Shown: piece by piece, positions 1-64,000 of the stretch
Numbering within the stretch: position 1 is the stretch's first letter
Layout of the letters: every line of letters begins with the position of its first letter
Assembly (NCBI GenBank): GCA_035623075.1
Contig: DASPUC010000029.1
Coordinates: forward strand, 1 to 64,000
DNA: 64,000 nucleotides
Source: Nitrospiraceae bacterium
GTDB taxonomy: Bacteria > Nitrospirota > Nitrospiria > Nitrospirales > Nitrospiraceae
Reading direction: 5' to 3'
Program-made: the position numbers and the translations under genes
The notes under the pieces: model-generated
Told to the model about the DNA's origin: nothing
Seen by the model: only the letters and a program-made list of their open reading frames with translations
Database searches by the model: none

Positions 1-39
1 CCCCACCCTGGCCCTATGGGTGACCACTTGGGAGGAGCG

Positions 40-618
40 ATGCATACCATTCTGAGAGGGCGCGGATGGAGGGTAGCACGGACAAGTCTTCTCTGCATTC
101 TGTGTCTCTCGGTTGTGGCGGCTGGGGCCATCAACGCGCAGGCGCATAGCCTCTTCCCGGAGGGAGGCATGGATTGCTCGGATAACGCGTTGGAATTACC
201 CCCTGAATGGACCCAAGCCCTAGAAGGTCCGACACGCAGGCTAGTCGCACTGGCACACCGGGGCAAGACGGAGCCCGTGACCCCGTCCATGTCTGCACTT
301 GCTGTGACCTTGTATCGGGCCGACGCCGTGCAAGCGCTGGTCGAGTCGCAGTCAGGAGGAAATTCCTCTGGTTCCTACGCGGGGCTCATCGGCCTTTCGG
401 TACCGCAGGACGGAGTGTATCGAATCAGCTCAGTCTCTCCTCTCGGGATCAAAGTCGTCACAAGCAAGGGGCGGGTAGAGTCGCACGCGTTCGAGTTTCG
501 ATCCCGGTGTGACAAGACCTTTAAAAGCGTCGACTTCAAGCTGCAGGCGGGCCTGGTCTACTGGCTCGAACTGTCCTCGAAGAGTCAGGAGGTTTTGGTG
601 ATGATCACGCCTGAGTGA
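40..618 (+). CDS. Exported protein of unknown function
   Basis: This 192-residue protein begins at an ATG preceded by GGAGG with 4 bases of spacing. An in-frame ATG at 16 has no ribosome binding site. The N-terminus is a signal peptide: an Arg-rich stretch, a hydrophobic core (TSLLCILCLSVVAAGA) and an Ala-rich end near residue 34. The mature part has two cysteines and ends in beta-strand-like segments resembling a small periplasmic beta-sandwich. I do not recognise the family. It heads a run of small exported-protein genes on the same strand. Confidence 0.6.
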   Translation: MHTILRGRGWRVARTSLLCILCLSVVAAGAINAQAHSLFPEGGMDCSDNALELPPEWTQALEGPTRRLVALAHRGKTEPVTPSMSALAVTLYRADAVQALVESQSGGNSSGSYAGLIGLSVPQDGVYRISSVSPLGIKVVTSKGRVESHAFEFRSRCDKTFKSVDFKLQAGLVYWLELSSKSQEVLVMITPE

Positions 619-720
619 GCGCATGCCTTTATCAATTCACTCACGGACCAGACCAAGGAAGGGAAGACCGTGGGGTTTCTCCTTACGCCCAACACGTCCT
701 ATCGGAGTGAAGGAACAGCC

Positions 721-975
721 ATGAGCAGCGCTGACCTCAAGGTCGGCGACTGGGTGGTCGTGGTATTGACACTTGACGGGATCTTGACGAAGGAAGGCGG
801 AGAAGGTGGCACGGCTCAAGACATCCGGTTCGCATCGGATGAACAGAAATACCGAACATCGAGTCTGGGCGTTGTGCACCCTTCGCCTGGACCCGTCACC
901 GGGGTGTCGGAGGTGGCCTCCCTCCGATTCCTCGGCCCTTCGGGGGATGGTGAGGTGATCAATGCCGACGAATAA
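721..975 (+). CDS. Small hypothetical protein
   Basis: This 84-residue protein starts at an ATG preceded by a purine-rich GAAGGA about 6 bases away. It begins MSSADLKVGDWVVVVLTLDG, a small strand-rich fold, with no signal peptide or membrane segment. Its 3' end overlaps the next gene by 14 bases in another frame, which suggests co-translation. No family is recognised. The frame could extend upstream to 670, but without a binding site. Confidence 0.4.
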   Translation: MSSADLKVGDWVVVVLTLDGILTKEGGEGGTAQDIRFASDEQKYRTSSLGVVHPSPGPVTGVSEVASLRFLGPSGDGEVINADE

Positions 976-1468
976 GCAACTGACCGTCGAGGCGCTTGGC
1001 AGCGTGGCGCAGGACGCAAGTCTGCGAGTCGATTCGCTCAACGTCGTCGCTGTTCGACTCTTAGCGGTTGCGGTGAGGGGCTTGAGTGGAAGGACAGTCC
1101 GATTGGACCAGGCTAGGTTAGGCGTACCGCAAACTTATCACCTTTGGCCAATGGTTGAAGTCGAGGCGGAAGCCGGTCGCTCCCGCCAAGAATTGAAACT
1201 CTACGTTTGTCCCAAAGGGGCTTCGTCTGCGGATGATGAACGCTTCCCTGTTGGAACGGCGTTCGTCGTGGAAACCCTCGCCCTTGCGAACGGAGGTGGC
1301 GGGCGGGTGGCGTCAATCTTCGTCATGGAAAAATTTGCCAGCATAGATGCTCATGGTCGGAGCAACGGCTACCAGGATGTCTGGGTCTATGCGATGTATG
1401 ATTCAGTGGAGCAAGCCCTGGCCAGGGGTTCGGCAGCCTGTGGTGTCTGCCGTCTGTCGGTCATGTGA
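962..1468 (+). CDS. Cytochrome P460-like domain protein with CxxCR in place of CxxCH
   Basis: This 168-residue protein has the layout of the cytochrome P460 / heme-binding P460-like family: a strand ending in LYVCPKGA, then FPVGTAFVVET, then IFVMEKFAS, then a DVWVYAMYD strand, then a C-terminal CxxC. In the family the last motif is CxxCH and binds haem. Here it is C160-G-V-C163-R164, so the proximal histidine is missing. No signal peptide is visible, although most P460 proteins are periplasmic. It starts inside the 3' end of the preceding gene, with GAGGTG upstream. The fold assignment is from motif order; a haem function is doubtful. Confidence 0.55.
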   Translation: MPTNKQLTVEALGSVAQDASLRVDSLNVVAVRLLAVAVRGLSGRTVRLDQARLGVPQTYHLWPMVEVEAEAGRSRQELKLYVCPKGASSADDERFPVGTAFVVETLALANGGGGRVASIFVMEKFASIDAHGRSNGYQDVWVYAMYDSVEQALARGSAACGVCRLSVM

Positions 1469-1579
1469 GGCGTCAAGAAGAAGGGGTTACGAACCTCTCG
1501 GCTGGTGGCCTTTGCAAGTTCCAGCGTTCGACGTCAAATTGCGCACGTGGGAATATCACCGAGGAAGGGAGGACTGACC

Positions 1580-1882
1580 ATGATCAATATCAATGGTGTA
1601 CTCGCAGTATTAGTGTGCGGGGTCTTCATGATCGGAGGACCGGTTGAAATGGTTCTGGCTGGTAGCGACGGACACGTGCAGGAAAGCATCAAACATGCGA
1701 AGGAAGGGATCAAGCACGAGAAGGAAGCGATCAAACATCTCGAAGAATCGATCAGAGCGAGCAATGATGCCCACGCAAAAGAGGCATTGGAACATGCGAA
1801 GGAAGCCGTCAAACATGCCGAAGAATCTCTGGCTCATGCTGAGCAAGCCGCACCGTCCGGCTTGGAGAAGAAGGACAAGTAA
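1580..1882 (+). CDS. SmbP-like small histidine-rich periplasmic metal-binding protein
   Basis: This 100-residue protein starts at an ATG behind GGGAGGA. A signal peptide (about residues 1-27) is followed by a mature domain that is almost all helix, with histidines in a seven-residue rhythm (IKHAKEG, IKHEKEA, IKHLEES, LEHAKEA, VKHAEES, LAHAEQ). This is the pattern of SmbP, the small metal-binding protein of Nitrosomonas europaea, which binds several copper or other divalent ions in a helical bundle. The role here is probably periplasmic metal buffering. The call rests on repeat pattern and size. Confidence 0.7.
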   Translation: MININGVLAVLVCGVFMIGGPVEMVLAGSDGHVQESIKHAKEGIKHEKEAIKHLEESIRASNDAHAKEALEHAKEAVKHAEESLAHAEQAAPSGLEKKDK

Positions 1883-1923
1883 GGGCGGGAGGCACTGCGC
1901 TCGATTCCATTCTCCTCTCAGCA

Positions 1924-1951
1924 GGCACGGCGGGGGACTCCCGTCCGTGCC
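1924..1951. terminator. GC-rich hairpin after the SmbP-like gene, possible terminator
   Basis: GGCACGG at 1924-1930 pairs with CCGTGCC at 1945-1951, with an inner CGGG/CCCG pairing. It lies 42 bases after the SmbP-like stop codon. There is only a weak T-rich tail (GTGTCTCTTGT), so it may be an inefficient or Rho-assisted terminator. Confidence 0.35.
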
Positions 1952-2119
1952 GTGTCTCTTGTAAAATCAGCGTTTGTTCTTCCCCTGGTTCAGAATACCA
2001 TCTGTCCATTTGATTCTAGGCGCGGCGGTTTTGTTGCATCTGTGTGCAGCCATTGGTTTCTGTTGGTAGACGTTCCCGGGTACGTGGGGTTAGAGTGCCG
2101 CGTCTTTGGATAGGATATC

Positions 2120-2464
2120 GTGCGCCTTTTAATCGCTCTGATTCTCAGTGTCGTCCTTCCCCCGGTCGGCTTTGCCGTCGCCTCTTCTGACCTCGACATT
2201 GAACGCCTGCTGCGTAAGCAAGTATTCAACCAGGCGTTTGAGGGGTTCGACCACTATTACGTAACGATCGAAAATGACCGGCCACAGGCGGACGGTTCCC
2301 GCGAAGTCACAGTTGTGGCCACTGGAAAATTTCTTCAGCACACCAAACGCATGAAAGTGTTGTTTCTGATCGTTGGCGATCAAGTAATCGGGGGACAGGT
2401 ACTGGAGGGAACGGGGTTGCCTCCGTGCCTGGCTCCGAGTGATTCTGGTTCATCAGCCCTCTAA
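2120..2464 (+). CDS. Small exported protein of unknown function
   Basis: This 114-residue protein starts at GTG with AGGAT about 5 bases upstream. The first 22 residues form a signal peptide (LLIALILSVVLPPVGFAVAS). The mature part has an N-terminal helix (DIERLLRKQVFNQAFEGF), then strand-like segments, and a Cys-containing tail. No catalytic motif or family is recognised. The next gene starts 30 bases downstream, so the two may share a transcript. Confidence 0.5.
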   Translation: MRLLIALILSVVLPPVGFAVASSDLDIERLLRKQVFNQAFEGFDHYYVTIENDRPQADGSREVTVVATGKFLQHTKRMKVLFLIVGDQVIGGQVLEGTGLPPCLAPSDSGSSAL

Positions 2465-2494
2465 CTCTTACTATGATAAAGGAGGAGGTCATTC

Positions 2495-2974
2495 ATGCTG
2501 CACAGGACTGTAGTAGGGATCATGGCAAGCATAGGTATCACGATGCTCGCTGCTGCCGCTGAAGCGCACCAGGCGGGCGGGGTCGAGGTCGGCGACCTGG
2601 AAACAGGGTCAGTGGTGGGCCAGCCGTTCAAGGAACTCGACGTCGATCTTGAAATCTACGCGACAGAAGTCGGCAGTCTCAAGGTTCTTTATCCGCCGAC
2701 CACGGTGCTGGACCTTAAGGTCAGGCCTGGCGCTCCCGTGGTGATCAAGGTGACGAACAAGTCGACGGTGGATCGGGGATTTCTGATGACGGCGGATGGG
2801 ACCCAGGCTGCTCCCACAGTCTTGAAGGCGCAGGTCGTGCTCAAGCCGGGTGAAAGTAAATATATTGGCGTGCCTCTCAGCGATCTCATGTATGCAACAG
2901 TGGGAAACACACTGACCTATCGGGATCATCTGAATCCTAAGGACCCGGGCGGAAAGCTGATCATGATTAAGTAA
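2495..2974 (+). CDS. Exported cupredoxin-like protein without evident copper ligands
   Basis: This 159-residue protein starts behind a strong AAAGGAGG site. A signal peptide ends near AEAHQAGG. The mature domain reads like a cupredoxin-type beta sandwich (VLDLKVRPGAPVVIKVTNKS, then VVLKPGESKYIGVPL). The usual type-1 copper set (His, Cys, His, Met in a C-terminal loop) is not present: no cysteine occurs in the mature part. It could be a structural or partner-binding version of the fold. The cupredoxin call is by general pattern only. Confidence 0.5.
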   Translation: MLHRTVVGIMASIGITMLAAAAEAHQAGGVEVGDLETGSVVGQPFKELDVDLEIYATEVGSLKVLYPPTTVLDLKVRPGAPVVIKVTNKSTVDRGFLMTADGTQAAPTVLKAQVVLKPGESKYIGVPLSDLMYATVGNTLTYRDHLNPKDPGGKLIMIK

Positions 2975-3000
2975 GCACTACGGCTATTGGGACCATTCAT

Positions 3001-3043
3001 GCGGGCCTTGTCGATATGTTTATCGGCAGGGCCTGCTTGCTTT
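3001..3043 (+). terminator. Intrinsic terminator after the cupredoxin-like gene
   Basis: A 16-base stem, 3001-3016 with 3021-3036, pairs fully if three G-U wobbles are allowed, around a TGTT loop. It is followed by TTGCTTTCC. It starts 26 bases after the stop codon and marks the end of the small exported-protein group. Confidence 0.65.
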
Positions 3044-3134
3044 CCTTCGGCTTCCCATCCGAATTGATTTCATCTCGTCCTCATCAAAACCATCCGTTCC
3101 GTAGCGTTCTGAATGGTGCCTCTTTAGGCAGGTG

Positions 3135-3196
3135 CCGCCCGATCCGGCGCGAGCCGGACGGGCGGGGAAGAGCCCCCGTCGCAGTAACACGGGGGC
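3135..3196. repeat. Two tandem GC-rich hairpins, candidate origin or element boundary
   Basis: Hairpin one: CCGCCCG 3135-3141 and CCGGC 3144-3148 pair with GCCGG 3153-3157 and CGGGCGG 3159-3165 around a GCGA loop. Hairpin two: GCCCCCGT 3172-3179 pairs with ACGGGGGC 3189-3196. They lie directly upstream of the promoter of the regulator-rep operon. Rolling-circle initiators nick hairpin loops, so an origin role is possible but inferred. The rest of 2975-3296 holds the terminator and the promoter and no gene. Confidence 0.45.
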
Positions 3197-3234
3197 CTAG
3201 GAATACTTACCTTCGTGGCTCGTCAGGATGCCGC

Positions 3235-3264
3235 TTGACAATATCTATAGCACGAAGATATAAG
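3235..3264 (+). promoter_or_regulatory. Sigma-70-type promoter of the element operon
   Basis: TTGACA at 3235-3240 and TATAAG at 3259-3264 (18-base spacer; 17 if read as ATATAA). The regulator gene starts 33 bases further on. The spacer and early leader contain CTATAG boxes. Confidence 0.6.
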
Positions 3265-3295
3265 AAGCAAGCTATAGCTATAACGGAGGGATATA
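3244..3295. promoter_or_regulatory. CTATAG boxes, candidate operator for the RHH protein
   Basis: The palindrome CTATAG occurs at 3245-3250 and 3272-3277, 27 bases apart, with related TATAG at 3293-3297. They lie in the promoter spacer and between the -10 box and the start codon. Ribbon-helix-helix proteins often bind short repeated palindromes in their own promoters, so autoregulation is a reasonable inference. Confidence 0.4.
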
Positions 3296-3296
3296 G

Positions 3297-3587
3297 ATGA
3301 GCCCAAAACCCAAGAGCGCCCCTCATCGAGTGCTGCTGTCCTTGCCAACAGAGTTGTATGACACCGTTACGCGATTGTCCCGTGCGATGGAAAAACCGCG
3401 CGCGGAAGTGATCCGCGAGCTGTTAGCCGAACAACAACCGATCCTGGACATGATGGCCACGACCTTCGAACAAGCCAAGGTCGGCCATAAAGAACAGGTC
3501 GCAAAAGGCTTACAGAAGCTCACGGGAGAGGTCCTGAAGGAATTGGGGTCGGTGATGTCTTCATCCAAGGCTCGGAAAAAGCACTAG
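3297..3587 (+). CDS. CopG-like ribbon-helix-helix protein
   Basis: This 96-residue protein starts behind GGAGGG with about 6 bases of spacing. The N-terminal half fits a ribbon-helix-helix domain: a strand (HRVLLSLPTELYD), then two helices (TVTRLSRAM and RAEVIRELLAEQ). The C-terminal half is helical and ends in a basic tail. Such proteins on rolling-circle replicons repress rep and set copy number. The next gene, the initiator, starts 5 bases after its stop codon, which supports that role. Confidence 0.75.
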   Translation: MSPKPKSAPHRVLLSLPTELYDTVTRLSRAMEKPRAEVIRELLAEQQPILDMMATTFEQAKVGHKEQVAKGLQKLTGEVLKELGSVMSSSKARKKH

Positions 3588-3592
3588 AGATC

Positions 3593-4675
3593 ATGGCCGT
3601 CGAATCACCACAACTGCTCCTGCATGGCATTGATACGGTCCAGTGTGCCTATTACCTCGGTCCACCTGCCTCAAAACACCTCGACTTCGCCAAGCTCGCT
3701 GTCATGAAGGAACAACTCCGGATGGACAAGAGCCGAGAGCCGCGTGCGATTAAGCTCGGAGGAACGGAGTTTTTCCTGCATCCCTATGGAAGCAGTTCTG
3801 GTTATCCCTTCGTTTTGACAAATGAGGATTTTAAGATCGAAGTTGGGGAGTTTAATCATCCGTCGTGCTTCGTCACCTTCAAAAGCCAAGGTCTGTGGAA
3901 GCATACGGCCTGGACACTGCATCAGCGGTTGCTCAACTGGGCTCGAATGATCGGCTGCGACGTTCAACAAGCGGAAACACTCTCACGTGTGGATTTCTGT
4001 TTTGATTATGCCCTTGCCGAACGGGACTTCGATGCCGATTGCTTCGTCAGCCAATCAGACAAGGACAGTCAGCACCGTGAGAATGGCGCGATCCAAACCT
4101 TTACCTTTGGCAGAGGAGGTGTGGTGTTGCGTGTGTATGACAAAGTCGCGGAGATCCGGCAGCAGAGTGCCAAGGTGTGGTTTCATGAGCTCTGGGGACA
4201 ACAGGAGAACGTCTGGCGCATTGAATGGCAGGTCAGGAAACCCGTGTTGCGGAGTTTTCACATCAGTACGTTTGTCGATCTGCAGGAGCAGGAGGGGAGG
4301 GTACTTCAGTACCTGGCTGAGCATCATGATACGCTACGGGTTCCGACGCAGGATTCGAACCGTTCACGCTGGCCACTGCACCCGTTGTGGGTGGATGTGC
4401 AGCAGCGCATTGCCGAATTACACGCGCTGGAGTCTAAGCAGATCGATGGAAAAGAATTGGTGCTGGACGAACGATTGATCCGACTGACGATTAGTGTCTA
4501 CGGCTACCTCAAGCGGGTGGCCGCGGTGTCCTGTGTAAAGGAGGGCCAGCCGATGATGAGCGAAGAAGATGCGCTTCGCTTGCTGGGGGATCGCTTGCAC
4601 CGGCTGTTCGATCCCCTGAGCTGGAAATTCGATGTGCAAAAACGAATCAAAGCGATCGAGTTGGGGGAATGGTAA
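3593..4675 (+). CDS. Rep_trans-type replication initiator
   Basis: This 360-residue protein carries the signature order of the Rep_trans family of rolling-circle initiators. A first strand has paired acidic residues (SRVDFCFDYA, about residue 130). A second has the tyrosine motif VLRVYDKVAEI (about residue 180). A third reads VWRIEWQVRKPVLR. By analogy the tyrosine of YDK would attack the nicked DNA strand and the aspartates would bind metal. The start codon has only a weak binding site and is probably coupled to the upstream gene. It resembles plasmid or phage initiators, so the element may replicate as a circle when excised. Confidence 0.7.
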   Translation: MAVESPQLLLHGIDTVQCAYYLGPPASKHLDFAKLAVMKEQLRMDKSREPRAIKLGGTEFFLHPYGSSSGYPFVLTNEDFKIEVGEFNHPSCFVTFKSQGLWKHTAWTLHQRLLNWARMIGCDVQQAETLSRVDFCFDYALAERDFDADCFVSQSDKDSQHRENGAIQTFTFGRGGVVLRVYDKVAEIRQQSAKVWFHELWGQQENVWRIEWQVRKPVLRSFHISTFVDLQEQEGRVLQYLAEHHDTLRVPTQDSNRSRWPLHPLWVDVQQRIAELHALESKQIDGKELVLDERLIRLTISVYGYLKRVAAVSCVKEGQPMMSEEDALRLLGDRLHRLFDPLSWKFDVQKRIKAIELGEW

Positions 4676-4860
4676 CCAAACAGCAAGTGCTCGACTTGGT
4701 GAATCAGCGGGTCACGCACATCCTGTTGGTGGCGGAGGCCTCGTTACCGCCCAGCCAGTATCAGGCGTTTCGGAAGGTGGTCTTGGATGCGTTTGGACGG
4801 AATGGATTGGGTGGGCAGTTGGACCGGCTTGGGTGGCCGGTGGTGAGGGAGGAGCGGTAA
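4669..4860 (+). CDS. Small protein in the mobile element
   Basis: This 63-residue protein overlaps the end of the initiator gene by 7 bases. It is mostly helical (QQVLDLVNQRVTHILLVAEA, then QYQAFRKVVLDAFGR) and ends in a charged tail. No family is recognised. The overlap and shared strand make it part of the same operon. Confidence 0.5.
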   Translation: MVTKQQVLDLVNQRVTHILLVAEASLPPSQYQAFRKVVLDAFGRNGLGGQLDRLGWPVVREER

Positions 4861-4905
4861 GGATGGGGCCGGAATACACGATGCACGAAAGGCGGTGCCC
4901 TATGC

Positions 4906-5052
4906 GTGCCCCATGATCCTGACGAAACGGAGTTGACGGTGCGGTGTGAGCATTTCAGCGAAAGCGTGTCGGAGGCAGAAGTGCGGTTGATTGAGTCGTC
5001 CCTGGGGAATCTGATACAAGCGGTGCTCGTGAGCCAAGACGAAGAAAGGTAA
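4906..5052 (+). CDS. Small acidic protein with GTG start, mobile element
   Basis: An open frame with no ATG runs from the previous stop codon at 4858-4860 to the TAA at 5050-5052. From GTG 4906 it encodes 48 residues (beginning VPHDPDETELTVRCEHFSES), acidic and amphipathic, with protein-like codon composition. Its stop lies 4 bases before the recombinase start. The binding site is weak (GGCGG), and the true start could be another non-ATG codon. It may be an accessory protein of the recombinase or initiator. Confidence 0.45.
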   Translation: MPHDPDETELTVRCEHFSESVSEAEVRLIESSLGNLIQAVLVSQDEER

Positions 5053-5056
5053 ATCC

Positions 5057-6688
5057 GTGATTGTTGCTCTATATGCCCGAGTCTCGACGAGTAAACAGGC
5101 CGAGAAAGATCTCTCGATACCGGATCAACTGAGCCAGATGCGGGCGTGGTGCAAAGCCCAAGGCCACAGTGCGGCAACTGAATATGTGGAGCCCGGCGCA
5201 TCCGCTACGGATGATCGGCGCCCGGTCTTTCAACGGATGATCGCGGAAGCCTGTGTGAGTCCTTCTCCCTTCGAGGCGATTGTGGTGCATAGCCTCTCTC
5301 GTTTCTTTCGGGACTCGCTGGAATTCGGCTTGTACGAACGGAACCTCAAGCGGTGTGGCGTTCGTGTGCTCTCCATCACGCAGCAGACGAGTGACGATCC
5401 TTCGGGGGAAATGATCCGCCGGATCTTCAGCGTGTTCGACGAATATCAAAGCAAAGAGAACGGGAAGCATACGCTCCGAGCCATGCGCGAGAATGCCCGG
5501 CAAGGATTTTTTAATGGCTCACGTCCGCCTGTGGGATACCGAGCGGTCGAGGTTGCACTGCCGGGGAACAAGGGGAAGAAAAAGCAGTTGGAGATCGATG
5601 AGGCAGAGGCGGTCGTGGTCAAACGGGTATTCGAGCGCTATCTATCAGGGGATCGGGGCCGGGACCTGGGTGTCCATGGCCTAGCCGCACAGTTTAATCA
5701 GGAAGGTCTGTTGGTTCGCGGGCGAGAATGGACCAGTGGCCGAGTCTATGAGGTGTTGACCAACCGGGCCTATATCGGGGAGCACTATTTCAACAAATAC
5801 GAGAAGCGAGGAGGTGCGGTCCGGCGCGTGAAGCCTCGGGACGAGTGGGTCCTCATCAAGGTGGAACCGATTGTCAGGGAAAACCTCTTTAGGGCTGTCC
5901 AAGAGAAATTGGCATCGCGTTCTCCGGAGCGTGTGCCCCCGCGCGTGGTGAATTGTCCCACGCTCTTAACTGGGCTGTTGAAGTGTGGGGTCTGTGGGGC
6001 GGGGATGACCTTGGCGACAGGGAAAAGCGGGAAGTATCGCTATTACAAGTGCTCGAACCGGATTCTGAAAGGGAAAGACACCTGCACCAGTGACAATCTG
6101 CCGACGGAACAAGTGGACCAGCTGGTCCTGTCCTCCTTGGCGGATCGGGTCTTTACCGCGTCACGCGTCCGAACAATCCTGGAGGGTCTTCGAAAACGCT
6201 TGAGCCAGTCACAAGCCTCACACGAGAGCAGAGTGAAGCAGCTGACGAAGGAATTGACCAGTGTGCAACAGCGAAGCCAGAAGCTGTATGAGGCGGTCGA
6301 AAAGGGATTGTTGCCGATGGATTCCTCGTTGAGTGAGCGGGCCAACAAGCTTCAAGCGCAACGGCAGGCGTTGCTGACTGAGATTGCGGGGTTGCGACGA
6401 CTCAAGCAGATGCCAGTGGAGGCTCTTGGAGAGAAGAAGATACACGCATTCACGGCTGCATTGCGTGAGCGATTGTTGGGCAAAGACCGTGTGTTCAGCA
6501 AGAAGTACCTGAAGCTTTTGGTTGAGGAGATCCGCTACCGGAACCGTCAGCTGGTCATGAAAGGAAGCAATGCGAGGGTGGCGCGTGTGGCTGGAGAAAG
6601 CAACGTGGGCACTCCGCAGGGGGCAGTGCCCACGTTCGATCTAGATTGGCTCCCCGGGCAGGACTCGAACCTGCGACCAGCCGGTTAA
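5057..6688 (+). CDS. Large serine recombinase (integrase) with tRNA-derived C-terminus
   Basis: This 543-residue protein starts at GTG. The N-terminal catalytic domain begins LYARVSTSKQ, with Ser10 as the expected nucleophile and downstream Arg motifs (SLSRFFRD). A recombinase domain follows, then a zinc ribbon near residues 306-340 (CGVCGAG and YYKCSNR with later Cys), then a long coiled coil (about 375-440). These are the parts of a large serine integrase. The last 13 residues (531-543) plus stop are exactly the antisense of the first-read part of the tRNA-Asn gene at 6647-6688, so the native tail in the circular form is probably different. It is the last gene of the element operon. Confidence 0.9.
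   Translation: MIVALYARVSTSKQAEKDLSIPDQLSQMRAWCKAQGHSAATEYVEPGASATDDRRPVFQRMIAEACVSPSPFEAIVVHSLSRFFRDSLEFGLYERNLKRCGVRVLSITQQTSDDPSGEMIRRIFSVFDEYQSKENGKHTLRAMRENARQGFFNGSRPPVGYRAVEVALPGNKGKKKQLEIDEAEAVVVKRVFERYLSGDRGRDLGVHGLAAQFNQEGLLVRGREWTSGRVYEVLTNRAYIGEHYFNKYEKRGGAVRRVKPRDEWVLIKVEPIVRENLFRAVQEKLASRSPERVPPRVVNCPTLLTGLLKCGVCGAGMTLATGKSGKYRYYKCSNRILKGKDTCTSDNLPTEQVDQLVLSSLADRVFTASRVRTILEGLRKRLSQSQASHESRVKQLTKELTSVQQRSQKLYEAVEKGLLPMDSSLSERANKLQAQRQALLTEIAGLRRLKQMPVEALGEKKIHAFTAALRERLLGKDRVFSKKYLKLLVEEIRYRNRQLVMKGSNARVARVAGESNVGTPQGAVPTFDLDWLPGQDSNLRPAG
6602..6636. repeat. Perfect 12-bp inverted repeat next to the tRNA junction
   Basis: AACGTGGGCACT at 6602-6613 is the exact reverse complement of AGTGCCCACGTT at 6625-6636, with an 11-base GC-rich centre. 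It lies inside the recombinase frame, 10 bases before the tRNA end. It could be a recombinase binding arm of the attachment site or a transcript hairpin. Confidence 0.6.
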
Positions 6689-6722
6689 CAGCCGGCTGCT
6701 CTACCAACTGAGCTACCGGGGA
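6647..6722 (-). tRNA. tRNA-Asn (GTT)
   Basis: The minus strand gives a full 76-base cloverleaf: acceptor TCCCCGG/CCGGGGA, D arm GCTC/GAGC, anticodon stem CCGG with loop CTGTTAA (anticodon GTT), T arm with GTTCGAGTCC, discriminator G and an encoded CCA. The CCA end faces the mobile element, and the tRNA itself is intact. Confidence 0.95.
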
Positions 6723-6751
6723 ACTCGTTACGTGATCAGGTTAACAGAGAC

Positions 6752-6757
6752 AGTATA
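6752..6757 (-). promoter_or_regulatory. Candidate -10 box of the tRNA-Asn gene
   Basis: On the minus strand TATACT lies 30 bases upstream of the tRNA 5' end. The matching -35 position reads TTCAGC, a weak match, so this is a tentative promoter. Confidence 0.35.
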
Positions 6758-6820
6758 TTAACAAAAGTGGAGGGCTGAAGGGGAGTGTTTTTTCGACTGA
6801 CTCGTTACGTCGAGTGTGCC

Positions 6821-7090
6821 CTAAACGTCAAAATCTTCAGTCTCGTCTTCGTCCGATGATGCGTCGGTATTGCCTTCGGCCAATGCCGCAAAATGTTTGG
6901 CCCACGTGATGTAGAGGTTTCCGCTGTCGCGCATGGTATCGGCGGCTTTCACGAGTTTCTCCACCAACTCAGGGTCTTTTCCACTGGCCTGAATCTCCGC
7001 GGCGCGACGTTCAATAGCTTTAGGATATTCGTGAATCAGGACGGCAATTTCCTTTAGTAGCTCATCGATCACGTTGTCTTCATTTCGCAT
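6821..7090 (-). CDS. Small acidic helical protein of unknown function
   Basis: This 89-residue protein starts behind GAGGAA (minus strand). It is almost entirely helical with a very acidic tail (DASSDEDETEDFDV) and no signal or membrane segment. It lies downstream of the forDABGE terminator, so it probably has its own transcript. No family is recognised. Confidence 0.55.
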   Translation of the reverse strand: MRNEDNVIDELLKEIAVLIHEYPKAIERRAAEIQASGKDPELVEKLVKAADTMRDSGNLYITWAKHFAALAEGNTDASSDEDETEDFDV

Positions 7091-7116
7091 AGCATTTCCT
7101 CAGCCACGGGACCAAC

Positions 7117-7147
7117 AAAAAACCCCATAGCGTTGGCGCCATGGGGT
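7117..7147 (-). terminator. Intrinsic terminator of the forDABGE operon
   Basis: On the minus strand ACCCCAT (7147-7141) pairs with ATGGGGT (7128-7122), with a GC-rich inner part, followed by a run of T (7122-7117). It sits 31 bases after the forE stop codon. Confidence 0.8.
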
Positions 7148-7177
7148 CTTGTGCGGGAGCCCCGCTTACATGAACAG

Positions 7178-7456
7178 TTACCCTTGATAGGCTTGGCCTA
7201 GCGCAGCCGACTCACCTTTGCGACTCATCAATTCTCCGCTCGCACTGACAGCCTGCATGACGATTGCCTGGTGCTTGGCTGCATTACAGACGACCACACA
7301 GAGTTCGCAGCCCTTGCAGCGATCAATGTTTACTTCTGCGACCATCTTGGTGACATTGAGGTCCAGGCAATTTGCTTCCGGGCAATACATGATGCACAAC
7401 CGGCAACCCTTCTTGGCTGTGCACTTCTCATCGATGACTTGCGCGACATTATACAT
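7178..7456 (-). CDS. forE: 2-oxoacid:ferredoxin oxidoreductase, small ferredoxin-like subunit
   Basis: This 92-residue protein has two [4Fe-4S] motifs: C12/C18/C21/C25-P and C47/C50/C53/C57, typical of bacterial 2x[4Fe-4S] ferredoxins. As the last gene of a five-gene set it matches the epsilon subunit of the Hydrogenobacter-type forDABGE enzyme, passing electrons between the catalytic core and ferredoxin. The gene order (D, A, B, G, E) favours the 2-oxoglutarate type, but pyruvate cannot be excluded from sequence alone. Confidence 0.8.
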   Translation of the reverse strand: MYNVAQVIDEKCTAKKGCRLCIMYCPEANCLDLNVTKMVAEVNIDRCKGCELCVVVCNAAKHQAIVMQAVSASGELMSRKGESAALGQAYQG

Positions 7457-7481
7457 GCAACGTGGTTCCTTCTCTTAACTC

Positions 7482-8189
7482 TTAGGCGGCGACGGCCGGA
7501 TTGCCGACTCGCAACTCAATCTTATTCTTTTCAGCCCATTCGCTCGCGATTTCGTAGGACCGCTTCACAGTTGCCAGATTCTTCGCCAAAAGCATTTCTT
7601 TTTTGGCGAATTTTTTCTTAATGGCTTCGTCTAAGGATGCCGTACCACCGGAGGCCACGAATTTCTTTCCGAAGCGTTCCTGGAGCGCGCCGTCGAGCGC
7701 GTCCATTGAAACGCATTTGGTAATGCCGGCCACAGAACCAATCATGGTCATGTTGGTAGACAACTCGGTACCGGCGACTTCGATCGCGAGCTCTGTTCCA
7801 GCAATGTAAAACACGGCGACGTTCAAGTCCTTGAGCCGCTGAATGTCTTCTTCCGACAGAAGAGACTGGGCGGAGTTGATGATAACCACACCACCTTCCT
7901 TCACACCCGAGTAGAAGGGCATGGTGTAGCTCTTGCCCATCGTGATGACCTGGGGGTGAAACACCTCAATAACATCCGGGAACACTAACTCACCACGGTC
8001 GTAGATGCGCTCGATGCCGATTCGACAATAGCTTTCAGCCGGCGCCATGCGTTTCTCGGCGCCGAAGAAGGGGTTGGAGATGGAAAACTTGCCGTCCTTA
8101 TTCGCCGCCATGGCCATGACATGCGCGGCCGTGACAGCGCCCTGACCGCCGAGTCCCGACATCCGGATGTTCAGTCTTTTCTTGATCAT
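7482..8189 (-). CDS. forG: 2-oxoacid:ferredoxin oxidoreductase gamma subunit
   Basis: This 235-residue protein begins with the family motif IRMSGLGGQGAVTAAHVMA, followed by FGAEKRMAPAESYCRI, as in the gamma domain of POR/OGOR enzymes. It starts behind GGAGGAG, 24 bases after the beta subunit stop. The gamma subunit shapes the active site with alpha and beta, in the cytoplasm. A C-terminal extension rich in Lys and Glu follows the core domain. Confidence 0.88.
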   Translation of the reverse strand: MIKKRLNIRMSGLGGQGAVTAAHVMAMAANKDGKFSISNPFFGAEKRMAPAESYCRIGIERIYDRGELVFPDVIEVFHPQVITMGKSYTMPFYSGVKEGGVVIINSAQSLLSEEDIQRLKDLNVAVFYIAGTELAIEVAGTELSTNMTMIGSVAGITKCVSMDALDGALQERFGKKFVASGGTASLDEAIKKKFAKKEMLLAKNLATVKRSYEIASEWAEKNKIELRVGNPAVAA

Positions 8190-8213
8190 GGCCGTCTCTC
8201 CTCCAGATTCGGA

Positions 8214-9119
8214 CTAGGCTTCCTGTGAGGTAAGTTGCTTAGCAGCTGCTTTGCGTTCCTTCTCTTTCGCGGCCATTTCGGCCAACAACTGTTTTGCCGG
8301 TTCGCTGACGTATTCTTTGTAGGCGAACCGCTCAGTCGGCTTCTCTGAGTCGCGCATTTCTTGGAGGCCTTCCATGCTGTTCTTGCCGATTTCAAGAATG
8401 CAGGGGGTGTACAGCTGCAAGTAGGTCGGGCCGATCTCTCGCGCGACCATGACGGCATTGCGAACGACCTTTTCCACGAGCGACGGCTTGCTGACTGTGC
8501 AGTTGACGACATAGTGGCAGCCGGATTCCCGAGCAATCTCCGGGAGGCGAACCTTGTCGAACAGCTTGCCAACCGGCGCCATCTTGGCGACAAAGCCCTT
8601 CTGCATGAGCCCGCTCTCTTGACCGCCGGTGTTAGCGTAGAGCTCGTTGTCAAAGCAGATCGTGGTGAACTTCTCCTGACGAAACCAGGCCTGCAACGTC
8701 ATGTCGAGCCCAATGTCGACTGTCGCGCCATCACCGGCCAAGACCACAACGTCCTTCGTACGTCCGGGGAAACGAACCGTCAACGCGCGCTTCAAGCCCG
8801 AGGCGATCGCGTTCTGGTTCCCGAAGAGGGAGTGAATGTTATGCACAGCTACCATAGGAAACACCAAGCTGGTGCATCCGGTGGAGCCCACCATAACCGT
8901 ATCTTCCGGGTTTGGGAGCGAAGCCAGGATGTAGCGGAAGGCCATCGATTCCGGACAACCGGCGCACAGAGAATGTTGTTCGATCAGCTCCTTTGAGGTG
9001 CCAATGTCCTTCCACCCTCGATCTTCCTTGCCGTAGGTGGCGCTCTTTACGAGGTCCTGATAGTCCGACGGCATGATGTCGTACAGGGCGTCTGAGATCT
9101 TGATCCGTTCTTTACTCAT
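8214..9119 (-). CDS. forB: 2-oxoacid:ferredoxin oxidoreductase beta subunit (thiamine-PP binding)
   Basis: From the ATG at 9119, which has GAGGAGG 6 bases upstream, the protein has 301 residues. An in-frame ATG at 9143 lacks a good site. Cys52 and Cys55 (LCAGCPES) belong to the [4Fe-4S] cluster motif. The thiamine diphosphate motif is GDGATVDIGLD followed by NELYANTGGQ. The subunit decarboxylates the 2-oxoacid, or carboxylates acyl-CoA in the reductive TCA direction. Confidence 0.88.
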   Translation of the reverse strand: MSKERIKISDALYDIMPSDYQDLVKSATYGKEDRGWKDIGTSKELIEQHSLCAGCPESMAFRYILASLPNPEDTVMVGSTGCTSLVFPMVAVHNIHSLFGNQNAIASGLKRALTVRFPGRTKDVVVLAGDGATVDIGLDMTLQAWFRQEKFTTICFDNELYANTGGQESGLMQKGFVAKMAPVGKLFDKVRLPEIARESGCHYVVNCTVSKPSLVEKVVRNAVMVAREIGPTYLQLYTPCILEIGKNSMEGLQEMRDSEKPTERFAYKEYVSEPAKQLLAEMAAKEKERKAAAKQLTSQEA

Positions 9120-9176
9120 GAAGGCCTCCTCAGGGCAACTCAATCGGAATTAGTTTTCTCGTCAATATTCCGCTGC

Positions 9177-10388
9177 TCAGCTTCCACGACCAGCCAACGA
9201 CATGGTCCGCATGCCAAGGGCGGTCTTGATTTCGGACACGATGATTTCCGGCGGCATTGTCATGCCTCCACACACGTGCGGGCCAGCATGGACTCGCTGG
9301 TGATTTGGGATTGATGCGCGAATTTCTTTTGCCAGCCAGCCTGTCACGTTGAATTCCGGCACGAAGATATGTGTCGCGTTCTTCGTGGCTTCGCGAATTT
9401 CCTCTTCCGGCCAGGGTCGCAACGTTTTGATCTTGACCAGTCCACATCGGATACCTTCGTCCTCCAACAAGCGGATCGCTTCACGTCCTTGTGAAACGGC
9501 GGTGCCGGAGGTCACGATCATGATGTCCGCGTCGGTATTTTCGCTGTCGATCAATCCGTTCAGCCAATGAATCGAATGCTTTCGGGACCGCTCGACTGCT
9601 GCCCACACTTCCTGTTGCCAACTCGCGTGGGTGGCGTAGCTGATGTAATTACTCTTCATGACAAAGGGGTCGCGCATCATCCGGACCGGCGGACACTCCA
9701 TATCCATGCAGGGGACCGGTGAGCGATAGGGATCATAGGGTGGCAAACACATGTCGGCCGGTGTCAGGTTTACGACGTCTTTCGTGTGTGTGACGAAGAA
9801 CCCATCGCAGCAGAGCGCTAACGGCAAATGAACATCCGGTTCCTCCGAGACCATGTAGCCTTTGAGAATCCAATCAAAGAAGTCCTGTGCGGTCTCTGCG
9901 TGCCACACCAACATGCCGGTGTTTAGCAGATAGGAAATTTCCAGCGTGTCAGGCTGGATCGACAGCGGCGAATTGATGCCACGGCAGGTCACGATCATCT
10001 GGATCGGGAGCCTGGCGCCGGCCCACATCGGGAAGTTTTCCATCGCGCGCATCGTGCCTGGCCCAGCGGTCGTCGTAAACACGCGCGCTCCGCCGAATGC
10101 GGCGCCCGCACACTGCGACATGACGGCGAATTCGCTCTCACCACGGAAGTAGTCGCCAATGTAGCCTTCGGCAAAAAGTTCGCCAATCAAGGCGGCGGCT
10201 TCGCTTTGTGGCGTGATCGGATAGGCGATCATGACATCACAGCTGGCGCGGCGAATGGCCTCCTTGATCACTTCGCTTCCGGTGAAGAAGGAAGGCGTGC
10301 GCGGGGCCTCATTCATCATTTTCCATGTGTCGGTGTACGTCTGGCCTTTCTTATTTTGCGTGCCGATGACTGAGTGTGTGTCTGCCAT
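9177..10388 (-). CDS. forA: 2-oxoacid:ferredoxin oxidoreductase alpha subunit
   Basis: This 403-residue protein starts behind AGGAGG with 9 bases of spacing. It has the pyrimidine-binding domain of POR/OGOR alpha subunits (VMIAYPITPQSEAAALIGEL, then TTAGPGTMRAMENFP) and the second domain (DADIMIVTSGTAVSQGREAI, then VKIKTLRPWPEEEIREA). It binds thiamine diphosphate together with beta. It sits second in the operon, directly after the 211-residue D subunit. Confidence 0.88.
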   Translation of the reverse strand: MADTHSVIGTQNKKGQTYTDTWKMMNEAPRTPSFFTGSEVIKEAIRRASCDVMIAYPITPQSEAAALIGELFAEGYIGDYFRGESEFAVMSQCAGAAFGGARVFTTTAGPGTMRAMENFPMWAGARLPIQMIVTCRGINSPLSIQPDTLEISYLLNTGMLVWHAETAQDFFDWILKGYMVSEEPDVHLPLALCCDGFFVTHTKDVVNLTPADMCLPPYDPYRSPVPCMDMECPPVRMMRDPFVMKSNYISYATHASWQQEVWAAVERSRKHSIHWLNGLIDSENTDADIMIVTSGTAVSQGREAIRLLEDEGIRCGLVKIKTLRPWPEEEIREATKNATHIFVPEFNVTGWLAKEIRASIPNHQRVHAGPHVCGGMTMPPEIIVSEIKTALGMRTMSLAGRGS

Positions 10389-10429
10389 GGCCCCAGCCTC
10401 CTTTCCCTCTTGCCCGGTCCCTCAAACAC

Positions 10430-11065
10430 CTAGTTTGAGGCGGTGCTCGCGGCTGTTCCCAGCCGTGGTTGGACGCTACCTTTCAATCGTTTCACAGTGT
10501 CCGCTAATCGCATAATTTTTTCGACGGATGCGTCACGGAACGACAGCATGGCGTCTTCATGGCCTGCTTGCGCGCACATCGCGATGGTATAGCAGGACGT
10601 GCCGCCGCGAATAATCTTCAACGACAAGTTGGCTTGGTGGCAGTGGACGCCGACAAACATGCAGGCATCGATCTTGTTGTGCCAAATGGTGAGATTCGGA
10701 TGGTTTGGGTTGATTTCCACTTCAGGATTGATCTTGGGGTACTTCGGCCGATAATCCGGCATCGGAATCAGCATCGGGTTCTGTCCAGGCTGCACGCATA
10801 CTTTGAGGGTGTTGAACAGATGGCGGATGGCGGTCGCCTTCTTCGCGGCCTTTTCGTTCCATGCCCACAGGACGAGAGGTCCTGGGAAAATCGTGGGAAC
10901 TTTTGCCATGAGGAATTGCCTGGCCGCTTCCTCGTAGGCTTTCTCTTCCGGCACGATTACGCCATTGATATGAGCCTCTCCGGGATTTGGCAAGCGGATT
11001 CCCATGCTTGCCGCAGCAGGGGGTAAAAAATGCTCTGGCCCTGGGAGTACGCGATACTGAGTCAT
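10430..11065 (-). CDS. forD: 2-oxoacid:ferredoxin oxidoreductase accessory subunit (ForD-like)
   Basis: This 211-residue protein starts behind GGAGAG and is the first gene of the operon. It contains a GVHCHQANLSLKIIRGGTSC segment resembling the middle of gamma-like or acetyl-CoA-binding domains, with several Cys and His but no ferredoxin motif. In Hydrogenobacter the first gene of the forDABGE cluster encodes such a non-catalytic subunit. Its exact role is not known to me. The call depends mainly on gene order. Confidence 0.65.
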   Translation of the reverse strand: MTQYRVLPGPEHFLPPAAASMGIRLPNPGEAHINGVIVPEEKAYEEAARQFLMAKVPTIFPGPLVLWAWNEKAAKKATAIRHLFNTLKVCVQPGQNPMLIPMPDYRPKYPKINPEVEINPNHPNLTIWHNKIDACMFVGVHCHQANLSLKIIRGGTSCYTIAMCAQAGHEDAMLSFRDASVEKIMRLADTVKRLKGSVQPRLGTAASTASN

Positions 11066-11285
11066 GCGGACTTACTCTCCGACGCTAAGGGATTAGAAGG
11101 ACAGGACCGACTCGTCATTCAACTCGTGAAACCTTTGTTCACTCTAAGCTTTTTCAAGTCGTTCTGCAACCCGACAGAAGGCCCACCGTAGGGGAATTTT
11201 GGGCTATCGGACCGGACCAGCTTAGGCCTTTTGTCCCAGTATAGAGGATGCGAATGTCGAAGGCCCCAGCGAGATCGGAGCGCGC
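11066..11285 (-). other. Long untranslated leader of forDABGE
   Basis: About 215 bases lie between the predicted transcription start and the forD start codon, without a convincing gene. A second weaker promoter-like pair (TTCGAC ... TATACT on the minus strand, near 11240-11260) may lie inside. From 11316 to 11416 I see only AT-rich sequence, no gene. Confidence 0.4.
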
Positions 11286-11315
11286 ATTATAGGTGGCCGT
11301 CTTCGACATTGTCAA
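11286..11315 (-). promoter_or_regulatory. Near-consensus sigma-70 promoter of forDABGE
   Basis: On the minus strand TTGACA (11315-11310) and TATAAT (11291-11286) are both perfect consensus hexamers, separated by 18 bases. It is one of the strongest promoters visible in the window and fits a highly expressed carbon-fixation enzyme. Confidence 0.8.
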
Positions 11316-11416
11316 ACTAACAGAATGGTGCTGCATTTCCTGAGCGTATGAAAATATTTGCGAACACGCACGGAATATACGTATTTAAATTCAATTGGTT
11401 AGACGGTGTCTCTCCG

Positions 11417-12685
11417 TTACGGCAATTGCTCACACGCATGGATTGAACCCAGGACACAGGCCCGTTCTAGATCATCCTTCGCCAATCGACCTTGAAGTCG
11501 TTCTCTGTACAATTTCGCTCTGGCTAAGAGAGCATTTGCGTTCGTGGGATCCACTCGAATTACGGTGGACAGATCGTCGATTGCCTGCTCTGGCTGATTC
11601 AGCTTCACATAGATTTCGCTACGAAGGAGATAGGCTTCCTTTTGATAGGGAATCCAACTCTCCGACGTCTCCGTGGAGAGGAGTTTCTTCAATGTACCGA
11701 GAGCCGGCTGCCATTGTTTTGCTTCCGCCTGTCGTCGTGCTTGAGTCGTATAGAGTCCGATCAGTCGTTGTCGCGCGACGTCAAAAAAAGGATCCAGTTC
11801 AAGAACCCGTTCATAGGAGGTTGCGGCGTCCTCAGTACGCTTGAGCCAACTGTAGACGTCTCCTTGCCCCAACCAGGCCCACGCGTTTTTGTTGTCAATC
11901 GTCACCGCATGGTCAAAATCGGCCTTTGCTTTGTAGAGATATGGTTCGTAGTCGGCTGTTTTTTTATGTTGAGAAAATGCCAGAGAAACCAATTGCAGAA
12001 ATGTTTGCCCTCTTACAATCAATGACTCAACCTGTCGTCCGTCGAGATCGATGGCTTCCGACGTGAGGGCGATTTTGTCAGTCAGGTTGTTGGTATGAAT
12101 GGCTTGATCCAAGAGGGTGCGGGTACGATAGTACGCTTCTCCTCGGCCGGTTGGTTCGATCACCAGTGTGCGAACGCCTGAGGGCTGCGATTGTAGATCC
12201 TGAAGCTGCGCCCGTAGTTGATGATTCTCTTGTTGTAGCTGGCGGAAATGGCGTGCCAGTTGTTCGTCCGATTTCATCCGCCTGACGGCCTCTGCGAGGC
12301 TGTCGAGATTGACCGTGGCCCTGATGCGGATGAAAAACACCGGACGCTCGTTTTCAAACGACCGCCGTGATTCAAGAATTTCGGTTTGAGTGATTGCGGC
12401 AGCAATGGTCCGTATTTCCAAGGAACTCGTTTGTGAAACGCGTCCTCCCGAATCTTTTTCCACGTCGAGGAAGGTTGATTCTAAATAGATCCCTGCCTCT
12501 TCCACCGCTCGGCGTTGCGCTCGTTGCAGAACCTTTTCCTCCGCTCCTGCGAGAGTGTCTCCATCCGCCATCACATACTGGCCTTCTGCAACCACGATTT
12601 TTGTGGAGGCCGCGAGGCTCGGGGTTGTTGAGGAAGCGATCAACAGGGGAATGAGGAAAAGCCGTATGAATCGCTGTAGAATCAT
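11417..12685 (-). CDS. Exported TPR protein with LPP20/FlgO-like N-terminal domain
   Basis: This 422-residue protein has a signal peptide ending near SLAAS (residue 26). The next domain (ADGDTLAGAEEKVLQRAQRR and following) resembles the LPP20/FlgO-type beta-alpha domains of envelope proteins. A coiled coil around residues 140-165 is followed by about four tetratricopeptide repeats (for example AWAWLGQGDVYSWLKRTEDA and PEQAIDDLSTVIRVDPTNAN). It is probably a periplasmic scaffold. There is no Shine-Dalgarno sequence before the ATG, and a good promoter places transcription start at or next to the start codon. Confidence 0.7.
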   Translation of the reverse strand: MILQRFIRLFLIPLLIASSTTPSLAASTKIVVAEGQYVMADGDTLAGAEEKVLQRAQRRAVEEAGIYLESTFLDVEKDSGGRVSQTSSLEIRTIAAAITQTEILESRRSFENERPVFFIRIRATVNLDSLAEAVRRMKSDEQLARHFRQLQQENHQLRAQLQDLQSQPSGVRTLVIEPTGRGEAYYRTRTLLDQAIHTNNLTDKIALTSEAIDLDGRQVESLIVRGQTFLQLVSLAFSQHKKTADYEPYLYKAKADFDHAVTIDNKNAWAWLGQGDVYSWLKRTEDAATSYERVLELDPFFDVARQRLIGLYTTQARRQAEAKQWQPALGTLKKLLSTETSESWIPYQKEAYLLRSEIYVKLNQPEQAIDDLSTVIRVDPTNANALLARAKLYRERLQGRLAKDDLERACVLGSIHACEQLP

Positions 12686-12691
12686 AATGAA

Positions 12692-12720
12692 AATATACCG
12701 CTCAATAGGTACACCAGCAA
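12692..12720 (-). promoter_or_regulatory. Promoter that would give a leaderless TPR-protein mRNA
   Basis: On the minus strand TTGCTG (12720-12715), a 17-base spacer and TATATT (12697-12692). The usual start 6-7 bases after the -10 box falls on the ATG at 12685. Confidence 0.5.
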
Positions 12721-12832
12721 TGCATCGAAAGTGGAAGAACTGGCTCAGACTTGGCTGACCGTATTCTCAGAAAGAATATATATGATTCAATGAGTTGCGA
12801 GGTTGAGCGGGTTGTCAGAGTAAAAGGAGGGA

Positions 12833-13111
12833 TCAATCGGTCTTAGGCAAGACCTGCAAGAAGGGATGCACTTCGACCCGCTCGAAGACGCCATGGACGG
12901 TATAGGGATCGGCATGGGCGAATTTTTGGGCGTCCTCCAAGGAGTCGGCTTCGATGATGATGAGGCTTCCGGTTTTGTCGGTCAGTGGGCCTGCCAGGAC
13001 GACACGCCCTTGCGCGCTCAGTGGTTCGAGATTGGCTAAGTGGGCGGGTCGATGAATTTTTCGTTTGGCTTCTCCGTCAGGGCCGTCGAATCCTAGAATC
13101 ACGAATTTCAT
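12833..13111 (-). CDS. YciI-like protein
   Basis: From the ATG at 13111 the protein has 92 residues and the whole fold of the YciI family: MKFVILGFDGPDG, then RPAHLANLEPL, VVLAGPL, GSLIIIEADSLEDAQKFAHA and DPYTVHGVFERVEVHPF. YciI proteins are small ferredoxin-like dimers with a conserved His-Asp pair; their reaction is mostly unknown. The frame could extend further upstream, but that would overlap the DUF2203 gene and adds no family sequence. Confidence 0.8.
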   Translation of the reverse strand: MKFVILGFDGPDGEAKRKIHRPAHLANLEPLSAQGRVVLAGPLTDKTGSLIIIEADSLEDAQKFAHADPYTVHGVFERVEVHPFLQVLPKTD

Positions 13112-13154
13112 GGGTAGGTGTGATAGCCAAACAGTCGACGAGCAGACGTCGCTC

Positions 13155-13559
13155 TTACCGGCGTTCTTCGAGGGGGCACCGATCCTTATAGCCGGTCGTA
13201 GTTTCATGCCACCATCGTACCTCATCTTCGCCGAGCTTCCAGCAGAGGTAGACGATGCGTCCGTCCCGGAGATGGGGAAAGTCGCATAGTCCGATATCCA
13301 CATCCTTGACGAGCACACCGAGTTCGTGAATGGCTTGCAGGTTGGTGCTGACCTGCTGCAAGCCTGAAATATACAAGTGACCTACGGAGCTACCACCTCC
13401 ATATCGAGCCTGAGCACTCGCTTTCTGAATCTCCTGCTTTGTCTGGAGGAGGATTGCTTTGGCCTGCTGGATCGAGGTAAACCGCGTGTGAAGCTGCGGA
13501 ATCAGATGATTGGCTTCGGAAACGGTGAATGTGCGTTCGTATTCTTCGCCGTTCGCCAT
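13155..13559 (-). CDS. DUF2203 family protein
   Basis: From the ATG at 13559 (GAGG 8 bases upstream) the protein has 134 residues. It shows the DUF2203 pattern: FTVSEANHLIPQL at the start, a helical middle, then VLVKDVDIGLCDFPHLRDG and YLCWKLGEDEVRWWHE, ending DRCPL. The function of this family is unknown. The upstream extension of the frame to 13754 lacks a binding site. It probably shares a transcript with the YciI-like gene 43 bases downstream. Confidence 0.85.
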   Translation of the reverse strand: MANGEEYERTFTVSEANHLIPQLHTRFTSIQQAKAILLQTKQEIQKASAQARYGGGSSVGHLYISGLQQVSTNLQAIHELGVLVKDVDIGLCDFPHLRDGRIVYLCWKLGEDEVRWWHETTTGYKDRCPLEERR

Positions 13560-13700
13560 TGGATACCTCGCTGCGCTCTTTCCTTTAACACACCCCCTTC
13601 TAGGCTGCAACCTTGCTGGGGTGTACAAGGTAGCATGCGTAGAGGGCATAGCACCAAATACGTTCCGCCGCTGACGAGGTCCGTGGGAAAATCGTATATA

Positions 13701-13729
13701 TTGACAAGGAGATTCGTGCGAGGTATCAT
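13701..13729 (+). promoter_or_regulatory. Sigma-70 promoter upstream of rho
   Basis: TTGACA (13701-13706), a 17-base spacer and TATCAT (13724-13729), both close to consensus. The expected start near 13736 gives a leader of about 350 bases before rho. It overlaps the 5' region of the divergent DUF2203 gene. Confidence 0.65.
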
Positions 13730-13735
13730 TAATCA

Positions 13736-14085
13736 AGGTTAGCGTTCGGCTCAAACATTCCTCCGCTGATAAGACTTCCGGGGCCTGTCTCGAAAAAAGC
13801 TACATTAGTCGAATGAGAGACGAGAGAGTTCAGCATCGTTGTGAAATGGCGGACGCCCTCCCAGTTCGCGCAAGCAGCTCAAGCGTGACGACAGCGGACC
13901 TAAACGAATAGGCCCTTCAGAACTAAACCCTCTCCATTTCAAAAACGAGCACACGAACCAGCGTCAATTCATTCACCATCCAGTTGTCGACCGTTTGGCC
14001 CATGATTGTCCGATTCGGGAGTGTCTTGTGAGCAGTAAGCCTGGAGCTTGAGAGGATTCGTATGCCACAAACCAAGGGGGAGGTT
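13736..14085 (+). promoter_or_regulatory. Long rho leader with C-rich, G-poor rut-like segment
   Basis: No gene is visible in this stretch. Bases about 13921-13985 are rich in C and A with few G (AACCCTCTCCATTTC and onward), the composition of a Rho utilisation site. In other bacteria rho is autoregulated by Rho-dependent termination in its own leader, and the same is inferred here. The remaining part of 13560-13735 holds only the promoter. Confidence 0.4.
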
Positions 14086-15333
14086 ATGCATCTTGCTGAG
14101 TTGAAGCAGAAAACCATCGCCGACTTAAACGACGTCGCGCGGGACCTCAAAATCGAGGGGGCGGCCAACCTTCGTAAGCAGGAGCTGATCTTCGCGATCC
14201 TCCAAGCTCAGACGGAAAAAAACGGCGTGGTCTTTGGCGAGGGCGTCCTCGAAACCCTGCCGGACGGATTCGGATTCCTGCGAGCTCCCGACTCCAACTA
14301 CCTTCCCGGCCCCGATGACATCTACATCTCCCCCTCGCAGATTCGCCGATTCAATCTTCGTACGGGGGACATTGTTTCAGGACAGATTAGACCACCGAAG
14401 GAAAGCGAACGATACTTCGCGCTGCTCAAGGTCGAGAAGGTTAACTATGAAGATCCGGAAGTCGCCCGCGACAAAATTCTTTTCGACAACCTGACTCCCC
14501 TCTATCCGGAAGAACGAATCAACCTCGAATTCGACCGCGAAGAATACTGTACGCGAGTTATGGATCTGATTACGCCCATCGGGAAGGGACAGCGGGGACT
14601 CATCGTAGCCGCGCCTCGAACCGGGAAAACCATGCTGCTCCAAGCCATCGCGCGAGCCATCCTCAAGAACCATAAAGAAGTGACCTTGATCGTGCTGCTG
14701 ATCGACGAACGGCCGGAAGAAGTGACTGACTGGCAGCGACAAGTGAAGGCGGAGGTCATAAGCTCGACATTTGACGAACCGGCCCAGCGTCATGCCCAAG
14801 TCGCGGAAATGGTCCTTGAGAAGGCGAAGCGGCTGGTCGAGCACAAGAAGGACGTCGTGATCCTGCTGGACAGCATTACGCGCCTTGCGCGAGCGTATAA
14901 CACCATCGCGCCGCCCAGTGGCAAGGTTCTGTCTGGCGGCCTCGATTCAAATGCCTTGCAGAGACCGAAGCGGTTCTTTGGCGCAGCGCGGAATATTGAG
15001 AACGGCGGCAGTCTGACGATCATGGCCACCGCTCTGGTTGACACGGGTAGCCGCATGGACGACGTGATCTTTGAGGAGTTCAAGGGCACCGGTAACATGG
15101 AAGTACATCTTGACCGCCGTCTGGCTGATAAGCGGATCTTCCCGGCGATTGATATCAGTCAGTCCGGGACAAGAAAGGAAGAGCTGCTGGTGGACAAGGA
15201 TCGTCTTAATAAGATGTGGATCCTCCGCAAGGTGCTCAGCCCATTGGGGACCATGGAGGCGATGGAATTCCTGATGGACAAGGTCCAGGGGACCAAGACC
15301 AACCAAGAATTTCTGCAGTCGATGAACCGCTAG
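14086..15333 (+). CDS. rho: Transcription termination factor Rho
   Basis: The protein has 415 residues from the ATG at 14086, which matches the N-terminus of E. coli Rho (MHLAELKQ against MNLTELKN). An in-frame ATG at 14062 with AGAGGA upstream is the alternative and adds eight residues. Visible parts: the RNA-binding cold-shock-like domain (DGFGFLRAP, then [18 protein letters not shown]), the P-loop (APRTGKTML), Walker B ([15 protein letters not shown]) and the Q- and R-loops. It is a hexameric RNA helicase that ends transcription. Confidence 0.95.
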
Positions 15334-15430
15334 CAGGCCGCTTGTATCTTGACCCCTTGTCGAGATACAGTGTCGCGCCACTGCACGGGGCTGTGCCGTA
15401 CTGCAACCGTGATGTAAGGAGTTGACGGTT

Positions 15431-15637
15431 ATGAAAAAAGGGATTCACCCGGTATACCGAGAAGCCACGGTCCATTGTGCCTGCGGCAACAAGTTCAAGA
15501 CGCGTTCGACGGTGGGCGATATTAATGTCGACATTTGTTCGAATTGCCATCCGTTCTTTACCGGAACGCAGAAAATCGTCGATACCGAAGGTCGTGTCGA
15601 ACGGTTCAAGAAGAAGTACGCGAAAAAGGGGAAGTAG
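15431..15637 (+). CDS. rpmE: 50S ribosomal protein L31 (zinc-binding type)
   Basis: This 68-residue protein starts at the ATG with AAGGAG 9 bases upstream. A TTG three codons earlier is less likely. It has the L31 core ([19 protein letters not shown], then [12 protein letters not shown]). Cys16, Cys18, Cys37 and Cys40 form the zinc site of the C+ form. The order rho-rpmE-prfA-prmC is a common arrangement. Confidence 0.95.
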
Positions 15638-15656
15638 CAACTCCGAGTACCATAGA

Positions 15657-15695
15657 AGAGACCCTGCTTCGCGATGGAGCAGGGTCTCTTTTTTT
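15657..15695 (+). terminator. Intrinsic terminator after rpmE
   Basis: A perfect 12-base stem, AGAGACCCTGCT (15657-15668) with AGCAGGGTCTCT (15678-15689), is followed by seven T. It separates rho-rpmE from prfA. Confidence 0.92.
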
Positions 15696-15736
15696 GTGGG
15701 CAAGGAGTCGAGACAGAGAAGGATGGGAAAGGCCTC

Positions 15737-16819
15737 ATGGACGCAGCACTCTTGAAGAAATGGGAAGGCGTGGCGGGGCGATACGACGAGCTGACTTCGC
15801 AGCTCATGGATTCCTCTTTCATGAGTCAGCCCGCGATACTGCATAAGATCAACAAGGAACGGACCGAGCTTGAACCAGTCGCACAGCTGTTTCGCCGGTA
15901 TCAGGAGCTCACGAAGCAATTGGCCGAAGCCGCTCACATGCTCGACGATCCGGCCGCCGGCGCGGAGATCCATTCGCTGGCTGTCGAAGAGCGCGCGCGG
16001 TTGAGTACGGAGCGGAGCGAGGTCGAAGCGCAGGTGCTGGAGTATCTGACGCCGAAAGATCCTCGCGATGAGAAGAACCTCTTCTTGGAGATCCGTGCCG
16101 GAACCGGCGGGGATGAGGCGGCCCTCTTTGCCGGTGATCTGTTTCGCATGTATGTGAAATTCGCGGAGCGGCACAAGCTGAAGGTCGAAATCGTTGAGGC
16201 CTCCGAAACTGGTAAGGGTGGCTATAAAACCGTGATCGCCGTGATCGAGGGCAAGGGTGGATATGGACTGTTCAAATATGAGAGCGGGGTGCATCGAGTC
16301 CAGCGAGTGCCGGTAACGGAGGCGGCCGGCCGTATTCATACCTCGACCGTCACGGTCGCCGTCATGCCCGAAGTCGATGAGGTCGAAGTTCAGATCGACC
16401 CCAAGGACTTACGCATCGATACGTTCTGTTCCTCTGGTGCCGGCGGGCAAAGCGTCAATACAACGTATTCGGCCGTACGGATTACGCACATTCCCACCGG
16501 AATCGTGGTGAGTTGCCAGGATGAGAGATCACAGTTGAAGAACCGGAACAAAGCAATGCGGACTTTGCGTGCCAGGATTGTCGAGGCTGAACGAGAAAAA
16601 CAGGAAGCAGAAATTGCACAGAGCCGCAAAGCCCAGGTCGGGACCGGCGATCGCAGCGAAAAGATTCGCACGTACAACTTTCCGCAAAATCGCGTGACAG
16701 ACCATCGAATCGGCGTGACGTTGCACAAGCTGGACTATGTCATGGCCGGTGATCTCGACGAGCTCATCGATGCCTTGCGCGTGCAACAGGGTCACGCCGC
16801 CGTGGCTGAGGCGTCATGA
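15737..16819 (+). CDS. prfA: Peptide chain release factor 1
   Basis: This 360-residue protein starts at the ATG with AAAGG upstream. It recognises UAA and UAG through the PxT motif ([14 protein letters not shown]) and triggers peptide release through GGQ ([20 protein letters not shown]). Length and the C-terminal [14 protein letters not shown] block match RF1. It overlaps prmC by four bases (ATGA), which fits co-translation with the enzyme that methylates its GGQ glutamine. Confidence 0.95.
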
Positions 16820-17721
16820 GGAGCGATTGTACCTCCACGGCAGATGCTGCATGCGTGACGGTCGGATCGCTTATCCGAAACATCCGTGCGCGGTTAGCGA
16901 CGGCTGGGATTGAGTCGAGCCAGCAAGAAGCGGTCTGGTTGGTCGAGTTTGTGATCGGTCTCTCAGGCGTGGCGCAAATCATCGAGCGCGACCGGCTGCT
17001 CTCCACAAGCGAAATCGCCAGGGTGCAGGCTCTTGTCGCTCGGCGCCTCGCGCGCGAACCACTCCAGTACATTCTTGGGACGCAGGAATTTTGCGGGATG
17101 GAGTGTGCGGTCACACCGGCCGTGCTTATTCCGAGGCCAGAGACTGAATTGCTTGTTGAGGAAGTGATTCGGCGTGTTTCTCCAGCACAGGAGGCTACTC
17201 TTGTCGATGTCTGCACCGGATCCGGGTGCATTGCTGTGGCGGTTGCTCGTCTCAGGCCCCGTATTCGCGTGATCGCAATCGATGTTTCGCGTGCCGCGCT
17301 GCAAAATGCTCGGCAGAATGCTCTCCGTCATGCGCTGAGTGATCCAATCACGTGGCTGGAAGGGGACATGCTGTCGCCGCTGGAAGAGATGAAGCTGGAC
17401 TGGTGCGTGGACGTGATAGTCGCGAATCCCCCGTATGTGACTGAAGCCGACTGGCTTGATCTGCAGCCGGAGGTCCGGGATTTCGAACCACGGCAGGCAC
17501 TGGTGGCAGGGCCTCATGGGACAGAGGGTCATGAGCGACTCCTGAAGGACGCGCGACGTTATCTATCTCCTGGTGGTGCGTTGATCATGGAAATCGGAGC
17601 AGGCCAAGGGGGAGCGATACGCCAGATCTTGGAATCAATCGATGGTTATGGGCCTGTGTGTCTTCTCAGGGATGCAGCAGGTATTGAACGGGTCGTGATC
17701 GCAGAACGGCGAGAGGTGTAG
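16816..17721 (+). CDS. prmC: Release factor glutamine methyltransferase
   Basis: This 301-residue protein has the S-adenosylmethionine motif ([16 protein letters not shown]), the acidic loop (VIAIDVS) and NPPY ([14 protein letters not shown], about residue 203), which binds the glutamine side chain. The N-terminal helical bundle for release-factor binding contains [15 protein letters not shown]. Its position behind prfA is the usual context. Confidence 0.93.
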
Positions 17722-17732
17722 ATACATTCGCC

Positions 17733-19010
17733 ATGGATCGCATCGTCATCACAGGTGGAGTTCCACTGCACGGAGAAGTGCAAGTGAGCGGCGCCAAAAA
17801 TTCGGCCTTGCCGCTCTTGGCCTCGACGATCCTGGGTGGTGAGAAGTGTGTTCTCACCAACGTGCCCCGCGTTGTTGATGTCATGACCATGGGCAAGCTG
17901 CTGCGCATGTTGGGCGCGTCCGTTGTACATGAAGGCAATCGTGCCGTCGTGCGGGCCGACGTCATTCATTCGACACAGGCACCCTATGACCTTGTGAAGA
18001 CCATGCGAGCCTCCGTCCTGGTCTTAGGGCCGCTACTCGCGCGATGGGGCGAAGCGAGAGTCTCGATGCCCGGAGGCTGTGCGATTGGTTCCCGGCCCGT
18101 CAATCTGCACCTCGCAGGACTCGCGAAGCTGGGAGCGGAAGTGTCTATCGAGCACGGCTACATTCGGGCAAAGGCGAAGCGATTGATAGGGGCCAGGATC
18201 TATTGCGATACCACGACCGTGACGGGCACCGAGAATCTCATGATGGCTGCATCACTCGCACAGGGCACAACAGTCATCGAAAATGCCGCGAAAGAGCCGG
18301 AAATCGTCGACCTAGCCAATTTTCTTGTCAAGCGGGGCGCGCGCATTACGGGAGCCGGGACGGATGTGATCACGATCGAAGGAGTTCGCGAGCTCCGAGG
18401 CAGCGATCACGAAGTGATTCCGGACCGCATTGAAGCCGGAACACATCTCGTAGCTGGGGCGATCACGAAAGGGTCGGTCACCGTGAATCGGTGTCGGCCC
18501 GACCATCTGGAGGCGCTCTTGATCAAACTGCGCGAAGCGGGCGCAACCGTCCACATTCAAAAAGAACGGGTACAGCTCAGCGTGGAGAAACGACTGAAGA
18601 GTGTGGACATCCGGACACTACCATTCCCGGGATTTCCGACCGATATGCAGGCGCAGATGGTGGCGCTCATGACCGTTTCCGAGGGGACGAGTGTGATTAC
18701 CGAAACGGTGTTCGAAAGCCGCTTCATGCATGTCGAAGAACTGTGGCGTATGGGAGCGGACATCAAAATCGAAGGGAATCGCGCGGTCGTCACCGGTCCG
18801 ACAGGGCTCGCCGGCGCTCCGGTCATGGCCTCCGATCTTCGGGCCAGCGCGGGGTTGATTCTTGCCGGTCTGGCGGCGGAAGGCGTGACCGAGGTCTTGC
18901 GCGTCTACCATCTCGACCGTGGCTATGAGCGGATCGAGGAAAAGCTCCGTGGGTTGGGGGCCAAGATTGAGCGCAGGAAGGAAGGGATGGCCACGACACC
19001 CGGGCCATGA
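17733..19010 (+). CDS. murA: UDP-N-acetylglucosamine 1-carboxyvinyltransferase
   Basis: This 425-residue protein catalyses the first committed step of peptidoglycan synthesis. Family features: [13 protein letters not shown] with the Lys-Asn pair near residue 22, the loop [17 protein letters not shown] carrying the catalytic Cys (not Asp, so fosfomycin-sensitive by this criterion), and the C-terminal [15 protein letters not shown]. It starts 11 bases after prmC with no strong binding site. Confidence 0.95.
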
Positions 19011-19014
19011 ACCC

Positions 19015-19698
19015 ATGCTGACGATCGCGTTATCCAAAGGCAAGCTCCTCGATCCCACGCTGGAGGTATTCCGCCTGGCCGGATATGCGTCTACGAGTGT
19101 GACGACGGACAGCCGGAAGCTGGTTTTCCCCTGCCCTGAGATCGGGATCACCTTTCTTATCGTGAGGCCGACCGATGTGCCGACCTACGTCGAATATGGG
19201 GCTGCGGATGTCGGAATCTGCGGAAAGGATGTGCTCCTGGAGCAGGATAGCGATGTCTACGAGCCATTGGATTTAGGGTTCGGAGCGTGTAGAATTGCCG
19301 TCGCTGCGCTTCGGGGGCAGGGGTCGCGCAATCGATTGTCGTCGAAGATTCGGGTGGCCACGAAGTACCCGAACATCACGGAACAGTATTTCAATCAGCA
19401 CGGCGTGCCGGTCGAACTCATCAAGCTCTATGGATCGATCGAGCTCGCACCGATCGTCGGTTTAGCCGACCGGGTCGTTGACCTCGTCGAAACGGGGAGC
19501 ACCTTACAAGCACACGATCTCGTCGAAGTCGAACTCATTGCCCGCTCCACGGCCAGATTGATCGTGAATCGGGCCAGCCTCAAACTGAAACATGCAGCGG
19601 TGACGGAGCTGATCCGAAAATTGCGGACAGTGGCAGCAGTCAAGAAGGGTACCGCTCCACGAAGGTCGAGCCGGACCGCAAAACGAGCTCGCAAATGA
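19015..19698 (+). CDS. hisG: ATP phosphoribosyltransferase, short form
   Basis: From the ATG at 19015 the protein has 227 residues, beginning MLTIALSKGKLLDPTLEVF. It includes the signature DLVETGSTLQAHDL. This is the short HisG that lacks the C-terminal regulatory domain and normally works with HisZ; the last 25 residues are a basic tail, not a regulatory domain. It catalyses the first step of histidine synthesis. It lies 4 bases after murA and overlaps hisD by four. Confidence 0.93.
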   Translation: MLTIALSKGKLLDPTLEVFRLAGYASTSVTTDSRKLVFPCPEIGITFLIVRPTDVPTYVEYGAADVGICGKDVLLEQDSDVYEPLDLGFGACRIAVAALRGQGSRNRLSSKIRVATKYPNITEQYFNQHGVPVELIKLYGSIELAPIVGLADRVVDLVETGSTLQAHDLVEVELIARSTARLIVNRASLKLKHAAVTELIRKLRTVAAVKKGTAPRRSSRTAKRARK

Positions 19699-20984
19699 GC
19701 ATGAAGATCGTATCGTCAAGCGACCGCGCGTTTACCACGACGGTCAAGAAGGTCGCAGGCCGCGCACGGGTTCAGGGCGCGGCAGTGGAAAAGTCCGTCA
19801 AGACGATTCTCCAGGCAGTGGAACGGGGAGGGGACCGCGCAGTCTTCCGCTACACCAAGCAGTTCGATCGCGTAACGTTGAAGCCGGCGGCTGTCCGAGT
19901 GACTGCGGAAGAAATCAAAGAAGCCTATTATCGCATTCGCAAAGATGAAGGGGATGCCTTGCGATTTGCCGCGCAGCGCATCGCAGCGTTCCACGAGCGC
20001 CAACGCATGAAAACCTGGATGTATCAAGACCATGGAGCTACGTTGGGACAACTCGTCACACCGATTGATTCCGTCGGGGTGTATGTGCCTGGTGGTAAGG
20101 CGGTGTACCCTTCCTCAGTACTGATGTGCGCCATACCCGCGAGAGTCGCCGGCGTGCCGCGCATCGTCATGTGCACGCCTCCACAGAAAGATGGAATCAA
20201 CCCTTATCTGTTGGTGGCGGCGGATCTCGCCGGTGTGACGGAAATTTACCGCGTGGGAGGGGTGCAAGCGATCGGCGCGTTGGCTTTCGGAACGGCCACA
20301 ATCGCCAGGGTCGATAAGATTATCGGGCCTGGCAACATCTACGTAGCGACGGCAAAGCGCATGCTTTACGGGACCGTGGGGATCGATATGGTAGCGGGCC
20401 CGAGCGAGTTGCTCATCGTTGCAGACGACAACGCAAAGCCGGAGCATGTAGCGGCCGATCTCCTCTGCGAGGCGGAGCACGATGAAGACGCACAGGTGTA
20501 TTTAGTCACGACATCCCGTCAGTTGGCGAAAGATGTGGCCCAGGAGATTGGCGATCAGTTGAAGGGGTTGCAGCGCGAAAAGATTGCGGCGAAATCGATC
20601 TCGCGACATGCGGTGACGTTTGTTGTCACCACGATGGACGAGGCGATCGATCTAGCCAACGAGATCGCGGCAGAGCATGTGACGCTTTCGGTGGATGAGC
20701 CTTTCGATTATCTGGAGAAAATCCGGCATGGAGGCGCGTTCTTCCTCGGTCGGTATACCCCGCCGTCGCTGGCAGATTACGTGGCCGGCCCAAATCACGT
20801 CTTGCCGACAGGCGGCACGGCCCGCTTCTTCTCGGCCTTGTCCGTCCATGACTATACGAAGATTAGCAACATTGTGCATTGCACGAAAGAGGAGCTGAGT
20901 AAGGTGAAAGACCATCTCATTCGCCTCGCGCACATTGAAGGGTTCGACGCCCATGCAAAGTCGGCCCAAAGCAGGTTCTCATGA
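19695..20984 (+). CDS. hisD: Histidinol dehydrogenase
   Basis: This 429-residue protein oxidises histidinol to histidine in two NAD-dependent steps. Visible are [16 protein letters not shown], the [16 protein letters not shown] block, [27 protein letters not shown] and [20 protein letters not shown] with the catalytic and zinc His residues. The gene overlaps hisG and hisB by four bases each, so the three are translationally coupled. Confidence 0.95.
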
Positions 20985-21589
20985 AAAAAAACGGAGCAGC
21001 TCCCAGGCAAGCGTCGGTCCAGCGCGCGACCAAGGAGACAGACATTCGCGTCGAATGGACATTAGACGGCAGCGGGCAGGGGAAAATTAACACGTCGATC
21101 CGCTTCTTCGATCACATGCTGGAGCTACTGGCGAAACATGGGTTTTTCGACCTGACTGTTCTCGCTAAAGGTGATATCGATATCGATGAACACCACACGG
21201 TCGAAGATGTCGGCATTGTCATGGGCCAAGCCCTGCATCAGGCCTTGGGCGAGAAGGCGGGGATCAAGCGATTCGGGTTTGCCTCGGCGCCGCTCGATGA
21301 AACGCTGGCGCAAGTGACGGTCGATCTCAGCGGGCGTCCCTATCTCGTGTATAACGTGAAACTAACGGATCGGAAGATCAAGGCGTTCGACCTCGGGCTC
21401 TTCGAAGATTTTTTCCAAGCCTTCGTCACACACGGCGGGCTGAATCTGCACGTGAACCTTCTATATGGCCGTAACCCGCACCACATCATGGAGGCGATTT
21501 TCAAGGCGCTAGCCAAGGCACTCGATCAAGCAACGATGCTGGAGGAGCGGTTGGCGGGGAAAGTATTGTCCACAAAGGGAATATTGTAA
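20981..21589 (+). CDS. hisB: Imidazoleglycerol-phosphate dehydratase
   Basis: This 202-residue single-function enzyme has the two metal-binding motifs [11 protein letters not shown] and [14 protein letters not shown], plus [13 protein letters not shown] and the [11 protein letters not shown] core. It is not fused to a histidinol phosphatase. It is the last gene before a strong terminator, so the rest of the his genes are on a separate transcript. Confidence 0.95.
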
Positions 21590-21621
21590 GCGACCTCAGA
21601 GTTGAGAGGGCCGGAAGGGCA

Positions 21622-21660
21622 AGAGGGACAGGCTCCAGGAGCAACCTGTCCCTCTTTTTG
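21622..21660 (+). terminator. Intrinsic terminator after hisB
   Basis: An 11-base perfect stem, AGAGGGACAGG (21622-21632) with CCTGTCCCTCT (21645-21655), is followed by TTTTTG. It splits the his genes into two transcription units. Confidence 0.9.
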
Positions 21661-21778
21661 TTTGGACGGATGGGAGTAGCAGGACGCCGCAGGTTGCGGT
21701 ATTGTTAGTGCCGTCGGGTCAGGCAAGAGGCTTCCTCTAGCCCCTTAGGCCTCGAACCCCTCGCCTCCACGAAGGGCT

Positions 21779-22399
21779 ATGATTGCGATCATCGACTACG
21801 GGATGGGCAACTTGCGAAGTGTCCATAAGGCGTTTGAAGCTGTTGGACATCAAGCGGTCGTGACGCGTGACGTAACGACGATCAAGAACGCCAGTCACGT
21901 TGTCTTGCCCGGGGTCGGCGCCTTTGGCGACTGCATGGCAAATCTAGAGCGATACCGCTTGATCGAGCCGATCAGGTCGACCATTCAATCAGGGAAACCC
22001 TTTCTGGGAATCTGCCTCGGACTGCAATTGCTGTTTACGGAAAGCGAAGAATTCGGGCTCCACAAGGGGCTCGGCATCGTTCCTGGAAGGGTGAGACGGT
22101 TTATGGTCGACAAGCATGAAGGCAGGCGTCTAAAAATCCCGCATATGGGCTGGAACCAGGCCCATTTCCAGCGGGCCTGTCCGTTGTTCAGCGGAATTGC
22201 GGATGGCGCCAATTGGTATTTCGTACATTCTTATTTCGTAGATCCCAGTGATCGGCAGATCGCTGCGACCACAACGACCTACGGTATTCCGTTTGTATCG
22301 AGCATCTGGCGGGACAATGTGGTGGGTTGCCAGTTTCATCCGGAAAAGAGTCAAACGGTCGGGTTGCAGCTTATTAAGAACTTTGGGGCATGGAAGTGA
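21779..22399 (+). CDS. hisH: Imidazole glycerol phosphate synthase, glutaminase subunit
   Basis: This 206-residue class I amidotransferase provides ammonia to HisF. It has the nucleophile elbow (FLGICLGLQLLF, Cys near residue 81), an MGWNQ segment and the catalytic His-Glu (VVGCQFHPEKSQ). AAGGG precedes the start. It overlaps the following lipoprotein gene by 10 bases. Confidence 0.94.
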   Translation: MIAIIDYGMGNLRSVHKAFEAVGHQAVVTRDVTTIKNASHVVLPGVGAFGDCMANLERYRLIEPIRSTIQSGKPFLGICLGLQLLFTESEEFGLHKGLGIVPGRVRRFMVDKHEGRRLKIPHMGWNQAHFQRACPLFSGIADGANWYFVHSYFVDPSDRQIAATTTTYGIPFVSSIWRDNVVGCQFHPEKSQTVGLQLIKNFGAWK

Positions 22400-23133
22400 G
22401 TCTGGTGAGCCGGAGACGGTGGTCGACAGCAGCGGTCGGACTGGCTGTGTTCGCAGCTATCGGGTGCAGCGGCCAAAAAGTCACGACGAAGTCGTCATCA
22501 GAATTGACTCGGTATCCGGTTCGGACATTGGCGCTGGTGCCCTTCACGACATTGAACACGCCGCAAGTACGGGAGCTCGGCGATCCGTTCTTTGCGACGC
22601 CGCAGAGCGTACGTCGATCCGATATATCCGTGGCGGTGCCGTCGAGCGCAGAGCCGCCGACGCGGCAAACGGTTACTGTGCCGGCCTATGCGGCCGAGAA
22701 GATCACGCAACTTTTTTGGACGAGGTTGCGTATAAAAGAAGGCGTCACGGTCTCGCTTCCGAGCGAGTCGGTGAAGGCATCTTCAGCTAACGCGGATCTG
22801 ACCAAGACGACGTCGGAGGCGGTCGGGGCCGCTATCGCGGCACAACTCAAAACGGATGCGGCGTTGGTCGGCCGTGTGCTCGTGTTCCAAGAACGCGTAG
22901 GCAGCAGGCTAGGAGCCGATCCTCCAGCCGCTGTGGGATTTGAAGTGAAAGTCGTCGCGCCCGACGAGACGGTCCTCTGGATCGGCAATTATTACGAGCG
23001 TCAGCGGCCCATGACCGAGGATATGTTGGGTTTTCTCCAGCGGTGGGGTGCCTTCGTCACGGCAGAGGAGCTTGCTCAATATGGTGTCGACGAGGTCTTG
23101 AAGGAATTCCCGTTCGGTTCCCCCAGCAAGTAG
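22390..23133 (+). CDS. Putative lipoprotein inside the his cluster
   Basis: This 247-residue protein has a basic start, a hydrophobic segment and a lipobox (FAAIGC, Cys about residue 26), so it is probably lipid-anchored. The mature part contains RTLALVPFTTLNTP near the start and a mixed alpha/beta middle that reads like periplasmic lipoproteins of the LpoB or GNA1162 type (VPAYAAEKITQLFWTRLR). No histidine-pathway function is suggested. It overlaps hisH by 10 bases and is followed by hisA, so it is co-expressed with them. Confidence 0.6.
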   Translation: MEVSLVSRRRWSTAAVGLAVFAAIGCSGQKVTTKSSSELTRYPVRTLALVPFTTLNTPQVRELGDPFFATPQSVRRSDISVAVPSSAEPPTRQTVTVPAYAAEKITQLFWTRLRIKEGVTVSLPSESVKASSANADLTKTTSEAVGAAIAAQLKTDAALVGRVLVFQERVGSRLGADPPAAVGFEVKVVAPDETVLWIGNYYERQRPMTEDMLGFLQRWGAFVTAEELAQYGVDEVLKEFPFGSPSK

Positions 23134-23154
23134 CCTGTCGAAACTGGTTCTCGG

Positions 23155-23901
23155 ATGATCGTTATTCCGGCGATTGATTTAAAAGATGGACGTTGTGTGC
23201 GGCTCCGTCAAGGCGATATGGCGGCGGAGACGGTCTATTCCAGCGATGTGCCTGCTGTGGCCCGCCGCTGGCAAGAGCAGGGGGCAAGGTTGATCCATGT
23301 CGTCGACCTGAACGGGGCCGTAGATGGCGAACCGCGCAATCTTCCAGAGATTCAGTCGATCGTCGAAACCGTGAGTGTGAAGGTGCAAGTGGGTGGGGGT
23401 ATCAGGCATATCGATACGGTACGCCGGTACCTCGCTACGGGAATTTCCCGTGTGGTGCTGGGCACCGCCGCCTTGACGGATCGGATATTCTTGGAACGAG
23501 CGTGCAAGGAGTTCCCTCGCCGCATTCTGCTCGGGCTCGATGCCCGTGACGGGAAAGTGGCTGTCAGGGGTTGGACATCGGTATCTGAAACCAAGGCGAT
23601 TGACCTGTTGAAAGAATTGTCGGACTACGAGTTGGGCGCGGTCATCTATACCGATATTGCCCGTGACGGCATGCTGGGCGGGCCGAACATCCAGGCGCTG
23701 CGTGAAGTCGTTGAGCGTTCGTCTTTCCCCGTCATTGCGTCGGGTGGCATTACGCGTCTAGAAGACCTGCGCGCGATTCGGTCGCTTGGGCCTCGAGTCG
23801 AAGGGGCGATCGTGGGGAAGGCTCTTTACGATGGCAACCTCGATTATGCAACTGCCGCGGCATCAGTAGACGAGGGGTTTGAGGCGAGAGGCGAGAGGTG
23901 A
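23155..23901 (+). CDS. hisA: ProFAR isomerase
   Basis: This 248-residue beta-alpha barrel converts ProFAR to PRFAR. It begins MIVIPAIDLKDGRCVRLRQG with the catalytic Asp in AIDLKDG. The second phosphate site is VIASGGITRLEDL, and YTDIARDGML holds the other catalytic Asp. It shares ancestry with HisF, 80 bases downstream. Confidence 0.94.
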   Translation: MIVIPAIDLKDGRCVRLRQGDMAAETVYSSDVPAVARRWQEQGARLIHVVDLNGAVDGEPRNLPEIQSIVETVSVKVQVGGGIRHIDTVRRYLATGISRVVLGTAALTDRIFLERACKEFPRRILLGLDARDGKVAVRGWTSVSETKAIDLLKELSDYELGAVIYTDIARDGMLGGPNIQALREVVERSSFPVIASGGITRLEDLRAIRSLGPRVEGAIVGKALYDGNLDYATAAASVDEGFEARGER

Positions 23902-23980
23902 TCAGCAGGAATTGATTCGACGGAGGAGAGACTAACGCTAGCCCCTTATCCCGTGCTATGAGCGAGCGTAGTGTGCGAGT

Positions 23981-24742
23981 ATGCTGACCAAACGCATTAT
24001 TCCTTGCCTCGATGTGACGGGTGGCCGCGTCGTTAAGGGTGTGAGCTTCGTGAACCTGCGCGATGCGGGCGATCCGGTCGAGGTGGCGACGGTCTATGAT
24101 CGCGAAGGAGCGGACGAACTCTGCTTCCTCGACATTACGGCCTCTCATGAAAACCGGAAGACGATCATCGACGTGGTGGAACGGACCGCCGAGCGGGTAT
24201 TCATGCCATTAACGGTTGGCGGAGGAGTGCGCACGCTTGAAGACATCCGTGCCTTGCTCAATGCTGGAGCCGACAAAGTGAGTATCAACACCGCAGCGGT
24301 CGAACGGCCGGAATTCGTCAAGGAAGCGGCGGAACGGTTCGGGACGCAGTGCATTGTTGTAGCCATCGACGCAAAGCGCCGTGCTTCTCCGGCTGAAGGT
24401 TGGGAGGTCTTCACGCACGGAGGCCGAAAACCGACTGGAATCGACGTTGTGGAGTGGGCAAAGAAGATGGAGCAGTACGGCGCCGGTGAGATTTTGTTGA
24501 CCAGCATGGATCAGGACGGGCAGCAAACCGGCTATGACTTGGCTTTGACGGCCGCCGTGTCAGAAACGGTTTCGATTCCGGTGATCGCCTCGGGCGGTGT
24601 CGGCACATTAGATCATCTGTACGATGGCTTCGTGACCGGGAAGGCAGATGCGGTGTTGGCCGCATCGATATTCCACTACCGGACCCATACGATTCCCGAA
24701 GCCAAAGCGTATCTCCGTGCAAAAGGAGTCGCGGTTCGATAA
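23981..24742 (+). CDS. hisF: Imidazole glycerol phosphate synthase, cyclase subunit
   Basis: This 253-residue barrel begins [20 protein letters not shown], with Asp11 as expected. It contains [13 protein letters not shown], the second catalytic Asp in [15 protein letters not shown], and [13 protein letters not shown]. It forms the ammonia-using complex with HisH. The stop codon overlaps the hisIE start (TAATG). Confidence 0.95.
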
Positions 24743-25395
24743 TGGATCTTACTCAGCTGAAGTTTGATGCTCAGGGTTTGATTCCAGCCGTGGTGCAGGA
24801 TTGGCGCGACGGCACAGTGCTAATGGTGGCCTTCATGAACAAGGAGGCGCTGCACAAAACAGTCACGACCAAATCCGTGCATTTCTGGAGCCGATCCCGT
24901 GAGACACTCTGGGAGAAGGGGGAAACATCCGGCCACAAGCTCGTAGTCAAGGATCTTTTCGTGGATTGCGACGGTGATGCTCTGTTGGTAAAGGCCGAGC
25001 CGACCGGTCCGACCTGCCATACCGGTGAGAAAACCTGCTTCTTCTCCCGCATTGATCAGCCGGGTGTGAAAACTTCCGAGGCTTGGGGCGGCATTCTCGA
25101 GCGGCTTTATCAGACGATCCAGGATCGTAAGCGACAACCATCCAACGACTCCTATACCTCCAGGCTCTTGGACGGAGGCGTCGATCGGGTACTGAAGAAA
25201 GTCGTGGAAGAAGCTGGCGAAGTGGTTCTGGCGGGGAAGGGCGGGAAGAAAGATGAGATCATCTATGAGACGGCGGATCTGCTCTTCCACACCTTAATTG
25301 CCCTCGGCTATCATGACATTACGCTTCAAGAGGTCTATCAAGAATTGGCGACTCGGTTCGGTAAGCCAGGTTTGCGGAAAGGGGCCGGTTCATGA
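24742..25395 (+). CDS. hisIE: Bifunctional phosphoribosyl-AMP cyclohydrolase / phosphoribosyl-ATP pyrophosphatase
   Basis: This 217-residue fusion has an N-terminal cyclohydrolase (about residues 1-110: VLMVAFMNKEAL, FWSRSRETLWEKGETSGH, and the metal ligands DCDGDALL and CHTGEKTCFF). The C-terminal pyrophosphatase is about residues 115-210 (SYTSRLLDGGVDRVLKKVVE, GEVVLAGKG, ETADLLFHTLIAL). It performs steps two and three of histidine synthesis. It overlaps the next gene by four bases. Confidence 0.95.
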   Translation: MDLTQLKFDAQGLIPAVVQDWRDGTVLMVAFMNKEALHKTVTTKSVHFWSRSRETLWEKGETSGHKLVVKDLFVDCDGDALLVKAEPTGPTCHTGEKTCFFSRIDQPGVKTSEAWGGILERLYQTIQDRKRQPSNDSYTSRLLDGGVDRVLKKVVEEAGEVVLAGKGGKKDEIIYETADLLFHTLIALGYHDITLQEVYQELATRFGKPGLRKGAGS

Positions 25396-25736
25396 GCGAC
25401 TGCATCTTTTGTAAGATTGCCAACAAGTCGATCCCGTCGAAGCTGATCTATGAAGACGACCAGGTCGTGGCATTCGACGATCTGCACCCTCAGGCCCCGG
25501 TCCACTCGCTGGTCATTCCCAAGCGACACGTGGTGTCGGTGCAGGAATTGGAGGAACAAGATCAAGGATTGTTGGGGCGACTGGTGCTGGCCTGTACAAA
25601 GATCGCCAAACTCAAGGGACTGGCCGAGAACGGATACCGGTTGGTGACTAACACTGGGCGGGATGGGGGACAGTCAGTTTTTCACCTGCACTTCCACATC
25701 TTGGGCGGCCGACATATGGCCTGGCCGCCTGGGTAG
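25392..25736 (+). CDS. Histidine triad (HIT) nucleotide-binding protein
   Basis: This 114-residue HIT protein has CIFCKIANKSIPSKLIYED at the start and the His-triad HLHFHILGGRHM near the end. Family members hydrolyse purine phosphoramidates such as AMP-NH2 or AMP-lysine. It is probably an HinT-type housekeeping protein placed at the end of the his operon (ATGA overlap with hisIE). Confidence 0.92.
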   Translation: MSDCIFCKIANKSIPSKLIYEDDQVVAFDDLHPQAPVHSLVIPKRHVVSVQELEEQDQGLLGRLVLACTKIAKLKGLAENGYRLVTNTGRDGGQSVFHLHFHILGGRHMAWPPG

Positions 25737-25810
25737 GGAGACGTCAAAAAAGCCTCGTTTTACCTTCCCCATGCCCATGTGCCGAGACATGGCCTCAAGT
25801 TCTACCAGGT

Positions 25811-25838
25811 TTGACAGAATTCTTGCCCGTCTGATAAC
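25811..25838 (+). promoter_or_regulatory. Candidate promoter of dnaG-rpoD
   Basis: TTGACA at 25811-25816 and GATAAC at 25833-25838, with a 16-base spacer. The dnaG start codon is 80 bases downstream. Confidence 0.5.
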
Positions 25839-25917
25839 CTGACCGATCAATTTTTTCGAGAAGATACGTTTCAAACCCCTGGTCTGGTTCGAGGGGGAAT
25901 GAGGAGCTGCGACTCCC

Positions 25918-27735
25918 GTGGGTCGAGGACTGATTTCCGAAGACGTGATCAATCAAATCCGGGATCGGATCGACATTGCTGAGGTCGTTGGGCAGCACGT
26001 CAATCTGACAAGGGCCGGTCAAAATTTGAAGGGACTGTGTCCCTTCCATCAGGAAAAAACTCCCTCTTTCACGGTCAGTTCCTCGCGCCAAATCTTTCAC
26101 TGCTTCGGCTGTGGTGCTGGCGGCAACGTGTTTAGTTTTTTAATGCGCATTACAGGAGCAAGTTTTCCTGACACGGTGCGCGAGCTAGCGGAAAAGGTTG
26201 GCGTCGAAGTCAAGGAGAGTGCGGGCGGTGCAGGTTCTCAAGCAGCACCGTCAGGTCGAATCGAGCGACTCAATCAAGCGACTGCTTCGTGGTTTCAGGG
26301 CAATCTTCGCGACCAAACCACTGGAGCGCCGGCCCGCGCGTATTTAGCCAGTCGAGGCATTGAGGCGGCGATCATCGAACGGTTTGGAATTGGCTACGTA
26401 CCACCTGACTGGGATGGCTTGAGCACAGCACTCGCGAAACAAGGGTTTTCAGCGAGCGAGTTGGCAGCAGCTGGATTGACTGTGGCGCGAGAGCATGCGT
26501 CCGGGTTTTATGATCGGTTTCGCGGTCGTGTGATGTTTCCGATCGTCGACCTCCGTAAGCGCGTAGTGGGGTTCGGAGGGCGCATTCTCGGCGAAGGTAC
26601 GCCAAAATATTTGAACTCTCCTGATACGCCGCTGTTTAGGAAGGGCCAGACTCTCTTCGCGCTCGATGTGGCCCGTGAAGCCGTTGCCCGTTTGAAGACC
26701 GTGATCGTCGTTGAAGGCTACTTTGACGCCATCGCGTTGCATCAAGCAGGCCTCACGCATACGGTGGCCACATTGGGAACTGCCCTAACCCCCGAGCATA
26801 TTCAGGTATTGCGGCGATTTGCTTCGAAAGTTGTGCTGCTGTTCGATCCCGATCAAGCCGGGGTCCGGGCGGCGTTACGGGGATTGGATCTGTTCGTCAA
26901 CAGCGGGATGGGAGTGACGGTCGTTACGCTTCCGGAAGGCGAAGACCCCGATACCTATGTGCGACACGAAGGGCCGGATGCGTTTGTGCGATTGGAAGCA
27001 CAAGCTCCGAGTCTCTTGGATTTTGCGTTGGAGCAGAGTTTGAAGGCAGCGCAGTCGAGTACGCTCGAGGAACGGATCCGAAGCGTGGACGAAATCCTGC
27101 GAATTTTGCAAAAGAGTGAGCACCCAATCGAACGAGAGGAACGCATCCGGCTCGTGGCGGAGCGACTCGGGATCAATCAACAGCGGTTGATCGAGCGGTA
27201 TCCGGCCCTGATCCAGAAGTCTGCACCTCGAGTAACGACTCGCCGAGGGGAGACTGCCCCTTCTGCACAGTTGTTCAAGGGGCCGGCTGAGGAACGGGAT
27301 CTCGTGTTTCTCTTGCTTCAGGGACAGCTGTCACCAACTGATGTGCGACGACTCAGGCCGGAGGCCTTTTCGGTACCGGCTTGTCGCCTCATCGTTGAAG
27401 CCGCGCTGACCTGTCTTGATCGGGATGGTCGGATCGGTCTTCGAAACTTGCTCGATTCGATCGTCGACCATCCGGAGTGCGGAACCGTGGCCACAGAACT
27501 CTCCATGCGCGAGGACCACTTTGACGATGTGCGGGCTCATGTGAAAGGGTGTCTGGATACGTTAGACCGTAAGCGGGCGGAGGCGGTGCTGCGGGAGCTG
27601 ATCGCGCAACTGAAGGAAGCAGAACGTGAGGGCCGTACAGAAGATGCGCGATCGCTCAATGCCCGCGTGAACGAATTGCGAATGCAAAAATCCGGTCAAT
27701 CGTCGGCCGGGTCTCTCTCTCTGGTAAAGGAGTAG
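25918..27735 (+). CDS. dnaG: DNA primase
   Basis: This 605-residue protein starts at GTG with GAGGAG 12 bases upstream. The N-terminal zinc finger uses Cys41, His44, Cys62 and Cys65. The Toprim core includes [17 protein letters not shown] (about residue 262) and [15 protein letters not shown] (about 305). The C-terminal helicase-binding region is helical. It makes RNA primers for replication. It precedes rpoD by 2 bases, a partial macromolecular-synthesis operon without rpsU. Confidence 0.95.
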
Positions 27736-27737
27736 TC

Positions 27738-29546
<1,809 letters not shown>

Positions 29547-29564
29547 GTCAGATGCCGGCGTCAA

Positions 29565-29593
29565 TTGACTCCGTTTCAGCAGCGTCCTACAAT
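29565..29593 (+). promoter_or_regulatory. Promoter of the CAU-anticodon tRNA
   Basis: TTGACT (29565-29570), a 17-base spacer and TACAAT (29588-29593), both 5 of 6 to consensus. Transcription would start near 29600, 49 bases before the tRNA. Confidence 0.65.
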
Positions 29594-29648
29594 CAGCCGC
29601 TCGTGTCTGCGGGCCAGGCGCGATGGGTCAACCGCAGACTTCCTGATG

Positions 29649-29725
29649 GGGCCCATAGCTCAGGTGGTTAGAGCGGCTGACTCATAATCAGCTGGTCCTA
29701 GGTTCGAGTCCTAGTGGGCCCACCA
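29649..29725 (+). tRNA. tRNA with CAU anticodon, probably tRNA-Ile2
   Basis: A complete 77-base cloverleaf: acceptor GGGCCCA/TGGGCCC, D arm GCTC/GAGC, anticodon stem GCTGA/TCAGC with loop CTCATAA, T arm CTAGG/CCTAG, and encoded CCA. The anticodon CAU could be elongator Met or Ile2 (lysidine-modified). The acceptor has C4-G69 and C5-G68, reported determinants for TilS recognition in E. coli, which favours Ile2. It is not an initiator, because the anticodon stem lacks three G-C pairs. Confidence 0.85.
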
Positions 29726-29784
29726 GCGAGGCCGGTGCGCGGCGCAGTCGGGCCGTCTATGCGGCCTCCGTATGTAGGAGTGCA

Positions 29785-30561
29785 TTGAACTCGAATCTTT
29801 CCCCCCTCATCGAGCTGCAAAAGTTTGACCTCCGCATCATGGAGATCAAAGACGAACGTCGACAAATCCCACAACGGCTCTATGCGGTCGAGGCTCCGCT
29901 GCAGGAAGCAAGACGGGTGTTGCAAGGTACGATGTCCGCCATCGACGCGCTGGTAAAAGAGCGGAAGAGTAATGAGAAGGATCTCGAAGCTCATGAAGAT
30001 CGTGTTGAAAAATTGAAGGAGCGGGCGTCGCAGTTAAAGACCAACCAGGAGTATCAAGCCCATCTTTTCGAATTGGAGTTAGCGAACAAGAAGAAGTTTG
30101 AGATCGAAGACAAGATCTTGGGTTGCATGGAAAAAATCGAACAACTGCAGCGGGTTTCGAAGGAAGCGCAAGAGAAGGTCAATGTTGCGGAGAAGTCCTT
30201 CGTGCAGGAAAAGCAGGTACTAGAGGAACGCGATCAGAGACTCATGCAAGAACTGGCCGAACTTGAGGCGCAACAACGGGAGCGCGCGGCCCATATAGAT
30301 AAGAGCTTACTCGAACGATACACAAAACTGAAAGCAGCCAGGAAAGACCAGGCACTGGCTTCGGTGCAAGGCGGCATCTGTTCAGGATGCCGGCTTCAGA
30401 TTCCCCCGCAACTGATTGCTGAAGTGAAACGTTCCCAGGATCTCCACGCCTGTCCCTATTGCCATCGGATGTTGTATTGGGATGGCGATGTGTCGCCCGA
30501 GCAGAAGCCACCGCAGGATCAGGTCAAACCTTCCGATCTCGAAGTTGGCGAATCCGTCTAG
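29785..30561 (+). CDS. Coiled-coil protein with C4 zinc ribbon (CdsZ-like)
   Basis: This 258-residue protein starts at TTG with AGGAG 6 bases upstream. Residues about 15-180 form a long coiled coil. A C4-type zinc ribbon follows, with CSGC near 199-202 and CPYC near 222-225. This is the COG1579 / zf-RING_7 group; members have been linked to RNA or DNA metabolism, but the role is uncertain. It converges with the RNase HIII-like gene and overlaps its 3' end by 4 bases. Confidence 0.8.
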   Translation: MNSNLSPLIELQKFDLRIMEIKDERRQIPQRLYAVEAPLQEARRVLQGTMSAIDALVKERKSNEKDLEAHEDRVEKLKERASQLKTNQEYQAHLFELELANKKKFEIEDKILGCMEKIEQLQRVSKEAQEKVNVAEKSFVQEKQVLEERDQRLMQELAELEAQQRERAAHIDKSLLERYTKLKAARKDQALASVQGGICSGCRLQIPPQLIAEVKRSQDLHACPYCHRMLYWDGDVSPEQKPPQDQVKPSDLEVGESV

Positions 30562-31226
30562 GTAAGAGCTGCTGCCCCAAGCACGGCCTTTGTGGTCTTG
30601 AAATGAAGCTTGGCGACGGTGCTCAAGCGGTCTTGCCCGTGCTTCTTCACGATCATACGGGCGGCGAGCTCAACGGCTGGCGATGCCCCCTTGGGGAGGA
30701 TAGTCCCGACCTCGGTCGAGAGCCGTTTCAATCTCACTAGGAATTCCGCGCGTGCGAGAATCGAGGCGGCTGCAACGGCGAGATCAACCTCCGCTTTGGG
30801 TCGCTGCTCCAGCGTGATCTTCCGACCTTTCTCTTGCAACGCACTCAGAATCAATCGCTCATCACCGAATTGATCGGCGATAGCGCGATCGCACGAGACG
30901 CGCTCCAGCAAAGTTTCCAACGCCTTGGCGTGACCCCATGCGAGCAGGCGATTCAAATTGAGAATCTTCCTGTAGAGTTCATTGTATCGTTGGGGGCCGA
31001 TCGCGATGATGCTGTGAGGACAGATCGTACGAATGTCCGGTGCCATTTCGAGGATGCGGCCGTCGGAAATCTTCTTGCTGTCTCGCACCTCCATGAGGGA
31101 AAGTTCGCCTTGCGTCGTCGCGTCGACAAAGACGGCCGCGATCACCAGCGGACCGAAATAATCTCCTTTGCCGGATTCGTCGATGCCGATGCGTTCGATC
31201 GAAGCGCGCGAAGTGCTCTCGGCCAC
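30558..31226 (-). CDS. rnhC: Ribonuclease HIII-like protein
   Basis: The catalytic start IGIDESGKGDYFGPLVIAAV matches RNase HIII (DEXGKGDYFGP) rather than HII. Later DSKKISD and the acidic QRPKAEVDLAVAAASILARA complete the site. From the GTG at 31226 (AGGGA upstream) it has 222 residues. A TTG at 31295 would add 23, but no binding site precedes it. It lacks the N-terminal TBP-like domain of the longer HIII enzymes. It cleaves RNA in RNA-DNA hybrids. Confidence 0.82.
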   Translation of the reverse strand: MAESTSRASIERIGIDESGKGDYFGPLVIAAVFVDATTQGELSLMEVRDSKKISDGRILEMAPDIRTICPHSIIAIGPQRYNELYRKILNLNRLLAWGHAKALETLLERVSCDRAIADQFGDERLILSALQEKGRKITLEQRPKAEVDLAVAAASILARAEFLVRLKRLSTEVGTILPKGASPAVELAARMIVKKHGQDRLSTVAKLHFKTTKAVLGAAALT

Positions 31227-31340
31227 AGCCAAGCTTCCCTGGTAGAAAATCTTCTGGCGGCGCGCTAATCTAGCAGAGCACCGAAGGTCGGTCAATTTTG
31301 ATCAAGCTGATAAGCAAATGCTGAGCTGCGAGTTTCAACG

Positions 31341-32204
31341 ATGATCAGATGGGTAACGCGCATTGTCCTGTTGGTCCTGGGCAGTAGTCCGCTGTTCCTT
31401 CTGAGCGGCTGCGAAACCAATCCCTATACCGGACGGTCTCAATTACTCATGACGTCTGTTCCTGAAGAGATGCAGCTCGGTACGCAGGCTTACCAACAGG
31501 TAAAAAATGATCCCAAAGTGCACCTATCGCAAGATCCCCGTGAGATCGAGCCGGTTAAGAGAGTGGCGGCCCGTATCATCGAGGCGGCCAAACGTTCCAA
31601 ATACGCCGAGATGGCCAAGCAATTTCAGTGGGAAGTCACCGTGATCAAGGATGATAAGACGATGAATGCGTTTGCGCTTCCGGGCGGGAAAATTGCCGTG
31701 TACACCGGTATCTTTCCGGTCGCGAAAACCGAAGCGGGACTTGCCGCGGTCTTAGGGCACGAGGTAACTCACGCCTTGGCGCGTCACGGTGCTGAGAGGA
31801 TGAGCCAAGGTGAACTTACGAATGCGGCGCTTCAAGTGGTTGGGGCGGCTGCAGGTGCCAGTCACATGAATCCTTTGTTGTCTCAGGGGGCGATGGCGGC
31901 GTTGGGAGCGGGGGCTCAAGTTGGGGTGTTGCTTCCGTTCAGTCGGGCTCACGAATCCGAAGCTGATTACATCGGGATTTTGCTCGCTGCGGACGCGGGA
32001 TACGACCCACGTGAGTCTATCCACCTTTGGGAACGAATGGCACAGCTGACTCGCGGAGGGGGACCTTCTGAGTTCCTATCGACCCATCCAGGCCATGAAA
32101 CGAGGATTGCCCAACTGAAGAAATGGATGCCGGAAGCAATGGATATCTATCAAACCCGGCAGTCTGTACCAGCTGCTGAACTCCCTGCCATATCGGCCCG
32201 CTAA
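31341..32204 (+). CDS. M48-family metallopeptidase lipoprotein
   Basis: This 287-residue protein has a signal peptide with lipobox (LLSGC, Cys about residue 29), so it is a periplasm-facing lipoprotein. The zinc motif is HEVTH (140-144), and the third ligand lies in HESEADYIGILLA. MNAFALPGGKIAVYTGIF is typical of the family. It resembles the LoiP/YcaL type of M48 peptidases, which act in outer-membrane protein quality control. Confidence 0.92.
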   Translation: MIRWVTRIVLLVLGSSPLFLLSGCETNPYTGRSQLLMTSVPEEMQLGTQAYQQVKNDPKVHLSQDPREIEPVKRVAARIIEAAKRSKYAEMAKQFQWEVTVIKDDKTMNAFALPGGKIAVYTGIFPVAKTEAGLAAVLGHEVTHALARHGAERMSQGELTNAALQVVGAAAGASHMNPLLSQGAMAALGAGAQVGVLLPFSRAHESEADYIGILLAADAGYDPRESIHLWERMAQLTRGGGPSEFLSTHPGHETRIAQLKKWMPEAMDIYQTRQSVPAAELPAISAR

Positions 32205-32351
32205 CTTTGGTGTTCGAAGCCGTTAGGTCCTGAGCGGACATCTGCCGGCACCTCCTTTCGTACTGCGCGAGTCCGGCCTTTCGTAGGGTTGGCCTCGGTG
32301 GTTAGGTATGCGATTCTCTCCGAAGCGACTCTTGTCACTTAGGAGGTACCA

Positions 32352-32723
32352 ATGGCGTCTCGATATGGGGCCCGTGTTCCGCTCGAGTGTGCTGTGGTCT
32401 ACGTAGGAGAGCTGGCTCTCGGCAAAGGCCGGATCAGCAATGTCTCGCTCTCTGGGTGCCAACTCGAGGGGGCGCACAAGGCAATGAAGCGCGGGGATTC
32501 AGTACACCTCCGTGTCTTCATACCTGATCATCAGATCCCGTTGAATGTTCCCCTGGCCGTCGTGCGCTGGGTTGAAAAAAACCGGGTGGGGCTGGAATTT
32601 ATTCGCTCCTCCAAGGAAGACCAAACCCGGCTCAAACGTTTTGTCAAGCAACAGAAGCAGCTCGCAGGGGTATGGTACAAGTGGGATGAATCGAAAACGA
32701 AGCTCGCGGCTTCAGTAGATTAA
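32352..32723 (+). CDS. PilZ domain protein
   Basis: This 123-residue protein starts behind AGGAGG. The c-di-GMP binding signature is present: RYGAR at the N-terminus (RxxxR) and NVSLSGCQLEG (D/NxSxxG). The strand-rich core continues through VVRWVEKNRVGLEFI. It has no other domain, so it is probably a single-domain effector responding to cyclic di-GMP. The HD-GYP protein at 61720 is a possible part of the same signalling. Confidence 0.88.
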   Translation: MASRYGARVPLECAVVYVGELALGKGRISNVSLSGCQLEGAHKAMKRGDSVHLRVFIPDHQIPLNVPLAVVRWVEKNRVGLEFIRSSKEDQTRLKRFVKQQKQLAGVWYKWDESKTKLAASVD

Positions 32724-32757
32724 GCCCTCAGTTGAGTGTTCTGTACTCGTCTTACCC

Positions 32758-32786
32758 TTGCAACCTCTTCGAACCTCTCCTATACT
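32758..32786 (+). promoter_or_regulatory. Promoter of rnpB
   Basis: TTGCAA (32758-32763), a 17-base spacer and TATACT (32781-32786). The start is expected near 32793, at the first paired base of the RNA. Confidence 0.7.
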
Positions 32787-32792
32787 GAGCCT

Positions 32793-33235
32793 GCGCGTTG
32801 AAGATGATCGGGTGATCGCTCGTGGCGGCAACGCTGCGAGAGGAAAGTCCGGACTTCAGGGGCGGGGCGCTGGGTAACACCCAGGCGGAGCGATCCGACA
32901 CCGGCACCACAGAGAATAGACCGCCGATGGCCAAGGCGATGGGACCCCATTTCTAGTCGCTGCGGATCAGGTAAGGGTGAAACGGTGGAGTAAGAGCCCA
33001 CCGCGGTGGTGGCGACATCACCGGCACGGTAAGCGTCGCCCGATGCAAGGCCAAATAGGAAGACACCCGCGCGATTGTTCGCGATCCTGCGGAACGGCTG
33101 GCCCGGCCGAGGTCTTCGGGTAGGTCGCTCGAGGTTCGAGGCAACTCGAATCCCAGAGAAATGATCACCTCCGTCTGGGACTCAACATCCAGGCGGGACA
33201 GAATCCGGCTTATAGATCCTCTCCAGCGCGCTTTT
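32793..33235 (+). ncRNA. rnpB: RNase P RNA, bacterial class A
   Basis: Conserved blocks are visible: GAGGAAAGTCCGGACTTC near 32838-32855, ACAGAGAATAGACCGCC, GGTAAGGGTGAAACGGTGG, AGAGCCCACCGC and ACAGAATCCGGCTTATAGA near the 3' end. Helix P1 forms between 32793-32809 and about 33214-33231, ending in GCGCGC followed by TTTT. It is the catalytic RNA that matures tRNA 5' ends. Ends are placed from P1 pairing. Confidence 0.93.
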
Positions 33236-33328
33236 ATACTTGTTTACCGCCCATCCCTAGTCAGTCTTCCAAATGAATTATTGCGAGCGGGGAAGAAGGC
33301 GATGGAACTCGGCTTAACCGACATCCTA

Positions 33329-33357
33329 TTGACGGGTACAAGGGGTGGTGATAGGAT
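33329..33357 (+). promoter_or_regulatory. Candidate promoter of ilvB
   Basis: TTGACG (33329-33334), a 17-base spacer and TAGGAT (33352-33357). This gives a leader of about 130 bases before ilvB. Confidence 0.5.
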
Positions 33358-33374
33358 CGCACATCTTTCTTCTT

Positions 33375-33400
33375 GATTTTTCAGATGCTTCTGAAAAATC
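33375..33400 (+). promoter_or_regulatory. Perfect 11-bp hairpin in the ilvB leader
   Basis: GATTTTTCAGA (33375-33385), loop TGCT, TCTGAAAAATC (33390-33400). It is near the 5' end of the predicted transcript and not followed by T, so it is not a terminator. A GC-rich hairpin further down (near 33444-33480) precedes the ribosome binding site. Attenuation or transcript stabilisation is possible. Confidence 0.45.
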
Positions 33401-33492
33401 TGGGGGGAGGTGTCTGTGTATTGTTTGCCGTGCATGTCGAGCGATTCCCTCCGCCGGGTTATGGAGAAATGGCGAGGGAGAGGAGGGCTGGT

Positions 33493-35268
33493 ATGAAGCT
33501 CACAGGGGCTGAAATCTTCATCGAATGCCTGAAACGGGAAGGGGTGAAAACCATCTTCGCGCTGCCGGGTGGTGTCGTCTTGAAGATTTTCGACATGCTG
33601 CATCAGCAAAAGGAGATTGAAGTTGTACTCACCCGCCATGAACAGGGAGCTGGTCACATGGCGGAAGGGTACGCCAAGGCGACAGGCAAGGCTGGCGTGG
33701 CCTTGGTCACTTCCGGTCCCGGGATGACCAACGTTATTACGGCGCTGGCGGATGCCTATATGGATTCTGTGCCGCTTGTGTGCTTTAGCGGTCAGGTACC
33801 GACTCACCTCATTGGAAATGATGCTTTCCAGGAGGCGGACAATGTCGGACTGAGCCGTCCCTGTACCAAATATAATTTCCTCGTGAAGGACGTGAGCGAC
33901 CTCGCGACCACAATTAAGGAAGCATTCTATATCGCGACGACCGGCCGCCCGGGACCGGTACTGGTCGATATTCCGAAGGACGTTGCCCAGAACCAAACAG
34001 AGTATCACTACCCGAACTCCGTCTCGATCCGTGGCTACAATCCGACGTACGAAGGAAATAAGTGGCAAATCAAGCAAGCCGCCGAAGCTATCATGAAGGC
34101 CAAGAAGCCCATCTTGTATGTTGGCGGAGGCGTGGTATTTTCCGGTGCCTCGCAGGAATTGCTTGAGCTTGCCGAAATGACGCAGATCCCCGTCGATATG
34201 ACACTTATGGGGTTAGGCGCGTTTCCCGGCGAACATCCGCTGTCCCTGGGCATGATGGGGATGCACGGAACGTATCAGGCCAACATGGCCGTGCACTACT
34301 CCGATCTCGTCATCGCGATCGGGGCGCGGTTTGACGACCGGGTAACGGGTAAAGTGTCGGAATTCTGTCCCTATGCCAAAATCATTCACGTAGATATTGA
34401 TCCCACATCCATTCGGAAGAACATTCACGTGGACATTCCGATTGTGGGAGATTGCAAGGCGGTGCTCAGAGAGTTGAATCAGATTTTGCGTGCGACCGTC
34501 AATGGTGAGCAGAAAGAGCTTCGCAAGCCGTGGTGGGACCAGATTCGAGAGTGGCAGCAGGCGCATCCGTTGACCTATCAGCAGGAGACAGATGGGCCGA
34601 TAAAGCCGCAACATGTAGTCCGTCGATTGTATGAGTTGACAAAGGATAGGGACCCGATCGTGTCCACGGACGTGGGCCAGCACCAGATGTGGGCCGCCCA
34701 ACATTTCAAGCTCGCACAACCGAATCGCTGGCTGACCTCCGGTGGGCTTGGGACGATGGGTTTTGGATTGCCCGCAGCTATGGGTGCACAGGCGGCGTTC
34801 CGCAACAGGCTCGTGCTTTGTGTCGCCGGGGATGGCAGTATTCAAATGAATATGCAAGAAATGGCGACTGCGGTCGTCCACAAGCTGCCGGTGAAGGTCA
34901 TTATCCTCAACAATCGATTCCACGGCATGGTGCGTCAGTGGCAGGACCTTTTCTACAACGGACGGTATGCCTCGAGCTATCTGGATACGACGCCTGATTT
35001 CGTGAAACTGGCCGATGCATACGGTGCAGTGGGTCTCCGGGCAAACAAAGTTGGGGATCTCGACAACGTGTTGAAGGAAGCCATCGCCGTCGACAAACCG
35101 GTGATCGTCGATGTGCCGACCTATCCCTATGAGAACTGCTATCCAATGATTCCAGCCGGCGGCTGCAACCACGAGATGATTCTCGAAGATCCACCCGAAT
35201 TGAAAAAGAAACAATCTGCGGTAGGAAAAGTTCTGCCGGAAGACAAAGATACCGTCCTGACGGCTTAG
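33493..35268 (+). CDS. ilvB: Acetolactate synthase large subunit
   Basis: From the ATG at 33493 (GGAGGG upstream) the protein has 591 residues. It has the thiamine-PP glutamate (RHEQGAGHMAEGYAKATG), the FAD-binding middle domain and the C-terminal GDGSIQMNMQEMAT motif with NNRFHGMVRQWQ. It condenses two pyruvates, or pyruvate with 2-oxobutyrate. The frame is open to 33373, but that part covers the leader hairpin and has no family sequence. It leads the ilvB-ilvN-ilvC operon. Confidence 0.95.
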   Translation: MKLTGAEIFIECLKREGVKTIFALPGGVVLKIFDMLHQQKEIEVVLTRHEQGAGHMAEGYAKATGKAGVALVTSGPGMTNVITALADAYMDSVPLVCFSGQVPTHLIGNDAFQEADNVGLSRPCTKYNFLVKDVSDLATTIKEAFYIATTGRPGPVLVDIPKDVAQNQTEYHYPNSVSIRGYNPTYEGNKWQIKQAAEAIMKAKKPILYVGGGVVFSGASQELLELAEMTQIPVDMTLMGLGAFPGEHPLSLGMMGMHGTYQANMAVHYSDLVIAIGARFDDRVTGKVSEFCPYAKIIHVDIDPTSIRKNIHVDIPIVGDCKAVLRELNQILRATVNGEQKELRKPWWDQIREWQQAHPLTYQQETDGPIKPQHVVRRLYELTKDRDPIVSTDVGQHQMWAAQHFKLAQPNRWLTSGGLGTMGFGLPAAMGAQAAFRNRLVLCVAGDGSIQMNMQEMATAVVHKLPVKVIILNNRFHGMVRQWQDLFYNGRYASSYLDTTPDFVKLADAYGAVGLRANKVGDLDNVLKEAIAVDKPVIVDVPTYPYENCYPMIPAGGCNHEMILEDPPELKKKQSAVGKVLPEDKDTVLTA

Positions 35269-35321
35269 AAGGGGAGTGCCGAAGGTTGAATGGATAGACC
35301 CGCCTTCGGCGCCGTTCGCGC

Positions 35322-35840
35322 ATGGAACACATTATTTCCGTTACCGTAGAGAATAAGTTTGGCGTGTTGTCCCGGATCGCTGGGCTCTTTAGCGGTCGAG
35401 GGTTCAACATTGAAAGCCTCTCGGTAGCTCCAACTCTCGATTCATCGATGTCGCAGATGACGATCGTCACGTCGGGAGACGATCGGATCATCGAGCAGAT
35501 CGTCAAACAGCTGAACAAGTTGATCGACGTCATCAAGGTGGTTGATCTGAACGAAAGTGACTTTGTGTCGCGGGAAACGGCGCTCATTAAGGTTCATACG
35601 CGAGCAGAGGATCGGGCGGAGGCTTTGCGGATCGCGGATATCTTCCGCGCCAATGTAGTCGACTCCACACCAGCGACCTACACCATCGAGGTGACGGGCG
35701 ATCCCAAGAAGATTGAAGCCATCATCAATCTACTGCAGCCTCTCGGCATCAAGGAACTCACGCGAACAGGCCGAGTGGCTGTTGCACGCGAACCGATCCG
35801 GTCCGTGTCGGCCCAGCCCAAGAAGGTGGTTCGCGAATAG
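35322..35840 (+). CDS. ilvN: Acetolactate synthase regulatory subunit
   Basis: This 172-residue protein has an N-terminal ACT domain ([20 protein letters not shown], then [13 protein letters not shown]) that binds valine for feedback inhibition. The C-terminal ALS_ss_C domain continues through [15 protein letters not shown]. It is the normal partner of ilvB, 53 bases upstream. Confidence 0.95.
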
Positions 35841-35903
35841 AACTTCGACGATCTTCGGGACCCCGACAGCATTCTCAACAGGACATGTCTTAGTGAGGAG
35901 TAG

Positions 35904-36920
<1,017 letters not shown>

Positions 36921-36934
36921 AGTTCGAGGAGCCT

Positions 36935-37585
36935 GTGGCGGACCGTGCCGTCGGCGTGCCGATCGTCAAAGAGGGAATTCCTTTCGTTGGAATCGGAGGC
37001 GGCGTTACACTGCTTGCAGGGTTTTTGGGGTGGGCGGTTGTTGCATTGCTGGCCGGAGGGCTCACCCTCTTCACGGCCTGGTTTTTCAGAAATCCTGCGA
37101 GAGTCATTCCTCAAGGACCCGGATTAGTCGTCGCGCCAGGCGACGGCACGGTGATCAGCATCGAGGAGGAGTTTGAACCTCGATTTATAAAGGATCGAAG
37201 TGTTCGGCTCACGATCTTTTTGAACGTCTTCGATGTGCACGTGAATCGCGTCCCGTGTGAAGGGGTGGTCGAAGACATTCAGTATCAGCCAGGAGCTTAT
37301 CTGGTGGCGAGCAAACCGGAAGCGACGTTGAAGAACGAACAAAATGCTCTGTTTCTCCGAACGTCGCAGGGTGCGAAAGTGCTCTGTGTCCAAGTCGCGG
37401 GGCTGATCGCGCGGCGTATCGTCTGCTGGCTCTCGCCGGGTGACCGTGTGGCGCGGGGTGAACGATTCGGACTCATCCGATTCGGTTCCCGCATGGACAC
37501 GTTTCTCCCGCTTGGGACAGCCTTGAAGGTCTCAGTCGGTGATCGGGTAAAGGGTGGCGAAACGATCGTGGGGGTGCTGCGATGA
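36935..37585 (+). CDS. psd: Phosphatidylserine decarboxylase proenzyme (short type)
   Basis: This 216-residue protein starts at GTG. Two membrane-associated hydrophobic stretches (about residues 18-50) precede FFRNPARVIPQGPGLVVAPGDG. The self-cleavage site is Gly184-Ser185 in RFGSRMDTFLPLG; the Ser becomes the pyruvoyl group. It makes phosphatidylethanolamine in the inner membrane. It overlaps pssA by four bases, so the two steps are coupled. Confidence 0.93.
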   Translation: MADRAVGVPIVKEGIPFVGIGGGVTLLAGFLGWAVVALLAGGLTLFTAWFFRNPARVIPQGPGLVVAPGDGTVISIEEEFEPRFIKDRSVRLTIFLNVFDVHVNRVPCEGVVEDIQYQPGAYLVASKPEATLKNEQNALFLRTSQGAKVLCVQVAGLIARRIVCWLSPGDRVARGERFGLIRFGSRMDTFLPLGTALKVSVGDRVKGGETIVGVLR

Positions 37586-38385
37586 AAACTGCCGGTTTGC
37601 GTCAAGCGATGGGACGAGCTGCCAGGCAGCGGCATGCCATGCATCTGATCCCCAATCTGTTCACGACAGGCAATTTATTCTGCGGAGTCTATGCGATCTT
37701 GTCCGTGTTCAATGCCAACTACATGGCGGCCGCGATTGCAATTCTGGTCGCGATGGTGTTCGACGTGTTGGATGGAAAGTCCGCTCGGCTGACCAACAGC
37801 ACGAGTCATTTCGGACTTGAATATGATTCCCTGTCCGATGTGGTATCGTTCGGCGTGGCGCCGGGCCTGCTGATTTATTCATGGGCGTTGAGCGGTCAAG
37901 GAACCTTTGGAATCGCAGTGATGTTTGCCTATGTCGCCATGGGAGCCGTGCGGCTGGCGCGGTTCAACGCAACCGTGGCGTTATCCGATAGCAAATACTT
38001 CACCGGGTTGGCCATCCCTGCTGCAGCGGGTGTAGTGGCATCGCTCGTGATCTTCGATCATTACATTGTGCGGATGGGGGCAGAAATCAGGCCAATTCTC
38101 GTGTTGTTCATTACCCTATCTCTGTCATTCTTAATGGTCAGCACGATTAAGTACCGCAGCTTCAAGGATATGAAGTTTCGGGGCGGGCGCCACTTCACTT
38201 ATCTGGTGTGGGGAATTCTCGCCCTGATGCTAGTAGCATCGTGGCCTCAAGTTATGTTATTTGTAATCTTCGCCGGATATGCCTTGCTCGGTCCGGCGGA
38301 GCGGCTCGTCGGGCTCGTTGCCAAAGTGATCGGAAAGCGTCCGATGGGGAGAGCCGAGCAGTCGATTATCGAACCGAAGTTTTAG
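37582..38385 (+). CDS. pssA: CDP-diacylglycerol--serine O-phosphatidyltransferase
   Basis: This 267-residue membrane enzyme has the CDP-alcohol transferase signature DG-KS-AR-x8-G-x3-D-x3-D (DVLDGKSARL through YDSLSDVVSFG) and about seven hydrophobic segments. It forms phosphatidylserine, the substrate of the upstream psd product. A leucine T-box begins just after its stop codon. Confidence 0.93.
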   Translation: MKTAGLRQAMGRAARQRHAMHLIPNLFTTGNLFCGVYAILSVFNANYMAAAIAILVAMVFDVLDGKSARLTNSTSHFGLEYDSLSDVVSFGVAPGLLIYSWALSGQGTFGIAVMFAYVAMGAVRLARFNATVALSDSKYFTGLAIPAAAGVVASLVIFDHYIVRMGAEIRPILVLFITLSLSFLMVSTIKYRSFKDMKFRGGRHFTYLVWGILALMLVASWPQVMLFVIFAGYALLGPAERLVGLVAKVIGKRPMGRAEQSIIEPKF

Positions 38386-38387
38386 TG

Positions 38388-38637
38388 GCTGTGACGAGGA
38401 ATAGTACGCGCCTCGGACGGAAACAAGAGAGCTGGTGGATGGTGTGAACCAGCCCGTTGAGCGCGGAACTCGCCTCTGAGCCGAATCCGTGAACCGAGAG
38501 TAGCGGATTCCGTCTTGCCCCCGTAACGGGCCGAATCGAGGGTGATGAACGGCAAAACCAGCCGTCCATGACCGAACCAGGGTGGTACCACGGAGTGCGT
38601 AGAGCCTTCGTCCCTGTCTGATGGGATGGAGGCTTTT
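38388..38637 (+). promoter_or_regulatory. Leucyl T-box riboswitch upstream of leuA
   Basis: The T-box sequence AGGGTGGTACCACG lies at 38579-38592. Stem I holds AGAGAGCTGGTGG with ACCAGC closing the apical part, and the specifier codon CTC (Leu) at 38469-38471 in the usual GAA-CTC context. A stem pairs 38483-38489 with 38504-38510. The terminator pairs AGCCTTCGTCCC (38603-38614) with GGGATGGAGGCT (38623-38634), followed by T, and its 5' arm can instead pair with the T-box. Uncharged tRNA-Leu should allow readthrough into leuA. Confidence 0.9.
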
Positions 38638-38643
38638 GTGCTT

Positions 38644-38812
38644 CAAGCTGCTGAAAAAGCCTTCCTGCCTCGTTCTCAGTCGTTCGAACCCCTCGACGTA
38701 GCGAACATGTACGCCTCGGGGTTCTCTCTCCCTGCGGCCTTGCTTGGGAAACGGTGCGTCTCGGCGCGCCAAGGGTGGGCGGGTAAGAAGCAAGAACTTT
38801 TTGAGCAGCTTG
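38644..38812. repeat. MITE-like repeat with terminal inverted repeats
   Basis: CAAGCTGCTGAAAAAG (38644-38659) and CTTTTTGAGCAGCTTG (38797-38812) are inverted copies matching at 15 of 16 bases. An inner hairpin pairs GAACCCC (38686-38692) with GGGGTTC (38718-38724). The 169-bp unit has no gene of its own. I recall similar structured repeats (CTTTTTGAGCA, CTGCGGCCTTGCT) from Nitrospira intergenic regions, which would make it a dispersed family. It separates the T-box terminator from leuA. Confidence 0.65.
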
Positions 38813-38830
38813 TCGAGTGGGAGGTGTGAC

Positions 38831-40378
38831 ATGACACGTATGATACGGATTTTCGATACGACGTTGCGAGACGGAGAACAATCTCCCGGCGCCAGCATGA
38901 ACGTAGAAGAAAAAATTATGGTGGCGAAGCAACTGGCGCATCTCGGCGTTGACATTATCGAAGCCGGGTTTGCCTACAGTTCTCCCGGCGACTTCGAGGC
39001 AGTGAGGCGGATCGCACAGGAGGTGGAAGGGCCGACGATCTGCAGTTTGGCACGGGCCCGCCCGGAGGATATTGATCGAGCGTGGGACGCGCTCAAAGGG
39101 GCGCCAAAAATCCGGATTCACACCTTCCTCTCCACATCGGACATTCATTTGAAACACCAGTTTCGTATGACCCGTGAGGAAGCGAAGAAACGTGCGGTTG
39201 AGATGGTCCAGCGGGCGAGAGGGTACGTCGATGATGTCGAATTCTCACCGATGGATGCGAGTCGGTCCGACCCGGCCTATCTCTATGAGGTTATCGAAGC
39301 GGTGATCGCGGCCGGAGCTGGGACCGTCAATATCCCGGATACCGTCGGCTATGCGATTCCGCAGGAATTCGGCCAGCTGATTCGGGGTATTCGTGACAAG
39401 GTGCCAAATAGTGCGAAGGCTGTGATCTCGATCCATTGCCACAACGACTTAGGATTGGCTGTGGCCAATAGCTTGGCGGCTGTGCTTGAGGGAGCCGGTC
39501 AAATCGAATGCACGGTCAATGGGATCGGCGAACGAGCCGGCAATACTTCCTTGGAGGAAGTCGTCATGGGACTCCGGACGAGAAAAGATCTCTACCATGC
39601 CGACACACAGGTTCGTTCAGAAGAGATTTCCAAGACCAGCAGGCTTGTGAGCAAGATTACCGGGATGGTCGTGCAACCCAATAAGGCCATCGTGGGCGCG
39701 AATGCGTTTGCGCATACTTCGGGCATTCACCAGGATGGACTGCTGAAGGACAAGACGACCTATGAAATTATGCGGCCGGAATCGATCGGGTTGATCGAGA
39801 GCAAGATGGTGATGGGCAAGCTTTCCGGCCGGCATGCATTTAGACAACGACTCGAAGAACTGGGATACAAATTGACGGATGAGGAGATTAACCATGCCTT
39901 CGAACGGTTCAAGAAGTTGGCCGATCAGAAGAAAGAGATCTACGAGGAAGATATTGAAGTCATTGTTTCTGAAGAGTTGGCGAAGATGGCGGAGCGGATG
40001 AGGCTCAAGTCGTTCCACGTTGAGAGCGGCACGGATCGTGTACCGACTGCGATGGTCGAACTCGAAATAGACGGACGGTCTGTGAAACAAACCGGGACCG
40101 GCGATGGGCCGGTTGACGCGGTGTATCGTACCATCGCGGCGATGACTCAGACAAAGAGCAAGCTCCTCATGTATGCGGTGAAAGCGATTACGGGGGGGAC
40201 CGATGCCCAGGGTGAAGTTTCGGTAAGAGTTCAAGAGGATGGACGCACAGTATCCGGCCACGGAGCCGATACGGATATCATCGCAGCATCGGCAAGGGCC
40301 TACCTCAACGCGCTGAACAAGCTCGCGTATTTGGCAGCGAAGCAAGCGCAAGGCGAGCAGAAGGTGAACTTGATTTGA
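38831..40378 (+). CDS. leuA: 2-isopropylmalate synthase
   Basis: From the ATG at 38831 (GGGAGGTG 5 bases upstream) the protein has 515 residues. The catalytic barrel begins RIFDTTLRDGEQSPGASM; the metal motif is AVISIHCHNDLGLAVANSLA; the C-terminal LeuA dimer domain gives leucine feedback inhibition (VKAITGGTDAQGEVSVRVQE). It commits 2-oxoisovalerate to leucine. The open frame upstream of 38831 runs through the repeat and is not coding. Confidence 0.95.
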   Translation: MTRMIRIFDTTLRDGEQSPGASMNVEEKIMVAKQLAHLGVDIIEAGFAYSSPGDFEAVRRIAQEVEGPTICSLARARPEDIDRAWDALKGAPKIRIHTFLSTSDIHLKHQFRMTREEAKKRAVEMVQRARGYVDDVEFSPMDASRSDPAYLYEVIEAVIAAGAGTVNIPDTVGYAIPQEFGQLIRGIRDKVPNSAKAVISIHCHNDLGLAVANSLAAVLEGAGQIECTVNGIGERAGNTSLEEVVMGLRTRKDLYHADTQVRSEEISKTSRLVSKITGMVVQPNKAIVGANAFAHTSGIHQDGLLKDKTTYEIMRPESIGLIESKMVMGKLSGRHAFRQRLEELGYKLTDEEINHAFERFKKLADQKKEIYEEDIEVIVSEELAKMAERMRLKSFHVESGTDRVPTAMVELEIDGRSVKQTGTGDGPVDAVYRTIAAMTQTKSKLLMYAVKAITGGTDAQGEVSVRVQEDGRTVSGHGADTDIIAASARAYLNALNKLAYLAAKQAQGEQKVNLI

Positions 40379-40447
40379 GAAGTGGCGCCACGGTAGAGTG
40401 CGCGAATAACTTGAGGAATGCTGCTGCAGGAGTGAGAGGGCGCACTC

Positions 40448-40810
40448 GTGTTCAAGGTCACACCATTAGAGCGCCCAGTGTTTTTAGCCGGCGACCATAC
40501 CCGTCTACGGGAGATCTTCCATCCAGCTAAGCACCAGCTGAAACTGGGTTATAGCCTTGCCCATGGGACGTTGGGACCAGGTCAACGGTCCAGGCGGCAC
40601 GTCTTGGCTTCTTCGGAAGTCTACTATTTCATTGTCGGTCAAGGACGTTTCATGATCCATGATCAGGTCATCGCGGTTGAGGCTGGGACGACGCTCTATG
40701 TGCCTCCAGGAGAGACCCAGTCACTGGAGAATACCGGAAGTATTGATATCGAGTTTCTCTGCCTCGTCGATCCTGCGTGGAAGCCGGAAGACGAAGTGAT
40801 TCTGGAGTAG
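40448..40810 (+). CDS. Cupin-fold protein
   Basis: This 120-residue protein starts at GTG. It has a single cupin barrel: motif 1 around RRHVLASSEVYYFIVGQGRF and motif 2 around VPPGETQSLENTGSIDIEFL. Motif 1 keeps a His and a Glu but motif 2 lacks the usual His (GETQS), so metal binding is uncertain. It is located between leuA and leuB, with a possible regulatory or sugar-isomerase-like role; function is not clear. Confidence 0.78.
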   Translation: MFKVTPLERPVFLAGDHTRLREIFHPAKHQLKLGYSLAHGTLGPGQRSRRHVLASSEVYYFIVGQGRFMIHDQVIAVEAGTTLYVPPGETQSLENTGSIDIEFLCLVDPAWKPEDEVILE

Positions 40811-40846
40811 AGGGTTGGTTCTAGGAACAAGAGGGAGATGGGCACT

Positions 40847-41920
40847 GTGAAAGCGAAAATTGCAGTCTTGGCTGGTGACGGAGTCGGACGGGAGATCGTT
40901 CCCGAGGCTGTCAAGGTTCTCAAAGTCGTGGCTGAGAAATTTGGCCATAGCTTTGAATTTGCCACGGGCGATGTTGGTGGGCAAGCCATCGATAAGGTCG
41001 GAGTTCCCCTGCCTCAAGATACGCTGGCCCTGGCCAAGCAGAGTGATGCCGTCCTCCTAGGGGCAGTCGGTGGTCCGAAGTGGGAAGGGCTCGAATACAG
41101 TCTGCGACCAGAACGAGCACTCCTAGGCTTGCGTGAGCATCTGGGTCTATATGCGAACCTGAGGCCGGCAAAGTTATACCCAATGTTGGCCGACGCCTCG
41201 TCCTTGAGACGTGAGATCATCGAAGGAATCGACATTCTCGTAGTCCGGGAATTGACCGGCGGCATCTATTTTGGCAAGCCCAAAGGCATCGAGAAGCTGC
41301 CGAATGGAGAAGAGCGGGGGATCAACACGGAAATCTATACGACGGCGGAAATCAAACGCATTGCAAAAGTCGCGTTCGACGCTGCGAGAAAACGGCGCAA
41401 GAAAGTGACATCGGTCGATAAAGCGAATGTCCTGGAGTCGTCCGAACTCTGGCGCCGAATCGTGAGTGATGTTCAGACGCAATACCCGGATGTCGAGCTT
41501 AACCATATATACGTGGATAATGCAGCGATGCAGCTCGTGCGCAATCCACGGCAGTTCGACGTGATGCTGTGCAATAACATGTTCGGTGATATCCTGAGCG
41601 ACGAAGCGGCCATGTTGACCGGTTCGATCGGCATGTTGCCCTCGGCGAGCGTGGGGGCTCAGGTGGGACTGTTTGAGCCAATACATGGAAGCGCTCCTGA
41701 TATTGCCGGCAAGAATATCGCGAATCCCATCGCTACGATTGCGTCGGCCGCCATGATGCTGTCCTATGCCTTCCAACTCGATAAGGAAGCGGAGGCGATC
41801 GAGCAGGCGATTGTAAAGACCCTGGATCTCGGCTATCGGACAAAGGACATTCAGGGACCCGGCGCCCGCGTCGTCGGTACGAGTGAGATGGGTGATGCGA
41901 TTCTGCGAAATCTCAATTAA
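40847..41920 (+). CDS. leuB: 3-isopropylmalate dehydrogenase
   Basis: The GTG at 40847 has GGGAG 9 bases upstream and gives 357 residues; the ATG at 40838 is too close to that site. The protein begins [20 protein letters not shown] and contains ENLRP-type contacts, [15 protein letters not shown] and [19 protein letters not shown]. It oxidatively decarboxylates 3-isopropylmalate with NAD. The leuCD genes for the intermediate step are not in this window. Confidence 0.94.
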
Positions 41921-41940
41921 GGGTTGGTAACGGAACGCTA

Positions 41941-43149
41941 ATGGGCACCACAAGCAAAGTGGGACGGATTGTGACGGTCGCCGGTATCGGGGACCCCGGA
42001 TGGTCCGGTGATGGCCGTGCGGCGGTTGCCGCCCTTCTGAATGAACCGAAGCATGTCACGATCGACAACCACGGGAACATTTTCATTGCCGATTCCGAGA
42101 ATCACGTGGTGCGACGAATTGAGCGGATGACCGGACTGATCAGTACCGTGGCTGGGTCTGCTCAAGGAGCGACGGCCCTTCCCCAGACAGGGATTGGGAC
42201 TGGGCCAGGAGAAATTGAAAGCTCGGACCCTCTGGCTGATGGGGAAGTAACCGGGTCTCATCAATTCGCCCAACAAACCGATCTGAGCGGGACCGTGCGA
42301 TATATTGTCAACGCTACCGCAGTTGCAACAAGGTTCGGTGGCGATGGCGGTCCGGCAGTCGAAGCGCTCTTGAATTTTCCGACTGCTGTTGCGGTTGATC
42401 GGGACGGCTATCTCTATATCGCGGATACGATGAATCATCGGGTTCGTCGCGTGGATACGATGAATGGAATGATCGCGACAGTGGCTGGAACAGGACAATC
42501 ACGATATGCTGGCGATGGGGGCGCTGCGACGGCTGCTGCGCTCAATGAGCCGGCGGCTTTGGCGATCAGCGAGAAGGACATTCTCTACGTTGCGGATCAA
42601 AGCAACAATCGAGTGCGCGCAGTGGACTTGATCACAGGATTGATCCGCACCGTCGCGGGGACCGGAACAGCCGGGTATAATGGAGACGGAATTCCCGCTA
42701 CCGAAGCGAGTCTTGCTGGACCAAGCGGCTTGGCGTTGGACTCCGATGGAACCCTGTATATCGCCGATACCTTCAACGGCCGGATCCGTGCAGTCGACTC
42801 TGCGACCGGTCTGATCAGGACCGTCGTGGGCGATGGAGGTGAATATCGGTATCAGGGGCCAACTGAGCCTACTTCCCCCAGTCTTTCGCGCCCATCCGGT
42901 ATTGCCCTTGACCTGCGAGGCAACCTCTACATAACGGATTCGGACAATCACCTTATCAGGCGATGGAATCGTACCACCGGACAGCTTGAACGGGTGGCTG
43001 GACAAGGAGCGGCCCGGTATGGAGGGGATGGAGGTTCCGCCTTGGACGCGAGTCTGAGCTATCCTTTTGGAATTGTCATCGATCAGTCCGGATATCTCTT
43101 TGTGGCCGACACCTTTAATCACCGCATCAGAGAAATCGAACAGCCGTAG
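41941..43149 (+). CDS. NHL-repeat beta-propeller protein
   Basis: This 402-residue protein has about six NHL-type repeats, each with a TVAG-G-G-GDG start and a LYIADTxNHRVRRVD end (for example ISTVAGS, IATVAGTG, IRTVAGTG, IRTVVGDG, LERVAGQG). It should fold as a six-bladed propeller. No signal peptide is visible in the first 40 residues, unusual for this group. A possible upstream start was not found. Binding partners are unknown. It is placed between leuB and asd. Confidence 0.85.
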   Translation: MGTTSKVGRIVTVAGIGDPGWSGDGRAAVAALLNEPKHVTIDNHGNIFIADSENHVVRRIERMTGLISTVAGSAQGATALPQTGIGTGPGEIESSDPLADGEVTGSHQFAQQTDLSGTVRYIVNATAVATRFGGDGGPAVEALLNFPTAVAVDRDGYLYIADTMNHRVRRVDTMNGMIATVAGTGQSRYAGDGGAATAAALNEPAALAISEKDILYVADQSNNRVRAVDLITGLIRTVAGTGTAGYNGDGIPATEASLAGPSGLALDSDGTLYIADTFNGRIRAVDSATGLIRTVVGDGGEYRYQGPTEPTSPSLSRPSGIALDLRGNLYITDSDNHLIRRWNRTTGQLERVAGQGAARYGGDGGSALDASLSYPFGIVIDQSGYLFVADTFNHRIREIEQP

Positions 43150-43160
43150 GATCGGGATCC

Positions 43161-44186
43161 ATGTTGAAGAAGAAATCATCGTACGTCGTCGCGATCATCG
43201 GGGCTACTGGTGCGGTCGGGAAGGAATCTCTCGACATCCTGGAAGAACGGAAGTTCCCGCTCGAATCGTTGCGCCTGTTCGCCTCGAAACGATCGGCCGG
43301 CGAAGTGATGACCTGTCAAGACAGGGAGTGGAAGGTCGAGGAATTGACGACGACCTCCTCGTTTGCCGGTATCGATATCGCGTTCATTTCTGCCACCGAT
43401 GCGATTAGCCGAGAGTACGGGCCGCGTTTAGCCGCGGCGGGAATCGTCGTCATCGATGATAGCGGCATCTTTCGGATGGAGGCAGATGTCCCGCTGGTCG
43501 TACCTGAGGTCAATGCATCCGCTTTGCAGACGATCCCGCGCGGGATTGTCTCGATACCGAATTGCACCACGACGCCGCTCGTCATGGCACTGAAGCCGCT
43601 TCATGAGGCAGCCGGGATCAAGCGCGTGATCGTGACGACGTTTCAGTCCGTGTCAGGAACCGGTTCGGCGGCGATGAATGAACTTCTCGATCAGACCAGA
43701 GCCTTGATGTCGTTTCGCGACGTGAAAGCTGAGGTCTATCCCTATCAAATTGCGTTCAATCTCCTACCACATATTGGATCATTTTCGGAGGGCGGAGACT
43801 GTTCGGAAGAAGTGAAAATTGTGCGCGAGACGCAAAAGATATTGGATGCTCCCCACTTGCGGGTCACCTCGACGACCGTGCGTGTTCCCGTGATGCGCTG
43901 CCATTCCGAGGCGATCAATATTGAGTTGGAGCGGCCACTGAATCAAAACGAAGCTAGAGCAGCACTGGCGGCGATGCCGGGCGTGATCGTCTATGACGAT
44001 CCTGGGAAAAAGTTGTATCCTATGCCGTTGGACGCAACAGGAAAGGATGAGGTCTTCGTGGGGCGGGTCCGCGAGGATACCACGATCGCCAACGGTCTGA
44101 ACCTCTGGGTGGTATCGGATAATCTCCGCAAAGGAGCGGCGCTCAACGCAGTGCAAATCGCTGAATGCTTGGTGAGAGGTCGATGA
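43161..44186 (+). CDS. asd: Aspartate-semialdehyde dehydrogenase
   Basis: This 341-residue protein has the NADP motif VAIIGATGAVGKESLDILEE and the catalytic Cys in SIPNCTTTPLVMALKPLH, with QSVSGTGSAAMNEL and the His motif RVPVMRCHSEAINIEL. It supplies aspartate semialdehyde for lysine, threonine, methionine and diaminopimelate. The gene overlaps the DUF2905 gene by four bases. Confidence 0.95.
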   Translation: MLKKKSSYVVAIIGATGAVGKESLDILEERKFPLESLRLFASKRSAGEVMTCQDREWKVEELTTTSSFAGIDIAFISATDAISREYGPRLAAAGIVVIDDSGIFRMEADVPLVVPEVNASALQTIPRGIVSIPNCTTTPLVMALKPLHEAAGIKRVIVTTFQSVSGTGSAAMNELLDQTRALMSFRDVKAEVYPYQIAFNLLPHIGSFSEGGDCSEEVKIVRETQKILDAPHLRVTSTTVRVPVMRCHSEAINIELERPLNQNEARAALAAMPGVIVYDDPGKKLYPMPLDATGKDEVFVGRVREDTTIANGLNLWVVSDNLRKGAALNAVQIAECLVRGR

Positions 44187-44437
44187 CGGAATGGGAAAGT
44201 CTCGGCAGGATCTTGATCGCCATTGGGTTGGCCGTGGCCACGGTTGGCGTGTTGATCGTGTTCAGCGACCGGTTCCCAAGCCTCGGTGCGTTATTCGGGT
44301 GGCTCGGCAAGCTTCCCGGTGATGTGTCCATTAAGCGGGACCAATTCTCTTTCCACTTTCCAATAGTTACCAGCCTCGTGCTCAGTGCGGTTCTCAGTCT
44401 GGTATTCTATTTAGTATCATGGTTATTTCGCCGCTAG
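44183..44437 (+). CDS. DUF2905 family membrane protein
   Basis: From the ATG at 44183 (overlapping the asd stop) this 84-residue protein has two transmembrane helices, one near residues 7-27 and one near 60-81. Between them lies the family motif LGKLPGDVSIKRDQFSFHFPI. The function of DUF2905 is unknown. It overlaps the next gene by 19 bases. Confidence 0.88.
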   Translation: MTEWESLGRILIAIGLAVATVGVLIVFSDRFPSLGALFGWLGKLPGDVSIKRDQFSFHFPIVTSLVLSAVLSLVFYLVSWLFRR

Positions 44438-45648
44438 GTCGAGGTAAGCGAGGGCTGGGGCTGGGCCTTGTGGCCGGGGTCCTATTAATGGGTTCCTTGT
44501 CCGGGACGGCAGCGGCCCAGTCCATCCGCGTCCTGCTGTCCGCCGAGGTACTTAGGCTGGATGTCCGCGCGGAGGGGCCGATCTGGATGACGGACTCCAA
44601 GGATCGCGGACAAGCCATCAAGTCCGCGGCACAGATTACGGTCAACGGCAGTGGCTTCTTGCTCAATGGTGTGCGCCTTGCCTCCGAGCAGCTGACTCTT
44701 CGTGCTGGAGAACAAGGGCTCACGCTGATCTATCGCAAGCAAACGGGGAATGGCTATGGAATGAGTGGTTCCGGAAGCGATCCGGGGACGACGGTGCCGG
44801 TGAGCGGATTGGTTCACCTGGTCCGGAAAGGAAACGGGTTTCTCCTCATCAACCAGGTGGATCTTGAAGAATATGTGAAAGGCGTCGTGCCTGCTGAAGT
44901 CAATTCGACATGGCATCCGGAGATGCTCAAATCGCAGGCGGTCGCGGCCCGGACCTACGCCCTCTACCAGCAGATGTTGAGTGCGACCCGGGACTATGAC
45001 GTCGTTGCCACGGTGCAGGATCAGGTCTATCGGGGTAAACACGGCATCGACGTCGGCGTGCAGCAGGCGGTGGAAGCGACGCGCGGCCTAGTAATCACCT
45101 ATCAAAATGCGCCCATCTATGCGGCCTTCTCTTCCACGGCTGCCGGGCTGACCGAAGACGCCATGAATGTTTGGTCGAAGGATCTTCCCTATCTGAAGGG
45201 CGTGGAGTGTCCCTTTGATCTTGAATCGCCGTTCTATCAGTGGAAAGCTTCGTTCAAGATCGATACGCTAGAGCAGAACCTGCGCCAACAGGGTTTTCCC
45301 GTGGGAACAATCGCGACCCTGACGCCGGTGACATTCAGCCGAGCTGGTCGTGTGGCGACGCTCCGAATCCTCCACTCAGGAGGCGAATTGGTCTTGCGTG
45401 GTGAAGATTTACGGAAGGCGATCGGATACTCGCTCGTCCCGAGCACGCAATTTACGGTCGACTCGATCGGTCAAGATATTGTTTTGTCGGGCTATGGAGC
45501 CGGCCATGCTGTGGGTATGTGCCAATGGGGGGCCAAGCAACTGGCCGAACTGGGTTATTCGTATACCACTATTCTCAACTATTACTATCCTGGTACCGAA
45601 CTGCGAAACATGGCGTTGACAAAGCCACCGACCCTGCCGTCCTCCTGA
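44419..45648 (+). CDS. SpoIID/LytB-domain protein (exported)
   Basis: This 409-residue protein has a signal peptide ending near TAAAQS (residue 34). The SpoIID domain contains YVKGVVPAEVNSTWHPEMLK, SQAVAARTYALY and SGYGAGHAVGMCQWGAKQLA. SpoIID is a lytic transglycosylase acting on denuded glycan strands in spore formers. In non-spore-formers such as this one, homologues are presumed to act in peptidoglycan remodelling. Its stop codon overlaps the queA start (TGATG). Confidence 0.88.
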   Translation: MVISPLGRGKRGLGLGLVAGVLLMGSLSGTAAAQSIRVLLSAEVLRLDVRAEGPIWMTDSKDRGQAIKSAAQITVNGSGFLLNGVRLASEQLTLRAGEQGLTLIYRKQTGNGYGMSGSGSDPGTTVPVSGLVHLVRKGNGFLLINQVDLEEYVKGVVPAEVNSTWHPEMLKSQAVAARTYALYQQMLSATRDYDVVATVQDQVYRGKHGIDVGVQQAVEATRGLVITYQNAPIYAAFSSTAAGLTEDAMNVWSKDLPYLKGVECPFDLESPFYQWKASFKIDTLEQNLRQQGFPVGTIATLTPVTFSRAGRVATLRILHSGGELVLRGEDLRKAIGYSLVPSTQFTVDSIGQDIVLSGYGAGHAVGMCQWGAKQLAELGYSYTTILNYYYPGTELRNMALTKPPTLPSS

Positions 45649-46667
45649 TGCAGTTGTCCGAGTTCGACTTCCCGTTTGATTCCTCGCTCGTCGCAATGCA
45701 TCCGGTTCTTCCTCGGGACCGGGCCAGACTGTTGGTCATTAACACGACGGACCAGTCTCTAGCCCACCGCTCCATCAAAGAGCTGCCTGAGCTGTTGAAT
45801 CCGGGCGACTTGTTGGTCGTCAACGACACGAAAGTCCGTGCGGCCCGAGTGGCGGGTTGGAAACGTCCGTCAGGAGTCTCCATTGAGATGCTGTTTGTCA
45901 AGGAGCTGCCCGATCACACGTGGGAGGTGATGGTCAGAGGCAAATTGACGCCAGGACAGATCATTGAGGTTGGTCCAGACGCCCATGTGGTCGTCATCGC
46001 GCGTGAGGCTGACCGGACCACCGTTCGGATCGAGACGGGAGAGGCCGTCCAAGAGTTCTTCCGCTTGTATGGCCGCATGCCGTTGCCGCCATACATCAAG
46101 AGGTCGCCGACAGAGGAGGATTGTGATTGGTACCAGACGGTCTTTGCAAAGGATGAAGGTGCTGTTGCAGCTCCCACAGCGGGGCTTCACTTCACGTCCG
46201 AGCTTCTCGGGCGATTGAAGACCCGGGGCGTCGGATTGACGGCCGTGACCCTGCACGTCGGACCTGGAACTTTCAAGCCGGTTACCGTGGATCGGATCGA
46301 AGACCATCGGATGGGCAGTGAATGGATTGACGTGGGGCCTGAAGCGATTCAGGCCATCGAGTACACCAAGTCGAAGGGAGGAAGAGTGATTGCTGTGGGG
46401 ACCACGGTTGTCCGTGCGTTGGAAACTGCTGTTCAAGGTGGGGAGAAGCTTCAGCCGTATCAGGGCGAGACAAATTTGTTCATTGTACCTGGATTTTCGT
46501 TCAAGGTCGTGAACGCGCTGCTGACGAACTTTCACCTACCGCGCACCACGCTCTTGATGCTCGTGTCCGCACTGGCGGGCAACTCGCTGCTGCGGCACGC
46601 CTATGAAGAGGCCGTGCGTGCCCGCTATCGATTCTACAGTTATGGGGATGCCATGCTGATTTTGTAA
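45648..46667 (+). CDS. queA: S-adenosylmethionine:tRNA ribosyltransferase-isomerase
   Basis: From the ATG at 45648 the protein has 339 residues, beginning MQLSEFDFPFDSSLVAMHP. It includes LVVNDTKVRAARVAG, APTAGLHFTSELL, HVGPGTFKPV and the TNFHLPRTTLLMLVSAL motif. It makes epoxyqueuosine on tRNA. Longer upstream starts lie wholly within the SpoIID gene and are not used. Confidence 0.95.
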   Translation: MQLSEFDFPFDSSLVAMHPVLPRDRARLLVINTTDQSLAHRSIKELPELLNPGDLLVVNDTKVRAARVAGWKRPSGVSIEMLFVKELPDHTWEVMVRGKLTPGQIIEVGPDAHVVVIAREADRTTVRIETGEAVQEFFRLYGRMPLPPYIKRSPTEEDCDWYQTVFAKDEGAVAAPTAGLHFTSELLGRLKTRGVGLTAVTLHVGPGTFKPVTVDRIEDHRMGSEWIDVGPEAIQAIEYTKSKGGRVIAVGTTVVRALETAVQGGEKLQPYQGETNLFIVPGFSFKVVNALLTNFHLPRTTLLMLVSALAGNSLLRHAYEEAVRARYRFYSYGDAMLIL

Positions 46668-46752
46668 GCGGCAAAAGGCCCCGGTGAGTGATTGACGGGA
46701 GGAGACTGCAAATTTGTGGGCCGGTTCCTCTTACAACGGCCCGTGCTTATTT

Positions 46753-47451
46753 CTACAACAGTTCCCGATGTATCTTAATCGGAAGTCTTGCTTTGAGAGC
46801 CTCGGTGTACGCCGTCAGCGCTCGTTGTTGTTTCTGAAACAGCATGTCTTGCACGGCACGGTCCCGTGCAGCTGTAGCCTTGGCAGGATCGGATTCCGGC
46901 TGCCGAACCATGAGAGCCTGCGCTTCGGCTAGTTCGCTCGGGGTTAATGCCACCGCATCGCGTACCACCATTTTAGCTTTGATCGTCAGAATGTCTTTCG
47001 TCTCCATGGCCTCAAAGACCGACGGAGTCATATGATTGATGGCCAACACTCGGCGGTAGATTTCCGAATCGAACGTTCCGTTCCTTTGGAAGTCCGGTAT
47101 TTTCGTGATCACATCGCGGAGTTCGTCGTTGGAAACCGTCATGCCCATTTCCTTCGCCACGATGAGCCACAAGTTATTTTCGACGAGCTGTTCCACCACA
47201 TATTGTTTAATTGTTTCGTCCTTGAATTCTCCTGGAACTTTTTCTTTGTATACTCGATAGGTGTTTTCATACGCGCGCTTGAATTCATCACGGGACACGG
47301 TGAGATCCCCAACCGAGGCGACCACATTGCCGGATTGCCCACCAAATCCCCACCAACCCATTCCTACGACAAAGGTCACCGCGATGAACCCCATCGCGAC
47401 CGCCAACAGCCACGGAAAACGATCGTGCGTGTACCGGAGTATTTTGATCAT
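46753..47451 (-). CDS. SurA/PpiD-type chaperone without PPIase domain
   Basis: This 232-residue protein has a single N-terminal transmembrane helix (about residues 14-36) and a periplasmic SurA-N-like domain (VASVGDLTVSRDEFKRAYEN, then IKQYVVEQLVENNLWLIVAK and MTVSNDELRDVITKIPDFQR). No parvulin PPIase domain follows, so it would be a chaperone only, like the core of PpiD. The C-terminus is helical. It lies alone on the minus strand between queA and the RDD gene. Confidence 0.8.
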   Translation of the reverse strand: MIKILRYTHDRFPWLLAVAMGFIAVTFVVGMGWWGFGGQSGNVVASVGDLTVSRDEFKRAYENTYRVYKEKVPGEFKDETIKQYVVEQLVENNLWLIVAKEMGMTVSNDELRDVITKIPDFQRNGTFDSEIYRRVLAINHMTPSVFEAMETKDILTIKAKMVVRDAVALTPSELAEAQALMVRQPESDPAKATAARDRAVQDMLFQKQQRALTAYTEALKARLPIKIHRELL

Positions 47452-47627
47452 GCGTGCTCTCGCACAGGTTGTCTGATGAGCCGACGCCTGCGGATTCTAC
47501 TCAGGGAATTTTTCAAACGCAAGGGACGACGATCCGGTTTGCGCCGCGTTCGAACAAACCGTGAATACGCATGCGGGAGACTGGTTGAGACGGGGCTCTT
47601 GCCCAGATGACAAAGAACGGTCTTTAT

Positions 47628-47656
47628 TTGTGCTCGATCGGGCAATTTGTTATACT
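47628..47656 (+). promoter_or_regulatory. Candidate promoter of the RDD-mre operon
   Basis: TATACT (47651-47656) is a good -10 box. The -35 position reads TTGTGC (47628-47633), a weak match, with a 17-base spacer. Confidence 0.5.
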
Positions 47657-47681
47657 TTGCCACTAATTACGAGGAGAGCCT

Positions 47682-49234
<1,553 letters not shown>

Positions 49235-49247
49235 GGTTCCATCCTTC

Positions 49248-50096
49248 ATGTGGATGGTCAATTTTCGCTCGCCTTCTGGGACCAGACGCCTGGTGCTGGC
49301 GTCGATTGTCTTGCTATTGGTCGCCCTCTTCCTGCTCCCCAGCCAAAGTCAAGGGTTGTTACAATACGTCAGCAGTCCACTGGGCGAAGTGTTGAGTCTT
49401 CCATTGCAGGCAATTAGCTCGATCGATCACGGGATTTCCGAACTCTGGGCGGGCTATGTCGCCCTGCAAGGGGTGAGAGAAGAAAACGAGCGGTTGCGGA
49501 AGGATATGGACCTCCTCCGAGGGCAAAATGGTCAGCTTCGCGAAGCCGCTGCGGCCACCGAGCGATTGAAGTCTCTTTTGAAGTTCAAGGAACAGGCGCC
49601 GTCTGCGATCGTTGCGGCGCAGGTGATCGGACGAGATGCGACCAACCTATATCGGTCAGTGATCATCAATAAAGGTGAGAGTGACGGCATCAGGTCGGAT
49701 ATGGGCGTGGTGACACCGGCGGGGGTCGTCGGTCGCGTGGTGAAAACGACCGGGGCGACGGCAGTCGTATTGTTGGTCACCGATCCCAACAATGCCATCG
49801 CTGGCCTCATTCAGCGCACGAGGGATGAAGGAATTGTCGAGGGCACTCAGCAGGGATTGGCCAGATTGAAATACATTCCATTGCTCTCGACTGTCCGCAA
49901 TGGAGATCGGGTCGTGACGTCCGGCCTCGTGGGAGGGTTCCCGCGAGGCCTGCCGCTCGGCACAATTACAGGGATCGACAGAGCGGAAGGCGCTCTCTTT
50001 CAATCTGCAGAATTGATGCCTGACGTTGACATGGGGCGTCTCGAAGAGGTGCTCGTCATTCAGGACCCGCGCGGCCAGTCCTCCAGTTCGGATTGA
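49248..50096 (+). CDS. mreC: Rod shape-determining protein MreC
   Basis: This 282-residue protein has one N-terminal transmembrane helix (about 15-33), a coiled coil (about 75-105, EENERLRKDMDLLRGQNGQL) and a beta-barrel periplasmic domain (VVTPAGVVGRVVKTTGATAV and GDRVVTSGLVGGFPRGLPLG). It bridges MreB and the wall synthases. A second ATG two codons in is equally possible. Confidence 0.92.
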   Translation: MWMVNFRSPSGTRRLVLASIVLLLVALFLLPSQSQGLLQYVSSPLGEVLSLPLQAISSIDHGISELWAGYVALQGVREENERLRKDMDLLRGQNGQLREAAAATERLKSLLKFKEQAPSAIVAAQVIGRDATNLYRSVIINKGESDGIRSDMGVVTPAGVVGRVVKTTGATAVVLLVTDPNNAIAGLIQRTRDEGIVEGTQQGLARLKYIPLLSTVRNGDRVVTSGLVGGFPRGLPLGTITGIDRAEGALFQSAELMPDVDMGRLEEVLVIQDPRGQSSSSD

Positions 50097-50126
50097 AGGA
50101 GCGACAAGAAGTCCTGAGCCATCACC

Positions 50127-50621
50127 ATGAATGTCTTGATCTATAGCGGATTGGTCTTGCTTCTCATTCCACTCCAAGCGACGCTCCTACTCCACGTGAC
50201 AGTCTGGGAGATCAAACCGGATATGGGACTCATAGCCGCCTGCTTTGTTGGCTTGTTCACAGGCGAACTCCAGGGTGTGGTTGTCGGACTTGTAATCGGG
50301 TGGGCATTAAATCTCTTTTCGGCCGGTGAATTGTGGATCAGTCTTGTGACAAAGGGAGGAGCCGGATTTTGTGCTGGGATGATGGGACGGCATCTCGCTC
50401 ATGTATCGCCCACGCTCATGGGAATTGGGGTCTTTGCCTTATCGTGCCTGAGCGGCCTCGTAGAGATCCTCACTCTCACATCCCTTTCCGGGTCATGGTG
50501 GCGGGTGTGGTCAATCATGCTTCCGCAGGCCTGTTATGACGCTCTTCTTGCGGCAGGAATATATTGGCTCGGGTCCGAGTGGTTCATCAGGGATCGATTC
50601 AGCATGGCGTCTCGGTACTAG
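50127..50621 (+). CDS. mreD: Rod shape-determining protein MreD
   Basis: This 164-residue protein has about five transmembrane helices. It contains the MreD pattern of a first helix followed by KPDMGLIAACFVGLFTGELQ. Its position between mreC and mrdA supports the call. Confidence 0.88.
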   Translation: MNVLIYSGLVLLLIPLQATLLLHVTVWEIKPDMGLIAACFVGLFTGELQGVVVGLVIGWALNLFSAGELWISLVTKGGAGFCAGMMGRHLAHVSPTLMGIGVFALSCLSGLVEILTLTSLSGSWWRVWSIMLPQACYDALLAAGIYWLGSEWFIRDRFSMASRY

Positions 50622-50649
50622 CGATGGCGCGTGATCAACAGCGGGCCGA

Positions 50650-52530
50650 ATGATGGCGAGCATCGGATTTCAGGATTCGGAATTAGGAGAGGTGCAACGA
50701 CGATTGGCTGTCCTGCGAGTCGGCCTGTTACTCGTCGTCGGCTTGTTAGCCTTCCGACTTTGGCACCTGCAGATCCGAGAAGGCCCGTATTATCGAGACC
50801 TGTCGGAAAACAATCGCACTCGTTCGGTTACGCTGGAACCGGCTCGCGGTCTTATCTACGACCGACAAGGTGTCTTGTTGGCGAACAATGTCCCGAGTTT
50901 CAGTCTTTATGTGTCGCTTGAAGATGTGAAAGACCGCGATGCCTTAATCGATGCGCTGACGAATCTCATCGGATTGGATCCTGCAGTCGTACAGAAGAAA
51001 CTCGCCGGTCGTGGTGGAAAGCAGCTTCCTCGAAAAATCAAGGATCGGCTGACGCTTCGCGAGGCGACGCTCATCGAATCTCACCGGTTGGACTTGCCTG
51101 GCGTCATGATCCAAGTCGAATCGCAACGGAATTATCCTGGCGGCGTCACGGCCGCGCATCTTTTGGGGTACGTCGGAGAAGTGTCGGCTGAACAATTGGA
51201 GAGGCCGGAATATGCCGATCTTCATCAAGGGAGTATCGTCGGACAATACGGAGTGGAAAAATTTTTTGATCGGCATGTGCGAGGACTGGCCGGATTGAAG
51301 AGCGTCGAGGTCGATGCATTGGGCCATGAGAAGCGGACGGTCGTCGTCGACCAGCCGCAGGCCGGGAACGATCTCTATCTAACGATAGATCTCAGACTCC
51401 AGGCTCTGGCGGAAAAGCTCTTGGGAGAGGAATCCGGCGCCATTGTGGCGCTTGATCCGACCAACGGGGATATCCTCGCGATGGCCAGCCGGCCGGCGTT
51501 TGACCCGAATGTCCTCTCACGGGAACTGACGCCAAAACAGTGGGTGGAGATCGTTCAGGATGAGGGTCGCCCCTTGAACAATCGGGCCTCGCAGGGACAG
51601 TATCCACCTGGATCGACGTTTAAAATCTTGATGGCTGCGGCGGCGTTGGAAACGAAGACTGTGAGTCCTTCGAGCACCGTACAATGCAACGGCGGGTACC
51701 AGTTTGGAAAACGTGTCTATCGAGATTGGAAAGCCGGAGGTCATGGATCTGTCAACCTTCATCAAGCCCTGGTCCACTCGTGTGACGTATACTTCTACAC
51801 CGTCGGGCAACGGATGGGCATCGATACGATTGCCTCCTATGCCCACCAGTTCGGTCTGGGCGAAGAGACTGGGGTCGAGCTGCCCTCCGAGCGAGTCGGT
51901 ATCGTTCCTTCCACGGACTGGAAGCAGAAAGCGAAGCATGAACCGTGGTTGCCGGGCGAAACGATCTCCGCCTCCATCGGGCAGGGGTATGTGACCGTCA
52001 CACCATTGCAGATGGCGAGCTTAATCGGGACAGTCGCGAACAACGGTGTGATGTACCGGCCCCGGTTGGTTCAGGGGATTATGGATCGAACATCGAGCCA
52101 GTTGCAGCAGCTGCCGTCTGCTCCTAAACGGAAATTGCCGGTCAAGCCTCAAGCGCTCGAACTCATTCAAGATGCCTTAGCCGGCGTGGTCAAGGAGGGG
52201 ACAGGAACCAGGGCCAAATCTTCCGTCGTGGCGATTGCAGGAAAAACCGGAACAGCCCAAACGGCAGCACTCCGGACCGGTCCCGAGAAGGACATTCCCA
52301 AGAAGTTGCGTGACCATGCCTGGTTTGTGGCATTTGCACCGGTAGAGTCCCCGAAAATCGCTGTCGCCGTGTTGGCAGAACATATGGGGCACGGGGGATC
52401 GGCTGCGGCACCGTTGGCCAAAGAACTGATTGAATTGCATGCGAAGCTCTGGTCTCAGCCGCCGACTCTGGCAGCAAAGGCTGAGTCTGTTCCTACAGCT
52501 TCCATCGCCGAGGTTGTGACTCATGATTGA
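50650..52530 (+). CDS. mrdA: Penicillin-binding protein 2
   Basis: This 626-residue transpeptidase has an N-terminal membrane helix (about 20-40), a pedestal domain (RGLIYDRQGVLLANNVPSFS) and the catalytic domain. The SxxK Ser is in PPGSTFKILM (about residue 322), SCD is in LVHSCDVYFYTVG, and KTG is in IAGKTGTAQ (about residue 531). It crosslinks lateral peptidoglycan with RodA. It overlaps rodA by 8 bases. A second ATG directly follows the first. Confidence 0.94.
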   Translation: MMASIGFQDSELGEVQRRLAVLRVGLLLVVGLLAFRLWHLQIREGPYYRDLSENNRTRSVTLEPARGLIYDRQGVLLANNVPSFSLYVSLEDVKDRDALIDALTNLIGLDPAVVQKKLAGRGGKQLPRKIKDRLTLREATLIESHRLDLPGVMIQVESQRNYPGGVTAAHLLGYVGEVSAEQLERPEYADLHQGSIVGQYGVEKFFDRHVRGLAGLKSVEVDALGHEKRTVVVDQPQAGNDLYLTIDLRLQALAEKLLGEESGAIVALDPTNGDILAMASRPAFDPNVLSRELTPKQWVEIVQDEGRPLNNRASQGQYPPGSTFKILMAAAALETKTVSPSSTVQCNGGYQFGKRVYRDWKAGGHGSVNLHQALVHSCDVYFYTVGQRMGIDTIASYAHQFGLGEETGVELPSERVGIVPSTDWKQKAKHEPWLPGETISASIGQGYVTVTPLQMASLIGTVANNGVMYRPRLVQGIMDRTSSQLQQLPSAPKRKLPVKPQALELIQDALAGVVKEGTGTRAKSSVVAIAGKTGTAQTAALRTGPEKDIPKKLRDHAWFVAFAPVESPKIAVAVLAEHMGHGGSAAAPLAKELIELHAKLWSQPPTLAAKAESVPTASIAEVVTHD

Positions 52531-53644
52531 TCGGATGATGGATACACGGAGAGTCGACAATTTTGACATCCGCTTCATTGCTCTCGTGTTTCTGATTCTG
52601 TCCATCGGAGTGCTCTCAATCTTCAGCGTAACGCATGACCAGACAGGGCCGGGGCTCCCGTTTTTTGCCAAGCAGATCATCTGGATTCTGCTGGGCACGG
52701 TCGCCTTCTTCGTCATGCTGGTATGGGACTATCATCGGATTGCCCGCTTGGCCTATCCTGCCTACGCCATCATCCTCGTCTTGTTGGCGGTGGTGTTGGT
52801 CGAAGGAAAAACAAGTCGGGGAGCACAACGGTGGATTCCAATCGGGCCATTCGCGTTTCAACCGTCGGAATTTGCCAAACTGATCCTGATTCTCGTGCTG
52901 GCCCACTACTACTCCAAAGTGCCTCGCGTCGGGTGGTTGCAACGTGTGGTGATGCCGGGATTGTTGATGTTGCCCGGACTATTGCTTATTCTGAAACAGC
53001 CGGATCTGGGAAGCGGGCTCAGCTTTCTAGCAGTGTATGCTGCGATGTTGTTGATCGTTGGTATGCGGTCTCAGGCGCTGGGCGTCATTCTCTTGTTTTC
53101 GCTGATGTTGTTCCCCTTCGCCTGGGAAGCGATGTGGGGCTCCTTGCATGATTACCAGCGACAGCGCATTATGGCATTCGTCGACCCGGCCTATGACCCT
53201 GGAGGCAAGGGGTATCATGCGTTGCAATCCAGAATTGCCATCGGCGCAGGCGAGCTGTTGGGAAAAGGTCTCTACGGAGGGACCCAGAGCCAGTTGAAGT
53301 TTCTGCCCGAAGGCCACACCGATTTCGTGTTTTCGGTGTTCGCGGAAGAATGGGGTTTTCTCGGGGTGCTAGCCTTGTTGCTTTTATTCGTCGCGCTCAT
53401 CTGGCTGTCATTGGAGATTGCGGCCAAAGCCAAGGATCAATTGGGGGCCTTGCTCGCGGTCGGCATCATTTGCATGTTGTGTTTCTGCGTGGTGGTGAAC
53501 ATCGGCATGACTGCCGGTATGTTCCCGATCGTCGGAATTCCGCTTCCGCTGATGAGTTACGGCGGCAGTGCGACCATCATGACAATGGCCTCATTGGGGT
53601 TATTACTCAACGTCAAGCGGCGACGCTTGAGTTTGTTTTATTGA
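52523..53644 (+). CDS. rodA: Peptidoglycan polymerase RodA
   Basis: This 373-residue SEDS-family protein has about ten membrane helices. Visible are RWIPIGPFAFQPSEFAKLIL, KQPDLGSGLSFLAVYAAMLL, LPEGHTDFVFSVFAEEWGFL and FPIVGIPLPLMSYGGSATI. It is the glycan polymerase partnered with PBP2. Confidence 0.95.
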   Translation: MIDRMMDTRRVDNFDIRFIALVFLILSIGVLSIFSVTHDQTGPGLPFFAKQIIWILLGTVAFFVMLVWDYHRIARLAYPAYAIILVLLAVVLVEGKTSRGAQRWIPIGPFAFQPSEFAKLILILVLAHYYSKVPRVGWLQRVVMPGLLMLPGLLLILKQPDLGSGLSFLAVYAAMLLIVGMRSQALGVILLFSLMLFPFAWEAMWGSLHDYQRQRIMAFVDPAYDPGGKGYHALQSRIAIGAGELLGKGLYGGTQSQLKFLPEGHTDFVFSVFAEEWGFLGVLALLLLFVALIWLSLEIAAKAKDQLGALLAVGIICMLCFCVVVNIGMTAGMFPIVGIPLPLMSYGGSATIMTMASLGLLLNVKRRRLSLFY

Positions 53645-53809
53645 ATGTGGTGTCTGGCGTCCCGTGGAGGAGCCGACACATCGATACATTTTTATTATCG
53701 GAAGGACAATTGTCTCGACGCATCATAACAAGACACACTGAACCTCGGGCTCTCCCGCGTTCGGCAGATACGTCGCGTCAATCATCCTTCTGAACGGAAG
53801 GAGTAGGGT

Positions 53810-55321
53810 ATGAGTATGGAAATTGCGATTTCGGTCGCACGAGAAGAAACCCGTGTAGCTGTCATAGACGGCGGAGTGGTGACGGACCTCTTCGGGGATC
53901 GTGCCAAGCAAAAAGACTTTGTTGGGAATGTGTACAAGGGCAAGGTAGCAAAGGTGTTGCCTGGCATGCAGGCAGCGTTTGTGGATATCGGTCTCGACAA
54001 GGCCGCCTTTCTGCATGTCTCCGATTTGTCGTTGGATTCCGAGCCGGGCGATACCTTGGTGGACACAGATGAAGATGACGACAAGGACGCGGATATGCTA
54101 CGGCCCCGCCGGCAGAGCTCGAAACCCATCGAGCAGTTGGTGAGCGAAGGGCAAGAGCTGATGGTCCAAATCTCAAAAGGCCCAATCGGCACAAAAGGAC
54201 CCCGGGTCACGACCTATGTCTCGTTCCCGGGACGGTATCTCGTCTTTATGCCCAACGTGGAGCATATCGGAGTGTCACGACGGATTGCGCGAGACGAGGA
54301 ACGGGGACGGCTCAAAGACATCATGAAACGAGTACGTCATCCGGGGTGTGGCTATATTGTGCGAACGGTGAGTGAAGGGGTCAAGGAAGATGAGCTGCGA
54401 TCCGACGTGGAATTCTTACACGTGCTGTGGCAGGACATTCTGGCCAAGCGGGCTCAGTTAGCTGCGCCGGCATTGCTCCATGCCGATTTAAGTCTTAGTT
54501 TTCGCGTCGTGCGCGATCTGTTTGGAAAGAAGGTCGACCGCTTGTGGATCGATTCCAGACAGGAGTATGAAGCGGTGCGTGATTTCGTTCAGCGATTCTC
54601 ACCGGAACAGACCTCCCGCATCCATTACTATGATAAGGAGGAGAGTCTGTTCGATCATCTCGGTGTCGAACAAGAGCTCACGCGCGCCCTCAGCCGGAAA
54701 GTGTGGCTGAAATCAGGCGGCTACCTCGTGATCGATCATACCGAAGCTATGACGGTGATCGACGTCAATACCGGCCGGTTTGTTGGAAAGCGAGACCAAG
54801 AAGAAACCATCCTTCGAAACAATCTGGAGGCGGCCAAGGAGGTAGCCTATCAGATCAGGTTGCGGGGGATCGGTGGCATTATCATCGTCGACTTCATCGA
54901 CATGGAACGAGAAAAAAACCGCGACAAAGTCTATCACGCGTTGGTCGACGCCATGGCGGCGGACAAGGCGAGGACGAGGATTTCGAGAATTTCTGATCTG
55001 GGATTGATCGAAATCTCACGGGAACGCGTGCGCGAGGATCTGCTTCGCTCATTGTCGGAGCCTTGTCATTATTGCGAAGGGCGGGGGTATACCAAGTCTC
55101 CGACGACCGTGGCGTATGAAATTTTCCGAGAGATTCGCCGAATCGGGAAGGGAGCGGAACAGCAGCGGATCGTGATCGGAGCGCATCCGACCGTTGCAGG
55201 ATTACTCCAAGATGAAGAACGTCAGGGAATCGAGACTCTCGAACGGGACTGTTCGGCGAAAATGATCGTGATGCCGGATGAACGGCTTCATCTGGAACAG
55301 TATGACTTAACGGTGGTCTAA
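53810..55321 (+). CDS. rng: Ribonuclease G
   Basis: This 503-residue protein starts with GGAG upstream. An S1 domain (VGNVYKGKVAKVLPGMQAAF) is followed by the RNase E/G catalytic core: MTVIDVNTGRFVG with the metal Asp, GGIIIVDFIDM with the second Asp, and the zinc-link CHYCEGRGY. It cleaves rRNA precursors and mRNA. Its length matches RNase G rather than RNase E, as the long scaffold tail is absent. Confidence 0.94.
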   Translation: MSMEIAISVAREETRVAVIDGGVVTDLFGDRAKQKDFVGNVYKGKVAKVLPGMQAAFVDIGLDKAAFLHVSDLSLDSEPGDTLVDTDEDDDKDADMLRPRRQSSKPIEQLVSEGQELMVQISKGPIGTKGPRVTTYVSFPGRYLVFMPNVEHIGVSRRIARDEERGRLKDIMKRVRHPGCGYIVRTVSEGVKEDELRSDVEFLHVLWQDILAKRAQLAAPALLHADLSLSFRVVRDLFGKKVDRLWIDSRQEYEAVRDFVQRFSPEQTSRIHYYDKEESLFDHLGVEQELTRALSRKVWLKSGGYLVIDHTEAMTVIDVNTGRFVGKRDQEETILRNNLEAAKEVAYQIRLRGIGGIIIVDFIDMEREKNRDKVYHALVDAMAADKARTRISRISDLGLIEISRERVREDLLRSLSEPCHYCEGRGYTKSPTTVAYEIFREIRRIGKGAEQQRIVIGAHPTVAGLLQDEERQGIETLERDCSAKMIVMPDERLHLEQYDLTVV

Positions 55322-55419
55322 ATGGATGCTATTGGAAGTAGACGAAGCGTGGCGAGTCTCTCAGCGGTGTGCCTGCTCAACTCCCGCGAGGATGTGCCCT
55401 CCATACGTTGACTCCTCGA

Positions 55420-56538
55420 ATGAACCGAACTTCATTGGAATCCTGGCTCTGGTTGCGAGCCATCGAAGGGGTGGGAGATGCGACAGTGCTCAAACTTGTC
55501 CAGCAGTGGAAGACTCCAGAAGCCGTATGTGCAGCGTCAATCGATGAACTGATGGAAGGAGGGTGCAGTCTCCAACTGGCCGCGGCCATTCACAAGGGAC
55601 CTGATACGCACAGTCGACGGAGGATCGATCGCGAGTGGACGGCTATCGAACGGCATCGTACACGGATGCTTAGCGTCTTGGATCGAGACTATCCTGTTCG
55701 ACTGAAGATGATCCCGGACCCGCCGCCCCTCCTGTATGTCGCCGGGACCTTGACTGACGAAGATAGACTGGCCGTGGCGATCGTCGGTGCGCGCAGAGCT
55801 TCGCCTTCTGGTCGGCTCGTGACGGAAGAGCTGAGCCGCGATCTTGCTGCGACAGGCGTCACGATCATCAGTGGATTGGCCCGTGGTGTTGATGCAGCGG
55901 CGCACCGAGGTGCGTTAAACGCGAATGGGCGCACCATCGCCGTCCTCGGGTGTGGAATTGACCGTACCTATCCGCCGGAGCATGATCGCCTTCGGAAACA
56001 AATCGAAGAACACGGTGCCGTCCTGTCTGAACTTCCGATGGGCACGTCGCCCCACAGTCATCATTTTCCGCGCCGTAACCGCATCATCAGCGGATTGTCC
56101 TTGGGCGTGATCGTGACCGAGGCCGCGATGAACAGTGGGTCGTTGATCACGGCGAGGTTAGCTGCGGACCAGGGGCGGGAAGTGTTTGCGGTGCCCGGTC
56201 ACGTGAAGGAAGAGACAAGTCGAGGAACGAATAGCTTGCTGAAAGATGGAGCTGGATTGGTCGAGCAGGCGCAGGATGTGTTACATGTATTGATGCCGCA
56301 GTTGGACCCGGAGCTCCGGGTGAAACTGCACGATTCGGTGCCGCTCAAGAAAACCGTTGATCACTTGGGAAAAGAGGAAGCGCTCGTGTATGATGCTCTC
56401 TCGTATATCCCAGCCTCAGTGGATATTGTAATTGAACAGACAGGCCTCCACGCGTCAGCAGTGGTCACTGCGCTCTTATCGCTCGAACTACAACAGCGAG
56501 TGCGTCAGCTGCCGGGGCAACGCTACCTGAAGACCTAG
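55420..56538 (+). CDS. dprA: DNA processing protein DprA
   Basis: This 372-residue protein has an N-terminal helical domain, the Rossmann DprA core (VAIVGARRASPSGR, then ISGLARGVDAAAHRGAL, AVLGCGIDRTYPPEH, FPRRNRIISGLS and AMNSGSLITARLA) and a C-terminal winged helix (DVLHVLMPQ onward). It loads RecA on incoming single-stranded DNA. The ATG at 55420 lacks a clear binding site; a GTG at 55369 in frame is possible. Confidence 0.93.
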   Translation: MNRTSLESWLWLRAIEGVGDATVLKLVQQWKTPEAVCAASIDELMEGGCSLQLAAAIHKGPDTHSRRRIDREWTAIERHRTRMLSVLDRDYPVRLKMIPDPPPLLYVAGTLTDEDRLAVAIVGARRASPSGRLVTEELSRDLAATGVTIISGLARGVDAAAHRGALNANGRTIAVLGCGIDRTYPPEHDRLRKQIEEHGAVLSELPMGTSPHSHHFPRRNRIISGLSLGVIVTEAAMNSGSLITARLAADQGREVFAVPGHVKEETSRGTNSLLKDGAGLVEQAQDVLHVLMPQLDPELRVKLHDSVPLKKTVDHLGKEEALVYDALSYIPASVDIVIEQTGLHASAVVTALLSLELQQRVRQLPGQRYLKT

Positions 56539-56626
56539 GAGGCGCCGGAGGAAGTCGCCCAGTTGCATGTGTCTGCTATATTTGATACGGATAATACGCT
56601 AGCGACCTTTCAGAGACGGAGTGTTC

Positions 56627-58966
56627 ATGGCCAAATCGCTCATTATTGTTGAGTCTCCCACCAAGGCACGGACGATCACCAAATATCTTGGTCGGGGTTA
56701 TACGGTGATGGCCTCGGTCGGGCACGTCAAGGATTTACCCACCAGCAAGCTCGGGATCGATTTAGAGCACGATTTCAAGCCGCACTATGTGACGATCAAG
56801 GGTAAATCGAAAGTGTTAGCCGAGATCAAGCAGAAAGCGGAAGCGGCGGACAAGGTCTATCTTGCGCCAGACCCTGATCGCGAGGGTGAAGCGATTGCCT
56901 GGCACATCGCGCAAGAATTGAAGGGGAAAGCCAAGAAGAAAAAGGACGAAAAAGTCTTTCGGGTGCTTTTCAACGAAATCACTGAGTCGGCGATCAAACG
57001 CGCGCTGCAATCTCCGGGACAGATCGATATGAAACTCGTGAATGCACAGCAGGCGCGGCGTGTGCTCGACCGGATCGTGGGGTATCAAGGGAGCCAGTTG
57101 CTTTGGCACAAGGTACGTCGTGGCTTATCCATGGGGCGTGTTCAGTCGGTTGCTGTTCGGTTGATCTGCGAGCGGGAACAGGAACGCGAAGCCTTCCGCG
57201 CGGAAGAATATTGGTCGGTGACGGCGCTCCTCGCAGGAGCGAATCCGCCTGCCTTCGAAGCCAAGCTTCATAGTATTAATGGTGAAGAAGCCTCCATTGC
57301 CTCCAGCGAAGACGCGCAACAGGTTGTCACGGCTATTCAGGGGAAAACCTTCGCGGTTGAGTCGATCGAACGAAGGGAAAAGAAGCGAAATCCCGTGGCC
57401 CCGTTCATTACGAGCCGATTGCAGCAGGAGGCTGCGCGAAAGCTTCATTTCTCACCGAAGAAGACCATGACATTGGCCCAGCAGCTCTATGAAGGTGTGG
57501 AAATCGGTGCAGAGGGGGCGACGGGGCTCATTACCTATATGAGAACCGACTCACCACGGATTTCTAATGAAGCGATGACTGATGCACGACAGATGATTCA
57601 GGATCGATTCGGTGCGGAGTATCTTCCTGCTACGCCGAATATTTATAAGACCCAGAAGGCTGCCCAAGAAGCCCACGAGGCGATCCGCCCGACGGCCGCC
57701 TCACGCGATCCGGAATCAATCAGGCAATATCTCGAGCCGGATGTCTATAATCTCTACAAGTTGATCTGGAATCGATTCATCGCCTCTCAAATGGTCCCGG
57801 CCATTCTGGACGTCACACGGGTCGAATCAAGCCCGATGAATACGAAAGATAAGTATCTCTTCCGGTCGACTGGAACCGTGGTGAAATTTCCCGGTCATAC
57901 GATTGTCTACCTAGAAGGCATCGATCGAGAACTCTTCGCTCAAAAGCCGAAGGGTGAGCAGGAAGTCGAGGATGACAGCGAACGACAGTTACCGGTGCTC
58001 AATGAGGGTGAGCAGTTGCGATTGGTTTCGCAGGAAGGTGAGACGGTCCAAGGTCTAACCTCAAAACAGCATTTTACGCAGCCGCCGCCGCGATATAACG
58101 AAGCATTATTGATCAAAGAGTTGGAGGAGAAGGGCATCGGACGCCCGTCGACCTATGCCTCAATCATCTCGACGATTCAGGATCGCAAGTACGTCGAGAA
58201 AATCGAGGGTCGATTTGCTCCGACGGAAACCGGGCGGACCGTGAACGACTTTCTCATGAAGGGATTTCCGGACCTTATTAATGTCGATTTCACGTCACAG
58301 ATGGAAGAGGAGTTGGACGAAGTCGAGGAAGGCAGCAAACCGTGGGTGGCAGCTATCCGTGATTTTTACGAGCCGTTTACACGCGATATGGAAAAAGCCA
58401 AGACCATTCCGGGTCCCAAAGATACTGTCGAGCCACCGACAAATATCCCCTGCGAAAAATGTGGTCGTATGATGGAAATCAAGTGGGGGCGCAACGGGAG
58501 GTTTCTTGCCTGTCCGGGGTACAAAGATGATCCTCCGTGTAAGAATACGCAAAACTTCGAAAAGCTTCCGGACGGCACGATCAAAGTGGTGCCAAAACAG
58601 GAATTTACGACCGATCAAACATGCGAGAAATGCGGGAGTCCAATGGTCGTCAAGACTGGGCGATTCGGAAAATTCATCGCGTGTTCTGCTTATCCGGAAT
58701 GTAAGACGACTAAGCCGCTGGCCTTGGGCGTGAAGTGTCCACAACCCGGTTGTGGTGGCGATCTCGTCCAAAAGCGCACCCGTAAAGGTCGTTCGTTTTA
58801 TGCATGCAGCCGGTATCCGGAATGCGAATATGCGCTGTGGGATCGCCCGGTAAACAAAACCTGTCCAACCTGTCAGGCCCCGTTCCTCGTGGAGAAAATC
58901 AGTAAGCAGACCGGGCGGAGCGTTCAATGCCGTAATGAAGACTGCGGCTACCGCGAAGCCGGATAA
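56627..58966 (+). CDS. topA: DNA topoisomerase I
   Basis: From the ATG at 56627 (ACGGAG upstream) the protein has 779 residues. The Toprim domain begins SLIIVESPTKARTITKYLG, with DPDREGEAIAWH. The catalytic Tyr lies in GLITYMRTDSPRIS (about residue 304). The C-terminal part has zinc ribbons: CEKCGRMM to PPC, CEKCGSPM to PEC, CPQPGC to PEC, and CPTC to DC. It relaxes negative supercoils. The order dprA-topA is common. Confidence 0.96.
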   Translation: MAKSLIIVESPTKARTITKYLGRGYTVMASVGHVKDLPTSKLGIDLEHDFKPHYVTIKGKSKVLAEIKQKAEAADKVYLAPDPDREGEAIAWHIAQELKGKAKKKKDEKVFRVLFNEITESAIKRALQSPGQIDMKLVNAQQARRVLDRIVGYQGSQLLWHKVRRGLSMGRVQSVAVRLICEREQEREAFRAEEYWSVTALLAGANPPAFEAKLHSINGEEASIASSEDAQQVVTAIQGKTFAVESIERREKKRNPVAPFITSRLQQEAARKLHFSPKKTMTLAQQLYEGVEIGAEGATGLITYMRTDSPRISNEAMTDARQMIQDRFGAEYLPATPNIYKTQKAAQEAHEAIRPTAASRDPESIRQYLEPDVYNLYKLIWNRFIASQMVPAILDVTRVESSPMNTKDKYLFRSTGTVVKFPGHTIVYLEGIDRELFAQKPKGEQEVEDDSERQLPVLNEGEQLRLVSQEGETVQGLTSKQHFTQPPPRYNEALLIKELEEKGIGRPSTYASIISTIQDRKYVEKIEGRFAPTETGRTVNDFLMKGFPDLINVDFTSQMEEELDEVEEGSKPWVAAIRDFYEPFTRDMEKAKTIPGPKDTVEPPTNIPCEKCGRMMEIKWGRNGRFLACPGYKDDPPCKNTQNFEKLPDGTIKVVPKQEFTTDQTCEKCGSPMVVKTGRFGKFIACSAYPECKTTKPLALGVKCPQPGCGGDLVQKRTRKGRSFYACSRYPECEYALWDRPVNKTCPTCQAPFLVEKISKQTGRSVQCRNEDCGYREAG

Positions 58967-59123
58967 GCTCCTCTCTCACCTTCTTCCTTCGACATCAATT
59001 TCATGTCAATTGAAGAGCGCTTCGTGCTTTTTCTGTGCTGCGGGACTCGCCGAGTCGGGCGAGATTGAGAATTCATGTCATCTGACTCTGAGAGACGGAA
59101 TCAAAAGGACGGCGTCCACCAAG

Positions 59124-59152
59124 TTGACGAAGGTTTAAGTCGCATCGATAAT
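59124..59152 (+). promoter_or_regulatory. Promoter of the bacterioferritin gene
   Basis: TTGACG (59124-59129), a 17-base spacer and GATAAT (59147-59152). The gene starts 65 bases downstream behind GGGAGGA. The rest of the topA-bfr gap (58967-59123) shows only a short CTCGCC/GGCGAG hairpin near 59046. Confidence 0.65.
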
Positions 59153-59216
59153 GCAATTGTGATACCGATAGAACGTCCGATCGCACGCACGACTAACCGC
59201 TGAAGGGAGGACAATC

Positions 59217-59696
59217 ATGAAGGCAAAAGAAGGTATCGTGAATATGCTGAACAAGATTCTCACAGCGGATCTGACCGCGATCAATCAGTATTTCGTGCAT
59301 GCCAAGATGTGTGAGAACTGGGGCTATGAACGTCTCCATCACAAAGTCCGTGAGCGCAGCATGGATGAAATGAAAGATGCAGAGGAGTTGATTGAGCACA
59401 TTCTCTATCTGGAAGGCGTGCCCAACGTTCAGCGGTTGAATACGGTTCAAGTCGGTGAGACGGTACCGGAACAGTTCAAATTGGATCTGAAGGCGGAGCA
59501 AGAGATGTTGGTCTTGTTAAGCGACGGAGTCGTGCACGCCACCAAGGTCGGTGACTTTACGACTCGCCACATGCTTGAAGACATGGCCGAGGATGTGGAT
59601 GCGCACATTGACTGGATTGAAACCCAGATGGAAACGATCGATCAAATCGGATTGGAAAACTACCTCGCAGAACAAATCAAGAAAGAAGGCTCATAG
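59217..59696 (+). CDS. bfr: Bacterioferritin with degenerate ferroxidase site
   Basis: This 159-residue protein aligns along its length with bacterioferritin: INQYFVHAKMCENWG, DEMKDAEELIEHILYLEGVP, HIDWIETQ and ENYLAEQI. By comparison with E. coli Bfr, the haem ligand Met52 and the ferroxidase residues Glu51, Glu94 and His130 are kept, but Glu18 is Asp, His54 is Asp and Glu127 is Val. This site probably cannot oxidise iron normally. It may be a haem-bearing partner of another ferritin, or store iron differently. A good promoter and binding site indicate real expression. Confidence 0.9.
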   Translation: MKAKEGIVNMLNKILTADLTAINQYFVHAKMCENWGYERLHHKVRERSMDEMKDAEELIEHILYLEGVPNVQRLNTVQVGETVPEQFKLDLKAEQEMLVLLSDGVVHATKVGDFTTRHMLEDMAEDVDAHIDWIETQMETIDQIGLENYLAEQIKKEGS

Positions 59697-59852
59697 GCGC
59701 ATATTGGGCGAGAGGGATCATCACGGTTCCGCTCGGCGATTGTGCTCACTGCAGCTGAACATCTCCTCTCTCCCGTTGCCGGTTGAGTTAGAAGATCACC
59801 ACCCAAGGATGCGCTGCCGCGTTTGATTTCATCCCCTATTCGTGAAAGTGGG

Positions 59853-59887
59853 TGCGGGGGCCTCAGGAGGAAGAGAGGGCCCCCGCA
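59853..59887. terminator. Strong hairpin between bfr and the cytochrome gene
   Basis: TGCGGGGGCC (59853-59862) pairs with GGCCCCCGCA (59878-59887) with a 15-base loop. No T run follows on either strand. The position between convergent genes suggests a two-way block. No gene is visible in 59697-59977. Confidence 0.45.
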
Positions 59888-59977
59888 ACGGGAGTGGGAG
59901 AGAACAATCTTCCCACTCCGCGGCCAATGTGTCGGGCACCGGCATGACAGCTGTGCAAACGGCGCTTGACCAGCACG

Positions 59978-61723
59978 TCATTGGTAATCCTCATTAAGTG
60001 ATTTGAGAAATGCAACCAGTGAAGCGACGTCCGCAGCTGTGAGGGCGATGCCTTGCAGCTGCGCGTCTCCGTTTCTGAGAGTTCCGGCACGGGCCTGGTT
60101 TGAAGATCCAATATAAAATCCAATAATGCTGTCCAAGGTATCGAACTGGCCAGTGTGCATATAGGGCTGAGAATGCCCGAGATCTCGCAGACCCGGCGTC
60201 TTGAATCGGGCAATCGCTTGGTCCAAAAGTGTCGCGTCAGAGAGAGGGCATGGAACTTGATCATTGCATAGAATTGCGCGAATTTTTGCCTGAGGGTTCG
60301 GCATGTCCGGATTGGCGAAGATATTCCAGACTCCCAAGTCGGTCAGCGTGGTTCCAGACGAAGGGATGGACCGAAACCTTCCGCTTGCGCTGGGATGCTG
60401 CTCCGTGGCCGGCAGGTCGTTCGGCGTTCTCGTGGCCAGGGTGGGAATCGAGAGCGCGGCAAATGCGCCCGGCGCATGCCCTGTACCGGTGGCAGGGTCA
60501 TCAAATTCTTTCTGTGCGACTCCAGTATTGTGTAACTTGAAATCGGTAAAGTCCGGTACGGCGTGACAGACAAGACAGTTGCCAATCTTGCCCGCCGCTA
60601 TTTCGCCCGCCGATGCCGGGATGGCTGCGGGCTCTGTGAGGAAAATCTTCAGCCCGGCCAGTTCTGGTGCTCCAAACGTAAAACTCTGTCCCGGATGGAA
60701 CTGAAATTGGCCGTTAGAGGTATTGGGGTTCGATGTCACGAATTGCGGGCTGGCCAGTCCGTTCACAAGCGTGCGAAGGCGGCGGCTATAGTCCAACGGT
60801 GACTCGTTAGGATCCGGTTGCTGTGGCAAACCATTGATCTCCAGGAAGACGTCAAAGGGTGAACGAATGGGGATGCCGGTGTCCGTGGGATTCCCAAAAC
60901 GAAGGCTGTTGACGTACTCGGCGACCACATTCACGACCGCCGTGAATATTTCCTGATCGGTGGCTGTTCCAATCGAGATGCGGTACTCCGGCGGCAATCT
61001 GAACTCAAGAGGAATATTTCGGCTTGTGCCGGCAAAGAGGATCGAATATGGCAATCCATCGAATTGCTCTGCAATGATACCCGTTCCATCATCGCCCCGC
61101 ACCACGCTGGCGATATGCGCGATGGCTTGTGCCTGTTCACCAGGGAGCCAGCCGAAGTTGCGGCCGGTATAGGTTCCAGTGATCAGGTCTTCAATCGAAT
61201 TGAACTCGGTGTCAAAGTGCAAGAGGATGCCGTCAGGCCGGTCCAGGGTTGCGTTCACCAATGGAGGGGAATTGCGAGGGGTGAGGGTCAGCCCATCGCC
61301 TCTGTCCGGGATCGGGCTTCGACGGGCGAAGTCGGCGTAGGTCCGCATTCCCCCACCCGGAGTGGTTAAAACCTCGTCAACGAGGTGGCATTGGCGGCAA
61401 TTCATCGACAAGCCTCTGAAAGGACCTGGAGCGATCGGCGCACCCGGCGTAGTGGTTTGCAAGACAGTCATGACAGGATCACCGACAGTTGCATTGTTCA
61501 CATTACCACCGTTAGCCAGGTATGCACTAAAGGCCTGAGCGAAACGCGTTTCCACGAACAGCCGTTCTCCGACATTAGCTGCAGTATCTGGATCTGGCGG
61601 GGCCTGGACACTGGCGGCAACTCCGCCGGAAGAACCTCCTCCCGAACAACCGTGAGCATAGATCAATGCAACCAACGCAAAAAATGGGACCGAGAGAAAA
61701 TACACTGCGCGTAAGTAATTCAT
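59978..61723 (-). CDS. Diheme cytochrome c peroxidase-like lipoprotein
   Basis: This 581-residue protein has a signal peptide ending in a lipobox (IYAHGC, Cys about residue 26), so it is lipid-anchored on the periplasmic side. A Gly/Ser-rich linker follows. There are two haem motifs, CRQCH and CLVCH, and MauG/CcpA-type elements (MRTYADFARRSPI, FNSIEDLITGTY, FKTPGLRDLGHSQPYMHTG). It is longer than classical CcpA. Function may be peroxide removal or another periplasmic redox reaction. Its start overlaps the stop of the HD-GYP gene by four bases. Confidence 0.85.
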   Translation of the reverse strand: MNYLRAVYFLSVPFFALVALIYAHGCSGGGSSGGVAASVQAPPDPDTAANVGERLFVETRFAQAFSAYLANGGNVNNATVGDPVMTVLQTTTPGAPIAPGPFRGLSMNCRQCHLVDEVLTTPGGGMRTYADFARRSPIPDRGDGLTLTPRNSPPLVNATLDRPDGILLHFDTEFNSIEDLITGTYTGRNFGWLPGEQAQAIAHIASVVRGDDGTGIIAEQFDGLPYSILFAGTSRNIPLEFRLPPEYRISIGTATDQEIFTAVVNVVAEYVNSLRFGNPTDTGIPIRSPFDVFLEINGLPQQPDPNESPLDYSRRLRTLVNGLASPQFVTSNPNTSNGQFQFHPGQSFTFGAPELAGLKIFLTEPAAIPASAGEIAAGKIGNCLVCHAVPDFTDFKLHNTGVAQKEFDDPATGTGHAPGAFAALSIPTLATRTPNDLPATEQHPSASGRFRSIPSSGTTLTDLGVWNIFANPDMPNPQAKIRAILCNDQVPCPLSDATLLDQAIARFKTPGLRDLGHSQPYMHTGQFDTLDSIIGFYIGSSNQARAGTLRNGDAQLQGIALTAADVASLVAFLKSLNEDYQ

Positions 61724-62460
61724 GGCGACTCCTTGTTATGGATGCAAGTAATATCGTAGTCCGAGACGAATGAATTCTGGAGTGTGTGACGTTTGTGATG
61801 TGCTGTCTGTGCTAAACAGAAACCGCAGATTTCGACGAGGCTCGGGTCGAATTGAGTGCCAGAAGCGATTCTGAGGATTCTGTATGCTATACGCTCTCGA
61901 ATCTCAGAAGAGCTGACCTTTGGCACGTGAATGGCGTCAAACGCGTCAGCGATCGCGAGAATTCTGGCTCCAAGCGGGATGAACTGTCCCCGGATTCCAT
62001 AGGGATAGCCTGTTCCATCCCACCGTTCATGGTGGTGTGCGATGATTGTTGAGGCCTCTCTCAAAAACGAGAACGGTTCCAGGAGTCCGGCGCCGAGCCG
62101 GGGATGGTTCTGAATTGCAACATAAGAGTCTAAGTCGACATGACGCCGATCCGCCATCAGGCTAGGAGGGAGCATCAGGAGTCCAACATCATGGAGGAAG
62201 GCGGCGAGTTTGAGTGCGTGCAACTCGTCAGAAGTCAAAGCTACATTCTGTCCAATCATGATCGCGGTTGCAGCTGTGCGGCGGCCGTGGCCTGCCTGCC
62301 AGGGAAGGGCGCGGTCAATCTCCTTGGTCACCTGGCGGACGAGAATACTTTCCACGTCCCGACGCGACGAGGCTGGGAGCTGTAGGCGATCGATTTTATG
62401 GAGCAGGCCCTGAATCTTCAGAATGACAGGATGACTCACAGTTGGGATATGGAGTGACAT
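61720..62460 (-). CDS. HD-GYP-type phosphohydrolase domain protein
   Basis: From the ATG at 62460 (AAAGGA upstream) this 246-residue protein has an HD domain with LHDVGLLMLPPSLM, HPRLGAGLLEPF, IIAHHHERWDGTGYPYGIRG and GARILAIADAFDA. This is the HD-GYP arrangement of cyclic-di-GMP phosphodiesterases. No receiver domain precedes it. It is translated together with the diheme cytochrome, so signalling and the redox protein may be linked. An upstream ATG at 62496 falls in the terminator of the preceding genes. Confidence 0.85.
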   Translation of the reverse strand: MSLHIPTVSHPVILKIQGLLHKIDRLQLPASSRRDVESILVRQVTKEIDRALPWQAGHGRRTAATAIMIGQNVALTSDELHALKLAAFLHDVGLLMLPPSLMADRRHVDLDSYVAIQNHPRLGAGLLEPFSFLREASTIIAHHHERWDGTGYPYGIRGQFIPLGARILAIADAFDAIHVPKVSSSEIRERIAYRILRIASGTQFDPSLVEICGFCLAQTAHHKRHTLQNSFVSDYDITCIHNKESP

Positions 62461-62481
62461 ATCGAATCCTTTAACAACAAA

Positions 62482-62517
62482 AGAGCCCACGATCATTGAG
62501 CATTGATCGTGGGCTCT
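62482..62517 (-). terminator. Intrinsic terminator of the FMN-binding/membrane gene pair
   Basis: A 14-base perfect stem (62482-62495 with 62504-62517) has an 8-base loop. Reading the minus strand it is followed by CTTTTGTTGTT. It sits about 50 bases after the membrane-protein stop codon. Confidence 0.8.
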
Positions 62518-62566
62518 GGGCGACGAGGCCTCTGGCCGCGGAGATTGAAAGAGCGTGTCCGCTATT

Positions 62567-63112
62567 TCATCCTTCTTCTCCTTGCTTTCCCGCCAGGAGC
62601 GGCTGCTTCAATATCCACATCTCATAGAGGGGAATCGCCATCATGATAAGAAACCCCACCGTCATGAAGACATCCCCAGTAAGCATGGTGAATACGAAGA
62701 GCGGAGAGATATAACTGATCAGCCAGGGCGAGACCAAGTCCAACATCACGCCGCCGAACGCCACCCACGTCGTGCCTTGCTTGATGCCGGGGCTGGTCGA
62801 AGTGAGATACAGAACGTGCACGAGAATCATAAAGACGACCGGCATCGTAAAGAGGTGAAAATGGGTCACTTCGGCCAACTCTCTAAACGACATCGGTTCA
62901 CCGAATGTTGCGTCGGATCCCCGATAATGATCGGCAATGCCTTGTGGAGAAAGTCCCGTCATGCTGTGCGCCCAAAAGAAGGAAAAGAAAAAGCCTACGA
63001 ACATCAAGAGCAGGAACAAGGTATACAAAAGCCGAATGTGCCGATCCGTATCTCGAAGGCGGAACCTGGCATTGAAATTTCGCATGGTCGAGAAGGTATC
63101 GGCGACGTTCAA
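62567..63112 (-). CDS. Four-helix membrane protein linked to an FMN-binding protein
   Basis: This 181-residue protein has four hydrophobic helices: about residues 28-47, 85-105, 115-140 and 143-165. Several His lie in or near helices (FFWAHSMTG, VTHFHLF, ILVHVLYL), which could hold haem or cofactor. No named family is recognised. The gene overlaps that of the FMN-binding protein by four bases, so the two are made together and could form an electron-transfer unit across the inner membrane. Confidence 0.7.
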   Translation of the reverse strand: MNVADTFSTMRNFNARFRLRDTDRHIRLLYTLFLLLMFVGFFFSFFWAHSMTGLSPQGIADHYRGSDATFGEPMSFRELAEVTHFHLFTMPVVFMILVHVLYLTSTSPGIKQGTTWVAFGGVMLDLVSPWLISYISPLFVFTMLTGDVFMTVGFLIMMAIPLYEMWILKQPLLAGKQGEEG

Positions 63113-63786
63113 TTTCCGAAAAGAAAACCGAAGAACCCTCTCTCCGACCTCCGTGCGGCAACGGTGTCACTGCCGATCCCGGCCGGCTTCATGTAGAACT
63201 CATCGACGAGAACAAGCACCCGTTTGATGCCTGCAGTCATCGAACGGACCGACATCGTGGCGCCGCTGATATTGATGATGTCCTTGTTCAGCCGAACGGG
63301 ATCCAGAACGGTCTTCCCTTCATACTGCACATTGAAGCGTTTAGTTCGCACTTCGCTGCCCCGTGCCTCTCGGAACACCAGCAACTCCACGTCCGAAACC
63401 CGTCCTTCGTTGTCGACACCGACCATATACGTCATCGGCTTATGCTTGCCGATAGTATTCTGGACCAAGGCGTAGCCATCAACCTGTGTGCCGGTTTCGC
63501 CGATGTACACTTCAAAGGACTCTTCCGGGAATTTCCAGCCGATACGCTCTTCAATTTCTTTTTTCTTGTCAGGACTCAGCGTGATCACGTCTTTGCGGAC
63601 TCGCTCTGATTTCGGAAACATGATCTTGATACATTCTTCTTCGGTCATGTAGACATCGGCACGTCTCATTTCCATCTCCGTCAGAAAGCGGTTGAGATCG
63701 GCATCCCAGATGCGTTCCGCTTTGGCGAAAGAGGGAACCAGCAGGACGGTGGATAGGATTAGGAGGAGGCAGCTTTGAGAGGTCAT
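63109..63786 (-). CDS. Exported FMN-binding domain protein
   Basis: This 225-residue protein has a signal peptide (about residues 1-23) and a C-terminal FMN-binding domain. The flavinylation motif SGATMS (174-179) fits the [S/D]GA[T/S]x[S/T] pattern seen in NqrC and RnfG, in which ApbE attaches FMN to the last Ser/Thr, here Ser179. The N-terminal half is charged and helical (MYMTEEE, ERVRKD, KKKEIEERIGW). It is probably periplasmic and an electron carrier with the membrane protein. No apbE gene is seen in the window. Confidence 0.85.
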   Translation of the reverse strand: MTSQSCLLLILSTVLLVPSFAKAERIWDADLNRFLTEMEMRRADVYMTEEECIKIMFPKSERVRKDVITLSPDKKKEIEERIGWKFPEESFEVYIGETGTQVDGYALVQNTIGKHKPMTYMVGVDNEGRVSDVELLVFREARGSEVRTKRFNVQYEGKTVLDPVRLNKDIINISGATMSVRSMTAGIKRVLVLVDEFYMKPAGIGSDTVAARRSERGFFGFLFGN

Positions 63787-63980
63787 GTGGTGACACAGCC
63801 CTTCTCATTTATTGTCTTTCTGATTCGATCTGTGACGGATGCTTCTGCCTCTTCGGATGGGTCGATAGGCCACCACCTGGTTGATTGTTGGCCGACGCCG
63901 CCCTTTAAGTGCCACCGTTGGCGAGTTTCAAGTACACTGAACGACACGACATCATTCAGCCGTTTTACCGCTATCGACAT
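63783..63980 (-). CDS. Possible small gene upstream of the FMN-binding gene
   Basis: An open frame of 65 residues ends by ATGA overlap with the FMN-binding gene. It has no good ribosome binding site, and a weak promoter-like pair (TTGAAA, then TTAAAG on the minus strand) lies inside it. It may instead be leader sequence. No family is recognised. Confidence 0.28.
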   Translation of the reverse strand: MSIAVKRLNDVVSFSVLETRQRWHLKGGVGQQSTRWWPIDPSEEAEASVTDRIRKTINEKGCVTT

Positions 63981-64000
63981 GCGAGTTCGTTCCCGATTGC

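Follow-up and report, generated by a model that had tools for sequence, protein, structure and literature searches.

A probable integrative element at a Nitrospiraceae tRNA-Asn gene with the attachment site inside its own serine integrase gene

The window analysed, a stretch of 64,000 nucleotides from a Nitrospiraceae bacterium (contig DASPUC010000029.1), holds the right-hand 6.65 kb of an element of approximately 21.5 kb (Table 1), the left end of which, as defined via relatives, is on another contig of the same genome (C51:26830). What has entered the tRNA-Asn 3′ end is quite probably an integrative plasmid or IME-like island, in which a Rep protein drives replication and integration exchanges the tail of the large serine recombinase (LSR). 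That Rep and the LSR belong to an integrative element at this tRNA gene had been proposed in an earlier reading of the sequence (the original prediction), and this is supported. The ORF calls, Pfam domains (PF01402, PF00239, PF07508, PF13408) and ARAGORN also bear out its gene list, with the RHH regulator, Rep, two small ORFs and the LSR on the forward strand and tRNA-Asn on the reverse strand.

Table 1. Features of the element within the window
Feature	Position	Strand	Basis or remark
Cargo, right-hand part	1-2974	+	ORFs 16-618, 670-975, 962-1468, 1505-1882, 2120-2464, 2495-2974
Small metal-binding protein (SMBP)	1505-1882	+	Cargo ORF
Cupredoxin-like protein (weak)	2495-2974	+	Cargo ORF
Hairpin 1	3135-3165	+	With hairpin 2 forms a conserved motif that is a putative double-strand origin or oriT
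Hairpin 2 with invariant GTAACACGGGGG, then conserved ATAC box	3171-3198	+	Present in 11/11 elements examined
RHH (CopG-like) regulator	3297-3587	+	PF01402, E 9.7e-6
Rep, rolling-circle initiator by predicted fold (Rep_trans/inovirus-Rep), 360 aa	3593-4675	+	Foldseek match
orfC, 63 aa, overlapping rep end	4669-4860	+	Homologues 53-73% identical, at the equivalent position in related elements
orfD, 48 aa, acidic, conserved	4906-5052	+	Homologues 40-62% identical, same place in most related elements
LSR (integrase), 543 aa as integrated	5057-6688	+	PF00239, PF07508, PF13408 all above cutoff
Right attP arm GTGCCCA	6626-6632	+	15 bp from core; exact in 10/10 right ends compared
Crossover core GGCTCCC, within direct repeat TGGCTCCC	6648-6654	.	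Restores tRNA 3′ end
tRNA-Asn(GTT), encoded CCA, integration target	6647-6722	-	ARAGORN and Rfam

The left end was set by way of two relatives, namely through the LSR2 element of G145, which is interrupted at the tRNA junction, and a terminator-to-element junction in G123. Within the genome from which the window comes, the left-end pattern matches exactly at one position, C51:26830, and the control gave no match. The last 501 bp of C51 overlap window positions 1-501 at 95% with identical ends, and by this overlap, which is not an identical join, the two contigs appear to be linked. As the left attachment site sits in C51, positions 1-2974 of the window are taken as cargo of the same element, and the whole element carries metal-related cargo. 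The left end in C51 is flanked by a hydrolase gene, which is counted as host backbone; in many genomes the hydrolase sits 0.2-1.3 kb from tRNA-Asn. Two other candidates for the left end were rejected. Base 1 of the window partially resembles the left arm, but the same sequence lies inside C51 with much more cargo upstream of it, while the double hairpin (3135-3198), close to the left boundary originally placed near 3130, is internal in other elements.

Hairpin 1 of this motif shows compensatory change at 8 of 12 stem pairs across 11 elements and has a covariation score of 0.344, compared to 0.139±0.022 for shuffled sequences (0/500). No Rfam family matched the hairpins, and the conserved pair is likely a replication or transfer origin. 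In several related elements an unrelated 230-aa protein is found in place of the RHH regulator. For Rep, a rolling-circle (Rep_trans) initiator had been proposed, and this holds for the fold but not for the Pfam family: in a Foldseek search of the PDB, chains of the solved rolling-circle initiator 4cij take ranks 1-4 (E 4.7e-10 to 1e-9, prob 1.00, TM 0.35-0.48) for a Rep model whose quality is modest (pLDDT 65.5), whereas Rep_trans (PF02486) matches neither Rep nor its aligned relatives, a sub-threshold hit to Phage_CRI (PF05144, E 0.008) standing alone. A profile match to such initiators has an E-value of 0.079. By its modelled fold, Rep is a rolling-circle initiator with putative nicking activity at a dso, for which the double hairpin is the candidate origin. 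Because orfC and orfD are conserved beside Rep and the LSR in relatives, both are regarded as genuine genes; as a guess, orfC might encode an accessory or directionality factor.

The LSR matches the phrog_95 integrase with an E-value of 6e-102, while its best NCBIfam match, CcrB, is far below the cutoff of that model. It shares its domain architecture with large serine integrases and with CcrB of SCCmec. SCC elements insert into a protein gene and carry their ccr genes internally, away from the ends. The attachment sites are also those of a large serine integrase, with a short common core, arms in attP and a different attB, the latter consisting of the tRNA 3′ end and its downstream flank. In delimited elements attP has the layout GTGCCCA-N15-GGCTCCC-N15-TGGGCAC with exactly spaced arms, the left arm at the far end (TGGGCAC) repeating the right arm in inverted orientation. 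The core is where sequences diverge when occupied sites are compared with the junctions of tandem arrays and with short sites. An operon ending at the tRNA gene had been described; the LSR does reach tRNA-Asn, but overlaps rather than adjoins it, as its stop falls within the tRNA gene and, by alignment, its final dozen or so codons are the antisense of that gene.

The attP core sits inside the LSR reading frame. At the left end of the element this frame continues into a conserved tail, mostly of 17-24 residues and of the type LP-x5-GHW-x-C-x-VRV, while the integrated LSR ends in ...LPGQDSNLRPAG, a tail read from the tRNA. Integration is thus predicted to swap the last ~20 residues of the integrase for tRNA-read ones. 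Computed over 12 left ends, in-frame amino-acid similarity of the tail is 0.565 compared to -1.27±0.18 for shuffled sequences (0/2000), with the remaining frames near the null, and identity per codon position is 0.31/0.54/0.28. Given this protein-level conservation, the tails of the 12 left ends appear to be under selection as protein when the element is circular. Non-standard tails also occur, left end L028 being open for 42 codons and L141 stop-free within 50. When 84 C-terminal residues were searched against a plasmid collection, no match to the native tail was found. The location of attP inside the integrase gene is the most unusual feature of the element and was missed by the original prediction.

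As read from the sequence, the element would be mobile, with a circular form, excision and transfer all predicted. The serine integrase would recombine attP with the tRNA-Asn 3′ end, so that the tRNA is restored and a ~7-10 bp direct repeat remains. On the excised circle, Rep would drive rolling-circle replication from the double hairpin and might also act as a relaxase using the secretion system of a helper. There the integrase ORF would cross the core into the left end and give the conserved native tail, while after integration it would enter the tRNA instead, with its C-terminus exchanged.

Other views of the element have to be weighed. A minimal, cargo-free element of ~3.5 kb and five genes was originally described, which disagrees with the cargo at 1-2974 and in C51, with the total length and with delimited relatives of 5.9-13 kb, all of which have further genes. 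That such a compact Rep and LSR element lies beside unrelated host genes at 1-2974 is very improbable: the hairpin motif does begin just ahead of the RHH gene in the window (~3134), but in other elements it is internal to the left end and flanked by cargo on one side or both, and the attL motif is absent from positions 1-3300, its sole exact match in the genome being in C51. A strict IME, in which Rep is a MobT-like relaxase of the Rep_trans family, the hairpins are oriT and a conjugative element is hijacked with no plasmid self-maintenance, is possible though on the unlikely side. In streptococcal IMEs, Rep_trans 'initiators' have been demonstrated to work as relaxases (PMC7563843), and the element of Sinorhizobium meliloti that has a related LSR also encodes a relaxase and a protein of the conjugative coupling type, suggesting that such integrases serve mobilizable islands; the annotated cargo here, however, has no coupling protein or secretion gene and, apart from Rep as a candidate, no relaxase, and a 1.7-kb Mesotoga plasmid of just two ORFs, one a distant relative of Rep, fits a role in replication. 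The relaxase and replication roles of Rep are compatible. It is improbable that the element is a satellite or remnant derived from a filamentous phage of the inovirus type, for example phiRSM1. This would agree with the top viral structural match of Rep, an Inoviridae Rep (Foldseek, E 1e-9), and with the serine recombinase that the inovirus phiRSM1 has at a tRNA-Ser gene (PMC4471427), but Rep has no match in phage and viral collections, the elements carry metal transport, defence and sulfatase genes, and no inovirus structural genes (coat or Zot-like) were noticed in delimited elements, for which ORF lists and Pfam scans of part of the ORFs were used.

For the integrative plasmid or IME-like island thus preferred, the meaning of the tail exchange can be read in two ways. 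It has somewhat better than an even chance of being real yet a mere by-product of attP being kept near the integrase gene, with no effect on the reaction; int and att must stay together in elements, and integrase ORFs are intact in the integrated state despite their differing tails, but protein-level conservation past the core argues against this. The other hypothesis, a built-in switch, is more doubtful: in an LSR clade dedicated to tRNA 3′ ends, the circle-encoded tail would make the enzyme integration-competent, and the swapped tRNA- or neighbour-encoded tail would alter or block the reaction, so that the state of the enzyme would record whether the element is integrated. Serine integrases integrate without a partner, while their excision usually depends on an RDF, and directionality is a central question, also for genome-engineering tools. 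No RDF was identified for the element. A natural integrase family with a C-terminus exchanged by recombination would offer a direct test of whether the tail sets direction, and would also yield integrases for which attP and attB are predicted and which, in several bacteria, insert at conserved tRNA 3′ ends while leaving the tRNAs intact.

Rare examples of serine recombinases at tRNA genes are known from the Mycobacterium AICEs at tRNA-Leu and from phiRSM1, both rolling-circle elements (PMC3218068, PMC4471427), and the class, which had been suggested to be little-described, is so only in part. Like the present element, these AICEs use a serine recombinase to integrate at a tRNA gene and as a group replicate by their own initiator, but they encode an FtsK-like Tra and RepSA/RepAM-type initiators (PMC3218068); neither was seen here, the FtsK-like translocase being absent from the cargo proteins scanned (a subset of ORFs). 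The filamentous Ralstonia phages phiRSM1 and phiRSM3 share the inovirus-type Rep fold, but their recombinase belongs to the resolvase/invertase subfamily, their attP lies between orf14 and orf15, and they carry a full phage gene set (PMC4471427). IMEs and ICEs with Rep_trans/MobT are likewise integrative, with a Rep_trans-type protein able to replicate and/or mobilize the excised circle, but these are described in Firmicutes, and the Rep here is unmatched by Pfam Rep_trans; in the IMEs reviewed, serine recombinases target gene interiors and tyrosine integrases use tRNA 3′ ends (PMC5704250, PMC7563843). With serine recombinases at tRNA genes and Rep_trans in IMEs already known, the present element is a variant with attP inside the integrase ORF. 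This recalls the archaeal 'suicidal' SSV-type integrases, in which attP also lies within the integrase gene and the product is changed upon integration; those are tyrosine recombinases, said to be restricted to archaea, with a gene split in two (int(N)/int(C)), whereas here a bacterial serine recombinase loses a short tail and its ORF stays intact (PMC8371274). In the integration-dependent immunity of mycobacteriophage BPs, attP also lies in a coding gene and a change of C-terminus acts as a switch, but that gene is the repressor, and its C-terminal residues are removed, not exchanged (PMC4557955). No serine integrase with attP in its own gene was found in the open literature, where absence is no proof of novelty.

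The search for the same gene order that had been suggested recovered Rep-orfC-orfD-LSR in other Nitrospiraceae, where related elements of variable cargo lie at the same tRNA-Asn; the LSR is present in 11/11 Nitrospiraceae genomes with Rep. Short (element-free) sites are found in many relatives, contrary to the lack of any empty site that had been named as evidence against the original prediction; many of the genomes used are fragmented assemblies and several are MAGs. LSR relatives in Alphaproteobacteria also end in tRNA genes, namely tRNA-Arg in S. meliloti, tRNA-Thr in Sphingomonas and tRNA-Ser in Haematobacter and Paracoccus. The matching left-end tail is present in the S. meliloti and Sphingomonas elements, and the core pattern did not locate the left ends of those of Paracoccus and Haematobacter. 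To our knowledge few mobile elements of Nitrospira have been described, and no literature on such elements at tRNA-Asn was found. The elements document a family of cargo islands for metal handling and phage defence in nitrite-oxidizing Nitrospira, with SIR2-like and PD-Lambda-like defence genes among the cargo of related elements and tandem arrays of elements in G145 and G123.

The five open reading frames and the tRNA-Asn gene of the original prediction are present as described, at coordinates 3297-6722. The stop codon of the large serine recombinase (LSR) lies inside the tRNA-Asn gene, and the final LSR residues, LPGQDSNLRPAG, are thus read antisense from the 3′ half of the tRNA gene.

Features of the window and copies of the second integrase LSR2 in stretches (L) read from relatives
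Feature	Position	Strand	Remarks
Hairpin 1	3135-3165		
Hairpin 2	3171-3198		
RHH	3297-3587	+	CopG-like regulator
Rep	3593-4675	+	
orfC	4669-4860	+	
orfD	4906-5052	+	
LSR	5057-6688	+	all three canonical domains; phrog_95 integrase
tRNA-Asn(GTT)	6647-6722	opposite to the five ORFs	
LSR2	L022:17154-18422	complement	
LSR2	L088:8078-9598		
LSR2	L098:18040-19560		

Rep is interpreted as an initiator of rolling-circle replication, of Rep_trans/inovirus type. The four best PDB matches of its AlphaFold model (pLDDT 65.5) are all to 4cij, the Geobacillus stearothermophilus rolling-circle initiator (E-value down to 4.7e-10), and its best viral matches are Inoviridae proteins, one of them named Rep. Pfam gave nothing above threshold (Phage_CRI sub-threshold, E-value 0.008), and 4cij was the sole, weak match of a profile search (E-value 0.079). 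A distant Rep relative is encoded on a 1.7-kb Mesotoga plasmid with two ORFs. Both hairpins occur in all 11 elements examined, lying next to RHH or at a greater distance upstream of Rep, and eight of the 12 pairs of hairpin 1 have changes on both sides with pairing kept. No Rfam match was found for them; their natural reading is as a putative double-strand origin or oriT. Directly upstream of the RHH gene (window 3235-3296) there is a TTGACA promoter-like region with repeated CTATAG/TATAAC motifs, kept in L027 and L031; it may be an RHH operator.

Rep was found in 14 of 396 Nitrospirota genomes searched, 11 of them within the Nitrospiraceae, and these 11 all have LSR also. The order Rep-orfC-(orfD)-LSR is kept in the related copies read, orfD not being always present. 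RHH occurs in four, with a 230-aa protein in its place in several others.

The copies in the window, L022, L025, L032, L033, L083 and L084 end at tRNA-Asn; others diverge immediately after a sequence ending in GATTGGCTCC. LSR2, about 25% identical to LSR, adjoins tRNA-Asn in genomes G123 and G208. In G145 its end is swapped after TTGGCTCCCC for new sequence, which is the left end of a window-type element placed between LSR2 and the tRNA. In G123 the element left end directly abuts a hairpin terminator, of the same kind as adjoins tRNA-Asn at short sites. Left ends share GGCTCCC-N15-TGGGCA(C/A)TGG and right ends GTGCCCA-N15-GGCTCCC; joined, these form a symmetric attP. L122, L138 and L141 hold further left-end motifs with readable tails; neither Rep nor LSR is present in the short stretch read of each, and these motifs may be leftovers or pieces of related elements. 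L087:1195-1320 (G155) holds only the last 26 integrase codons, adjoining tRNA-Asn, possibly the relic of an old insertion event.

Left ends read in the LSR frame extend the protein beyond the core (GGCTCCC), for example with LPNEKDSGHWRCSVRVLHRRNGV, LPASSETGQWICRVTFAV or LPEHDKHEQWSCLVRVTVKK, each followed by a stop. Among 12 distinct left ends the stop falls after 17-24 residues in ten, after 42 in one and not within 50 in one. Residue similarity beyond the arm is 0.565 in frame versus -1.27±0.18 for shuffles (0/2000), with -0.89 and -1.13 in the other two frames, and conservation is highest at the second codon position (0.54 versus 0.31 and 0.28). Because of this similarity and second-position conservation, the left end is best explained as part of the integrase coding sequence on the circular form. 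Integration would then swap the native integrase tail for a tRNA-derived one or, in tandem arrays, for that of a neighbor. The verdict is of an integrative cargo element ordinary in outline, its parts forming a new family; the tail exchange, predicted from sequence, is the feature deserving experiment.

Five of ten LSR relatives examined in plasmid and phage records (32-40% identity) also end in tRNA genes, these being tRNA-Arg (S. meliloti pSymB), tRNA-Thr (Sphingomonas), tRNA-Ser twice (Haematobacter, Paracoccus) and tRNA-Asn (gut contig). The S. meliloti copy has a matching other end 38.6 kb away (tail RAREDETGHSYVIVAPIHF, then stop) and that of Sphingomonas a candidate one (CTQSDETGHSDCWEISVPRG, then stop). 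Serine-recombinase integration at tRNA genes has been called rare, examples being Mycobacterium AICEs at tRNA-Leu (PMC3218068) and phiRSM1 at tRNA-Ser (PMC4471427). Rep_trans proteins have been described in IMEs of Firmicutes (PMC5704250, PMC7563843). Archaeal "suicidal" tyrosine integrases, said to be confined to archaea, have attP inside the integrase gene (PMC8371274), and BPs has its attP within the repressor gene (PMC4557955); the open literature searched yielded no serine integrase described as having attP within the gene that encodes it.

The only exact match to the left-end pattern in the source genome (G000) is at contig C51:26830-26861, and the control has none. The last 501 bp of C51 are 95% identical to window 1-501 and match it exactly over about 78 bp at the start and 81 bp at the end, the pattern that strain variants would leave as a bubble in the assembly. 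To the left of C51:26830 come a terminator and a gene for a hydrolase; in many relatives this hydrolase gene sits 0.2-1.3 kb from tRNA-Asn. Taken together, these place the element from C51:26830 to window 6654, so its predicted size is about 21.46 kb. Its cargo includes TonB, a thioredoxin-like redoxin, HlyD/CusB, ABC and MacB-type permeases, a TonB receptor, an HMA-like protein and cytochrome P460, with SMBP in the window part. The cupredoxin-like gene region of the window (2564-2922) recurs elsewhere in this genome with 69% identity, at G000:C24:91462-91820. Other elements measure about 8.7 kb (L022), 6.3 kb (L023), 8.6 kb (L024), 7.1 kb (L025), 13.0 kb (L026) and 5.9 kb (L027); some carry SIR2-like (ThsA-type), PD-Lambda-like, deaminase and Ham1 genes, and that of L034 a sulfatase gene.

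LSR2 represents a second large serine integrase family with the same tRNA-Asn target, its end also antisense in the tRNA. Its element seems to have a conserved left end of its own (GGCTCCACGGCCCTTATTCTAG in G145, similar in G123). Three tandem elements (element B, the LSR2 element and element A) occupy one tRNA-Asn at G145:C1 1416164-1440864, each later one apparently inserted at the tRNA-proximal end. In G222 (L032:17247-17496) a group I intron of ~250 nt interrupts the tRNA-Asn(GTT) anticodon loop, and no further intact copy of this tRNA gene was found in that genome. Similar introns lie at the tRNA-Asn locus of three more Nitrospiraceae, namely L048:813-1075 (G311), L062:1093-1374 (G167) and L099:19242-19492 (G149); all four match Rfam RF00028 with 72-88 bits. 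The G222 integrase ORF continues into the intron, antisense.
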